Assembly (NCBI GenBank): GCA_902727895.1
Contig: CACVAP010000020.1
Location: 1 to 43,501, forward strand
Direction: 5' to 3'
Source: an uncultured Sulfurovum sp.
GTDB taxonomy: Bacteria > Campylobacterota > Campylobacteria > Campylobacterales > Sulfurovaceae
Length of the DNA stretch: 43,501 bases
The translations under genes were made by a program, and so were the position numbers. The notes under the pieces were generated by a model that worked only from the letters and a program-made list of their open reading frames with translations, ran no database searches and was not told the DNA's origin. Below are positions 1 through 43,501 of the stretch, in pieces. Each line of letters starts with the position of its first letter. The first letter of the stretch is position 1.

Positions 1-59
1 CTGCTTCTAAAGTAAAAGCTGAAGCAGTAGCAGAAGCAAAAGAATTAGCAGGAGCATAA
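1..59 (+). CDS. rpsB: 30S ribosomal protein S2, C-terminal end (partial)
   Basis: This is the last 18 codons of an ORF that enters from the left edge and ends with TAA at 57-59. The visible tail is Ala/Glu/Lys-rich (ASKVKAEAVAEAKELAGA), which is typical of the variable C-terminus of ribosomal protein S2. Only two bases separate it from the EF-Ts start. The rpsB-tsf pair is one of the most conserved bacterial gene orders. The identification rests mainly on that context, because the conserved body of S2 lies outside the window. Confidence 0.75.
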   Translation, partial: ASKVKAEAVAEAKELAGA

Positions 60-61
60 GC

Positions 62-1117
62 ATGGCAAACTTTGGACCAAAAGACATTAAAAAACTAAGA
101 GAGACTACTTCTGCTGGTATGATGGATTGTAAAAATGCATTAAAAGAAACAGATGGTGATTTTGACGCTGCTATTGCATGGTTAAGAGAAAAAGGTCTTG
201 GTGCTGCTGCGAAAAAAGCTTCTAAAGTTGCTGCTGAGGGTGTTGTTTCTGTACAAGTTGCTGCTGATAAAGCTGTAATTGTTGAGATTAACTCTCAAAC
301 TGACTTTGTTGCTCAAAATGATGTTTTTAAAGCTGTTGTTTCTGAAATTACAGAACACGCTTTTAACAACAATCTTGCTGATGCAGATGCTATTAACGCT
401 TCTGAAATCAGTGGTCAAGCATTTAGCGAATACCTTTCACTTAAAATTGCTTCTATTGGTGAAAACCTAGTAGTAAGAAGAGCTGGAATGGTAGTTGCAG
501 AGAACGATACAGTAGCTGTTAATGGTTATGTTCATGCAAACTCACAAGTAGCTGTTTTATTATCAGCTGATTGTGAAGATGCCCAAACTGCTAAAAAAGT
601 ATCTGCTGAACTTAAAAATGTTGCTATGCATGCTGCTGCAATGAGTCCAAGTACACTTTCGTATAAAGACTTTGATGCTCAGTTTGTAGCTGACGAAACA
701 GCTGGTAGAATTGAAAAAGTTAAAAAAGACAATGAAGAGCTAGTAAGACTAGGTAAACCTCTTAAAAATGTACCTGCGTATGTTTCTATGTCTCAACTTA
801 CAGAAGAAGTTTTAGCAACTGCAAAATCAGCGATTGAAGCTGAATTAGCTGCAGAAGGTAAACCAGAGCAAATTTGGGACAGAATTGTTCCTGGTAAACT
901 TGAAAGATACATCTCTGACAACACTTTACTAGACCAAGAACTTGCTCTTCTTGATCAGAAATATGTTATGGATGATTCAGTAACTGTTGCTGAACATATT
1001 GCAAAAGTTTCTGGTGGTAAAGCTCAAATTACTAAACTAATTCGTCTTGAAGTTGGTGAAGGTATTGAAGTAGAAGAAGAAGATTTTGCAGCAGAAGTTG
1101 CGAAGCAAATGGCGTAG
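62..1117 (+). CDS. tsf: Elongation factor Ts
   Basis: EF-Ts is the cytosolic guanine-nucleotide exchange factor that recycles EF-Tu from its GDP form. The N-terminal UBA-like region and EF-Tu contact segment are clear (TSAGMMDCKNAL, then the 'DFDAAIAWLREKG' stretch, about residues 16-45). The catalytic core follows, with NSQTDFVAQN at about 77-86. At 351 residues it is longer than the E. coli protein, as is usual for Campylobacterota. The start lies two bases after the rpsB stop, so the two are cotranscribed. A hairpin with a T-tract begins inside the last codons. Confidence 0.97.
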   Translation: MANFGPKDIKKLRETTSAGMMDCKNALKETDGDFDAAIAWLREKGLGAAAKKASKVAAEGVVSVQVAADKAVIVEINSQTDFVAQNDVFKAVVSEITEHAFNNNLADADAINASEISGQAFSEYLSLKIASIGENLVVRRAGMVVAENDTVAVNGYVHANSQVAVLLSADCEDAQTAKKVSAELKNVAMHAAAMSPSTLSYKDFDAQFVADETAGRIEKVKKDNEELVRLGKPLKNVPAYVSMSQLTEEVLATAKSAIEAELAAEGKPEQIWDRIVPGKLERYISDNTLLDQELALLDQKYVMDDSVTVAEHIAKVSGGKAQITKLIRLEVGEGIEVEEEDFAAEVAKQMA

Positions 1118-1139
1118 GTTTTATAACCTACCCTTTTTC
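1114..1139 (+). terminator. Rho-independent terminator of rpsB-tsf
   Basis: A 7-bp perfect stem GTAGGTT/AACCTAC (1114-1120 and 1125-1131) closes a TTAT loop and is followed by CCTTTTTCTT. The left arm contains the tsf stop codon. The next gene is convergent, which fits termination here. Confidence 0.85.
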
Positions 1140-1200
1140 TTAGAGACTGTAATATTTACAGTTTCTATCCTCTATTTATTTTATTCTTCTAACATTATCT

Positions 1201-1995
1201 TCATATCTGAGCATCAACACCAATTAACCAAACTGGGACAGAAATAACTTTAGCAAAATCTTCAATTATCTTTTTACTCTTGTCAAATGTAACAATACCA
1301 TCACTTAACATACTTTCTAAATTTCCAGTTGGAACAATGTAAATTAAACAATCCACTGAGTTTTGTACATCAGCTTTTAAAACCTTGAAAAAGTCTCTAT
1401 ATGCTAAAGCCCAATTTCCAAATTGAATCTCTCCAACTATTAAAGGTATAACTTCATTAGAATCCAGATTGTTATCAATATTCTTTCCTTTGAGTTCTAT
1501 ATTCTTTAAACTAGTAGCAATATCTTGTAAATCTTGATTCTTCTCTAAGAATTTATTCCATCTCCGTTCACCATCAGCATATTGTAAACTTCCAAAACAT
1601 AGATTTCTCAATGCAAGTAAATTCTTATAATGATTTAATATAGCAAAATCAAAACCTCCAATTGAACTATTTTCAGCACTAAAGTAAAAAACTCCATTCT
1701 CTTCATATACTTCAAACTTAATTTCTAAATCATAGATATTTTTTAGTAATATACGTATTTCTTCATTTAACTTCTTTGCTTCTATCCCAATAACTTTATT
1801 ATTTTGTTTTTTTCTTATGCTAGGAGTAATTAAAATTTTAGAATTTAATGAAGCAACTACTTGTTCTTTTAATTCACTATATGCATTTAGTATTTCAAAA
1901 GCATGATGATGAAAATATTCATCTGATATAAATAAATCAATATCTTCTCGTTTTAACCATTCCTCCTTCTCTTCATCTGTTAATTTAGACTTCAT
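1201..1995 (-). CDS. Putative type II restriction endonuclease (BglII/BstYI-like ExQ active site)
   Basis: This 264-residue protein is probably the restriction partner of the adjacent C5-cytosine methyltransferase, whose end it overlaps by 11 nt. The key segment is GEIQFGNWALAYRDFF (about residues 188-203). There, E-x-Q sits at the end of a hydrophobic strand, with an acidic residue 8-11 positions before it. PD-(D/E)xK enzymes of the BglII/BstYI group use Gln in place of the usual Lys, giving D...ExQ. A second hydrophobic strand (DCLIYIV) follows, as expected for this fold. ATG at 1995 was chosen because AAAGG lies 7 nt upstream; a TTG at 1998 is directly in front of it. The endonuclease assignment is inference from context and this motif, and the target site is unknown. 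Confidence 0.62.
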   Translation of the reverse strand: MKSKLTDEEKEEWLKREDIDLFISDEYFHHHAFEILNAYSELKEQVVASLNSKILITPSIRKKQNNKVIGIEAKKLNEEIRILLKNIYDLEIKFEVYEENGVFYFSAENSSIGGFDFAILNHYKNLLALRNLCFGSLQYADGERRWNKFLEKNQDLQDIATSLKNIELKGKNIDNNLDSNEVIPLIVGEIQFGNWALAYRDFFKVLKADVQNSVDCLIYIVPTGNLESMLSDGIVTFDKSKKIIEDFAKVISVPVWLIGVDAQI

Positions 1996-3304
1996 CAATT
2001 AACCTTTGTCCAATTCTCTCAACAATCCCTACAACTAAAGCATTTCCCATCAAAAATGCTCGTTTACTATCCGTTACACCCTGAGTATGATTATCAGGAA
2101 ACATATTAAGCCGTTCAAGCTCTATAGGAGTTAATCTTCTATGTCGTCCATTTACTTCAACTACATGTTTAAAACGAGATGCAGAGGCTCCACCTTCTCC
2201 TGTAATGATAGTTCTTGATGGTTTATCTAATGCATCAGGGAAACCCATTGAGCCTTCACTATAAGTATATTCATGCCCTGTAGCTTTATTAACACGTTCA
2301 ATAGATTTTGCACCTTTTTGATACTGCCATTTTTTTAATTCTTCATCGTCAATATAAAACTCTTTTGGTACATATTTTTCATCTATCAAGAAATCACCTA
2401 AAACAGACTTCTCTCCATTATAATCAATCTCAATCCTAGAAGTATAATACTTCCCATCAACCATATAACCACTTTCCCAAAATGCATTCTTTTTAGGTGT
2501 TTTAGTATTAAAGTTTTCAGTAATCTCAACCAAATCACTATCTAACTTCTCAATTATAAGTGTTTTATTATCTATAGGTTTTACAGGAAAAGTTTTACTG
2601 AGTAGTAGCTCTTTATTTAATAATTCAGTAGTTGAAAAGTTTTCTAACTTATTATAAAGTTTTGTACCTTTTTTATAGGCTAAAATAAATACACGTCTTC
2701 TTCTTTGAGGCATACCATATTCAGACGCATTAATAACACGCCATTCAACAGCATAACCAAGGCTATTAAGTGAAGACAAGATAATAGCAAAATCACGTCC
2801 ACGTTGCGAAGCAGGAGACTTTAAAAGTCGATCTACATTCTCAAGAAGTAAATACTTAGGTGCCTTTTCTTTTTTTTGAAATAAAATCTTATAAATAGAC
2901 CACCAAAGTACCCCTTTTTTTCCAACAATTCCATGAGAATTTTTAAGCGTACTTGCTACAGAATAATCTTGACAGGGAAAACCACCTACTAATAAATCAT
3001 GCTCAGGAATTTCATCAACATTTACTTCAGCTATATCTTCATTTGAATGTTTTTCAAATCCAAACCTCTCACAATAAATGTCTGAAGCATGTTGTGTCTT
3101 AGTAGAAGGTTCCCATTGATTACTCCAAGAGATTTCAAACTTATTTTCTTTAGAAGAAACTCTTTCTAACCCAATACGAAAACCACCTACACCAGCAAAA
3201 AGTTCAATAGTTCTAATAGTAATTTGATTGGGATTATTCATAGCAGTAGTCAAAGGCTCTCTTTGTAAAGTATTTTTTATATGAAATAAATTTGGAGTAA
3301 TCAT
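1985..3304 (-). CDS. DNA (cytosine-5-)-methyltransferase, type II R-M
   Basis: A Dcm-family C5-cytosine methyltransferase of 439 residues, presumably protecting host DNA against the downstream nuclease. The motifs occur in canonical order: I ELFAGVGGFRIGLE (SAM binding), IV GGFPCQDYS with the catalytic Pro-Cys, VI ENVD, VIII QRRRRVFI, IX near RLTPIELERLNMFP, and X MGNALVVGIV. The region between VIII and IX (about residues 215-375) is the target-recognition domain and is long. The ATG at 3304 has AGGA 7 nt upstream. An internal Met at codon 22 lacks a good ribosome site. The pair is inserted between tsf and hom with no mobility gene beside it. Horizontal acquisition is likely in general for such systems, but no flanking repeat is visible. 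Confidence 0.94.
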   Translation of the reverse strand: MITPNLFHIKNTLQREPLTTAMNNPNQITIRTIELFAGVGGFRIGLERVSSKENKFEISWSNQWEPSTKTQHASDIYCERFGFEKHSNEDIAEVNVDEIPEHDLLVGGFPCQDYSVASTLKNSHGIVGKKGVLWWSIYKILFQKKEKAPKYLLLENVDRLLKSPASQRGRDFAIILSSLNSLGYAVEWRVINASEYGMPQRRRRVFILAYKKGTKLYNKLENFSTTELLNKELLLSKTFPVKPIDNKTLIIEKLDSDLVEITENFNTKTPKKNAFWESGYMVDGKYYTSRIEIDYNGEKSVLGDFLIDEKYVPKEFYIDDEELKKWQYQKGAKSIERVNKATGHEYTYSEGSMGFPDALDKPSRTIITGEGGASASRFKHVVEVNGRHRRLTPIELERLNMFPDNHTQGVTDSKRAFLMGNALVVGIVERIGQRLIDEV

Positions 3305-3363
3305 GGTAAATCCTATTCTAACAGTTTATGTTAAAATAGTATCATGATTTATAAATATAGTGA

Positions 3364-3390
3364 AGAAATATGACAAATTGTCATATTTCT
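3364..3390 (-). terminator. Hairpin at the end of hom
   Basis: A near-perfect palindrome with 11-bp arms (AGAAATATGAC and its complement) overlaps the hom TAG codon and leads into TTC-rich sequence on the minus strand. It lacks a clean U-run. It could terminate the alaC-hom operon before the restriction-modification genes. Confidence 0.5.
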
Positions 3391-4654
3391 ACTTCTCAAT
3401 CCTCATCATAGCAATATTACCATGAACACAATCAAGTTTTTTAAAGGCTAACATTGCTTCTTGAATTTTTGCTTCTTGACATTCATGTGTAGTAAAAAGA
3501 AGTTTTACATGTCCATCTTCAACATGAGGTTTTTGTAGCATCGACTCAATAGAAATCCCAAAACCATCAAAAGCATTGCTTACTTTAGCCAACACCCCTG
3601 GCTGGTCATCTACTTCCATTCTTAGGTAATAGTGAGTAACAATTTCTTCTTCAGGAAGAAGTTCTAAACCTCCACCTTCTAAACCTCTTTTATAACCTAA
3701 CATTGGTCCTTGGTTTCCACGTACAATGTCTACAATATCTGCAATAACAGCAGAAGCAGTAGCATCCCCACCAGCTCCTGGTCCATAGTACATGGTTTCA
3801 CCTACACGGTCACCTACTACAGAGACAGCATTCATAACACCATCTACTTTAGCAATCATAGAAGTTGCAGGAATCATGGTTGGGTGAACTCTAAGCTCCA
3901 CACCAGCAGCTGTTTTTTTAGCAATACCTAACAACTTAATTTCATAACCAAATTCTTTAGCAAAATCTACATCCGTAGCTGTAATATTTTCAATACCTTC
4001 AATCAGAATATCTTCTGGTTTCGCATCAATGCCATACGCAATACTTGCTAAAATCAGTAATTTATGAGATGCATCAAAACCACCCACATCAAATGTAGGG
4101 TCAGCTTCTGCATAACCTAACTCTTGAGACTCTTTTAAAATATCATCATACAATGCACCCTCGTTAATCATCTTTGTTAACATGTAGTTTGTTGTACCAT
4201 TCATAATACCTTGAATAGACTCAATATGATTCGCAGCTAACCCACTACGTAATGCACCAATAATAGGGATTCCACCAGCTGTACTAGCCTCATACATTAA
4301 AGGAACATCTCCAGCTATCTCTTGAAGTTCATAACGATGATAAGCCAACAATGCTTTGTTTGCTGTTACAACGGCTTTACCATTTTCTAATGCTTTTTTT
4401 ACAAGTGCATAAGGCTCTTCAACCCCACCCATAAGTTCTACTACAATATCAATTTCAGGATCGTCAACCACATCATAGGGGTTATCAGAAAGTTTAATAG
4501 AAACACCTCTATCTTTTGAAAGATTTTGAACTACTCCAGACTTTACGACAATTTTTTTACCAGCTCTGGCTTCTAAAATATCAGCGTTCTCTTCTAAAAT
4601 ATTAGCAACACTTGCCCCTACTGTCCCTACACCAAGTATTCCTATTTTAACCAT
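3389..4654 (-). CDS. hom: Homoserine dehydrogenase
   Basis: Reduces aspartate semialdehyde to homoserine in the threonine and methionine branch. The N-terminal Rossmann motif GILGVGTVGASVA (residues 4-16) binds NAD(P). ANKALLA (about 100-106) and the catalytic-domain segments GIMNGTTNYML and YAEADPTFDVGG are typical. A C-terminal ACT domain (about 345-421, containing DQPGVLAKV) is expected to give threonine feedback control. The length of 421 is normal for the monofunctional enzyme. The start overlaps the alaC end by 8 nt, with an AGGGAAAG ribosome site inside alaC, so the two are translationally coupled. Confidence 0.97.
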   Translation of the reverse strand: MVKIGILGVGTVGASVANILEENADILEARAGKKIVVKSGVVQNLSKDRGVSIKLSDNPYDVVDDPEIDIVVELMGGVEEPYALVKKALENGKAVVTANKALLAYHRYELQEIAGDVPLMYEASTAGGIPIIGALRSGLAANHIESIQGIMNGTTNYMLTKMINEGALYDDILKESQELGYAEADPTFDVGGFDASHKLLILASIAYGIDAKPEDILIEGIENITATDVDFAKEFGYEIKLLGIAKKTAAGVELRVHPTMIPATSMIAKVDGVMNAVSVVGDRVGETMYYGPGAGGDATASAVIADIVDIVRGNQGPMLGYKRGLEGGGLELLPEEEIVTHYYLRMEVDDQPGVLAKVSNAFDGFGISIESMLQKPHVEDGHVKLLFTTHECQEAKIQEAMLAFKKLDCVHGNIAMMRIEK

Positions 4655-5912
4655 TTTCTTTCCCTTTTGATTCTGAGTTACTCTTTACATTATTTTCAGC
4701 TTCAACTGTTTTCAAAAACTTTTTAATATTTCTTGCTGCTTGGCGAATTCTATTTTCATTTTCGATGAGGGCAATACGTACATATTCATCACCATATTTA
4801 CCAAAACCAATTCCTGGACTTACAGCAACATTCGCTTCAACTAATAATCTTTTTGCAAATTCAAGTGAACCCATAGCTCTACATGATTCTGGAATTTTCC
4901 CCCAAATAAACATAGACGCATTTGGTTTACCCATTTTCCAACCAGCATTATCAAATGCTTCTAACATCACATCTCTACGTTTTAAATAACGAGGGATAAT
5001 CTCTTTATCTGGTACATCATGATGTTCATCAAGTGCTACTGTAGCTGCAACTTGAATGGGTGTAAACATTCCATAATCTAACCATGATTTAATGCTCTGT
5101 AAAGCACCAATAAGTTTTTTGTTACCTACCACGAAACCAACACGCCAACCAGCCATGTTATAAGACTTAGACATAGTATAAGCTTCAACAGCTACATCTT
5201 TAGCACCTTCAACTTCTAAAATAGAAGGTGTTTTATAGCCATCAAAAGTAATATCAGCATAAGCAATATCAGAAATAATATAAAATCTCTCTTCTTTTGC
5301 TAAAGCAACAATACGTTTGTAAAAATCAGGAGTTACTGTCGCTGTTGTTGGGTTATGAGGAAAGTTTAAAATCAAAAACTTTGCACGTGGTAAAGAGTTA
5401 TTTAATGCTTCTTTCACATCAGCAATAAATTGATCTTCATCTACTTCAAAATTATCTTCATCAAACTTAAGTTCCATTTTCTCAACGTTTGCACCAGCTA
5501 AAATAAATGCTTGAGAATGAATAGGATAAGTAGGGTCAGGAACAATCGCAACATCACCTGGATTTGAAATGGCTTGTACCAAGTGTACATAACCTTCTTT
5601 ACTTCCCATTGTTGCTACCACTTCTGTGTCTGGATCTAACATAACATTGTATTTACGTTTGTACCATTTACACATTGCAAGTCTTAACTTGTAAATACCT
5701 TTACTAGCCGAGTAACCATGTGTTTTGTCACGTTGCGCTGTTTCACAAAGTTTATCAATAATAGGTTGAGGAGTTCTGGCATCAGGGTTCCCCATAGAAA
5801 AGTCTATAATATCTTCACCTTCTCTTCTTGCTGCCATTTTCAGGTCATTTATCTCAGCAAAAATATACTTCGGCAATCTATTTATTTTCTCAAACTGAAT
5901 CTCATCAAACAT
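4647..5912 (-). CDS. alaC: AlaC-like class I/II aminotransferase
   Basis: A cytosolic PLP-dependent aminotransferase. The protein closely follows E. coli AlaC (YfdZ, glutamate-pyruvate aminotransferase) throughout, for example EDIIDFSMGNPDA near the N-terminus and the PLP-lysine segment TMSKSYNMAGWRVGF. Related family members are often labelled LL-diaminopimelate aminotransferase, so the exact substrate stays open. Linkage to hom supports a role in amino-acid synthesis. ATG at 5912 (421 residues) is preferred because GGAGAAG lies 6 nt upstream. A longer reading from GTG 5927 would place that ribosome site inside the coding sequence. A TATAAA box at 5976-5981 (minus strand) is a plausible promoter. 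Confidence 0.9.
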   Translation of the reverse strand: MFDEIQFEKINRLPKYIFAEINDLKMAARREGEDIIDFSMGNPDARTPQPIIDKLCETAQRDKTHGYSASKGIYKLRLAMCKWYKRKYNVMLDPDTEVVATMGSKEGYVHLVQAISNPGDVAIVPDPTYPIHSQAFILAGANVEKMELKFDEDNFEVDEDQFIADVKEALNNSLPRAKFLILNFPHNPTTATVTPDFYKRIVALAKEERFYIISDIAYADITFDGYKTPSILEVEGAKDVAVEAYTMSKSYNMAGWRVGFVVGNKKLIGALQSIKSWLDYGMFTPIQVAATVALDEHHDVPDKEIIPRYLKRRDVMLEAFDNAGWKMGKPNASMFIWGKIPESCRAMGSLEFAKRLLVEANVAVSPGIGFGKYGDEYVRIALIENENRIRQAARNIKKFLKTVEAENNVKSNSESKGKENG

Positions 5913-5948
5913 TCTTATCTTCTCCACTCATTATTTCAATCTTGTACC

Positions 5949-6007
5949 TTAACATTTTTTCCATTAACTTTATTTTTTATAGCTTAAGAAAATTTTAAAA
6001 ATGTTAA
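5949..6007. repeat. AT-rich inverted repeat between the RodZ-like gene and alaC
   Basis: Arms TTAACATTTTT (5949-5959) and AAAAATGTTAA (5997-6007) are perfect 11-base complements with a 37-base spacer. The spacer contains the presumed alaC -10 (TATAAA on the minus strand). It may be a weak terminator for the upstream gene, or an operator. No T-tract is seen on the minus strand. Confidence 0.4.
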
Positions 6008-6011
6008 TTTT

Positions 6012-7031
6012 TTACCAACCTCTACGTCCATTAAGCTTTCTGAACTCTTTCTTGTCAATCTCTCTTAACTCTGTTCCATCAATGTAGAAGTAATGCTTCT
6101 TATTGTCTGAAAGATCTAAAGTCTTATCTCCAGCTACTACATCTAAGTACCCATGTCCTGTTACCAATAACCATCTAGCATTATCAATATTAAATGGTGT
6201 AGAAACTGTTTTCATAAATTCTCTACGTTTTTTTGTGTCGAGGTTAATAAATCCAAACCACAACATTCCTCTTGTAGGATTAATATTAACCGTAGTAATT
6301 GTTGCATTACTTAGAGCTTCTTCTGTATTCTCATTTATCTCATGAGAAATATTGTTTTCGTTAGCTAAAAATTCTTCAGTAACTTCTCTAACAACTGTTT
6401 CAACAGATTTAGGCATATCTACTGCTTCATTCTTAGGACTAAACTTTTCTATGTTAACTGCTCTATTAAGTGTATGATTAGTATCTTTTTTTACTGAACT
6501 CTCATCAGTTAATACAATAGTTTCCATTTTCGGTGCGATAGGAGTCTCAATGCTTATAGACTCCTCACTGGACTTTCCCACAACAACCTTTTCTGCATTT
6601 TCATCACTCACATTATTTTCTAAAGCTTTTTTATCATCAAAGAACTCTTGCTTTTCTTCAATATTTTGCATTAATGAATCAAATTTTCCCTGAGTATAAA
6701 GATAAAATCCTCCACCTAGTAATGTGAGTATAATAAAGAATTTGAAGAATGAAAAGTTACTTCCACCCTCTACTGAATCTTTAGCTACCATAACAACTTT
6801 TTCATCTGCTGGTTTATGCTCATCATAATACGCTTTAATTCTATCTCTAAGAGCTGAAACATCAATTTCAGTATATTCTCTCTCTAAAATCAACAAAAAC
6901 CCTAATGCTTTGACTCTATTTAATTTTCCAAAATCTTCGTCAACCAAGTACCCTAAATTAATTGCTGAAATATTTGTTTTTGAAGCTACTCCGTCAATAC
7001 CATGTGTGTCTATAATCTCGTTAAATAACAT
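6012..7031 (-). CDS. RodZ-like single-pass membrane protein, function unassigned
   Basis: A 339-residue protein with three parts. An N-terminal cytoplasmic domain (1-85) is predicted helical and resembles a degenerate HTH domain. One membrane helix (about 95-113, FFKFFIILTLLGGGFYLY) is followed by a low-complexity Glu/Lys/Thr/Val linker (about 120-235). A compact C-terminal domain (about 240-339) contains GMLWFGFINLDTKKR and a Trp at the end. This order matches RodZ (cytoplasmic HTH, one TM helix, periplasmic beta domain), but no family signature is strong enough to assign it. It overlaps the end of rlmB by 11 nt, so the genes are coupled. A cell-wall or shape role is inference. Confidence 0.55.
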   Translation of the reverse strand: MLFNEIIDTHGIDGVASKTNISAINLGYLVDEDFGKLNRVKALGFLLILEREYTEIDVSALRDRIKAYYDEHKPADEKVVMVAKDSVEGGSNFSFFKFFIILTLLGGGFYLYTQGKFDSLMQNIEEKQEFFDDKKALENNVSDENAEKVVVGKSSEESISIETPIAPKMETIVLTDESSVKKDTNHTLNRAVNIEKFSPKNEAVDMPKSVETVVREVTEEFLANENNISHEINENTEEALSNATITTVNINPTRGMLWFGFINLDTKKRREFMKTVSTPFNIDNARWLLVTGHGYLDVVAGDKTLDLSDNKKHYFYIDGTELREIDKKEFRKLNGRRGW

Positions 7032-7704
7032 TTCTCATCCTATGAATTAATATTGCTGCTGCTGCACTTACATTTAGTGAATCAAACTCATGTACCATCT
7101 CAATAGACACTGTCTCATCAACTTTTGACTTTGCCTTCTTTGAAAGCCCTGCCCCTTCTGACCCTAAAACAAGTACTCTTTTTTCACTAAACACACATTT
7201 ATCCAGTTCTTCCCCATCCATTGAAGCACCGTACACTTTAAAATCTACTTGTTTCAATTCATTTAAAACATCTAAAATATTTGGGATGATAACAAAAGGA
7301 ATATCCAATAAAGCACCAGAACTTGTACGAACCATTGACGCTGTATTTAATGTTTTTACCCCTGTTGCAATAACACCATCAACACCTAAAGCATAGGCTG
7401 AACGAATAATCGCTCCAATATTTCCCGTATCGGTTAGACTATCAAGCACTAAAATAAAACGTTCTTTTTTTAAAGTGGCTAAATCGCTCTGTTCCAAAGG
7501 TTCCATCTCAAGTAAAACTCCTTGATGATTTCCTCCCTTACTCATGCTTTGCGCCCATTTCTCTTCTAGAAATTTAACTTTATCTCGGTTGGCATCAAAA
7601 AGTTTTTGAGGTAAAACCCCTTTTTTAGCAATATATATTGTTTTAATTCTTGCTTCATGCTCTTGTAAAGCATGTAAACAGACTTGTTTTCCGTAAATAA
7701 TCAT
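7021..7704 (-). CDS. rlmB: RlmB/TrmH-family rRNA 2'-O-methyltransferase
   Basis: A SPOUT-class RNA ribose methyltransferase, most likely modifying the guanosine equivalent to G2251 of 23S rRNA. The three family motifs are present: DSLTDTGNIGAIIRSA (motif 1, with catalytic Asn and Arg), VLGSEGAGLS (motif 2) and SLNVSAAAAILIH (motif 3, knot). The N-terminal segment IIYGKQVCLHAL resembles the RlmB substrate-binding domain start, which supports ATG at 7704. A GTG at 7740 would add 12 residues without a ribosome site. TrmH-type tRNA specificity cannot be excluded by sequence alone. Confidence 0.88.
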   Translation of the reverse strand: MIIYGKQVCLHALQEHEARIKTIYIAKKGVLPQKLFDANRDKVKFLEEKWAQSMSKGGNHQGVLLEMEPLEQSDLATLKKERFILVLDSLTDTGNIGAIIRSAYALGVDGVIATGVKTLNTASMVRTSSGALLDIPFVIIPNILDVLNELKQVDFKVYGASMDGEELDKCVFSEKRVLVLGSEGAGLSKKAKSKVDETVSIEMVHEFDSLNVSAAAAILIHRMRNVI

Positions 7705-7787
7705 AAAAAATATTTTACCTTTTTTTGTTATAGGTATCACTTAGATAAACACTTTTTAATGAAAAGGAACTTTTCAAATGCCTATTT

Positions 7788-8612
7788 TTATAAGTCGATA
7801 AGCTCATTATACCATTCTTTGACAGACTTATCTGTCAGTTTAGCCAAAAGCTTTGCTTTAACTTTTGGCTGTAAATCAAATGCTAAAATATCATCCACAT
7901 AAAGTGCATTGACCTTTTCTTTTTTAGCAGCAATCACAACAACCCATTCACCTCTATTATTAATAGAGCCACTCTCAAATTGTTCCAAAATCTCTTTTGC
8001 AGATCCTCTATAGTAATTTTGAAATTTTTTACTAAGTTCTTTAGAGAAAAAAACCTCACGTTCTTCATCAATATGTGCAATTTCAGTAATAAGTTTTTCA
8101 ATCCTATGTGGAGCTTCATATAAAACAACATTGATTGAACGGTTCATCATCTCTATGAGTGATGAACTACGTTCTGAACCTTTTTGAGGAAGAAACGCAG
8201 AAAAGGTAAACTCACCTTCTTTAAAACCAGAAGCTGCATAAGCCGTTGTAACAGCTGTTCCACCTGGTAAAACATCATAAGAAATTTTATGTTCTTGACA
8301 GTGTTCTACTAAAAGCTGTCCTGGGTCAGAAATAACTGGCATACCAGCATCAGACACATAAACTACTGCTTCATCAGCTAAACGTGAAGCTACTTCACCT
8401 AGACGTTCAGCTCCATTATGTTCATGAAAAGATAAAAATTCTACTTCATCAGAGGGGTAAGCAAAGTCAAAACGCTCTTCTAAAATGCGTAATAATCTCT
8501 TAGTCTCTCGTGTATCTTCACATAAAAATAATGAAGCTTTTTCAAACTCTTTTAAAGCTCTAATCGTAATGTCTTGAGGGTTTCCAATCGGGGTGGGGAT
8601 AAATGTTAGCAT
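7788..8612 (-). CDS. rsmI: 16S rRNA 2'-O-ribose C1402 methyltransferase
   Basis: RsmI methylates the ribose of C1402 in the ribosomal P site using SAM. The tetrapyrrole-methylase-like fold is evident from the start: LTFIPTPIGNPQDITIRAL (residues 2-20), FLCEDTRETKRLL, then VYVSDAGMPVISDPGQ and the GG-T-AV substrate loop (LPGGTAVTTAY). The length of 274 matches the family. It sits between rpmE and rlmB, two other ribosome-related genes. AAAGAG a few bases upstream is a modest ribosome site. Confidence 0.95.
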   Translation of the reverse strand: MLTFIPTPIGNPQDITIRALKEFEKASLFLCEDTRETKRLLRILEERFDFAYPSDEVEFLSFHEHNGAERLGEVASRLADEAVVYVSDAGMPVISDPGQLLVEHCQEHKISYDVLPGGTAVTTAYAASGFKEGEFTFSAFLPQKGSERSSSLIEMMNRSINVVLYEAPHRIEKLITEIAHIDEEREVFFSKELSKKFQNYYRGSAKEILEQFESGSINNRGEWVVVIAAKKEKVNALYVDDILAFDLQPKVKAKLLAKLTDKSVKEWYNELIDL

Positions 8613-8627
8613 GAACTCTTTCTATGT

Positions 8628-8652
8628 GTTCCCTTCGACAAGCGTAGGGAAC
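8628..8652. repeat. REP-like palindrome between rpmE and rsmI
   Basis: GTTCCCT (8628-8634) pairs with AGGGAAC (8646-8652) around TCGACAAGCGT, where CG/CG can add two inner pairs. It is GC-rich against an AT-rich background, and its core (CCTTCGACAAGC..AGGG) resembles palindromes dispersed in many genomes. It has no U-tract. It could act as an mRNA stabiliser or partial terminator between rpmE and rsmI. Confidence 0.5.
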
Positions 8653-8666
8653 GAGGAAATAACCGA

Positions 8667-8864
8667 TTAAAGGTTATATTTTTTCTTAAATTTATCAATT
8701 CTTCCAGCAGCATCAACGCTTCTTTCAGAACCTGTAAAGAATGGGTGACATTCATTACAAATATCAATTGTCATTTCTGCTTTGTTTGTTCTAATTTCGA
8801 ACTCATTTCCACATGCACATTTAACAGCACATACTTTGTAATCTGGGTGAATATCTTTTCTCAT
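8667..8864 (-). CDS. rpmE: 50S ribosomal protein L31 (zinc-binding type)
   Basis: A 65-residue ribosomal protein of the Cys-containing (C+) class. [10 protein letters not shown] at the N-terminus, CACGN and [11 protein letters not shown] are the family signatures, and the four Zn ligands come from the CxC and CxxC/H clusters. [22 protein letters not shown] is the conserved tail. C+ forms bind zinc and are replaced by C- paralogues under zinc limitation in some bacteria; no paralogue is in the window. AAAGG lies about 9 nt upstream of the ATG. An unusually long structured leader precedes the gene. Confidence 0.97.
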
Positions 8865-9010
8865 AATAAGACCTTTTAAAGTAATTTTTTACAAAATCAT
8901 GTTTTGTATGTCAGGTCACTAACCTGCTCTAGCATCTGCTCTTCTTCTAAAAGATAGAAGGTTATTCTCGTAATACTCTTGGTAATACGGGAAGTTTCGA
9001 GCGAATTATA
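8865..9010 (-). promoter_or_regulatory. rpmE promoter and structured 5' leader
   Basis: On the minus strand a perfect TATAAT (9010-9005) would start a transcript near 8998, giving a leader of about 130 nt. Three hairpins are visible in it: CTTCTA/TAGAAG (about 8942-8958), CAGGT/ACCTG (8912-8926) and ACAAAA/TTTTGT (8891-8907), the last about 25 nt before the start codon. Autoregulatory L31 leaders are known in several other phyla. Whether this is one is inference. Confidence 0.5.
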
Positions 9011-9108
9011 GCTAAAGGCTCTTTATAAAAAGTTTTAAACTAGGGTATTTAAGATTAGATGTTTGTTTACCAAATATTAATAAAAGGTATATATACTGTT
9101 TTTACTCC

Positions 9109-9125
9109 AATGCTATACTAGCATT
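9109..9125 (+). promoter_or_regulatory. msrBA promoter with overlapping operator-like palindrome
   Basis: An extended -10 (TGCTATACT, 9111-9119) lies 34 nt before the gene. It is embedded in a perfect inverted repeat, AATGCTA-TAC-TAGCATT (9109-9125). A dyad centred on the -10 is a classic repressor-site position. AAGGA precedes the start codon. Confidence 0.55.
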
Positions 9126-9152
9126 AAGCAAAACAGTTATAAGGAAAATAAA

Positions 9153-10106
9153 ATGAGAAAATTATTATTAGTTCTAAGTCTTTTAAGTATTCAGTTTGTC
9201 AATGCCCAAGAGGTTAAACCATGGGCAGCTGCCTTAAAAGATCTTACGAAACAAGAACACGATGTTATTGTCAACAAAGGAACAGAACGTCCTTATACAG
9301 GTAAACACCTAAACAACAAAGAAAAAGGTGTTTATACTTGTAAAGTTTGTAACACGCCTCTTTATAAATCTGATGACAAATTCAATTCAAATTGTGGTTG
9401 GCCAAGTTTTGATGATGAAATTAAAGGTGCTATCAAACATAAAAAGGATGCAGATGGTCGTCGAACCGAAATTCTTTGTGCAAAATGTGATGCCCATTTA
9501 GGACATGTTTTCAAAGGCGAAGGCATGACAGCTAAAAACACAAGACACTGTGTCAACTCAATCTCTTTAAATTTTGAGAAAAATGAGACGAAAGAAAAAG
9601 TAAAAGAAGTAGCAAAAAAAGATAAGCTATCCCGTGCTTACTTTGCAGGTGGATGTTTCTGGGGTGTTGAATACCATTTAGAGGCTATCAAAGGCGTTGA
9701 AGATGCTATTTCAGGTTATATGGGTGGAAGTACGAAAAACCCTAGTTACTATGATGTTATTAGAAAAAATACAGGACATTTAGAAACAGTTGAAGTTGTT
9801 TATGACCCAAAAGTAGTAAGCTACGAAACCCTAGCCAAAGCTTTTTTTGAAATCCATGACCCAACCCAAACTAACGGACAAGGTCCAGACATTGGTTCAC
9901 AATATCTTTCAGCTATTTTTGTAAAGAGTCCAGAAGAGAAAAAAACCATTCAAAAGCTTATTACTATTTTAGAAGACAAAGGTTTAAAGGTTGCAACTAA
10001 GATTATAGATGGAGATGTTTTCTACAAAGCAGAAGATAACCACCAAGACTATTATGAGAACAAAGGTTCTAAGCCTTATTGTCATGCTTATAGAAAGAGA
10101 TTTTAA
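9153..10106 (+). CDS. msrBA: Bifunctional methionine sulfoxide reductase MsrB-MsrA, exported
   Basis: A 317-residue fusion that repairs oxidised methionine, probably in the periplasm. A signal peptide (1-18, ending VNA|QE) is followed by MsrB (about 20-140). MsrB carries zinc pairs CKVC and CAKC, CGWPSF, and catalytic RHCVNSIS. MsrA (about 160-317) carries its catalytic Cys in GGCFWGVEYH, with HDPTQTNGQGPDIGSQY and a C-terminal Cys (PYCHAY) that may resolve the disulfide. The order is B then A, the reverse of the A-B fusion in PilB-type proteins. B is R-specific and A is S-specific in general. Recycling would need a periplasmic thiol donor, which is not encoded here. Confidence 0.95.
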   Translation: MRKLLLVLSLLSIQFVNAQEVKPWAAALKDLTKQEHDVIVNKGTERPYTGKHLNNKEKGVYTCKVCNTPLYKSDDKFNSNCGWPSFDDEIKGAIKHKKDADGRRTEILCAKCDAHLGHVFKGEGMTAKNTRHCVNSISLNFEKNETKEKVKEVAKKDKLSRAYFAGGCFWGVEYHLEAIKGVEDAISGYMGGSTKNPSYYDVIRKNTGHLETVEVVYDPKVVSYETLAKAFFEIHDPTQTNGQGPDIGSQYLSAIFVKSPEEKKTIQKLITILEDKGLKVATKIIDGDVFYKAEDNHQDYYENKGSKPYCHAYRKRF

Positions 10107-10118
10107 AATCTCTTCTAC

Positions 10119-10193
10119 GTCGGCTAAAGCCGACCCTACAAACTACAAACAACCATTTAATTTCAAAAGCTGTAGGGTTGGCTTTAGCCAACC
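10119..10193. repeat. REPIN-like pair of inverted REP palindromes
   Basis: Two palindromes face each other. The left one, GTCGGC-TAAA-GCCGAC followed by CCTACA (10119-10140), is the reverse complement of the right one, TGTAGGGTTGGC-TTTA-GCCAACC (10171-10193), apart from two compensated positions. Each carries GTAG beside the stem, the conserved flank of RAYT-associated REP elements. They lie between the convergent ends of msrBA and the antiporter gene and could also block transcription from both sides. No RAYT transposase gene is in the window. Confidence 0.75.
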
Positions 10194-10199
10194 TCAATC

Positions 10200-11540
10200 T
10201 TAATGAACTTCGTTAGCCACTTCCTCATCAAAACTCTTTTTGTTTGTCATAATAATCGTAACCAAAACCGTCGCATAAACAAAAGTAGAAAGTAAAATAA
10301 CGCCAATAACAATTGCATCAAACATCTCTTTATGCTCAAAACCTTTTGGAAGCATTTGAAGCATTACAATAGAAAGTCCACCTTTAATTCCAGCAAACAA
10401 TAAAACTGACCACCAACGTACACCGATGTCTGTCATTTTCTTAGTTAAGTTTGAAACAATCCCAAATGTTCCCATCATAAATGCTCTAATTACGGTGGTA
10501 ATTAAAAACATAAGAAGTATTTCTGTTTTATACTCTAGCAATGAACTAAACTCAACAATACTTGCCATAGACATAAACAAAAAGGTATTGGCAAGCAATG
10601 CCAATACAGCCACATAGTTCAAGTTTTGTTTATGTCTCTCAATGCTACTTACATCACTTGAAAGTCTCCGTGCAATTCCATTCATAAAACGTGTAGAGAA
10701 AATTTTCTTACTTTGATTGGCACGGTTTACAATATTTTTAGCTTTTTTAACTTGACGTTCTTTCGCATCAAAAGATTTTTGAGTAATGGTATTAAGTGTA
10801 ATAATTGCTACAATTACAGCTAAAAGTCCTGCAAAATGAAAAATTTCTGCGATTTCAAATGCACCATAAGCTGTTAATAAAATAACTACTAATTCACTCA
10901 TAGAGTCTGAAGTTAAACGCATAAGTACAATACCTGCATACCCAATAACAAGCCCAATAAGCACAGAGAAAAATATAACTTTCGCTGAGACAAGGGCAAT
11001 ATCCATGGCTCCTATTTGAACGCCATTTATCATAGGGATAGCAACAAACATAAAGATAATTAACGCCGTAGCATCATTAAAAAGTGATTCCCCCTCAGCT
11101 AAGATAGCCAGTTTATGAGGAACATTAAAAGATGAGAAAACAGAGACTACAGAAACAGGATCAGTAGCTAAAACCATTGCGAATAATGCTATGATAGCTC
11201 CTGTAGACAATGCATACTCTACAAAAAATGTATTAGCTGCAATAATCCCAAAGGTAATAGAAATGGCGACTGAAAAAGCAGCCACATAGATGAGACTCAA
11301 AGCATTTTTTCTTAAATCTTCAAGCTTTAACTGTAAGGCATCAGCAGCAATTAAAATAGGAATAAGAAATAATACCAAATCAGCAAATGTCTTTTCTGAA
11401 AAAAGAACCATCTGTGGGAACATATAGTAAAACCCATAACTCAATGCTATAAGGGAAATGGGCGAAGGAATCTTAAAATATTTTTGAAGTTCAATAGCGA
11501 TAAATAGAATCGTTAACAAAGCTAAAAGTGTTAATATCAT
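10200..11540 (-). CDS. Na+/H+ antiporter, CPA1 (NhaP-like) family
   Basis: An integral membrane protein of 446 residues with about 12 hydrophobic segments. The ion-binding region of CPA1 antiporters is clear: MVLATDPVSVVSV (unwound helix with Asp-Pro), then the LAEGESLFNDATALIIFM segment with the conserved Glu and Asn-Asp. Its role is to exchange Na+ or K+ for H+ and keep cytoplasmic pH and sodium in balance. It lies downstream of the cytochrome bd genes on the same strand, with a gap of about 58 nt, and may or may not share their transcript. The cation selectivity cannot be read from sequence. Confidence 0.92.
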   Translation of the reverse strand: MILTLLALLTILFIAIELQKYFKIPSPISLIALSYGFYYMFPQMVLFSEKTFADLVLFLIPILIAADALQLKLEDLRKNALSLIYVAAFSVAISITFGIIAANTFFVEYALSTGAIIALFAMVLATDPVSVVSVFSSFNVPHKLAILAEGESLFNDATALIIFMFVAIPMINGVQIGAMDIALVSAKVIFFSVLIGLVIGYAGIVLMRLTSDSMSELVVILLTAYGAFEIAEIFHFAGLLAVIVAIITLNTITQKSFDAKERQVKKAKNIVNRANQSKKIFSTRFMNGIARRLSSDVSSIERHKQNLNYVAVLALLANTFLFMSMASIVEFSSLLEYKTEILLMFLITTVIRAFMMGTFGIVSNLTKKMTDIGVRWWSVLLFAGIKGGLSIVMLQMLPKGFEHKEMFDAIVIGVILLSTFVYATVLVTIIMTNKKSFDEEVANEVH

Positions 11541-11598
11541 GACATAGTACCTTAAATTTAAATTAAAGAATTTTAGCGATTTGTCACTACGACTTAGG

Positions 11599-11766
11599 TT
11601 ATTTGACTTTTAAAGCTTCTTCTTTTTTCTCATTTTTATCTTCTTCCTCTTCTAAATTATCTTCTAAATGCTCAACATTCATAAGTACAAATTTATAAGC
11701 TACCCATATAACCAAAGGCCACATTCCATACCAAAGCATTCCCGTCGTATAGTCAATTGTTTCCAT
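11599..11766 (-). CDS. Small membrane protein, probable accessory subunit of cytochrome bd oxidase
   Basis: A 55-codon ORF with an excellent ribosome site (AAGGAGAG about 5 nt before ATG 11766), starting 11 nt after the cydB stop. The product begins METIDYTTGMLWYGMWP, has one membrane helix (about 10-30, aromatic-rich) and ends in a charged Glu/Lys tail. Single-helix proteins encoded right after cydB (CydX, CydY/CydS types) stabilise the haem site of bd oxidases. This one resembles CydX in size, position and topology, but the sequence match is too short to name it. It is the last cyd-operon gene before the antiporter. Confidence 0.75.
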   Translation of the reverse strand: METIDYTTGMLWYGMWPLVIWVAYKFVLMNVEHLEDNLEEEEDKNEKKEEALKVK

Positions 11767-11777
11767 ATTCTCTCCTT

Positions 11778-12902
11778 CTAATAATGATGTGAATCAGCTT
11801 CTATCTCTTCACTGCTAATTTTTACTTTATCCATAGATCGCCACACCAAGAAAATGTAGGTCAAAACAAAAGGTACCATAAGCGATACATAACTCATGGT
11901 TGCTAAAGTATAATGACTACCTGAACTATTCACAATGGTCAAAGAGCTTTCTATGTCACTAAGTGATGGATAAATTACTGTATTGTTAAAGCCAAGAAGA
12001 CTTAATAAAGTAGTAACGGTTAAAACCGTTCCTACACCATGAAACCAAATAGCATTGCTTTTATTTTTAAATAAAGCACTATAGATGGCAAAAATTACTA
12101 AAGCAACTCCTATTAAAAATGTTGTTAATAAAATAGGTGTTTCAATGAGATTAAAAAAGAACTTATGCTCTACGATTGTAAAACCCTCAGCATCATAACT
12201 CAATCCACTCATTAGAAAAAGCATTGTTATCATTAGAAGAAAAAAACCTAGAAAAAGTAATGCATTAATCTTTAGTTGTTCTTTTGCTCTGTTAACAATA
12301 CTTTCTTCAGCTAAGTTATTCATAAAATACAAACTAGCTCCAACACGTGATAAGAAAAGTAGCACTAATCCAAATGATAAATTAAACGGATTTAACAAAG
12401 CTTCTAATCCATAGGTATCAAGTGTCCAATGTGAAAGATTCATTTCATTTTTAATAAAATTTCCACCTGTATAGAGTGTTCCTAAAGCTACCCCAATTAA
12501 AAAAATACCTAAAGAACCGTTGATGTATAAAAAGATTTCATAAATTTTTTGTCCAAAAAAGTTGTTGGCTTTCTTACGGTACTCATAGGAAACAGCTTGA
12601 ATAATAAAACAAAATAATATTGCCATCCAAACATAATAAGCTCCTCCAAAACTTACAGCATAAAAAAGAGGAAAAGCAGCAAATAAAGCTCCTCCAAACA
12701 TCACAAACGAAGTAAAACCAAGCTCCCATTTTCTTCCTAAAGAAGCAATAATAACATTTTTCTCTTTTTCTGTTTTTCCCAAATTATTGAGTAAGGTTTG
12801 ACCTCCTTGAACAAATATCATAAAAGTAAAGAGACCTCCTAAAAGAGCAATAATAAACCACCAATATTGTTGCAAGTACAATAGCTCCATTTCTTCAAAC
12901 AT
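11778..12902 (-). CDS. cydB: Cytochrome bd ubiquinol/menaquinol oxidase subunit II
   Basis: The second large subunit of the bd-type terminal oxidase, which reduces O2 with quinol electrons at high oxygen affinity. It is a 374-residue polytopic membrane protein with eight or nine hydrophobic helices. QYWWFIIALLGGLFTFMIFVQGGQ near the N-terminus is the characteristic first-helix region, with Trp and Gly-Gly-Gln. The start codon shares its A with the cydA stop (TAATG), so translation is coupled and subunit ratios are fixed. It is followed immediately by the small-subunit candidate. Confidence 0.94.
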   Translation of the reverse strand: MFEEMELLYLQQYWWFIIALLGGLFTFMIFVQGGQTLLNNLGKTEKEKNVIIASLGRKWELGFTSFVMFGGALFAAFPLFYAVSFGGAYYVWMAILFCFIIQAVSYEYRKKANNFFGQKIYEIFLYINGSLGIFLIGVALGTLYTGGNFIKNEMNLSHWTLDTYGLEALLNPFNLSFGLVLLFLSRVGASLYFMNNLAEESIVNRAKEQLKINALLFLGFFLLMITMLFLMSGLSYDAEGFTIVEHKFFFNLIETPILLTTFLIGVALVIFAIYSALFKNKSNAIWFHGVGTVLTVTTLLSLLGFNNTVIYPSLSDIESSLTIVNSSGSHYTLATMSYVSLMVPFVLTYIFLVWRSMDKVKISSEEIEADSHHY

Positions 12903-14431
12903 TAATGATTCTCCATTCCAAGTTTAATTTGTGTAAATATAATTTTTACCTCTGCAATAAGCAAACCTGTAAAAATAATCGCAAAAAGCCAAAAAGTTGT
13001 TTGCACAGCTGCAACACTAATACTTGATGTTGCCATTCCTGTGGGTAACATCCCTTGAATTGCCCATGGTTGTCGTCCAACTTCTGCCACTATCCAACCC
13101 ATCTCACCAGCCACATATCCCAATGGTATGGAAATAACTGCCAAACGTAAAAGCATTTTTTTACCATCAAGTTTATTAAGCATAGCAAAATAAAGAATCA
13201 AGAAGAAAAGCATAAAGAACCATGTACCTAAGCCCACCATAATGTGAAAACTATAAAAGGTTAGAGCCACAGGAGGAATAATATCTTCAGGTTTTTTCAA
13301 ATACCCATAACCAAAATATTTTTCGTTGGCTCTAAAGTCGGCTAAGGCAGTAGTTGCTACTAAAGTGTCACCCTCTTTTTTGGCTTTTTTATAACGCGTA
13401 AGTGCTTCTATGGCAATTTTCCCTTTTGCAATCTTACTCGCTGCTGATTCAATATTATGATGATCTTCATCACCATAAACAAGCTCATTAATTCCTGGTA
13501 CAAAAGCATTCATATCATGAAAACCTAAAAATGAAAGGGCATAAGGAATCTCGATACTCCATATAAACTCATCTTGATTATCACCTATCTCTTTTTCAGA
13601 ATTTAACTGACCAATTGCAACAATACCCACACGTTCATGCCCATCATAAAGACCTTCCATCGCTGCGAGTTTAGTAGGTTGATTCACTGCCACTTGATGT
13701 GCTGACTCATCTCCTGAAACAATGAGAAAAAGCGACGTAATTAGACCAAATGTAGCCCCAACTACAATACTTTTTTTAGCTTTAACAACATCTTTACCTT
13801 TGAGTAAATACCAAGCAGAAATCCCTACCACAAAAAGTGATCCCATAACGTAACCACTACCAATGGTATGTAAAAATTTAGAATAAGCATTGGGGTTAAA
13901 AAGTACATCCCAAAAACTTGACATTTCAAAACGGGCTGAATCAACATTAAATTCCATTCCCACAGGATGTTGCATCCAACCATTGGCTACTAAAATCCAA
14001 AGTGCTGAAAGGTTAGAACCAATGGCAACAAGCCATGTAGAAAGTAGGTGCATTTTCTTACTTACTTTATCCCAACCAAAGAACATAATGGCAAAAAAAG
14101 TAGACTCCATAAAAAATGCCATGATTCCCTCAATTGCAAGAGGTGCCCCAAAAATATCTCCTGCTATCCAAGAATAATTGGACCAGTTTGTACCAAATTC
14201 AAACTCCATAATGATTCCCGTTGCTAAGCCAATAGCAAAGTTAATCGCAAAAAGGGTCATCCAAAACTTGGTTATCTCTTTCCAAATCACATTCCCTGTT
14301 TTCACATAAATGGTCTCCATAATGGCGAGAATAAATGCTAATCCTAAAGTTAAAGGGACAAAAAGCCAATGATATAACGCTGTCAAAGCAAATTGTGCTC
14401 TTGACCAGTCTACTAACAATGCATCTTCCAT
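12902..14431 (-). CDS. cydA: Cytochrome bd oxidase subunit I
   Basis: The haem-bearing subunit of the bd oxidase (509 residues). Recognisable ligands and motifs, by family comparison, are His21 in LYHWLF (equivalent of the b595 ligand), the acidic pair around EFEFG...IEGIMAFFMEST, His in FLHTIGSGYVMG (b558 ligand), Met in AGEMGWIVAE (other b558 ligand) and the quinol-site GRQPW. The Q-loop between helices 6 and 7 is of the shorter type. Together with cydB it supports microaerobic respiration or oxygen detoxification. It overlaps the upstream DUF4492 gene by one base. Confidence 0.97.
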   Translation of the reverse strand: MEDALLVDWSRAQFALTALYHWLFVPLTLGLAFILAIMETIYVKTGNVIWKEITKFWMTLFAINFAIGLATGIIMEFEFGTNWSNYSWIAGDIFGAPLAIEGIMAFFMESTFFAIMFFGWDKVSKKMHLLSTWLVAIGSNLSALWILVANGWMQHPVGMEFNVDSARFEMSSFWDVLFNPNAYSKFLHTIGSGYVMGSLFVVGISAWYLLKGKDVVKAKKSIVVGATFGLITSLFLIVSGDESAHQVAVNQPTKLAAMEGLYDGHERVGIVAIGQLNSEKEIGDNQDEFIWSIEIPYALSFLGFHDMNAFVPGINELVYGDEDHHNIESAASKIAKGKIAIEALTRYKKAKKEGDTLVATTALADFRANEKYFGYGYLKKPEDIIPPVALTFYSFHIMVGLGTWFFMLFFLILYFAMLNKLDGKKMLLRLAVISIPLGYVAGEMGWIVAEVGRQPWAIQGMLPTGMATSSISVAAVQTTFWLFAIIFTGLLIAEVKIIFTQIKLGMENH

Positions 14432-14667
14432 TATTTATTTTCCTTTGTTAATTTTTCTAATATATGATTGGCTCTTTGTGTATCATTAGAAAAGTTTTCT
14501 TTTAAAAAGTTAGGGAAAAAGAAAATTTTCATAAGAATAAAAAAGAGCAAAAATTTAATGCCAATAATTCCCCACAAGGTCTTACCTAGTTTCATGTTTT
14601 TAAAGCCTTCTACATAAAAGTAGAAAACTTTTTTTAAAACACTAAAAACGTTAATGACTATGTTCAC
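14431..14667 (-). CDS. DUF4492 small membrane protein, first gene of the cyd operon
   Basis: A 78-residue protein with an N-terminal amphipathic stretch (VFSVLKKVFYFYVEGFKNM), one membrane helix (about 30-52, LWGIIGIKFLLFFILMKIFFF) and a charged tail. It matches the DUF4492 pattern, and such proteins are known to precede cydAB in Campylobacterota and Bacteroidetes. The function is unproven; an assembly or accessory role for the oxidase is inference from the fixed linkage and the one-base overlap with cydA. The start is GTG 14667, supported by AAGGA 6 nt upstream. Confidence 0.85.
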   Translation of the reverse strand: MNIVINVFSVLKKVFYFYVEGFKNMKLGKTLWGIIGIKFLLFFILMKIFFFPNFLKENFSNDTQRANHILEKLTKENK

Positions 14668-14832
14668 GATTTTTCCTTATGTTTTTTTATGAGCTAACAT
14701 TCTATAATGTAAAGAATAGCTAAAAAGTTTATAATTATAACTTAAAGTAATTATTATTATAATTTAAAATAATATAATTTATCCCGATTAGACTTTAGCT
14801 ATAATTTCATTTAAAAAGGAGGGATATTTAAC
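14668..14832. promoter_or_regulatory. Divergent promoter region, cyd operon / pseudokinase-like gene
   Basis: This is a very AT-rich spacer. Rightward, TATAAT (14800-14805) lies 27 nt before the ATG and is followed by AAGGAGGG, leaving an unusually short leader. Leftward, several TATAAT-like boxes occur, for example in TTATAATTATAA (about 14730-14741). A dyad ATTCT-n9-AGAAT lies at 14699-14717, close to the cyd start, and may be an operator. Confidence 0.5.
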
Positions 14833-16068
14833 ATGGATACAAATAATCATTTATCAATGAATGACGTAATCGGTAAACACTACATTATTGTAGAAGTTTT
14901 AGCTAAAGACGCATTTGAAATTTTATATTTAGTTCGAGACAGTAACAGAGCTGGAAGTCTTTTTATATTGAAAGAGCTTTTCTTTGAGACTTTTTGTTCA
15001 AGAGAAGATAATATTGTTATCATTCAGTCCGAAGCTCAAAGTGTATTTTTCAAACAGAAAAAGGCGACTATAAATAAAGCTAATAAACTAAAAAATAATC
15101 ATACATCAACTGAACTAAAAACCTTTGGTTACTTTGAAGAGAATAATACTGTTTATACTATAATGGAATATTCTGCTGATGCTAAAATGTCAGATTATCT
15201 TGAGTTTGAAACAGAACTCATCAAAAAAGAAAATCTTGAAAAAAATACTTTACCCACAAAGAATCTAAAATACATTCTCTTAGCTGCACTTCTTCTTTTA
15301 CTCGGGTATTTAGGATTTATGGCTTATCAAAAAACTAATGAATCGACAATAGATGAAAAAAAATTAACACCAAAAATTGAGCTAAAAGACTATCCCGAAA
15401 ATACTCAAGAAACAAATATTTCTGATAACAGCAATAAAAATAAAGTAAATACTAATACTAATACTAATACTATACGATCCTCGCAAGAACCTTTAGTTAT
15501 TGAAAACAATACAACAGAAACTGAAATATTAATTCCTAAAAGTAATAGCAGTAAAGAAAGAAACAGTACAGAGGAACATAACCAAACTTCTCTAGCACAG
15601 AACATTACTAGTCTTATAGTAGATGAAAATCTCAGTATAGTAGAAAGTCAAACAACTACTATAAAACAAGAAACATCAATTGATAAATTCAGTAATATAG
15701 AAATTAAAAAGTTTTTAGATGCTTACATTGACTCCTCATCACAAGCTTCTGTTACTGAAGTTTTAGAGTTTTATGATGTAAAAGTTGAGAAATACTTCAA
15801 ATTCAAAAATGTTTCGCATGAATTAATTAGAAAAGACAAATTAAAATACAATAAAAAATGGGCTCACAGAGAATTTAGTATCATAGATTTTAAAGTGTTA
15901 AAAAAATATACAAAGAAGCAACAAAATTATGTTAATGTCCAAACTACCACAAAATGGTTTATGTCCAACAATAAAGGTTCCACACTTAAAGGAACAAGTA
16001 GAGGATTCATGAAGTTAAAATCAACAGATGATGGCTTTAAAATTGTTTCTATTTATGGATTAAAGTAA
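14833..16068 (+). CDS. Membrane protein with kinase N-lobe-like domain and NTF2-like extracytoplasmic domain
   Basis: A 411-residue protein of unusual build. Residues 12-125 read like the N-lobe of a Ser/Thr kinase: a nucleotide-loop-like start (IGKHYIIVEVLAKDAFEILYLVRD), a beta3 lysine in LFILKELF (Lys47) and a hinge-like YTIMEYS (108-114). There is no HRD, DFG or C-lobe. A membrane helix spans about 146-165. An Asn/Thr-rich linker (about 170-285) contains a short hexanucleotide repeat in the DNA (15447-15472, coding for Asn-Thr). The C-terminal 120 residues look like an NTF2/SnoaL-type fold ending in DGFKIVSIYGL. It is probably a sensor or scaffold and cannot be catalytic as a kinase. The ribosome site is strong. 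Confidence 0.6.
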   Translation: MDTNNHLSMNDVIGKHYIIVEVLAKDAFEILYLVRDSNRAGSLFILKELFFETFCSREDNIVIIQSEAQSVFFKQKKATINKANKLKNNHTSTELKTFGYFEENNTVYTIMEYSADAKMSDYLEFETELIKKENLEKNTLPTKNLKYILLAALLLLLGYLGFMAYQKTNESTIDEKKLTPKIELKDYPENTQETNISDNSNKNKVNTNTNTNTIRSSQEPLVIENNTTETEILIPKSNSSKERNSTEEHNQTSLAQNITSLIVDENLSIVESQTTTIKQETSIDKFSNIEIKKFLDAYIDSSSQASVTEVLEFYDVKVEKYFKFKNVSHELIRKDKLKYNKKWAHREFSIIDFKVLKKYTKKQQNYVNVQTTTKWFMSNNKGSTLKGTSRGFMKLKSTDDGFKIVSIYGLK

Positions 16069-16094
16069 AAAAGCTACAAAAGAACTTTTGTAGC
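16067..16094 (-). terminator. Rho-independent terminator of rsmE
   Basis: On the minus strand GCTACAAAAG pairs perfectly with CTTTTGTAGC (10 bp, 16073-16094), followed by TTTTTTAC. The rsmE stop codon lies inside the 3' arm. On the plus strand the same hairpin directly follows the upstream gene's stop but lacks a U-tract. Confidence 0.9.
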
Positions 16095-16742
16095 CACAGC
16101 ACAAACAGCTGATTCACTTTTTAAAATAAGAGAAGTATCTAAACCTCTAATCTTTTCAGGTTTAAATAAGGCTACTTCTTCAGCTGTAAACCCACCTTCA
16201 CAACCTATAAGCATGGTAGAAATATCAGAGGAAGTATTTAAAGTTTCTTCTGAAAAGTTTAGCATATAAGTATCGGGATGCTCTTCTAAAAAAACTTCTA
16301 AAGAGTCTGCTAAAGCAAGTTGCATTAAGGAGGAACGTCCACACTGCTGAGAAGAGTTCAAAAGGATTTTTTCTAATCTTTTAAAGTCTACTTTAAAGCT
16401 TTTTTGAGAACGGAAACAATAGATAAAAGTAATGGCATCTACTCCCATTTCGTTTAAAGAAGGTAAAACCTTTTCCACACTTTTAGGGTCTATCACACAC
16501 CATCCTAAATGCAGTTTTTTCTTTGCCTCAACAGCTAATATTTCTGATTTTTCTAAAGAAAGCATTGCCTCTTTTTTACTTAAAGAGTCAATGGTATAAA
16601 AATAAATAGTACTATCAACAAGGTTTCGTAGAGCAATCACTTCACCTTCACGATGACGACGAACTTTAAAAATGTAACGGTGTTCATCCCCTTGAAGTGT
16701 TAGCTGTTGCTCTCCTGCTTGTTCTAAAAAAAGATATTGCAC
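16074..16742 (-). CDS. rsmE: 16S rRNA m3U1498 methyltransferase
   Basis: A SPOUT-family enzyme that methylates N3 of U1498 in 16S rRNA. The N-terminal PUA-like part contains GDEHRYIFKVRRHREGEVI (about 19-37). The C-terminal knot contains LIGCEGGFTAEEV and ends with LDTSLILKSESAV, matching the family's 'GPEGG...LG..ILR.ETA' pattern in divergent form. At 222 residues it is slightly short, as in other Campylobacterota. The GTG start at 16742 has AAGGA 6 nt upstream. The gene for a small membrane protein ends 9 nt upstream. Confidence 0.92.
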   Translation of the reverse strand: MQYLFLEQAGEQQLTLQGDEHRYIFKVRRHREGEVIALRNLVDSTIYFYTIDSLSKKEAMLSLEKSEILAVEAKKKLHLGWCVIDPKSVEKVLPSLNEMGVDAITFIYCFRSQKSFKVDFKRLEKILLNSSQQCGRSSLMQLALADSLEVFLEEHPDTYMLNFSEETLNTSSDISTMLIGCEGGFTAEEVALFKPEKIRGLDTSLILKSESAVCAVATKVLL

Positions 16743-16751
16743 TCAGTGTCC

Positions 16752-17165
16752 TTAAATGCCTTTAGATTGAACAATCATGAAAACAGTGAAACCTACAAGA
16801 ATAATTAAATTTAATACACTTGCTTTTGTAAAGCTTGAACGTAACATGGCGAATGTTGCTTCGTCTTCAAGATTACCTTTTTTAATACTCTTATGTTTTG
16901 AAATCTCAATGGCTATCATCACAGCAAAAACAGCAATCATAATGATAATAGGGGTTGTAAAAGGCATATCATTTGATACTAAAGCCACAATACCTGAAAA
17001 AGCAATCATCGTAATAATAGCTTGAAAAACCATGGTGTATATAAAGCTTGCCTTTTTAAATCCTAAAGGTTTCTTTGCGATTATAGGTACTAAAAAACCT
17101 AAAACTATAAAAACTATAAAACTATAGTTTAATGTACTATGTGTCATTAACATCTCTTCTAACAT
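16752..17165 (-). CDS. Four-helix membrane protein, function unknown
   Basis: A 137-residue protein with four hydrophobic helices (about 12-30, 42-64, 69-88 and 114-134) and short polar loops, including a basic loop ISKHKSIKKG. I do not recognise a family. It is the first gene of a two-gene unit with rsmE, 9 nt apart. AGGAG 6 nt before ATG 17165 sets the start. The function cannot be inferred from its neighbours. Confidence 0.75.
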   Translation of the reverse strand: MLEEMLMTHSTLNYSFIVFIVLGFLVPIIAKKPLGFKKASFIYTMVFQAIITMIAFSGIVALVSNDMPFTTPIIIMIAVFAVMIAIEISKHKSIKKGNLEDEATFAMLRSSFTKASVLNLIILVGFTVFMIVQSKGI

Positions 17166-17248
17166 GCTATGCTCCTAAATTTATTATGATTAAAAACGGA
17201 TTATATCCAAATTAGTTATACTTTTGCCATACTATATAAAGGTCTAAA

Positions 17249-18466
17249 ATGACTATATCTATTGAAGAAGCTTTAGAAACTATTTACACAAATGTGCAAG
17301 CTAAAAGTACCCATATATTAGCCATTGAAGAGGCACTGGGGTCTATAGTTGCTAAGGATTATGAAGCAACTTTTGACTTACCTCGTTTTGACAACTCAGC
17401 AATGGATGGTTATGCTGTTAAAGTTACTGATGCTAACAAGGAAGTACAGGTAAAAGAGATAACTTATGCTGGAGATATGGCAGAAGATGCTTTTTCTGAA
17501 GGTGAAGTAGTCAAAATTATGACAGGAGCTCCTACTCCTAATGGATGTGAAGCCATTGTTGCTATAGAAGATGTAGAAGTCACGGCTAAGGGTATCATCT
17601 TACCTTCAAACATCAAACAAAACAATTTCATTCGTTTTCAAGGTGAAGACATAAAAGCAGAAACTACTTTTTTAAAGGCACAAACTAAAGTAACAGCTTA
17701 TACCTTAGCCCTACTCTCTTCTCAAGGTATTACACACATTGAAGTTTACCGAAAACCAAAGGTTGTCATCTTCTCTACAGGTGAAGAGCTCAAAGCACAT
17801 TATGAAAAAATAGAAGGACACCAACTCTACAACTCAAATGCTCCTATGTTCTCAGCACGTGCTAAAGAACTTGGATGTGATGTTTCTTACATTTCATCAG
17901 CTGGAGACAGTATGGAGTCACTGAAAAATGCTATTAATAATGCTAAAGATGCAGACCTTATTTTAACTTCTGGTGGTGTTTCAGTGGGAGACAAAGACTT
18001 TACGAAGGAAGCCTTTATAGAATTAGGTATGAAAACCTACTTTTCAGGTATAGATATTAAACCAGGAAGACCTACGAACTTTGGAAAATTAGGTGACTGT
18101 TTTGTTATCAATCTTCCAGGAAATCCATTAGCAGCTATGGTGAACTTTGAAATGTTTGTTAGACCTAGTATCGCAAAACTTACAGGAACAAATAGTTTCT
18201 ACCATGGTCTTATTACAACAAAAATAAAATCAGAACATAAATTCAAGGTAGGAAAGAATGCTGTTATGTTAGGTAAATGGGATGGAAGTACTTTTGAAGT
18301 TATAAAAGGTCAAAAACCAGGGATGGTTGCACCATTAGACAAAGCCGATGGAATGATAGTTACTACAAAAGAAATAAGTTCTCTAAAAGCAGAACAAGTA
18401 GTAAAAATGATTGCTATAAAGTTAGATTTTCAAAGTGAGAAGAAAGAAGATTTTTTTATAAGATAA
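17249..18466 (+). CDS. moeA: Molybdopterin molybdenumtransferase
   Basis: MoeA inserts molybdate into adenylylated molybdopterin in the last step of Moco synthesis, in the cytosol. The family signatures are FDNSAMDGYAV (about 46-56), GEDIKAE, VVIFSTGEEL, TSGGVSVGDKDF and INLPGNPLAAMV, in the right order for domains II, III and IV. The length of 405 is normal. It stands alone here without other moa or mob genes. Two hairpins lie beyond its stop codon. Moco would serve nitrate reductase, formate dehydrogenase or similar enzymes elsewhere in the genome. Confidence 0.97.
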   Translation: MTISIEEALETIYTNVQAKSTHILAIEEALGSIVAKDYEATFDLPRFDNSAMDGYAVKVTDANKEVQVKEITYAGDMAEDAFSEGEVVKIMTGAPTPNGCEAIVAIEDVEVTAKGIILPSNIKQNNFIRFQGEDIKAETTFLKAQTKVTAYTLALLSSQGITHIEVYRKPKVVIFSTGEELKAHYEKIEGHQLYNSNAPMFSARAKELGCDVSYISSAGDSMESLKNAINNAKDADLILTSGGVSVGDKDFTKEAFIELGMKTYFSGIDIKPGRPTNFGKLGDCFVINLPGNPLAAMVNFEMFVRPSIAKLTGTNSFYHGLITTKIKSEHKFKVGKNAVMLGKWDGSTFEVIKGQKPGMVAPLDKADGMIVTTKEISSLKAEQVVKMIAIKLDFQSEKKEDFFIR

Positions 18467-18485
18467 GTATTTAACGTTTACAAAG

Positions 18486-18505
18486 TGTAGACCAAAAGGT
18501 CTACA
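18486..18505. terminator. Hairpin between convergent moeA and cytochrome c genes
   Basis: TGTAGACC-AAAA-GGTCTACA is a perfect 8-bp stem with a 4-base loop. A second small stem CAAGA/TCTTG follows at about 18512. Neither has a clear U-tract on either strand, so this may be a weak bidirectional or Rho-assisted terminator. Confidence 0.55.
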
Positions 18506-18541
18506 TAATACCAAGAATAAATCTTGATATTAAAAGGAGGA

Positions 18542-19243
18542 CTACAGTCCAGCCATGTAAGCAGATACTGCTTTAATGTCTTCATCACTCATAGAAGCAA
18601 CTTGACCTTTCATTAACATACCCATACCAACTGCATTAGTTGTACCAGCTTTGTAACCTGCAAGTTTAGTTTCTAAATCTGCTGCTGATTGACCAGCAAC
18701 TGGTGCTGCTTTACCCATAGCTTTAGTTTTCCCGTCAATACCATGACAACCTGCACATTTAGCATAAAGTGCTTTACCAGCACCTGTATCTACTGCTGAT
18801 GCTACTGCTGCTGTTGCTGTTGTAGCTGCTGCTTTAGCTGAATCTACTGCTGAAGTAGCTGTTTCTTTTACTGATTCTACTGCTGAAGTAGCTGTTTCTT
18901 TAACTTTATCAACTGCTGAAGTAGCTGTTTCTTTTACTGCATCAACTGCTGCTGTTGCTTTTTCTGTTGCTGCTTCTTTTACTTTGTCAGCTGCTGTAGA
19001 AACTGCTTCTTTTGCTTCTGTAGTTGCTGTAGAAACTGCTTCTTTTGTTTCTGTAGTTGCTGACTTTTTATCACCACCACATTTACCTTCACCACATTTA
19101 CCATCTGCTGCACATTTAGCTGGTGCTGCTGTTTCTGTTTTTGCTTCAGTTGCTGCTTTAGCTTCTGCTCCAGTTGATGAGTCTCCACATGCTGTTAAAA
19201 GTAATGCTGCTGCGATCATTGATAAAACTGTAAGTTTTTTCAT
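18542..19243 (-). CDS. Cytochrome c lipoprotein with Cys-rich KCGEGKCGG motif and 11-residue repeats
   Basis: A 233-residue envelope protein. A lipobox (LLLTAC, Cys19) marks it as a lipoprotein. Residues 43-57 hold three cysteines in KCAADGKCGEGKCGG, a motif of the type found in buffin (HvfA) metallopeptide precursors. Residues about 62-150 are tandem 11-residue units such as VDKVKETATSA, predicted helical and spacer-like. The C-terminal domain (about 150-233) is a class I cytochrome c with haem site CAGCHG and a probable distal Met in MGMLMKGQ. It is likely a periplasmic electron carrier. The repeat DNA (about 18830-19060) has a 33-bp period and could expand or contract in frame. Confidence 0.85.
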   Translation of the reverse strand: MKKLTVLSMIAAALLLTACGDSSTGAEAKAATEAKTETAAPAKCAADGKCGEGKCGGDKKSATTETKEAVSTATTEAKEAVSTAADKVKEAATEKATAAVDAVKETATSAVDKVKETATSAVESVKETATSAVDSAKAAATTATAAVASAVDTGAGKALYAKCAGCHGIDGKTKAMGKAAPVAGQSAADLETKLAGYKAGTTNAVGMGMLMKGQVASMSDEDIKAVSAYMAGL

Positions 19244-19280
19244 TATTTGTATCCTTTAGATTTTAGTATCCGTAATTATA

Positions 19281-19862
19281 CTATACTTTTTTAGGATTTA
19301 CAACTACCTCGCCATCTATTAATAAGTCCCACAATTTAGGGTTTTTCCACTCACTTTTGATCTGTTCTGAGAATTTAATATCTGTTAAACTTATACTGCC
19401 CATATTCTGGTTATAGGCATCCTCTTTAAAACCTTGGGCATAGCCTGTCTCTGTTTCATGTACAATAATACTATGAAGCTTGACTTCACGCTCTCCATTT
19501 ATCATACCAGTACATGCTAAAACACGTTCAACTAGTAAGTATATTACTCTTGAAAACTGTTCAGCCGAAGGAGAGACTGGTAACTCTACCCAACGTGCTG
19601 AATGTTTTTTCATATCTGCTAAATAAGAAGTAGCATCACCTGACCAAAGTGTAATAGAATGATCAAAGGCTTCAATTAAATCTTTAATTGTCTCTTTCAT
19701 TAATCCAAAATCATAAACCATCTGTCCATCATCCAAATAGTTTGACTCAAGGAGTACTTCTACTTTATAAGAATGTCCATGTACATTTTGAGAACATCTC
19801 TGTGTTGTACAACCTCTAACAATATGGGCATTTTCAAATTTAAATAGTTTTCTTATTATCAT
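19281..19862 (-). CDS. queD: 6-carboxy-5,6,7,8-tetrahydropterin synthase
   Basis: QueD converts 7,8-dihydroneopterin triphosphate to carboxytetrahydropterin in queuosine (preQ0) synthesis. Zinc ligands His13, His28 and His30 and the catalytic Cys23 are visible in FENAHIV and CSQNVHGHSY. VYDFGLMK and FDHSITL follow as in the family, and HETETGYAQG is the C-terminal active-site part. At 193 residues it is longer than the 120-residue E. coli enzyme, with extra segments in the middle and at the C-terminus. It sits with queE on the same strand, separated by a Sel1-repeat gene, and folE upstream in the window supplies the GTP cyclohydrolase step. Confidence 0.93.
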   Translation of the reverse strand: MIIRKLFKFENAHIVRGCTTQRCSQNVHGHSYKVEVLLESNYLDDGQMVYDFGLMKETIKDLIEAFDHSITLWSGDATSYLADMKKHSARWVELPVSPSAEQFSRVIYLLVERVLACTGMINGEREVKLHSIIVHETETGYAQGFKEDAYNQNMGSISLTDIKFSEQIKSEWKNPKLWDLLIDGEVVVNPKKV

Positions 19863-19871
19863 CAGCGTTTC

Positions 19872-20570
19872 CTAAAATACGATTTGTCCATCATCTTGTA
19901 AACGGTAAATAATGTCTTTAGCTTTTTGATGACCTTGGTAAGCTGCTTTTCTACACCATTCTAATGCTTTTTCTTGGTCTTCATCACAACCTAAACCTTG
20001 ACCGTACATTGCACCTAGATTAAACTGCCCCTCTGGAGAAGCTTTGGTAGCAGACTGTTTAAAAAGTATATAAGCTTTTTTATTACTTTGTTCAACTCCT
20101 GTACCCTCTTTAAAAAGCACGCCTAAGTTATTAAATGCTTCTGCGTTCCCACGCTTAGCTGCTTCTTCATACCAAAATGCTGCTTCTGAATAATTTTTAT
20201 CACAACCTTCACCTTCTTCAAACATAAGTGCCACATCAAATTGTGCTTGAGGCATACCTTTTACAGCTGCTTTTAAGTAGTATTCATGTGCTTTAACTGA
20301 ATTTTTTTGAACCCCTAAACCTCTTAAATAAAGAAGTCCAAGATTGTAAGAAGAGGAGTGTTCTCCAGCATCTGAAGCCTTTTGATAATACTCAATGGCT
20401 TTAGCATAACTTTTTTCTACACCAAGCCCATTATGATAAAAGTAACCCACTGTAGAAAGTGAAGCGAGGTCACCTTGCCCTGCAATATATAAGTATAATT
20501 CTAAAGCTTTTTCATACTCTTTGGCATTAAAAAGTTCTAATGCTTCAGCTTTTAATTCTGTATTTGGCAT
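19872..20570 (-). CDS. Sel1-like repeat (TPR-type) protein
   Basis: A 232-residue protein made almost wholly of about six Sel1-like repeats of 36 residues, each with an AxxxLGxxYxxGxGVxxxxxKAxxxxxxAA pattern. No signal peptide is present, so a cytoplasmic scaffold is expected, unlike the secreted Hcp proteins of Helicobacter. It lies 9 nt before queD and 62 nt after queE, suggesting one transcript. Its partner is unknown and a link to queuosine synthesis is not established. Confidence 0.88.
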   Translation of the reverse strand: MPNTELKAEALELFNAKEYEKALELYLYIAGQGDLASLSTVGYFYHNGLGVEKSYAKAIEYYQKASDAGEHSSSYNLGLLYLRGLGVQKNSVKAHEYYLKAAVKGMPQAQFDVALMFEEGEGCDKNYSEAAFWYEEAAKRGNAEAFNNLGVLFKEGTGVEQSNKKAYILFKQSATKASPEGQFNLGAMYGQGLGCDEDQEKALEWCRKAAYQGHQKAKDIIYRLQDDGQIVF

Positions 20571-20632
20571 CTGTTAAATCTCTCTTTTATCGATATTTTT
20601 GGATTATATACAGATAACCTTAAGGTAGTTTA

Positions 20633-21391
20633 CTAGACTCCCTGCGTCGTATCAAAAACCCGTATGTGTAACCTATCACTATAGTTAAAACCATGCTTCA
20701 TACAAAATTCAAAAACAGCCCTATCATTATGCCAAATATTAGCACGACTCTCTCCTACAGGCATACAATAAATATTTGGGTTTTCAAAAGTTTTAGTTAT
20801 CTCTTTTATTTCTTCCAATGCTGTACTTTGTGTTAACTTCTTATCAATGGTAAACTTAAAAAAACTGTCGATTGAATGCTCTACCATATTTTTAATGGCT
20901 TGTGGTTTTATACGCTTAGAGAAAGGCTCACCAGAATTTGCTAACTTAATGGACAAAGCAAAAATAGTTTCTTGATAAATAGGATACATTTCAAAATCTA
21001 TTTCCACCGTTCCATTGGTCTCAAAGGTCACCCTAATTCCTTGTTTTACAAGCCAAGAAATCACAGCATAAAAAACCTCATCTTTATGATACATTAAAGG
21101 TTCACCACCAGTTATAACCAATTGAGGTAAATAACCTATTTTCTCAAACTCTTGATCTAAATTATTTATAAGTACAGAAGCATCTTCGACTTTTTGCCAT
21201 GAAGAAGAGAAGTGTCCATCCACAGCAAAATAAGTATCACAACCCATGCGTTCAACACCATTTACATCATAAGAGGCACCAAAGCCAGGACAAGACAAGT
21301 TACATCCCCCTGTTCTTAAAAAATATGAGGGTACACCAGCATATTTACCTTCTCCTTGAATGGAGAAAAATTGTTCGGTTAGGTAGAACAT
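20633..21391 (-). CDS. queE: 7-carboxy-7-deazaguanine synthase with split cluster motif
   Basis: A radical-SAM enzyme that turns carboxytetrahydropterin into CDG, the ring contraction step of preQ0 synthesis. [18 protein letters not shown] and GGCNLSC are clear, as is TGGEPLMY (SAM-binding GGEP). Canonical members carry Cx3Cx2C followed by DTxYA. Here Cys30 and Cys34 are followed by a 16-residue stretch and then Cys51-Asp-Thr-Tyr-Phe-Ala, so the third ligand seems displaced by about 14 inserted residues. The C-terminal part includes [10 protein letters not shown]. The length of 252 is normal. The first gene of the queE-sel1-queD cluster. Confidence 0.9.
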
Positions 21392-21514
21392 TATAATTCT
21401 TTCCTTTTTTATTTTAATGATGCTATTTTATCTCAATTATACTAATTGAAAAATACATATTAAAAACTATTCTTCTTTATGTTACAATTACATAAACTAA
21501 GGATTAGACTTTTT

Positions 21515-22576
21515 ATGCACAGTTTCAAATATTTATTATCTTTTTTTATCTTAATAATCACTCCTTCTCTTTTATTTTCAACCATATATGAAAATGCTGA
21601 GAATAAAAAAACAACAAAATGGTCTCTAATTAACAATACTTCTGCTGGAACTATAAAAAACATTTATGATAAAAATAAAAAAAGTCGTGTTATCCAATTC
21701 TTAGGAGAACATACAAAGAGTGTATATATATTAAAACTATCAAATCAAAAAATAAATAAAACCTCTTTATTATCTTGGGAAATGAACTATTCTGAAGATT
21801 TTGTTATTATGGTTGAACTAAATACTAATAAGGGTAAACACACACTTATCTATACTCCAGGAAATGAAGATTCAAACTTACAATATGGATTAGGGAGAAA
21901 TAGTACGTCTGGTCTATGGAAAACATATGAAAGAGATTTAGAAAAAGATTTAAACAACTTTATTGGCAATAGTAGCATTATTACCATCAATAATTTTGTT
22001 ATTAAAGGAAGTGGTCTTATTGATAATATTCAACTGGTAGCCCCAAAAAAAATAGTTGAAAATATAAAAAATAAAACAGTAGTTAAAGAACAAGTAGTTA
22101 AAAAACCAGCTAAACCTACTACGACCACTAACCTGATGCCTGTCATTAATCTATATGGTAAAAATCCAGTACTTTTGCAAAAAGGTGAAGTCTATGTTGA
22201 AGCAGGAGCTTCAGCTATAGATAGTAGTGGAGCAGAACTTACTATAAATATTAGCCACCAAATTGATATCTTTAAAGAAGGAGAGTACTCTGTTATTTAT
22301 ATGACCACAAATAGCATGGGTAATTCTGTTATAGATAAACGAAGAGTTATTGTTGGAAAAGTTAGTGAGCAGAAAGAAATAAAGAAAAAAAATGAGCCTG
22401 ACCCTGAAGAATCATTAAAACTCGAGCAACGTTCAGAAGAGCTATCTGCATGGGAAACAAAATTAAAAGCACGTGAAGAAGAACTTCTAGAACAAGAAGT
22501 TGTCAAAGACAAAACAATTAACAAAGTACCTCTAAACGATGCACCCGAAAACTATCCTCAACGTCCAGGACTTTAA
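21515..22576 (+). CDS. Exported protein with beta-sandwich and Ig-like (DUF5011-type) domain
   Basis: A 353-residue secreted protein. A signal peptide is at 1-21 (MHSFKYLLSFFILIITPSLL). A beta-rich domain (about 30-180) contains WEMNYSEDFVIMVELNT and ends with GSGLIDNIQLV, and resembles a carbohydrate-binding-like jelly roll. An Ig-like domain (about 203-280) reads MPVINLYGKNPVLLQKGEVY...AGASAIDSSG, the DUF5011 pattern found in surface proteins. The tail is a charged coiled coil (about 295-335). ATG 21515 is chosen because AAGGA lies about 11 nt upstream and the signal peptide then starts cleanly. An ATG at 21479 has no ribosome site. The function is unknown; a surface or periplasmic binding role is likely. 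Confidence 0.72.
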   Translation: MHSFKYLLSFFILIITPSLLFSTIYENAENKKTTKWSLINNTSAGTIKNIYDKNKKSRVIQFLGEHTKSVYILKLSNQKINKTSLLSWEMNYSEDFVIMVELNTNKGKHTLIYTPGNEDSNLQYGLGRNSTSGLWKTYERDLEKDLNNFIGNSSIITINNFVIKGSGLIDNIQLVAPKKIVENIKNKTVVKEQVVKKPAKPTTTTNLMPVINLYGKNPVLLQKGEVYVEAGASAIDSSGAELTINISHQIDIFKEGEYSVIYMTTNSMGNSVIDKRRVIVGKVSEQKEIKKKNEPDPEESLKLEQRSEELSAWETKLKAREEELLEQEVVKDKTINKVPLNDAPENYPQRPGL

Positions 22577-22595
22577 AATAAGTTTTATAAAGTCC
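22568..22595. terminator. Hairpin after the Ig-like protein gene
   Basis: GGACTTT (22568-22574) pairs with AAAGTCC (22589-22595), with further AAAA/TTTT pairing possible inside. It overlaps the stop codon and is followed by ATTTC. The gene faces leuA tail-to-tail, so termination here is plausible, but the U-tract is poor. Confidence 0.5.
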
Positions 22596-22618
22596 ATTTC
22601 AAATCTATGCCTATAAAT

Positions 22619-24244
22619 TTAAAAACTGATATTTAAAGCAGATACTAAAGCTGCAATAGAAGCGTACGAGATATTCTTTCCTTTTCCAGCACCATAATAA
22701 GTTTTATCTTCTACTTTGACAGCAAAATAAGCAACAGCCCCAGCATCTTTACCCACTGATAAAGAATGTTCATGATAATCAACTACTTTAAAATCGACGC
22801 CTAAAGATTCAAAAACAGAACTAACAGCATCAATAATTCCATTAGCTTTTTGCTTACAAACATTTTGTTCTGTACCTAGAAAAAACTCACCTTCTATGGT
22901 TGTCTCTTCTTTCTGTATGCTAATATCAATATTTTTAACGGCGTAATGCTCTTTTCTATTCATAAAGTGTTTTTCAAAATGTTTACCAATCATCTCTTCA
23001 CTTACCACACCATCAAACTTATCACTTACCTCTTGAATCATTTTCCCAACATAAGGCTCCATGGCTTTTGGAATTTTATAACCAAAGACAGAATCTAAAA
23101 TATATGCTACCCCACCCTTACCAGACTGTGAATTAATCTGAATAATAGACTCATAACTTCGTCCAACATCTTTAGGATCAATAGGTAAATAAGGTACATA
23201 CCATAAAGCATCGTCTTCTTGTCTATTCATCCCTTTTTTAATGGCATCTTGGTGAGAACCTGAAAAAGCTGTGTATACCAACTCTCCTACATAAGGATGA
23301 CGAATATGTGTTTTAATCTCATTAACTTCTTCAACTACTTGCACTATTTTGTCTACATTAGAGAAATCTAACTCAGGGTCAACACCTTGTGTGTACATGT
23401 TTAATCCAACGGTTATAATGTCTACATTCCCTGTTCGCTCTCCATTCCCTAACAATGTTCCCTCAACTCTATCTGCACCAGCCATCAAACCTAACTCAGT
23501 TGAAGCCACAGCACAACCACGATCATTATGAGCATGAACCGATATCAAAACATTTTCTCGTCTTACGATATTAGTAGACATGTACTCTATTTGATCAGCA
23601 TAAATGTTTGGTGTAGCAGACTCTACTGTAGAAGGTAAGTTTAAAACCATCTTCTCATCACCTTCTGGGTTCCATGCTTCTATTACGGCATTTGAAATAT
23701 TAACAGCATAGTCTAACTCTGTTTGCGTAAAACTTTCAGGAGAGTATTCAAATCGTACATTACCCTCAAATTCATCGAAATACTCTTTAATCCACTTCAC
23801 TCCATTTAACGCTATGTTTATAATCTCATCTTGGCTTTTCTTGTAAACCACTTCTCTTTGCATCGTTGATGTTGGATTATATAAATGCACTATCACATTT
23901 TTAGCCCCACGTAAAGCTTCTGCACTTTTTTTAATTAAGTGTTCACGTGCCTGTGTTAAGACTTGGATGGTTACATCATCTGGTATTAAATTATTTTCTA
24001 TTAAGTGACGTGTAAACTCATACTCAACTTCTGAGGCAGAGGGAAAGCCTATCTCTATCTCTTTAAAACCAACTTCTACTAATAAATTAAAAAAACGAAT
24101 CTTTTTCTCTAAAGACATCGGTTTAATTAATGCTTGGTTTCCATCTCGTAAGTCTACAGAACACCAAACGGGTGCTTTTGTTATCTCATTATTGGGCCAT
24201 GTTCTATTTGGCAAATCTATTTTGTTAAATTTTTGGTATTTCAT
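22619..24244 (-). CDS. leuA: 2-isopropylmalate synthase (long, LeuA2-type)
   Basis: Catalyses the first committed step of leucine synthesis, condensing acetyl-CoA with 2-oxoisovalerate. The catalytic TIM-barrel starts with PVWCSVDLRDGNQALIKPM (metal-binding Asp, Arg), and the metal-site HAHNDRG and LGNGERTGNVD segments follow. The C-terminal part (about 420-541) is the regulatory domain, expected to bind leucine. The order and length fit the type seen in actinobacteria and yeast rather than the E. coli enzyme. No leuBCD follow in the window. A leader peptide with six consecutive Leu codons precedes it. Confidence 0.96.
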   Translation of the reverse strand: MKYQKFNKIDLPNRTWPNNEITKAPVWCSVDLRDGNQALIKPMSLEKKIRFFNLLVEVGFKEIEIGFPSASEVEYEFTRHLIENNLIPDDVTIQVLTQAREHLIKKSAEALRGAKNVIVHLYNPTSTMQREVVYKKSQDEIINIALNGVKWIKEYFDEFEGNVRFEYSPESFTQTELDYAVNISNAVIEAWNPEGDEKMVLNLPSTVESATPNIYADQIEYMSTNIVRRENVLISVHAHNDRGCAVASTELGLMAGADRVEGTLLGNGERTGNVDIITVGLNMYTQGVDPELDFSNVDKIVQVVEEVNEIKTHIRHPYVGELVYTAFSGSHQDAIKKGMNRQEDDALWYVPYLPIDPKDVGRSYESIIQINSQSGKGGVAYILDSVFGYKIPKAMEPYVGKMIQEVSDKFDGVVSEEMIGKHFEKHFMNRKEHYAVKNIDISIQKEETTIEGEFFLGTEQNVCKQKANGIIDAVSSVFESLGVDFKVVDYHEHSLSVGKDAGAVAYFAVKVEDKTYYGAGKGKNISYASIAALVSALNISF

Positions 24245-24323
24245 TATCTATTCCTATGAGTACAAACAAGAACTGTCTGTTTTATGGTTTTAATTAAAAA
24301 ATGTATGGGGTAAAAGTGCGTAA

Positions 24324-24398
24324 TTACGCCGAGAGTAAGAGTAGAAGAAGTACCGTAAATCCAATAGTTTGATTTGTATATGTTGTAAGTGTTAACAT
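24324..24398 (-). CDS. leuA leader peptide with six consecutive Leu codons
   Basis: A 24-codon ORF, 79 nt upstream of leuA, that begins MLTLTTYTNQTIGFTV and continues with six Leu codons in a row (CTT CTT CTA CTC TTA CTC, at 24350-24333), then Ser-Ala-stop. GGAG stands 6 nt before the ATG, a strong ribosome site. The composition is diagnostic of ribosome-mediated attenuation, where scarce leucyl-tRNA stalls the ribosome on the Leu run. The palindrome GCGTAATTACGC (24318-24329) overlaps its stop. I could not draw a textbook terminator/antiterminator pair. The peptide itself probably has no function. Confidence 0.8.
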   Translation of the reverse strand: MLTLTTYTNQTIGFTVLLLLLLSA

Positions 24399-24430
24399 AG
24401 GTGACTCCTTCTTTAAGTTTTATTAAAAGA

Positions 24431-24459
24431 AGTGTAACCTATTTTTATTTTTTTGTCAA
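24431..24459 (-). promoter_or_regulatory. leuA promoter
   Basis: On the minus strand TTGACA (24459-24454) and TACACT (24436-24431) are separated by exactly 17 nt, close to the sigma-70 consensus. Initiation would fall near 24424, giving a 180-nt leader that carries the Leu-rich peptide ORF. Confidence 0.7.
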
Positions 24460-24504
24460 ATTTAGAAAATGTTATAATCCTAAAACAACTTTCAGGAACC
24501 CAAC

Positions 24505-24984
24505 ATGCTAAAAAAGATCTGTAGTAAATTTTGTAAAAAGCCACGTCAAGCACGAAATGATATTGTAATAGTCTTACCCTATGACGAAAAAACCAAAAAA
24601 ATCCTGCTCATCAAAGAGTACCGTAAACAGTACAATAAGGAAATTTGGAAATTTGTCTCAGGTGGTATGGACAAGCCTCATCTTACTCCTCTGCAAACAG
24701 CCCAAGAAGAACTGGCAGAAGAGATAAAAAGAGAAGCAAAAGAATGGTCTTTATTTCACCAATTTGACAAACTCTTCTCTTCTGTCAATATCTACTACTA
24801 TGTGGCTAAAAATCCTAATCTTATGGAGAACCCTATTCCTAATCCAGATGAAGACGATATCATCGTTGATGAGAAATGGGTAAACTTAGATGAATTATGG
24901 CAAATGATAGATGACAAAGAACTCATTTGGAAAGAGTCTGTTTTAGTGGCTATTAACTTTTTAAGAGCTAAAGAAAATCGCTAA
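24505..24984 (+). CDS. Nudix hydrolase with partly degenerate Nudix box
   Basis: A 159-residue cytosolic protein of the Nudix fold. ILLIKEYRKQYNKEIWKFVSGGM resembles ADP-ribose pyrophosphatase-type members, which cleave nucleoside diphosphate derivatives. The box aligns as G-x5-L-x7-EELAEE-x-K: the metal-binding Glu pair and the first Gly are kept, while the first Glu, the Arg and the last Gly are replaced. Activity is thus possible but uncertain. Its end overlaps the mnmD end by 4 nt, tail-to-tail, leaving no room for a separate terminator. Confidence 0.78.
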   Translation: MLKKICSKFCKKPRQARNDIVIVLPYDEKTKKILLIKEYRKQYNKEIWKFVSGGMDKPHLTPLQTAQEELAEEIKREAKEWSLFHQFDKLFSSVNIYYYVAKNPNLMENPIPNPDEDDIIVDEKWVNLDELWQMIDDKELIWKESVLVAINFLRAKENR

Positions 24985-25745
24985 TAATCTTCATCCCGAA
25001 AACTCTTAGCAGTAGGATTACGTTCTTTTTTTAATTCCATATCAATATAATCAAAATCTTCTATCATCTTCATAGAAGCTACGGTAGAAGTTCTCATAAG
25101 TTTAGCACTGTGCGTAAAAATTAAAAAACCATTTTCATAAAGTCCCAAACGAATGGCTGCTGCTGTTGAATAGGTTGTAAGAATTGCATCTTCTTTAGAT
25201 ATATTAGTCATATCTGCAAAAAATTCTTTTGTCCAAAGTAAAGGGTTATGTGCTGGAGAAAAAGCATCTTGATAAATCACATCTATTTTTTCTTTTATTT
25301 TTGGCACTTCTACTCTTGCGTCACCTAATAAAACTTCTATTTTAAACTGTTCATCTTCATAACAAGCGTTTTGACTAATAGCAGTAATTATATGTATGAT
25401 ATCTTCAAATTCTGAAGGATACTTAAAAGTATGGAGTGAGCAAACGAGTTCTTCATCAAACTCTGGAGAGATAATATGAATTTTAGTTTTTAAATTATGC
25501 TTATGTACATAATAAATCGTGGCAAAAGTATTATACCCCAGACCAAAACAAATATCTAAAATAACTAAGTTCTTAGATTCTTTTTTTATGGCTAAAGCAG
25601 GTTTTACATGTTTCTCTAAAGATTCATGTAATGCCCCATCTTTAGTTGAATGATAAGGTTCATTAAACTCTTTAGAAAAAAGTGTGTTTGTACCATCTTC
25701 ACAAAGTACTAACTCTTTTTCACTGCGTAGTACTTTGTTATACAC
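24981..25745 (-). CDS. mnmD: MnmD: tRNA 5-aminomethyl-2-thiouridine methyltransferase (standalone)
   Basis: A SAM-dependent methyltransferase that completes the mnm5s2U modification at tRNA position 34. Key segments are the SAM-binding LDICFGLGYNTF, the substrate-side EPYHSTKDGALHES and the catalytic-loop YQDAFSPAHNPLLW, all of which match the MnmC C1-partner DUF752 domain. At 254 residues it has only this domain. The FAD-dependent MnmC oxidase half is missing, as in other bacteria with separate enzymes. It starts at GTG 25745, immediately after the luxS stop, so luxS-mnmD form a coupled pair. Confidence 0.87.
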   Translation of the reverse strand: MYNKVLRSEKELVLCEDGTNTLFSKEFNEPYHSTKDGALHESLEKHVKPALAIKKESKNLVILDICFGLGYNTFATIYYVHKHNLKTKIHIISPEFDEELVCSLHTFKYPSEFEDIIHIITAISQNACYEDEQFKIEVLLGDARVEVPKIKEKIDVIYQDAFSPAHNPLLWTKEFFADMTNISKEDAILTTYSTAAAIRLGLYENGFLIFTHSAKLMRTSTVASMKMIEDFDYIDMELKKERNPTAKSFRDEDY

Positions 25746-26267
25746 TTAGGCTTCTTCTTCTAATTTTTTTAATTTTTTCTTTGAAAGCTTTAAATCGTCA
25801 TTAGACATAATTCCAATATCCGTATCTACTATGTTCTGAGCTATTTCTTTTGCTTCATCCAGTGAATGCATTTCACATGTTCCACACTGATAAAGATTAA
25901 GTTCTGGAATATCACTTTGGTTAGCAACATCTAAAACATCTTTCATCGCTTTTTTCCATGCTTTAGCTACTTTCTTCTCTTTTGGAGCACCAAGTAATGA
26001 CATGTAAAATCCTGTTCTACAACCCATTGGAGAGAGGTCAATAATCTCAACTTTTTTAGAGTTTAAGTGGTCACGCATAAAACCTGCGAAGAGGTGTTCT
26101 AAAGTATGAATTCCTCTTTCAGATAAAATTGCTTCATTGGGTGTACAAAAACGTAAGTCAAAAACAGTAATGTCATCCCCACTTGGTGTACTCATGCTTT
26201 TAGCAACTCTTACAGCTGGTGCTGGCATCTTTGTGTGGTCTACAGTAAAACTATCTAATAATGGCAT
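25746..26267 (-). CDS. luxS: S-ribosylhomocysteine lyase
   Basis: LuxS splits S-ribosylhomocysteine into homocysteine and DPD, the precursor of autoinducer-2, and thereby serves the activated methyl cycle. The metal site HTLEH (about 53-57) and the Cys in QCGTCEMHS near the end supply the ligands. [22 protein letters not shown] and the [15 protein letters not shown] segment with its catalytic Cys are typical. A C-terminal Lys/Glu tail extends the 173-residue protein slightly. It is the upstream gene of a unit with mnmD and is divergent from folE. Confidence 0.97.
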
Positions 26268-26346
26268 ATTAATTCCTTCAGTATTAATTTACGAAATATA
26301 CAATAATAATGCTAAAATGCCACAATTTAAATATTTAGGATTTTTC

Positions 26347-26925
26347 ATGGATAAGCAAGAAGAGTTTGAAGGTGCCGTTAGCAAAGTGTTAGAACTTTTA
26401 GGAGAAGATCCAAAAAGAGAAGGTTTACTTAAAACACCAAGCCGTGTGGCAAAAGCATGGGAGTTTTTGACAGAAGGCTATCATGAAGACCCAGAAGCCA
26501 TTTTAAACAAAGCACTTTTTACATCATCTAATGATGAGATGGTGGTTGTACGTGATATTGAGTTTTATTCTACCTGTGAACATCATATGTTACCTATTAT
26601 TGGTCGTGCGCATGTTGCTTACATACCAGATGGTAAAGTCGTTGGACTTTCTAAGATTCCACGTATTGTAAATGTATTTGCAAGACGTTTACAAATTCAA
26701 GAGCAAATGACAGAACAAATCGCAGATGCCATTGCAAATGCAATTAATCCTAAAGGGGTAGCTGTTGTTATTCATGCACGACATATGTGTATGGAAATGA
26801 GGGGGGTACAAAAGATTAACTCTACAACTGTCAGTTCAGCACTTAGAGGACTATTTAAAAGTGACCAAAGAACACGTTCGGAGTTTTATAATATTATCAA
26901 TACTCCTGCACCATCTAACTTTTAA
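26347..26925 (+). CDS. folE: GTP cyclohydrolase I
   Basis: FolE converts GTP to dihydroneopterin triphosphate, the first step of folate and queuosine synthesis; it feeds the queD product line found earlier in the window. Zinc ligands lie in STCEHHMLP (Cys, His) and HMCMEMRGV (Cys). [13 protein letters not shown] and [14 protein letters not shown] are conserved. The start is ATG 26347 (192 residues, typical) with AGGA 8 nt upstream. The reading frame stays open to 26137, but that extension runs antisense through luxS and has no family match. It ends 4 nt into the neighbouring convergent gene. Confidence 0.96.
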
Positions 26926-27473
26926 TCTCTCTTTGACGACATATTAAAAAGTCTGGAGAACCATGAGTCATTTGTAGTCAACATACTTTTATGTTGTTTA
27001 TAAGCTTCATGTTTCTCTAAAAGGTTTTTATACTTCTTTGTCACTTCTGTACGCTCAAACATAAAAGCATCTACCTCTTCTTCGTATTTTTTCTCTAACT
27101 CTATTACTTTAGTTTCTACCTCTGATAACGTAGCTGTAAGGGACGCAATAACTTCATCCTTACTCAATAAACGTCTTTGGAACTCATCTAAAGTTGCATT
27201 ATGCTCATCTAGTACATGCTTCTGTCCCTCATAACCAAGAAATGCTTTTTTATGTTCAGTTCTTAATCGTTTATTTTCTTTTTTATATTGAAAAAGTTCA
27301 TCTTTTATCATATTAAACTTATCAACATCTACACTTTTAGTAGCTATAAATGTATCTAATTTATCTTGATACTTCTGTCTTAAAAATATTTTTGTGATTA
27401 ACCAACCAAAAAAAGATCCTAACAGTATTGCTATCAAAATATAAATACTAATTTGAATGATAATATTTATCAT
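26922..27473 (-). CDS. Membrane-anchored coiled-coil protein, function unknown
   Basis: A 183-residue protein with one N-terminal membrane helix (about 5-30, [20 protein letters not shown]-like) and a long helical region (about 38-165) rich in Glu, Lys and Leu, with heptad character, so a coiled coil. It ends with a short polar tail. It overlaps the OmpA-like gene by one base (start at that gene's stop), which argues for a joint function at the envelope. I do not recognise a named family. Confidence 0.72.
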
Positions 27474-28027
27474 TAGTAAACCTTTTTTAAATTAATTTCT
27501 ATTCGTCTACTGGTTGCAGGTAATGCTTCTCCATATCCAATCGCAACTATCAATACTAAGCTTGTTCTTTTTAAAAAATATGCTTTCAATGTATCTGCTC
27601 TTTTTTGAGATAAAGTAAGATTTCCCTTAGCCGACCCAACTTTGTCGGTATAAGCTGTTATGCTTAATATCGCATCTTCTCTAATATTATTTAAAATTGC
27701 TACTATTTTATTTAAAATTTTCTTCTTTTGATTAGGTTTTTCTTTTGATTGTTGATTTGATACTAATGAAAAATCATTCTGAGTAAAAATAATAGGATTT
27801 TTTTTTAAAAAATGTTCAAGCACATTTTGAGCTAAATCAACAGAACGCTTAGGCACATAAACTTTTCTTTGTCGTACTTGTTTTTTACTACATACTTTTT
27901 GAATCTTTGAGAATCTAAGTTCTTGAATTTCTTCAAAATATATATCTTCTGCATTCATAAACAAAGTAAATGTAATAAACAACATAGAAGCTATAAAACC
28001 AATAAATATCGCCATATGTAACTTCAT
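27473..28027 (-). CDS. Short OmpA-family protein with an N-terminal membrane helix
   Basis: A 184-residue protein. Residues 5-25 form a signal-anchor or signal peptide. A basic linker follows (about 40-110, with KKQVRQRKVYVPKR). The last 70 residues show the OmpA peptidoglycan-binding pattern: AYTDKVGSAKGNLTLSQKRA with its conserved Asp and Arg, then VIAIGYGE-like and RRIEINLKK. The N-terminal half of the usual domain is degenerate. It resembles a reduced Pal/MotB-type anchor. It forms an operon with the coiled-coil protein (one-base overlap). AAGGTGA precedes the start. Confidence 0.75.
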   Translation of the reverse strand: MKLHMAIFIGFIASMLFITFTLFMNAEDIYFEEIQELRFSKIQKVCSKKQVRQRKVYVPKRSVDLAQNVLEHFLKKNPIIFTQNDFSLVSNQQSKEKPNQKKKILNKIVAILNNIREDAILSITAYTDKVGSAKGNLTLSQKRADTLKAYFLKRTSLVLIVAIGYGEALPATSRRIEINLKKVY

Positions 28028-28173
28028 TTAATTCACCTTGCTCTATAAAATAATATGTACTATTCTATCTAAAAATATTTTTTAACACATATAATTTTAT
28101 TAATTATTTCAATGTTTTATATTATTTTAAAATAATCATTCTAGCATAAATTAAGTAATTTTTATATTATTTA

Positions 28174-28220
28174 GAGAAAGCCCTATTTCTCGGTATCTAA
28201 AGAAGAACATCCGTTCTTTT
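28174..28220 (+). ncRNA. Possible structured RNA or leader with two hairpins
   Basis: GAGAAA-GCCCTA-TTTCTC (28174-28191) is followed by a second stem, AGAAGAAC-ATCC-GTTCTTTT (28201-28220), and a U-rich region (TTTTCTTAATT). A TATATTAT box precedes it at 28163-28170. It may be a short RNA or part of the leader of the next gene; the evidence is thin. The rest of the spacer 28028-28320 is AT-rich with no ORF. Confidence 0.3.
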
Positions 28221-28320
28221 CTTAATTAATTCTTTAATTAAATATTTAAATATTAAGTTAAGATATTATTTATTTTGTATAAACTTATATCAACAAAAAT
28301 ACAAAACGAAAGGACATAAC

Positions 28321-28782
28321 ATGAAAGTTACAGTTATGGGAATAGACTATAATCACTTACTAAGTGGAAAAGCTTTGGCAGAAATGGGTAATGAGGTTAC
28401 TTACATTTCAAATGACCACAAACGTATAGAAAATATTAAAAGAGGTTATTATAATGCTGATGAGGCAATGGTCATTAAGAGTATGGATATTGCAGATAGC
28501 TTTGGTTTTTCTGCTGATATTAAAAAGTCTTTAAGTACAGCAAATATGTGTTTTATTTCAGAAGGTGTTTCAGAAAATTCTGAGGAACAAATGGAGCATA
28601 TTTTAAATACTGCTAAAATAGTGGGTAAAAACATGACTCACCATATGTTTATTATTGACAGATCAGGAGAATCAATGTCAAGAGTGAGTCAAATCAAAGA
28701 AGTGATCCAAGAAGAACTAAGTAAAAGAAATACTTCACTCACCTTTGAAGTTATTGCAAATCCAGATTTTCTAAGAGCCTAA
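28321..28782 (+). CDS. UDP-glucose dehydrogenase N-domain-like stub protein
   Basis: A 153-residue protein that follows the N-terminal NAD-binding domain of UDP-glucose/GDP-mannose dehydrogenases: KALAEMGNEVTYIS, then DIKKSLSTANMCFISEG, then IKEVIQEELSKRN and the terminal VIANPDFLRA, equivalent to SNPEFLKEG in the full enzyme. The protein ends exactly at that point, so the catalytic Cys domain and the UDP-binding domain are missing. The dinucleotide loop GxGYVG is replaced by GIDYNHLLSG, with only the first Gly left. A good ribosome site (AAAGGA, about 7 nt) indicates it is expressed. No remnant of the other domains follows. Either a repurposed domain or a gene remnant. Confidence 0.68.
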   Translation: MKVTVMGIDYNHLLSGKALAEMGNEVTYISNDHKRIENIKRGYYNADEAMVIKSMDIADSFGFSADIKKSLSTANMCFISEGVSENSEEQMEHILNTAKIVGKNMTHHMFIIDRSGESMSRVSQIKEVIQEELSKRNTSLTFEVIANPDFLRA

Positions 28783-28832
28783 CTTCCAAATATCTCTTAA
28801 GTGAGACCATTCTTTGTAAAAGAATTATGCAA

Positions 28833-28851
28833 AATAAGATTATTTCTTATT
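28833..28851 (+). terminator. Hairpin after the dehydrogenase-like stub gene
   Basis: AATAAGA pairs with TCTTATT around a TTATT loop about 50 nt after the stop. It is AT-only apart from one G-C pair and has no clean U-tract, so it is a weak candidate. Confidence 0.3.
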
Positions 28852-28924
28852 AAAATTTAAAAATAAACCTTATATTTATACGATCTAATGCATAATTCCA
28901 AATCAAATAAAAACAAAGAATAAT

Positions 28925-29467
28925 ATGAATTTTAAAATAGTTGAAAAATCTTTACTTCCTCTCTTATTAGCAACAATCTTTATTGTTGCTTTTCATTGGC
29001 AATTTACCAAAATTTATAACTTCCTAATTGAACACTTTACTGAAGAAAAGCTTTCAATTCTTTATACACATTTATTAATTTATAGTTTTTTAGTCTTTAG
29101 CATTTTTCTATTTTTCATGAATCTTTTCAATAACCTTTTAATTAAATCAAAAGTTTTTATAGTAACAATAGTCATTTCAATGTTTGGATTCTATGCATTC
29201 TCTTATGAAACCTTTCTTGCTAATATAAATTATTTTATTCAATATCCACTTTCAACCAATGAAACCATGCTAATGGTACTCTTTGTAATATCAATTTTAT
29301 TCTATGGGCTTTATAGTATCGGAATCCTTCTTTTCAATAAATTTATACCTTTTAGTCACTCTTTAGTTTTTTTATTGATAAGTCTTAGTTATGCTTTATG
29401 GTTTATTCAACAACATGCCTACCCTATTCTAACAATACTCACAAAATTTAAAGCACTACTCGTATAA
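28925..29467 (+). CDS. Polytopic membrane protein, function unknown
   Basis: A 180-residue protein with about five hydrophobic helices (about 10-28, 43-66, 74-94, 112-136 and 143-165), rich in Phe, Leu and Ile. No family is recognised. The ribosome site is weak (AAAG some 7 nt upstream). It is separated from both neighbours by more than 130 nt and is likely transcribed alone. The high Phe/Ile/Leu content matches the AT-rich DNA. Confidence 0.65.
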   Translation: MNFKIVEKSLLPLLLATIFIVAFHWQFTKIYNFLIEHFTEEKLSILYTHLLIYSFLVFSIFLFFMNLFNNLLIKSKVFIVTIVISMFGFYAFSYETFLANINYFIQYPLSTNETMLMVLFVISILFYGLYSIGILLFNKFIPFSHSLVFLLISLSYALWFIQQHAYPILTILTKFKALLV

Positions 29468-29546
29468 ATTTTTTACTGCTAAACGGTAGAAGTAGACATA
29501 AATATTATCTAGTCTCTAGCTTTAAACAACAATATTACTTATCTTT

Positions 29547-29552
29547 TATAAT
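29547..29552 (+). promoter_or_regulatory. -10 box upstream of the 29604 gene
   Basis: A perfect TATAAT sits 51 nt before the start of the periplasmic protein gene. No consensus -35 is needed in this lineage, whose sigma-70 promoters depend largely on the -10. Confidence 0.5.
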
Positions 29553-29603
29553 ACTTTTAGTAAATATTAAATATCCTTAGATAACCCAATAAAAAGAAAA
29601 GCC

Positions 29604-30407
29604 ATGAACAAAGTACTTATCACTACTACATTAATGTTAATACTCACTTCTAAACTTTTTTCCTTTAACTTTAGTTCTCCTCCTAAACAATTGTCTGCTT
29701 ACTATATAGCACCTAGCCAAGACATAAACTTATTACTCTGTAAACTACAAGATAATGGTTTTAGTATTTTAGCAAACACAAAAATTTTAGATAAACATAC
29801 TGTTATCACCATTACTAACCAAGAACTACAAGATACAAACTCTTACATGGCTACCTTACAAGTAAATGTTAATCCCAAAGAAATACGTGTACAGAACCCT
29901 TCATATTTAGCAGCAGCCTATCTTGGTGAAAATTATCGCTATGGACAATTTAAACATACAGTAAACTCCTTGGAGAATGCATTAAGTAAATTAGACAACA
30001 GTTTTCAGAAAGCAGACTTATCGACATTAGCTCAGTATCGTTTTATGTATGGTCTTCCAAAAAGAGAAGACACCATAAGTATCCAAAAAGGCTCAAACCT
30101 TATTAGTAAAGTATCAAGTGTACAGGCAGAAAAATATATTGCTTATACACTAACTTTACCTAATGGTTCTGTTTTAGTAGGACATAAGTTAAGAAAAAAA
30201 ACAAATAAATTTTTAGAAATAATTGGGGAAGAAGAAAATTGTCAAATTTTGCCTTATGAAGCAATAATTCAAAATGATGAAGTAACCATGATGAGTCCAA
30301 AGTACTACCTTGCTCTCTCTTTACCTAAGTTAAGTCTTCATCAATTTATGCAAATAGCTTCTGTTCCAGATACAATCTATCGGAACATTAAAAAAGCTTA
30401 TCGCTAG
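29604..30407 (+). CDS. Periplasmic protein of unknown function
   Basis: A 267-residue exported protein. The signal peptide spans about 1-21 (LITTTLMLILTSKLFSF). The first domain (about 30-115) has the pattern LCKLQDNGFSILANTKIL...NPSYLAAAYLG, reminiscent of the DUF302 fold, in which a two-layer alpha/beta unit ends in an asparagine-proline turn; this is a weak resemblance. The remainder is alpha/beta with no clear motif. The gene faces prfA tail-to-tail at 9 nt. The start is supported only by a weak AAAG. Confidence 0.65.
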   Translation: MNKVLITTTLMLILTSKLFSFNFSSPPKQLSAYYIAPSQDINLLLCKLQDNGFSILANTKILDKHTVITITNQELQDTNSYMATLQVNVNPKEIRVQNPSYLAAAYLGENYRYGQFKHTVNSLENALSKLDNSFQKADLSTLAQYRFMYGLPKREDTISIQKGSNLISKVSSVQAEKYIAYTLTLPNGSVLVGHKLRKKTNKFLEIIGEEENCQILPYEAIIQNDEVTMMSPKYYLALSLPKLSLHQFMQIASVPDTIYRNIKKAYR

Positions 30408-30415
30408 GCAGAGGA

Positions 30416-31483
30416 TTAAAGCCCAGCTTCCTGAATGGCTTCAGTTTGTGCATGTGTGTTAAGAGGATCAAGAACGAGCTTTAAGTTACCATCATTCATG
30501 ATTCTATCTAGAGAATAAAGCGTTAAATCAATTCTATGATCTGTTAAACGGTTTTGTGGATAGTTATATGTTCTAATTTTTTCTGAACGTGAACCTGATC
30601 CAACTTGTAATTTTCTTTGACTTGAAGTTACATCAAGCTGTTTTTGTAATTCATGTTCATAAACTCTCGCCTTAAGAACTTTCATCGCTTTATCACGGTT
30701 TTTATGTTGTGACTTCTCATCTTGAATGGCTGCTACAATTCCTGTAGGAATATGCGTTAAACGTACAGCAGAATCAGTAGTGTTAACTGACTGACCACCA
30801 CAACCACTTGAACGGTAAACATCCATTTTAATGTCGTTGGCTTTTAATTCAACTTCCACATCATCCACTTCTGGAATTACAGCTACGGTAATTGCTGAAG
30901 TATGTACACGACCTTGAGTTTCTGTGTCAGGTACACGTTGTACACGGTGAATTCCTGCTTCAAATTTTAATTGAGAGTAAACACCCTCTCCATTAATCTG
31001 AGCAATCATCTCTTTGTATCCACCAGCTGTTCCATCAGATGAAGAGATAATCTCTACTTTCCAGCCCACAAGTTCTGCATGACGTAAATACATTTTAAAT
31101 ACATCTGAAACAAAAAGTGCAGCTTCATCTCCACCAGCACCTGCTCTAAGCTCCAAGATGATGTTTTTATCATCATTCGGATCAGTTGGAATCATAAGTA
31201 CTTTAATTTCATCTTCAAGCTCTGGAAGACGTGGTTCAAGTTCACTTAGTTCCTCTTTAGCCAAGTCACCAAGTTCTGCATCACCTAGAAGCTCTTTATT
31301 CTCGTCAATAGCATCAGCAGTCTCAATGTATTCATTTGCTTTTTCTACCAGCTTTCCTAATTTAGATTGTTCTCTACCTAAATCAGTCATTCTTTTAATG
31401 TCAGAAGCAATATCTGGAGAGCTTAACAAAGTATTAAGTTCATTATAACGGTCAATAAATGGTTGGAGTTTTTCTTTAAACAT
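30416..31483 (-). CDS. prfA: Peptide chain release factor 1
   Basis: RF1 recognises UAA and UAG and triggers peptide release. The catalytic GGQ lies in [22 protein letters not shown]. The stop-codon recognition tripeptide PxT is PDT within [15 protein letters not shown], where E. coli has PAT; the middle residue varies among Campylobacterota. Acidic N-terminal coiled regions (about 1-110) and the terminal [16 protein letters not shown] are typical. The length of 355 is normal. It follows rpsT on the same strand. Confidence 0.97.
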
Positions 31484-31519
31484 AGGAGAACCTAGTAGTG
31501 GATTTTATAAAATTGGGTT

Positions 31520-31537
31520 GGTACTCTAACGAGTACC
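31520..31537 (-). terminator. Hairpin between rpsT and prfA
   Basis: GGTACTC and GAGTACC (7 bp) close a 4-base loop. On the minus strand it is preceded, not followed, by TTTTT, so it is not a standard terminator. It could instead limit read-through or mark an mRNA processing site between rpsT and prfA. Confidence 0.4.
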
Positions 31538-31556
31538 AAAAAGAAGAGGTGCTAAA

Positions 31557-31823
31557 CTATGCAGCGATTTTGTTAATCATAAGGTTAAGTCTACTTACTT
31601 TTCTAGCAGCTGTAGATTTCTTAATGAAACCTTTACTTACCATCTTATGAATTTGTTTATTAGCTACTTTGAACGCTTCTACTGCTGCAGTTTTGTCATT
31701 TGCTTCTGCTGCTGTAGTTACTGACTTAACAATGTTTTTGAATCTTGTTCTGTAGTATCTATTTCTCTCTGTTCTTTTAGTAGTTTGTCTAATACGCTTA
31801 ATAGTTGACTTATGATGTGCCAT
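31557..31823 (-). CDS. rpsT: 30S ribosomal protein S20
   Basis: An 88-residue basic, fully helical ribosomal protein that binds the 5' domain of 16S r[33 protein letters not shown]-like start, the KTAAVEAF segment and [16 protein letters not shown] are diagnostic. AAAGGACA precedes the ATG. Together with prfA, about 70 nt downstream, it forms a translation-related unit. Its promoter should lie in the adjacent 187-nt spacer. Confidence 0.97.
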
Positions 31824-31937
31824 GTTTATGTCCTTTGATGTTAACTCTTTATTTAAGAAGAGTCTATAATTGCGCGAATTTTAACTAAATAACTCTTTGT
31901 GTTACTTTATTTTGCCTTCAAAGGAGTAAAACTTAAC

Positions 31938-31972
31938 ACTCTATTTGTTTATAAATAGAGTTAGGTTATACT
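31938..31972 (+). promoter_or_regulatory. Operator-like dyad and -10 of the RND adaptor gene
   Basis: ACTCTATTT and AAATAGAGT (9 bp, 31938-31961) surround GTTTAT and lie 5 nt upstream of TATACT (31967-31972), where a repressor would cover the promoter. AAAGGA precedes the TTG start. No regulator gene is adjacent. Confidence 0.5.
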
Positions 31973-32010
31973 TAATTCGTAATTGATTATCTAATCATAA
32001 AGGACTTTTA

Positions 32011-32802
32011 TTGAAACATATCATACTTCTGCTCACCTTTTTTATCAGCTCACTCTTTCCTGCTAACCTTTTAGTTACAGGTACAGTTGTCTCAGACAAT
32101 CAAAAAATGATTGGGGCTAGATATATGGGCTATGTCAAAGAAATTCACTTTAATATTGGAGATAAAGTAGAACGAGAAGATGTTCTTTTTACAATGGAGT
32201 CAGCAGAGTTTGACATCATGCAAAACCAAGCTGACCTAGCACTTGAACAAGCTGAAATCATGGTTGATTTATACCGAACAAGACTCGATAGCATTCGTAC
32301 TCAGAAAAAAAGTCTAAAAAGAAGAGGACTTAAAGGGGGAACAGATTGGAAAGACTTAGAAAAAATAACTGAAAATGTTCAAGCTGGATTAACAGCAACA
32401 CGTGCAATGGTTAAAAGTGCCACAGAAAAAGTAAAACAAATGGCAAGTATTATGAACTATCTAGAAATCAAAGCACCCAATGGTGGAATTATTGTCCAAA
32501 AACAAATTAGAGTTGGTGACTTAATCGTTCCAGGTATGTTAGCCATGGTACTTGTAGATCTTGACCATTTAGAAGTTGAAGCACAGGTTTCAGAAGTTGA
32601 CTTACTCAAAGTAGAAAAGGGAAAAGCTGTTAAGATAGATATCCCCTCTATGAAATTTAAAAGTGCAGCCATAGTCAAGTCAGTGGTACCCTCAGCCAAT
32701 CCTATGACCCATACCTTTACCATTCGTATCGCTTTTGATAAAGGCGAAACAAAAATCTTTCCAGGTATGTATGTAAAAATTTCAATACCTTATAAAGAAT
32801 AA
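32011..32802 (+). CDS. RND-type periplasmic adaptor (membrane fusion) protein
   Basis: A 263-residue exported protein that would link an inner-membrane RND pump to the outer membrane. The signal peptide is at 1-19. A split lipoyl/barrel-sandwich domain (GARYMGYVKEIHFNIGDKVEREDVLFTMES and IKAPNGGIIVQKQIRVGDLIVPG) flanks a helical hairpin (about 65-145). A beta-barrel (about 180-263) contains PGMYVKISIP. It is shorter than AcrA. TTG 32011 is the start, supported by AAAGGA 6 nt upstream. The adaptor is encoded opposite to, and convergent with, the RND permease genes, with no outer-membrane channel nearby. Confidence 0.85.
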   Translation: MKHIILLLTFFISSLFPANLLVTGTVVSDNQKMIGARYMGYVKEIHFNIGDKVEREDVLFTMESAEFDIMQNQADLALEQAEIMVDLYRTRLDSIRTQKKSLKRRGLKGGTDWKDLEKITENVQAGLTATRAMVKSATEKVKQMASIMNYLEIKAPNGGIIVQKQIRVGDLIVPGMLAMVLVDLDHLEVEAQVSEVDLLKVEKGKAVKIDIPSMKFKSAAIVKSVVPSANPMTHTFTIRIAFDKGETKIFPGMYVKISIPYKE

Positions 32803-32824
32803 AGTTTATATAACTTTATTCTTT
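32794..32824. terminator. Bidirectional terminator between adaptor and RND permease genes
   Basis: A perfect 13-bp stem (arms 32794-32806 and 32812-32824) with a TATAT loop lies between the converging genes. The plus strand continues TCTTCT after the T-rich arm. On the minus strand the arm ends in CTTT and TATAAGG. It should insulate the two units. Confidence 0.8.
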
Positions 32825-32834
32825 TCTTCTAAAT

Positions 32835-34640
32835 CTATTTTTCCTCTTTATTCCTAAAAGAATCTTTGACATTATCCACTAAAACACACCAATGCTTTCG
32901 ACCTTTTCCCTTAGCTTTTATAACATACCCCTTAGACTCCGACAGAGGATGTTTATAATCACTAGGCATCATAGCATTAGTATTGTCCATCAGTATAGGA
33001 ATAAAGAACAGTGACACCAAAGTCGCAGCCATAGAACCAAAAATAAGTGCTACCCCTAAACCTCCAAATATTGGATCCGTTGCTAAAAGCAAAGATCCTA
33101 AAATAATGGCAACAGCTGTTAACATAATAGGTTTTGCTCTCGTGGCTGTTGCAACAGCAATGGCTCTTTTCTTCTCCATCCCCTCTTCTATGAGTGACTT
33201 AGTAAAGTCAATCAATAAAAGAGAACTTCTAGCAGAAATTCCCATTAATGAAATAAATCCAATAAGAGAGGTCGCTGTCAAAAAGAAATTGGTTTCTAAA
33301 ACTATCAGCTGTATTTTGTCAGTAATCCAATGACCAATGATAACTCCAATAATAGAAAGAAAACTACCTATGAGTACAATCCCACTCAAGGCAAACGACT
33401 TATAATAGACAACTATAAGTAAAAACATCAAAACAAGTGCTGCAATAAATGCACCACCTAAATCTCTAAAGGTATCAAGCGAAACTTTCATCTCACCATC
33501 CCATCTTAATAACATCTGAGCACCAGTTTGCTTATCTACTAAATTCAGATCAAACATGTACGTATTGATTCCTGTTACTTTGGTGACGTTAAATTCATCT
33601 GCCAATTTCTCTATCATGGTCTCTCGTGCTTCAAGTAAAGGGTAAACTTGACTCACCATGTCACACTCTGCTGTAACAGCTACATAATTCTTTAAATTCT
33701 TTCTAAAAATACTTGGGCTAGAGCGTATCCCTTCAACACTTATAACTTCTGAAAGAGGTATCATCAGCCCTTCTCGGTTAATAAGCCTTAAAGAAGAAAG
33801 CTTAGCACGTAAAGCATCTGTTGAACTTCGTGCTAACATTCGTGTTTCATCACTCAAACGTAAAAATATAGGAATTTGGTCTTGTTGATCTCTCGTGTTT
33901 TTAACAGCAACAGCTGTCCCTTTAAATGCAAGATACGTAATTTGATTCACTTGGTCAACACTTAATCCAGCACGAATGATTTTCTCTTTATCTGGTACTA
34001 AATTGTACTTCGTATAAAGATCATCTTGCATAATGTCTACATCAACCAAACCTTCTGTTTCATTCAATATATCAGCAACACGGGTAATGGTATTTCGTAA
34101 AAGTCTGTCATCTTTTCCAAAAAGCTCAATAACAATGGTCGCTAAAGTAGGTGGTCCTGAAGGCATCTCTGTAAAACGAATAGAAGTATGAGGAACAATC
34201 TCTCCACACTCAGCTTGAATCTCTGGACGTATTCGATGTACCATCAGATAAGAAGGTTCTTCTCTCTCATGTTTATCAGTCAAATTAATAACAATTTCTG
34301 CTTGGTTCTTCATGTTTTTAAAGGCTGAGCCTTTTACTAAGCCAGCATAATCAAGAGGTGCGCCCTGTCCTAAGTTAATCCCCATATTTAAAACTTCTTT
34401 TTCATGCATCATGTAGTTTTGAACACAAGTAGTTACCTTTTTAGTCTCTTGAATAGAAGCATTGGTAGCTGTATCAATGTAAATAGTAAAAGTATTTGCT
34501 GACTTTCCAGGAAGCATTTTGGCTAAAACTAATTTACTTGGAATCATTAAAATAGCACCAAGCATTGAGAAAATCACAATGAGCGTAACAATCCACTTGT
34601 TTCTAGCTTTTGAAATAATATTGTAAACAAAACTTTCCAT
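32835..34640 (-). CDS. RND efflux permease, C-terminal half (split)
   Basis: The second half of a hydrophobe/amphiphile-efflux-type RND permease (601 residues): TM7 (about 15-40), the second large periplasmic loop, and TM8-12 (about 385-555). GISARSSLLLIDFTKS corresponds to the TM10 region holding Lys940 in AcrB; here it is Arg. Together with the upstream gene it makes a 1142-residue pump. The start codon shares its A with the previous stop (TAATG), and GGGGAG lies 7 nt upstream, so it is translated by itself and is not merely a frameshift product. The C-terminus carries a charged extension of about 40 residues. Confidence 0.85.
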   Translation of the reverse strand: MESFVYNIISKARNKWIVTLIVIFSMLGAILMIPSKLVLAKMLPGKSANTFTIYIDTATNASIQETKKVTTCVQNYMMHEKEVLNMGINLGQGAPLDYAGLVKGSAFKNMKNQAEIVINLTDKHEREEPSYLMVHRIRPEIQAECGEIVPHTSIRFTEMPSGPPTLATIVIELFGKDDRLLRNTITRVADILNETEGLVDVDIMQDDLYTKYNLVPDKEKIIRAGLSVDQVNQITYLAFKGTAVAVKNTRDQQDQIPIFLRLSDETRMLARSSTDALRAKLSSLRLINREGLMIPLSEVISVEGIRSSPSIFRKNLKNYVAVTAECDMVSQVYPLLEARETMIEKLADEFNVTKVTGINTYMFDLNLVDKQTGAQMLLRWDGEMKVSLDTFRDLGGAFIAALVLMFLLIVVYYKSFALSGIVLIGSFLSIIGVIIGHWITDKIQLIVLETNFFLTATSLIGFISLMGISARSSLLLIDFTKSLIEEGMEKKRAIAVATATRAKPIMLTAVAIILGSLLLATDPIFGGLGVALIFGSMAATLVSLFFIPILMDNTNAMMPSDYKHPLSESKGYVIKAKGKGRKHWCVLVDNVKDSFRNKEEK

Positions 34641-36265
34641 TAAGCACTCCCCTTTTTATGCTCACTATCTTTCTTTTCTGTGCTAGGCTCATCAAACTTA
34701 ATTAATTTCTTTGCTAAATACGGAGCAAAAACATAAGCAACAAAAAGAGAAACAGCCAAAGCTACAGGAACATTCAAAGGAATAGGCGTCATAAATTGCC
34801 CCATCATTCCTCCTACAAATGCCATAGGAATCATCGTTAACATAATGGCAATCGTTGCAACATTTGTCGAAGGACCAATCTCATCTGTTGCTTGAACAAT
34901 AATCTCAGAGAAAGAAAGCCCTTGTGACTCTGGTAGGTGCATACGTCGGTGAATATTTTCAATCACAATAATTGCATCATCAACAATCAATCCCAAAGAG
35001 AGTAAAAAAGCAAATAGCGTAATACGATTAATGGTTTGACCTGTCTGATAAGCAATAAAAAGGGTTAATGCCAAAATCATCGGAACAGCAATGGTGACAA
35101 CCAAAGATTCACGCCATCCTAAAAAGGGAATAAGAATCGCTGCAATAATAAAAATGGTAATCACCAAATGATGTACCAATTCATTAACAGCCTCATTGGC
35201 ACGATCACCATAATTACGTGTAATTATGTATCCCACACCCTGCTCTTTAAATACAGCAGCATTTTTAGCCAACTCATCCAATGCACTTTGCGCAATATCT
35301 ACAGCATTTGTTCCTTTTAATTTAGAAACTGTCAAGGTAATCTGATCTCCAGCTTCAACAAATTTCACTTTCGTACTTTGAGTATCTTTCTTTTGGTAAG
35401 TTAAAAGTACTGATTGAAAATTCTGAACATCATAACTGTACTCAATATTAGCAAGACTTTTTAGGTAAATGGGAGATCCCAAATACTGAGCAACTATAAG
35501 ATTTTTTAAATCATCAATGTCTTCAATTGCATTTTTTATACCAAAAACCGTTAACTGACCTGTTGCAGATGTTGTATCAATTTCAGGTGCATTACTTGAA
35601 ATAGAACGAATGGCCTTCGCTACTTCTCCTAAAGAAATATGATAAGCTGATAATTTTTGTAAATCTATAAAAACATTGAACTGTGGTTTTTTCACCCCTT
35701 TTAGCGTCGTTTTAGAAACATTATCCAAGGCATTAATATCTTGTTGAATTTCGCGAATGGTTTTATAGAGTTTAACATTATCAAGCTTTTTCTCAGAGTT
35801 TTTATAGAAAGCTACAGTTAAAATGGGGATGTCAATATCAATATCAAAAGGTTTAACTAAAGGAGGTAAAGTACCTTTTGGAAGTTTATCTAAATGTTGC
35901 ATGACCTTATCATAAAGTTTAAGATTTGAAGACTCTCTATCTTCTCCAATATAATACTGAATATTAAGGATACCAGCATTGTTCATAGCAGTTCCATAAA
36001 CATGTTGAACACCCTTAATCTCACGAATACGTCGCTCTAAAGGTTTAATAATAACGTTTTCAATCTCTTTGGGAGTAGCCCCAGGGATAGATACCATGAC
36101 AGATCCACCACTTACCTGAATCTGGGGGTCTTCTTCTCTTGGCATCATCTCCAAAGAGACATAACCAAGTAAAATAATGGCGAAAGCGAGTATAGGAGTC
36201 AAAGGATTCGCTAGAAAAATGGTCGCAAGATGTCCAGCGATATTTTTAATCTTATAAGGCTTCAT
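34640..36265 (-). CDS. RND efflux permease, N-terminal half (split)
   Basis: The first half of an RND transporter (541 residues): TM1 (about 17-38), first periplasmic loop with the SIPGATPKEIENVIIKPLE signature, and TM2-6 (about 365-525). LIVDDAIIVIENI carries the Asp pair of the proton-relay in TM4. The protein ends after TM6 with a Lys/Glu-rich tail, exactly where a full-length RND protein would continue to the linker and TM7. No ribosome site is seen before ATG 36265; TATACT just upstream suggests a leaderless mRNA. Substrates are unknown; metal or drug efflux are both possible. Confidence 0.87.
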   Translation of the reverse strand: MKPYKIKNIAGHLATIFLANPLTPILAFAIILLGYVSLEMMPREEDPQIQVSGGSVMVSIPGATPKEIENVIIKPLERRIREIKGVQHVYGTAMNNAGILNIQYYIGEDRESSNLKLYDKVMQHLDKLPKGTLPPLVKPFDIDIDIPILTVAFYKNSEKKLDNVKLYKTIREIQQDINALDNVSKTTLKGVKKPQFNVFIDLQKLSAYHISLGEVAKAIRSISSNAPEIDTTSATGQLTVFGIKNAIEDIDDLKNLIVAQYLGSPIYLKSLANIEYSYDVQNFQSVLLTYQKKDTQSTKVKFVEAGDQITLTVSKLKGTNAVDIAQSALDELAKNAAVFKEQGVGYIITRNYGDRANEAVNELVHHLVITIFIIAAILIPFLGWRESLVVTIAVPMILALTLFIAYQTGQTINRITLFAFLLSLGLIVDDAIIVIENIHRRMHLPESQGLSFSEIIVQATDEIGPSTNVATIAIMLTMIPMAFVGGMMGQFMTPIPLNVPVALAVSLFVAYVFAPYLAKKLIKFDEPSTEKKDSEHKKGSA

Positions 36266-36271
36266 ATATTC

Positions 36272-36277
36272 AGTATA
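36272..36277 (-). promoter_or_regulatory. -10 box of the RND permease operon
   Basis: TATACT on the minus strand ends only 6 nt before the ATG. Initiation 6-8 nt downstream would fall on or beside the start codon itself. No Shine-Dalgarno-like sequence is present. Confidence 0.45.
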
Positions 36278-36374
36278 ACAAAAATAATTTATAAATATAA
36301 GGAAACGGTTTTTTATCGATATATTTACAAGTTTTTATTACGATTCTTCTCTCTTCCAAATCAACTCCTTTTAA

Positions 36375-36399
36375 CACTAAAAAACTATGTTTCTTAGTG
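36375..36399 (-). terminator. Hairpin downstream of lgt
   Basis: CACTAA-A-AAAC pairs with GTTT-C-TTAGTG around TAT, a 10-bp stem with one mismatch. It lies about 90 nt beyond the lgt stop, and on the minus strand is followed by TTAAAAGG, so the U-tract is weak. The remainder of 36266-36485 shows no ORF. Confidence 0.35.
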
Positions 36400-36485
36400 A
36401 CTAGATGCTACTATACGTAACAAGTTATCAAATACCAATTTACTATGTAGGTTAGAAAGATAAATATTTATTGTTACTGTATCTC

Positions 36486-37328
36486 TCATTTAACTCTTTT
36501 CTTTTTATGCTGTTTTTTATTAGCGTAAGTTTTCATAAATAAATATATTCCAAATGAGAGTAAAATCATAATAAAACTCTGAATTTGTCCCATGGTTAAC
36601 CACTCACCATATAAGTATCCTAATTGGATATCGGGCTGCCTCCAAAATTCTGCAATAAATCTTGTTGTCCCATAAAGTATTCCATAAACACCAATTAATG
36701 CACCATCAAAAGTTCGACGTTTACGAATTAAATAAATAATAATGGCTATTAAAATACCTTCTAAAAAACCTTCGTATAGCTGTGAAGGATGTCTAAGCAC
36801 ACCCTCAACATAAATTCCCCAAGGAACATCCGTCGCACGTCCTACTAATTCTTGGTTCAAAAAATTCCCAATACGACCAAAAACAAAACCGACAGGTACA
36901 GCTAAAGCTACCACATCTAATATTTTATAAATCTGTCCAGGATTTCTTCGTGCAAATAAATATGACCCAATAGCAGCACCGACTACAGCACCATGATAAC
37001 TCATACCTCGAATTCCTACAAATTCACCATTAGAGAAAGGATTAAATATTTGCCAAGGTTGACTTAAATAATACATCGTGTTTGGATCATAAAAGAGAAT
37101 ATACCAAATACGTGCCCCTAAAATAATACCTACTTCAATCCATATAAAGTATGAGTCTATGGTCTCTTCAGCTATTGGCATGTTGTCTTTTTTAATAATC
37201 CATTTAGCAAACCACAAGGCTACTAACAATGCCGAAATATACATAATCCCATACCAGTGAACCGAGATAAACCCAAAATCTATTGCCACAGGATTAAAGT
37301 GTTCATAGATATGATTCCAATATTCCAT
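36486..37328 (-). CDS. lgt: Prolipoprotein diacylglyceryl transferase
   Basis: Lgt transfers diacylglycerol from phosphatidylglycerol to the lipobox Cys of prolipoproteins in the inner membrane; several lipoproteins in this window would be its substrates. The signature GRIGNFLNQELVGRATDVPWG (part of the Lgt motif with Arg and Glu) and HPSQLYE are intact. SYHGAVVGAAIG carries the essential His. The 280 residues form about seven helices. AAAGGA precedes the ATG. Confidence 0.97.
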   Translation of the reverse strand: MEYWNHIYEHFNPVAIDFGFISVHWYGIMYISALLVALWFAKWIIKKDNMPIAEETIDSYFIWIEVGIILGARIWYILFYDPNTMYYLSQPWQIFNPFSNGEFVGIRGMSYHGAVVGAAIGSYLFARRNPGQIYKILDVVALAVPVGFVFGRIGNFLNQELVGRATDVPWGIYVEGVLRHPSQLYEGFLEGILIAIIIYLIRKRRTFDGALIGVYGILYGTTRFIAEFWRQPDIQLGYLYGEWLTMGQIQSFIMILLSFGIYLFMKTYANKKQHKKKRVK

Positions 37329-37402
37329 ACAAGTCCTTTATTGAAAATAATTATAACATGTATCTTTATAGAGACCATTAACTATTGGTTAATTATTCAT
37401 TG

Positions 37403-37431
37403 TTGGATGATTAATTCTATTAGATTATAAT
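37403..37431 (+). promoter_or_regulatory. Promoter of the sRNA candidate
   Basis: TTGGAT (37403-37408) and a perfect TATAAT (37426-37431) have the ideal 17-nt spacing. A transcript would start near 37438. The remainder of 37329-37402 shows small AT-rich dyads only. Confidence 0.65.
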
Positions 37432-37437
37432 TTTGCT

Positions 37438-37577
37438 ATGACAAACAAATGTCTTTAACATTGTTCACGAGATTAAGTATGTAATTGAACTCCTTTGAAA
37501 TATACTCCCTTGATAAAACATATTTAAACCTCCTTTGTAATAGCCCTCGTGGGCAATGTTAAAAATATTTTTTGTTT
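37438..37577 (+). ncRNA. Small RNA candidate with three anti-Shine-Dalgarno motifs
   Basis: A probable independent transcript of about 140 nt. An 18-bp stem (37454-37471 with 37546-37563, two G-U pairs) encloses a second 10-bp stem (37473-37482 with 37518-37527, one G-U pair). The 5' end (ACAAACAAA) can also pair with TTTGTTTGT in the 3' tail. After the long stem comes AATATTTTTTG, a terminator U-tract. Three C-rich motifs, CTCCTTTG (37490-37497), CTCCCTTG (37505-37512) and CCTCCTTTG (37529-37537), lie in the apical loop (two) and the 3' bulge (one). They match the 16S rRNA 3' tail and are complementary to AAAGGAG. G-U pairs, U-tract and TATAAT all favour this strand. I do not recognise a known family. 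Confidence 0.6.
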
Positions 37578-37631
37578 GTTCTTTCTTTTTACACTTCTCA
37601 TGATATTATTACCCTCTAAACTTTTCATTTA

Positions 37632-37644
37632 AGGATTAACCATT
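37632..37644 (+). promoter_or_regulatory. Ribosome site indicating a non-canonical start
   Basis: AGGA (37632-37635) is 6 nt from ATT (37642-37644) and 9 nt from ATA (37645-37647), but 21 nt from the first ATG. An in-frame stop at 37630-37632 limits the possible starts. Confidence 0.6.
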
Positions 37645-38319
37645 ATAAAAATTTTAATGATAGAAGATGACTATGAAATAGCACAAATTCTTACTGAATA
37701 CCTAAGTAAATTTGATATTACCGTTACTTCAGTTGAAGAACCATACATTGGGCTATCACATCTTACTCAAGATAATTATGATCTACTTATCTTAGACTTA
37801 ACCCTACCAGGGATAGATGGTCTTGAAGTTATACCTAAAATTAGAAAAACATCTTCTATTCCAATTATAGTTTCTTCTGCACGTGATGACATTACTGACA
37901 AGGTCATTGCCATGGAAAGAGGTGCTGATGATTATATGCCTAAACCATATGACCCACGTGAACTGGTTACCCGTATTAAAACCATTTTACGACGAACACA
38001 AAATAATACACAAAACATTACTGAAAATAGCCTTTTTAGGCTCAATAGTGAAGCTCGAAGTATTATCTTTAAAAATGTTATGATGGAACTTACTGCTGCT
38101 GAATTTGAAATCTTAGCCATACTCGTTCAACATGCTGACTCAGCCATTTCACGTGAACAACTTCTTTATGAGAGCGAACATATAGATGATAACTCTTCTA
38201 TTAAAAATATTGATGTTATCATCTCTCGTATTCGTCATAAATTATCAAATATTGATCCTGAAAATACTTATATTAAACCCGTGAGAGGTATTGGCTATCT
38301 TTTAACTGAGAAAATCTAA
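37642..38319 (+). CDS. OmpR-family response regulator (ArsR/CprR-like)
   Basis: A two-domain regulator. The receiver domain (about 1-120) has the acidic pair in IEDD, phospho-acceptor Asp in LLILDLTLPG and Lys in MPKPYD. The winged-helix DNA-binding domain (about 130-225) ends with TYIKPVRGIGYLL. It most resembles the ArsR (HP0166) and CprR regulators of Helicobacter and Campylobacter. Starting at ATG 37657 would begin inside strand beta1 (MIEDD). The natural N-terminus, M-(I)-K-I-L-M-I-E-D-D, needs ATT 37642 or ATA 37645, and the ribosome site fits these. It overlaps the kinase start by one base. Confidence 0.9.
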   Translation: MIKILMIEDDYEIAQILTEYLSKFDITVTSVEEPYIGLSHLTQDNYDLLILDLTLPGIDGLEVIPKIRKTSSIPIIVSSARDDITDKVIAMERGADDYMPKPYDPRELVTRIKTILRRTQNNTQNITENSLFRLNSEARSIIFKNVMMELTAAEFEILAILVQHADSAISREQLLYESEHIDDNSSIKNIDVIISRIRHKLSNIDPENTYIKPVRGIGYLLTEKI

Positions 38320-39539
38320 TGCGAAACATTTCTGTTTCAGCTTTCATTAACACACTTTTTTCTCTGGTTTTAGCACTCTTATTTACAGCTCTCTTTTTCT
38401 TTATCTCTTGGGATGGAGAACGACAAAAAAGAGATGATATCAACCGATATAAACTCATCTCTAACTTACTATTATCAACAGCAAAACTAAAATTAATTGA
38501 AGAACGAGAAAAACAATTCTATAAAGATTTTGAATTAAGACCTGTCTCTGTTGATGAGAGTAAACTCTTGCTGCTTAATAGTGGAGAAGTTTTTTTTGAA
38601 AGTGAATCTGTTTACGGAAAAATGCAAATTTTCACCATTGCTAAAAATAAATATATCTACTTACAACGTTTTGGATATAGTCTGATGATACAAGATAAAA
38701 AATCGAGTACAGCACGTATCAGTATCATTGTATTTGTAGCTGCTATCATTACTTCCCTCTTAATTTTCCTCTATATTGCAATTATGCGAAAACTCTCTCC
38801 TTTAAAAAAACTACATCAACAAATTGAAGAGTTTGCACAGGGAAATCTAGATATTAAAATTAACCAACGCTCCACAGATGAGATTGGAAAGATTGCTAAA
38901 AGTTTTGATGACGCTATACATTATATTCGTAGTTTACTAGAGTCTAAAAATCTTTTTATGCGTAACATGATGCATGAACTAAAGACGCCAATTACCAGAG
39001 GTCGTATTGCCATTGAGATGGTAGAGGATGGAAGTTCTAAGGAGATGCTTATTCGTGCTTTTGAACGAATGAATGAACTTATTGGAGAATTAGCTCACGT
39101 AGAACGTTTAACAACACAAGGATTTCAACCTCAAATTAATGAAGCGAATATAGATAATATAATTGATGATAGTATTAGCCTTCTTCTTTGTGAAAAAAGT
39201 AAATTAACTATTGATACAGAACATGAAAGCCTTGAAACTGACCCCAAATTATTAAGTTTAGCCATTAAAAACTTACTTGACAATGCACTTAAATATAGCG
39301 AAGATGATAGAGCAAGTATTATTACAAATGAAAAAAGTATCAAAGTTATTTCTAAAGGAAAAAGCTTAGAACATTCTCTTCAATACTATTTAGAACCCTT
39401 TACGCAAGAAGAGAAACGTAATCCTGGTTTTGGACTAGGTCTTTACATTGTTAATAATATTGCCCATCGTTTAAACTACGCATTAAACTATTATCATAAA
39501 AATGGACATAATATTTTTGAATTAAGGCTCAAACCATAA
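38319..39539 (+). CDS. Sensor histidine kinase (ArsS/CprS-like)
   Basis: A 406-residue membrane kinase: TM1 (about 9-30), a periplasmic sensor of about 100 residues, TM2 (about 133-155), HAMP (about 156-208), the H-box MMHELKTPITRGR with the phospho-His, the N-box IKNLLDNALKYS, and the G2 box PGFGLGLYIV. The G1 box (DxGxG) is degenerate, replaced by ISKGKSLEHS, as also seen in ArsS-type kinases. Coupled to the response regulator by a one-base overlap. The signal is not evident; the relatives respond to acid or control growth and biofilm genes. Confidence 0.9.
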   Translation: MRNISVSAFINTLFSLVLALLFTALFFFISWDGERQKRDDINRYKLISNLLLSTAKLKLIEEREKQFYKDFELRPVSVDESKLLLLNSGEVFFESESVYGKMQIFTIAKNKYIYLQRFGYSLMIQDKKSSTARISIIVFVAAIITSLLIFLYIAIMRKLSPLKKLHQQIEEFAQGNLDIKINQRSTDEIGKIAKSFDDAIHYIRSLLESKNLFMRNMMHELKTPITRGRIAIEMVEDGSSKEMLIRAFERMNELIGELAHVERLTTQGFQPQINEANIDNIIDDSISLLLCEKSKLTIDTEHESLETDPKLLSLAIKNLLDNALKYSEDDRASIITNEKSIKVISKGKSLEHSLQYYLEPFTQEEKRNPGFGLGLYIVNNIAHRLNYALNYYHKNGHNIFELRLKP

Positions 39540-39540
39540 A

Positions 39541-39561
39541 GTGGGTTTTTAATAAACCCAC
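39541..39561. terminator. Hairpin between kinase and lipoprotein genes
   Basis: GTGGGTTT pairs with AAACCCAC (8 bp) around TTAAT just after the kinase stop. On the minus strand it leads into TTTATGG. It probably serves both converging genes, though U-tracts are short. Confidence 0.6.
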
Positions 39562-39582
39562 CAAAATAACAGATATCACGCG

Positions 39583-40425
39583 CTATAAAATAGGAACAGC
39601 ATATCCATTAGTACGCTTAGTCCAACCTTCCATCCATCTACTTTCATTTTTAGCTGCTGGTGAATTACGAACTCTACGCTCTAGAATTTGTTTTGCAGAT
39701 CTAGAAAATTCCATTAATGCAAAAGGACCAGCTTTAACAGGTTGCATGTTTTGAAGTACTTGAAGTAAACCCCACCCTTGATTGTTATAACGCTCAGTAG
39801 CCTTTATTCCTTTACCTTTAAAGTTAATATAGTCAATCAATGGGTACAAACCACCTTTTGATGCAACTAAGGCATTGTAGTTAGACACAATATGTTCTCT
39901 ATACTGTGGTGCAACATGTTTAATAATCTCAGGAATTGAAGCATGTAGTCTATCAAAGAAAAATTGTGTTTGTAGTGCTTTGGTATTTAAAAGTAGTGTC
40001 TTTAATTGTTGAAATTCTTTATCTCCACGTGAACGTTCAAAAGTATCTCTATCTTTCCAAGGAGCCCCTGCTACTTTTGCATGATGTAGCCAAGCTGGAA
40101 TCTGTACTTTATTTGCAATGTAATAGTCAATCATAGCTGGGAAAGTTTCATCAAATATTTTAGGTTGCCCTTTTGGATACCAAATAAAATGACCAATCCC
40201 TACCGAAGGAAAAGTTTCATTTTTAGACCAAAACATTAAATGTTTAGGGTTTCCAGAAGTTTCATTTTGATAAATTTTTTCAGCAATAACATTAAGCTCA
40301 TATTGCGAAAGTTTTGGTTTTGTAACATCTTCAGGATATACAACTTCACCTGTAGTTTGTTTCGTACAAGCAGTTAAAAGTAATGCAGAGAGTGCCACTC
40401 CTACCCATAGTTTTTTAGATATCAT
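39583..40425 (-). CDS. Lipoprotein with a lysozyme-like domain
   Basis: A 280-residue lipoprotein (lipobox LLLTAC, Cys20). Residues about 45-100 contain IYQNETSGNPKHLMFWSKNE and SVGIGHFIWYP, which resembles the lysozyme-superfamily pattern of a catalytic Glu followed by a Gly-Ile-Gly-His turn (as in T4 lysozyme-like muramidases). The remainder is helical, with NQGWGLLQVLQNM and a conserved C-terminal RWMEGWTKRT. A peptidoglycan-cleaving role in the periplasm is inference. AGGAG precedes the ATG. Confidence 0.68.
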   Translation of the reverse strand: MISKKLWVGVALSALLLTACTKQTTGEVVYPEDVTKPKLSQYELNVIAEKIYQNETSGNPKHLMFWSKNETFPSVGIGHFIWYPKGQPKIFDETFPAMIDYYIANKVQIPAWLHHAKVAGAPWKDRDTFERSRGDKEFQQLKTLLLNTKALQTQFFFDRLHASIPEIIKHVAPQYREHIVSNYNALVASKGGLYPLIDYINFKGKGIKATERYNNQGWGLLQVLQNMQPVKAGPFALMEFSRSAKQILERRVRNSPAAKNESRWMEGWTKRTNGYAVPIL

Positions 40426-40513
40426 TTTGTCTCCTAATAAATTATAATAATTTCAAGTATAGGAGAAATAAACTAATAGTCTTGTTAAGATTCTAAATTA
40501 ATTTAGAAAAATA

Positions 40514-41383
40514 CTAATCACAATAACGTTTTGATATATCAACATAAGCATCAATACGACGATCACGTAAAAAAGGCCAAATATCACGAACTTCTTTTGT
40601 TCTTTTCTCATCTATTTCAGCATAAAGTATGGTCTCTTTTTTACCTGCTTGTGCAATGATCTCACCTTGTGGACCACACACAAATGAATTTCCCCAAAAA
40701 CGTATACCGTCTATTACTCCCGAAGCATCTTCTTCAAAACCAACCCTATTACATGAAATAACAGGGATACCATTAGCGATAGCATGTGAACGTTGTATGG
40801 TCGTCCAAGAATCTAATTGTCTTTTTTTCTCTTTCTTAGAATCTTCATCAAACCAACCAATGGCTGTAGGATATATAAGTATATCAGCACCCTTAAGTGT
40901 CATAAGTCTTGCAGCTTCAGGATACCATTGATCCCAACAAATTAAGACACCAAGTTTTCCTACAGAAGTTTGTATAGGCTCAAAACCCAAATCACCTGGC
41001 GTAAAATAAAATTTCTCATAAAACCCTGGATCATCAGGAATATGCATTTTTCTGTATTTTCCAGCAATACTACCATCCCTCTCAAAAACTACTGCTGTAT
41101 TATGATACAAGCCCTCTGTACGTTTCTCAAATAAAGATGTTACTAAGACAACCCCATATTTTTTAGCAATTTTAGACCAAAACTCAACATCTTCTATCCA
41201 TGAATTAGCATACTTAAAAAAATCTGTTGCCTCACTTTGACAAAAATATTCATTTTGATGTAACTCTTGAAGAACAATTAACTCTGAACCTTTAAGTGAT
41301 GCTTTCTCTATACTACTAATTGTTTTTTTAAGATTTTTTTTGCTGTTACGATTATACTTTCTTTGGACTAATGCAACTTTCAT
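40514..41383 (-). CDS. aguB: N-carbamoylputrescine amidase
   Basis: A nitrilase-superfamily hydrolase that cuts N-carbamoylputrescine to putrescine, CO2 and ammonia. The catalytic triad is visible: Glu in LIVLQELHQNEYF, Lys in KYRKMHIPDDPGFYEKFYF and Cys in GVLICWDQWYPEAARL. These contexts are those of the AguB group rather than nitrilases or omega-amidases. The length of 289 is normal. It lies on the same strand as aguA, with a CAP-domain gene in between on the other strand. Confidence 0.95.
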   Translation of the reverse strand: MKVALVQRKYNRNSKKNLKKTISSIEKASLKGSELIVLQELHQNEYFCQSEATDFFKYANSWIEDVEFWSKIAKKYGVVLVTSLFEKRTEGLYHNTAVVFERDGSIAGKYRKMHIPDDPGFYEKFYFTPGDLGFEPIQTSVGKLGVLICWDQWYPEAARLMTLKGADILIYPTAIGWFDEDSKKEKKRQLDSWTTIQRSHAIANGIPVISCNRVGFEEDASGVIDGIRFWGNSFVCGPQGEIIAQAGKKETILYAEIDEKRTKEVRDIWPFLRDRRIDAYVDISKRYCD

Positions 41384-41594
41384 TTTTCTACTTTTTGCAT
41401 TTATTCTATCATATTTGTTTATAAAGTACTAATATAGAGTTAAGTAAGCTAAATATTATTAAAATTAATATTTAATAACATTATTAAATAAAAAACAAGA
41501 TACTGAACAAAAAATAATATATATTAATTTTTTATGTTAAATATTATTTTAAGTTTACTATTGCTATACTGCTATAACAACAAAAGGATGCAGA
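41384..41594. promoter_or_regulatory. AT-rich spacer, promoter region of the CAP-domain gene
   Basis: It contains AAATATTA/TAATATTT dyad arms (about 41451-41473) and two overlapping -10-like boxes (TATACT, TATAAC) around 41563-41576, followed by AAAGGA. No ORF or RNA gene is seen. Confidence 0.4.
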
Positions 41595-42215
41595 ATGTTT
41601 AAATTTACTTTAAAAAATAAATCTTATTTACTAATTGGAATATTATTACTCTTATCTGGGTGTGGAGAAAGTAAATCTAGTGATTCTACACCAGATGAAG
41701 GAACAAAAAGCACCTATTCTGAATTAACTTTAAAAGAACAAGAGACTTTAAATACCTTAAGTACGAATCAAGTAGAACTTTTAGATGCTATTAATCTACA
41801 ACGCTCAGAAAGTAGAGATTGTGGAAGTAGAGGTGTTTTTCCTGCTGTTCCTGAATTAACATGGAATCCATTACTTTATGCATCAGCACTTGAACATGTA
41901 ACTGATTTAGCTTACAGTAATACATTTTCACATGATGGTTCGGGAACAGAATATGACATTACAGGAAATGGACAACCCAGTAAATTTTATGAACGAATCC
42001 TAAGTAATGGTTATAGTAATTACTACTCTGTAGGGGAGAACATCGCTGGTGGACAACGTTCACTAGACAAAGCTATGGAAGCATGGATGGCAAGTCCTGG
42101 ACACTGTGAAAATATTATGAAAAGTACCTACACAGAAGTTGGTGTTGCTATTGTAATTAAAGAAGATAGTACCTATCAAGTCTATTGGGGACAGAACTTT
42201 GGAAGTAGAAAATAG
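41595..42215 (+). CDS. CAP-domain (SCP/PR-1) lipoprotein
   Basis: A 206-residue lipoprotein (lipobox LLLLSGC, Cys23). The CAP domain (about 58-204) shows the family core: LLDAINLQRSESRDCG, LTWNPLLYASALEHVTDLA, FSHDGSG, VGENIAGG, AMEAWMASPGHCENIMKS and YWGQNFG. The His and Glu that form the CAP cavity are kept (FSHDG, VGENI, PGHCENI). Bacterial CAP proteins are secreted or surface-attached; activity is unclear. It interrupts the aguB and aguA pair on the opposite strand. AAGGA precedes the ATG at 7 nt. Confidence 0.9.
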   Translation: MFKFTLKNKSYLLIGILLLLSGCGESKSSDSTPDEGTKSTYSELTLKEQETLNTLSTNQVELLDAINLQRSESRDCGSRGVFPAVPELTWNPLLYASALEHVTDLAYSNTFSHDGSGTEYDITGNGQPSKFYERILSNGYSNYYSVGENIAGGQRSLDKAMEAWMASPGHCENIMKSTYTEVGVAIVIKEDSTYQVYWGQNFGSRK

Positions 42216-42310
42216 TAAGATTATTCTTCAACACCTTATTTAAATCTAAATTAACTTATATGAGAATTAACGCATAACTTTCATATTTAGGGTGTTGTAG
42301 AATAATCTTA
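42216..42310. repeat. Long inverted repeat between CAP gene and aguA
   Basis: Arms of 20 bases (42216-42235 and 42291-42310) pair with one mismatch, leaving a 55-base centre in which CTAAAT/ATTTAG can pair further. It starts right after the CAP stop and ends 10 nt before the aguA stop. No U-tract, so a terminator, processing structure or a MITE-sized element are all possible; no target duplication is evident. Confidence 0.6.
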
Positions 42311-42320
42311 GACTTAGCTA

Positions 42321-43322
42321 TTAAAATGGAACCTGCATGGTCGAACAATGTAAAGAACCACCCTCTTCTATCAAGCGTGAACACTCTACTGGAATTATCT
42401 CTTTATCTTTAAAAAAATCTTTAAATACTGCATCTGCTATTTTATCTTCTACTACTGAATAAGTAGGATACACTAACGCCCCATTCGTGATTAAAAAATT
42501 CACATAAGTAGCAGGTAAACGGTTTTTTTCTTCATCATACTTCGCACTAGGTAGAGGTAATGGTAGTAAATTGTAAAATTTTCCTTCATTGTCTTTAAAT
42601 TCTTTTAATTCATCTTCCATTTTTTTCAATGCACCATAATGCTCATCTTCCTCATCTAAACACTGAACATACATAATTGTGTCTGTAGATACAAACCGTG
42701 CTAAAGTATCAATATGCGAATCCGTATCATCCCCAGCCAGATATCCATAATCAAGCCATAAAACCCTTTTAGCTCCGAAATACTCTTCTAGTTTCTTTGC
42801 AACCTCATCTTTACTCAAACCACCATTACGATTTGGATTACATAAACAAGCTGTAGTAGTCAAAATCGTACCTTCCCCATCAGACTCAATAGACCCACCT
42901 TCTAAAACAAAATTAATACTCTCCAATGGTGTAACACCCATATAACCTTTTTTATGCAGTACTTTATTAACCTCATTATCTAACTCAGCATCAAACTTAC
43001 CACCCCAAGCATCAAAAGTAAAATCTAAAAGCTTTACTTCTCCATCTTCCACTACAGAGATATACCCAAAGTCTCGAATCCAAGTATCATTGGTTTCTAT
43101 CTCTATAAAACTTAGATTACGAGGATAACAAAACAGATTTGATATCTCTTCTTTGTTATCACAAATAATATAAACTGGTGTCGTATAAGCTATGGCTTGT
43201 GCTGTACGAATAAAGGGAACCAAAGCCGATTTTAAATCATCAGCCCAATCACTATTTTTGTGGGGGAAAGCCATGAGTACGGCTCTTTGTTTTTGCCATT
43301 CTGGGGGTAGATGTTTCATCAT
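42321..43322 (-). CDS. aguA: Agmatine deiminase
   Basis: Hydrolyses agmatine to N-carbamoylputrescine and ammonia, the step before AguB. It is a member of the guanidino-group-modifying (pentein) family: PPEWQKQRAVLMAFPH at the start, NDTWIRDFGYI, FVLEGGSIESDGEGTILTT, DDTDSHIDTLARFV, and the catalytic Cys in EEGGSLHCSTMQVP. The length of 333 is slightly short of the usual 350-370. Two consecutive ATG codons (43322, 43319) can serve as start. A partial gene ends 3 nt upstream on the same strand, so the two are probably cotranscribed. Confidence 0.95.
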   Translation of the reverse strand: MMKHLPPEWQKQRAVLMAFPHKNSDWADDLKSALVPFIRTAQAIAYTTPVYIICDNKEEISNLFCYPRNLSFIEIETNDTWIRDFGYISVVEDGEVKLLDFTFDAWGGKFDAELDNEVNKVLHKKGYMGVTPLESINFVLEGGSIESDGEGTILTTTACLCNPNRNGGLSKDEVAKKLEEYFGAKRVLWLDYGYLAGDDTDSHIDTLARFVSTDTIMYVQCLDEEDEHYGALKKMEDELKEFKDNEGKFYNLLPLPLPSAKYDEEKNRLPATYVNFLITNGALVYPTYSVVEDKIADAVFKDFFKDKEIIPVECSRLIEEGGSLHCSTMQVPF

Positions 43323-43325
43323 TAT

Positions 43326-43501
43326 TTATTTCATCTTATAAAACTTATGATGTTCATCTAAAAACACCACATAGAAGGTATTCGTATCAAATCTAAATCC
43401 ACTTTTATTTTGTTCAGTATCTTTATATTCATCGGGTAATACAAAACCAATAAGCCTAGAGTCTCCTTCTAAACGAAACCGTGACCATATAGCTTGATGT
43501 G
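43326..43501 (-). CDS. Partial ORF, C-terminal end of unknown protein
   Basis: The last 58 residues of an ORF that enters from the right edge and stops with TAA at 43328-43326. The visible tail reads AIWSRFRLEGDSRLIGFVLPDE, then a charged stretch and FYVVFLDEHHKFYKMK. Predicted as mixed alpha/beta; no family recognised. It lies 3 nt from aguA, so it may belong to the same operon. Confidence 0.7.
   Translation of the reverse strand, partial: HQAIWSRFRLEGDSRLIGFVLPDEYKDTEQNKSGFRFDTNTFYVVFLDEHHKFYKMK

Follow-up and report, generated by a model that had tools for sequence, protein, structure and literature searches.

Comparative analysis of the window, by which we mean the whole stretch of 43,501 nucleotides, points to a genuine, strongly conserved small RNA (sRNA) that displays three anti-Shine-Dalgarno (anti-SD) motifs, and that lies directly upstream of genes for an OmpR-type response regulator (RR) and its sensor kinase (HK). 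This predicted sRNA probably acts in trans within an envelope-stress circuit, in which the RR would activate the protease HtrA together with a set of RNAs rich in anti-SD motifs that repress translation. The features on which this proposal is based are as follows, all of them on the plus strand.

37376..37420, plus strand: predicted regulator box of four repeats with an 11-bp period (ATTAACTATTG, GTTAATTATTC, ATTGTTGGATG, ATTAATTCTAT), conserved in homologues
37426..37431, plus strand: -10 element TATAAT
37438..37575, plus strand: sRNA of about 138 nt, predicted from homologues, covariance model R1 and a fold z of -5.95
37454..37471, plus strand: 5' arm of the closing/terminator stem, with an outer extension at 37447-37452
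37476..37506, plus strand: internal hairpin H1 (AGTATGT, 37476-37482, with ATATACT, 37500-37506)
37490..37497, plus strand: anti-SD motif 1, CTCCTTTG, in the H1 loop
37505..37512, plus strand: anti-SD motif 2, CTCCCTTG, partly within the foot of H1
37529..37537, plus strand: anti-SD motif 3, CCTCCTTTG, with an invariant TAATA directly after it
37546..37563, plus strand: 3' arm of the closing stem, followed by AATATTTTTTG, with an outer extension at 37565-37570
37601..37609, plus strand: separate RR promoter with the -10-like TGATATTAT, retained in two relatives (G015 and G017)
37642..38319, plus strand: OmpR-type RR of the ArsR/CprR type, probable activator (Pfam Response_reg, Trans_reg_C)
38319..39539, plus strand: ArsS-family sensor histidine kinase (NCBIfam NF038389, 391.7 bits against a cut-off of 250)

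The sRNA and its conservation

The basic architecture agrees with a preliminary description made from the sequence alone. TTGGAT (37403-37408), a 17-bp spacer and TATAAT (37426-37431) sit at the coordinates given there, and so does the 18-bp closing stem, together with its outer extension and AATATTTTTTG tail. Two of the readings attached to these elements hold in part: TTGGAT is present but, rather than being simply a -35 hexamer, belongs to the conserved four-repeat box, and the U-tail is weaker in the aligned homologues. Both ends of the sRNA are predicted, the 5' end as 7 nt past the -10 element and the 3' end as the U-tract. A generic sigma-70/terminator scan, whose performance was not above that on shuffles, did not list the window promoter. 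The predicted folding energy is -34.1 kcal/mol, compared with -16.7 +/- 2.9 kcal/mol in shuffles (z -5.95), and three of the four CTCCYTTG sites found on both strands of the 43.5-kb window lie in a single 48-nt stretch inside the sRNA. At the gathering threshold, Rfam 15 gave no relevant match in the window or at the box-driven RNAs of 20 loci, so that the candidate sRNA is, as had been proposed, previously undescribed; all three of its anti-SD motifs are conserved.

A covariance search over Campylobacterota, suggested in the preliminary description, was run on 399 genomes of the order, where model R1 found the RNA in 28 of the 34 genomes of the window's genus, normally in one copy, plus a weak 29th match (G029), and gave no match outside this genus. 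The genus consists of uncultured Sulfurovum-type MAGs, and the genomes compared are mostly MAGs. When 60 relatives were searched with the DNA, the spacer turned up in most members of the window's genus, with nothing convincing beyond it, and a pattern scan of public genomes led again to uncultured Sulfurovum-type MAGs. A 20-bp exact blast match in G015 (L031) was rejected as a homologue, as it sits in an unrelated region.

Wherever the locus is complete, all three motifs are kept. In the alignment the closing stem varies by paired substitutions, and ACTCCTTT, ACTCCCTTGATA and ACCTCCTTTGTAATA are nearly constant. Two-sided compensatory changes occur at 10 of the 20 closing-helix pairs, with 97% of cells paired; over the structure as a whole, the observed number of pairs with two-sided changes was reached in 0 of 500 shuffles. 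Homologous spacers lacking conserved stems and CUCC motifs, named earlier as evidence that would speak against a functional RNA, were thus not what we encountered, as stems covary and motifs are conserved. The nested 10-bp stem of the preliminary description (TTAAGTATGT/ACATATTTAA) is disrupted in a distant clade and paired in 90% of cells, and has therefore weaker support than the smaller hairpin H1 (97%), whose AGTATGT/ATATACT pairing is kept in the distant clade via a G-U to A-U change. The motifs had been placed in predicted unpaired regions, and this largely holds: they are essentially invariant, with mean unpaired probabilities over 27 homologues of about 0.97, 0.6 and 0.94 for motifs 1, 2 and 3, respectively, compared with about 0.4 for the molecule as a whole. 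Motif 2, the least accessible of the three, reaches 0.77 in the window RNA.

The 16S rRNA tail reads ...CCUCCUUUCU, with CCUCCUUU as its core. The earlier proposal that the motifs imitate this end finds no support in their conserved flanks CUCCUUUGUAAUA and AUACUCCCUUGAUA, which differ from the tail; for the organism's own 16S 3' end, our search found no 16S gene in the assembly. With GUAAUA and GAUA conserved outside the anti-SD core, particular SD contexts fit better than 16S mimicry. For the same reason, it is quite improbable that the RNA is a global decoy, whose repeated CCUCC would mimic the 16S tail and broadly lower SD-dependent initiation, or act on ribosomes. Three copies of the anti-SD core and the CCUCCUUU included in motif 3 would suit such a role, but the flanks also recur in independent members of the RNA family (CUCCUUUGUAAU, ACUCCCUUGAUA) in a form unlike the 16S tail, and this speaks for selected mRNA contexts. 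Highly improbable is a function of the loops as Rho-loading or RNA-binding-protein sites with no mRNA pairing. The loops are C-rich and G-poor, as such sites would be, but it is the exact letters of the motifs that are conserved, not C content alone; these letters match SD complements, and the window RNA, like those of another family (f8), has intrinsic terminator-like ends.

The repeat box and its promoter class

The distance from the first repeat of the box to the -10 element is 49 bp. A search with two repeats (up to 3 mismatches) returned, besides the homologues, two further intergenic promoters, both of which precede distinct RNAs that begin with ATGAAAGATG and contain CCTCC or CTCC. In 32 of the 34 genus genomes TATAAT-N6-ATGAAAGATG, a pattern free of any box sequence, greatly outnumbers its reversed control, and nearly all intergenic matches examined carry the box at the identical 49-bp spacing. 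We also built a promoter matrix from 26 non-homologous sRNA promoters, leaving out the window homologues and the two promoters found via the window box. This matrix ranks position 37376 first among about 87,000 positions, with 31.1 bits against 0.1 for the runner-up, and in related contigs (365,820 positions) all 23 matches above 10 bits are promoters of window-RNA homologues. Such a held-out result implies that the promoter class of the window RNA is common to RNAs unlike it in overall sequence. The window RNA is, to judge from these promoter sequences, one member of a large promoter-defined set, which the preliminary description had missed. Across the order, the promoter model has matches in 111 of 399 genomes, although many single matches are weak and may be due to chance.

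The window's own genome (G000) holds seven strong box promoters, on contigs C56, C35, C68, C17, C26, C82 and C20, the last being the window. Among the 47 non-redundant box-driven transcripts of the genus, 44 have at least two CTCC, and the means are 3.04 for CTCC and 0.02 for GGAG, against 0.73 CTCC in shuffles. Two other loci of the same genome (G000:C39:48898 and G000:C80:2150; L174, L177) have a GAAAGAT 5' end, a weak box and at most a few CUCC motifs, and are perhaps degenerate, decaying copies of the family. A short-ORF reading of ATGAAAGAT at the family 5' ends was discarded, as the frames, judged by eye, stop at inconsistent lengths.

Box-driven RNAs from other genera of the same family (L257, L258, L222, L234) repeat CUCCUUGU or UUCCUUGU, not CUCCUUUG, which suggests that the putative seeds are lineage-specific across the genera of the family. 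The f8 boxes stand before small RNAs whose terminators are clear; some of these RNAs lie in tandem, many contain CUCCUU or CUCCCUCCUU, and several have one CTCC or none. Tandem pairs in f8 and relatives (L256, L265, L244, L231, L245) lie about 150-220 bp apart and end in canonical terminators. One box-driven RNA from yet another family, f15 (L260, G234:C104), has a CTCCTTTGTAATGAAATATACTCCCTTGATAGA block almost identical to that of the window RNA, a likeness that could reflect transfer, convergence or misbinning, the contig being 3.3 kb long and part of a MAG.

The regulator, htrA and the proposed circuit

The sRNA is flanked by lgt, on the opposite strand, on one side and by the RR and kinase genes on the other. 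In nearly all carriers it lies immediately upstream of the RR gene, on the same strand. In one genome (G016) a different gene takes the place of lgt, and thus the RNA travels with the regulator and not with lgt. The RR gene has no AUG, GUG or UUG at the expected start; instead, AUU stands about 6 nt past an SD, AAGGA (window 37631-37660). This apparent AUU start is at 37642, the first AUG being at 37657, and yields IKILMIEDD, a sequence that both the genus and f8 retain, with AUC or AUA at this position in some relatives; a start codon of AUU type is therefore likely from sequence. Elsewhere in the window (32835-36265, minus strand), an AcrB-type RND permease seems to be split into two abutting ORFs of 541 and 601 aa, which match the N- and C-terminal halves of the Pfam model.

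On contig C56 of the window's genome, a box-driven RNA precedes an HtrA-family gene. The htrA genes of the genus (L268, which is G000:C56:14500-19500, L269 and L270) have upstream of them the box and an anti-SD-rich leader with no evident terminator, which may be an sRNA-like leader on a stress-protease mRNA. The box thus stands upstream of TIGR02037 proteins both in the genus, behind the anti-SD leader, and in f8, a link that concerns a box in common rather than regulation in common. Over the order, the box is likewise found ahead of htrA-RR-HK operons, which encode orthologues of the window RR. In f8, the promoter of this operon is the best match in three genomes (G382, G250, G294) and is also matched in G198. 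Since the model applied was trained on genus sRNA promoters only, that is, on those of another family, these matches are independent evidence tying the box to the RR. The G382 operon encodes an RR with 59% identity to that of the window and an ArsS-family kinase (NF038389, 396.5 bits for the f8 kinase). In C. jejuni, too, htrA adjoins cprRS.

From these data we strongly infer that the activator is the neighbouring ArsR/CprR-type RR, whose binding to the box is predicted. The anti-SD sRNA could also stand with its box bound by another OmpR-type regulator, the ArsR/CprR-type linkage being incidental, since several OmpR-type paralogues are present in the same genomes. We consider this unlikely, because in two families with unlike gene orders the box accompanies orthologous RR-HK genes, and because the window and f8 RRs hardly differ in their recognition-helix region, SSxKNIDVIISRIRxKL.

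The position of the sRNA directly before the RR gene would also suit a cis-acting leader or attenuator of the RR-HK operon, in which the long stem terminates or reads through while the C-rich loops sense ribosomes or SD availability, and some relatives of the RNA do serve as the htrA leader. This reading is distinctly unlikely, on two grounds. First, two relatives (G015 and G017, each about 99% complete) lack both sRNA and box, although lgt, the RR and, by position, the locus are present, and their RR retains its own -10 and leader. Second, most other members of the promoter family sit away from RR genes. The first of these observations also makes unlikely a role as ribosome-binding-site sensor for the adjacent two-component gene, which had been put forward earlier.

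If the RNA is instead trans-acting, as we favour, the window RNA would be one of about seven box-controlled members in its genome. The ArsR/CprR-type RR would bind the four 11-bp repeats, which overlap the -35 region, and on envelope stress would switch on the window RNA, the other multi-anti-SD RNAs and htrA together. The three C-rich seeds would be held in loops, the long closing stem would double as terminator, and the seeds would pair with certain mRNAs at their SD regions, in contexts such as UACAAAGGAG, and bar ribosome entry. Envelope or respiratory protein synthesis would then fall while HtrA handles misfolded proteins. This target class is put forward tentatively. In three genomes (G000, G024, G011), genes with ACAAAGGAG-type SDs encode a Gcw_chp protein, haem-copper and cbb3 oxidase subunits, cd1 nitrite reductase, NuoA and lipoproteins. 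However, ribosomal protein S9 and a Nudix protein are among them as well, and a search for ACAAAGGAG-ATG and TCAAGGGAG-ATG returned few genes, with no orthologue recurring between genomes.

We lean slightly towards a broader reading, namely, an ArsR/CprR-type envelope-stress regulon common to Campylobacterales, in which the four 11-bp repeats couple HtrA to fast-diversifying, multi-gene sets of anti-SD RNAs. The sequence evidence suggests a previously undescribed RNA arm of the cell-envelope stress response in deep-sea Sulfurovum-type bacteria. Post-transcriptional stress control is little described in environmental Campylobacterota, where we found in the literature no counterpart of the sRNA arm of sigma-E/Cpx. 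If the proposal is true, dozens of new regulatory RNAs in many genera can be predicted from a single promoter motif, the ArsRS/CprRS-type regulator gains a defined operator, and anti-SD arrays have an independent origin outside Listeria and alphaproteobacteria.

Comparison with known systems

By sequence, motif or Rfam match, the predicted window RNA is not a member of the LhrC, alpha-r14 or sigma-E/Cpx sRNAs, with each of which it nevertheless has features in common. LhrC1-5 of Listeria monocytogenes are multicopy, respond to envelope stress under control of LisRK, and block translation by three redundant CU-rich sites (PMC4132741). Here, likewise, there are several copies with redundant CU-rich sites (the seven strong promoters and mean of 3.04 CTCC given above). 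OmpR-type control, with which the four-repeat box and RR-HK linkage would be compatible, and translational blocking are proposed. However, phylum, sequence and structure differ, and no homology to LhrC was found by sequence or structure, the window RNA having no Rfam match and a covariance model restricted to its genus within the order. Unlike LhrC1-5, moreover, the box-driven members are highly diverged, have the repeat box in common with htrA, and belong to a promoter class that spans many genera.

The alpha-r14, or 'cuckoo', RNAs, among them NfeR1, resemble the window RNA in three unpaired anti-SD motifs, in divergent stems with stable motifs and in a two-component link; the anti-SD seeds of NfeR1 silence ntrB translation, and NfeR1 itself has LsrB as activator and NtrC as repressor (PMC10746234). 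Whereas alpha-r14 has three hairpins, each with an identical unpaired CCUCCUCCC, the window RNA has a single long closing stem, a small hairpin and differing motifs (CTCCTTTG, CTCCCTTG, CCTCCTTTG), and neither it nor the RNAs of the 20 loci matched a curated family in Rfam 15.

The statement that no such RNAs were known in Campylobacterota is upheld for repeated arrays, none of which we found in the literature, and needs qualifying for single motifs, given that CJnc230/FlmE of C. jejuni, the one anti-SD sRNA that our literature searches turned up for this phylum, has one putative anti-SD (CCUU) and no repeated array (PMC11187230). This sRNA differs further in being RpoN-dependent, encoded downstream of flgE and flagellar in function (PMC11187230). 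As for the regulator, the window kinase, well above the NF038389 cut-off, places the system beside ArsRS of H. pylori, and CprRS of C. jejuni is tied to envelope functions (PMC9449129, PMC11162790). ArsR binds AT-rich sites and has in H. pylori no clear described consensus (PMC11162790), and these two papers describe an anti-SD sRNA regulon for neither system.

In the sigma-E/Cpx systems, DegP/HtrA-type quality control is accompanied by sRNAs that lower envelope protein synthesis, such as MicA, RybB, MicL and CpxQ (PMC6737893). A box in common with htrA was found here in the genus and in f8, and a matching fall in envelope protein synthesis is proposed. Those sRNAs associate with Hfq and act through different seeds (PMC6737893), whereas here anti-SD arrays would act under an ArsS-family system. 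The proposed regulon would have a post-transcriptional arm comparable to that of sigma-E, made in this case of repeated anti-SD modules.
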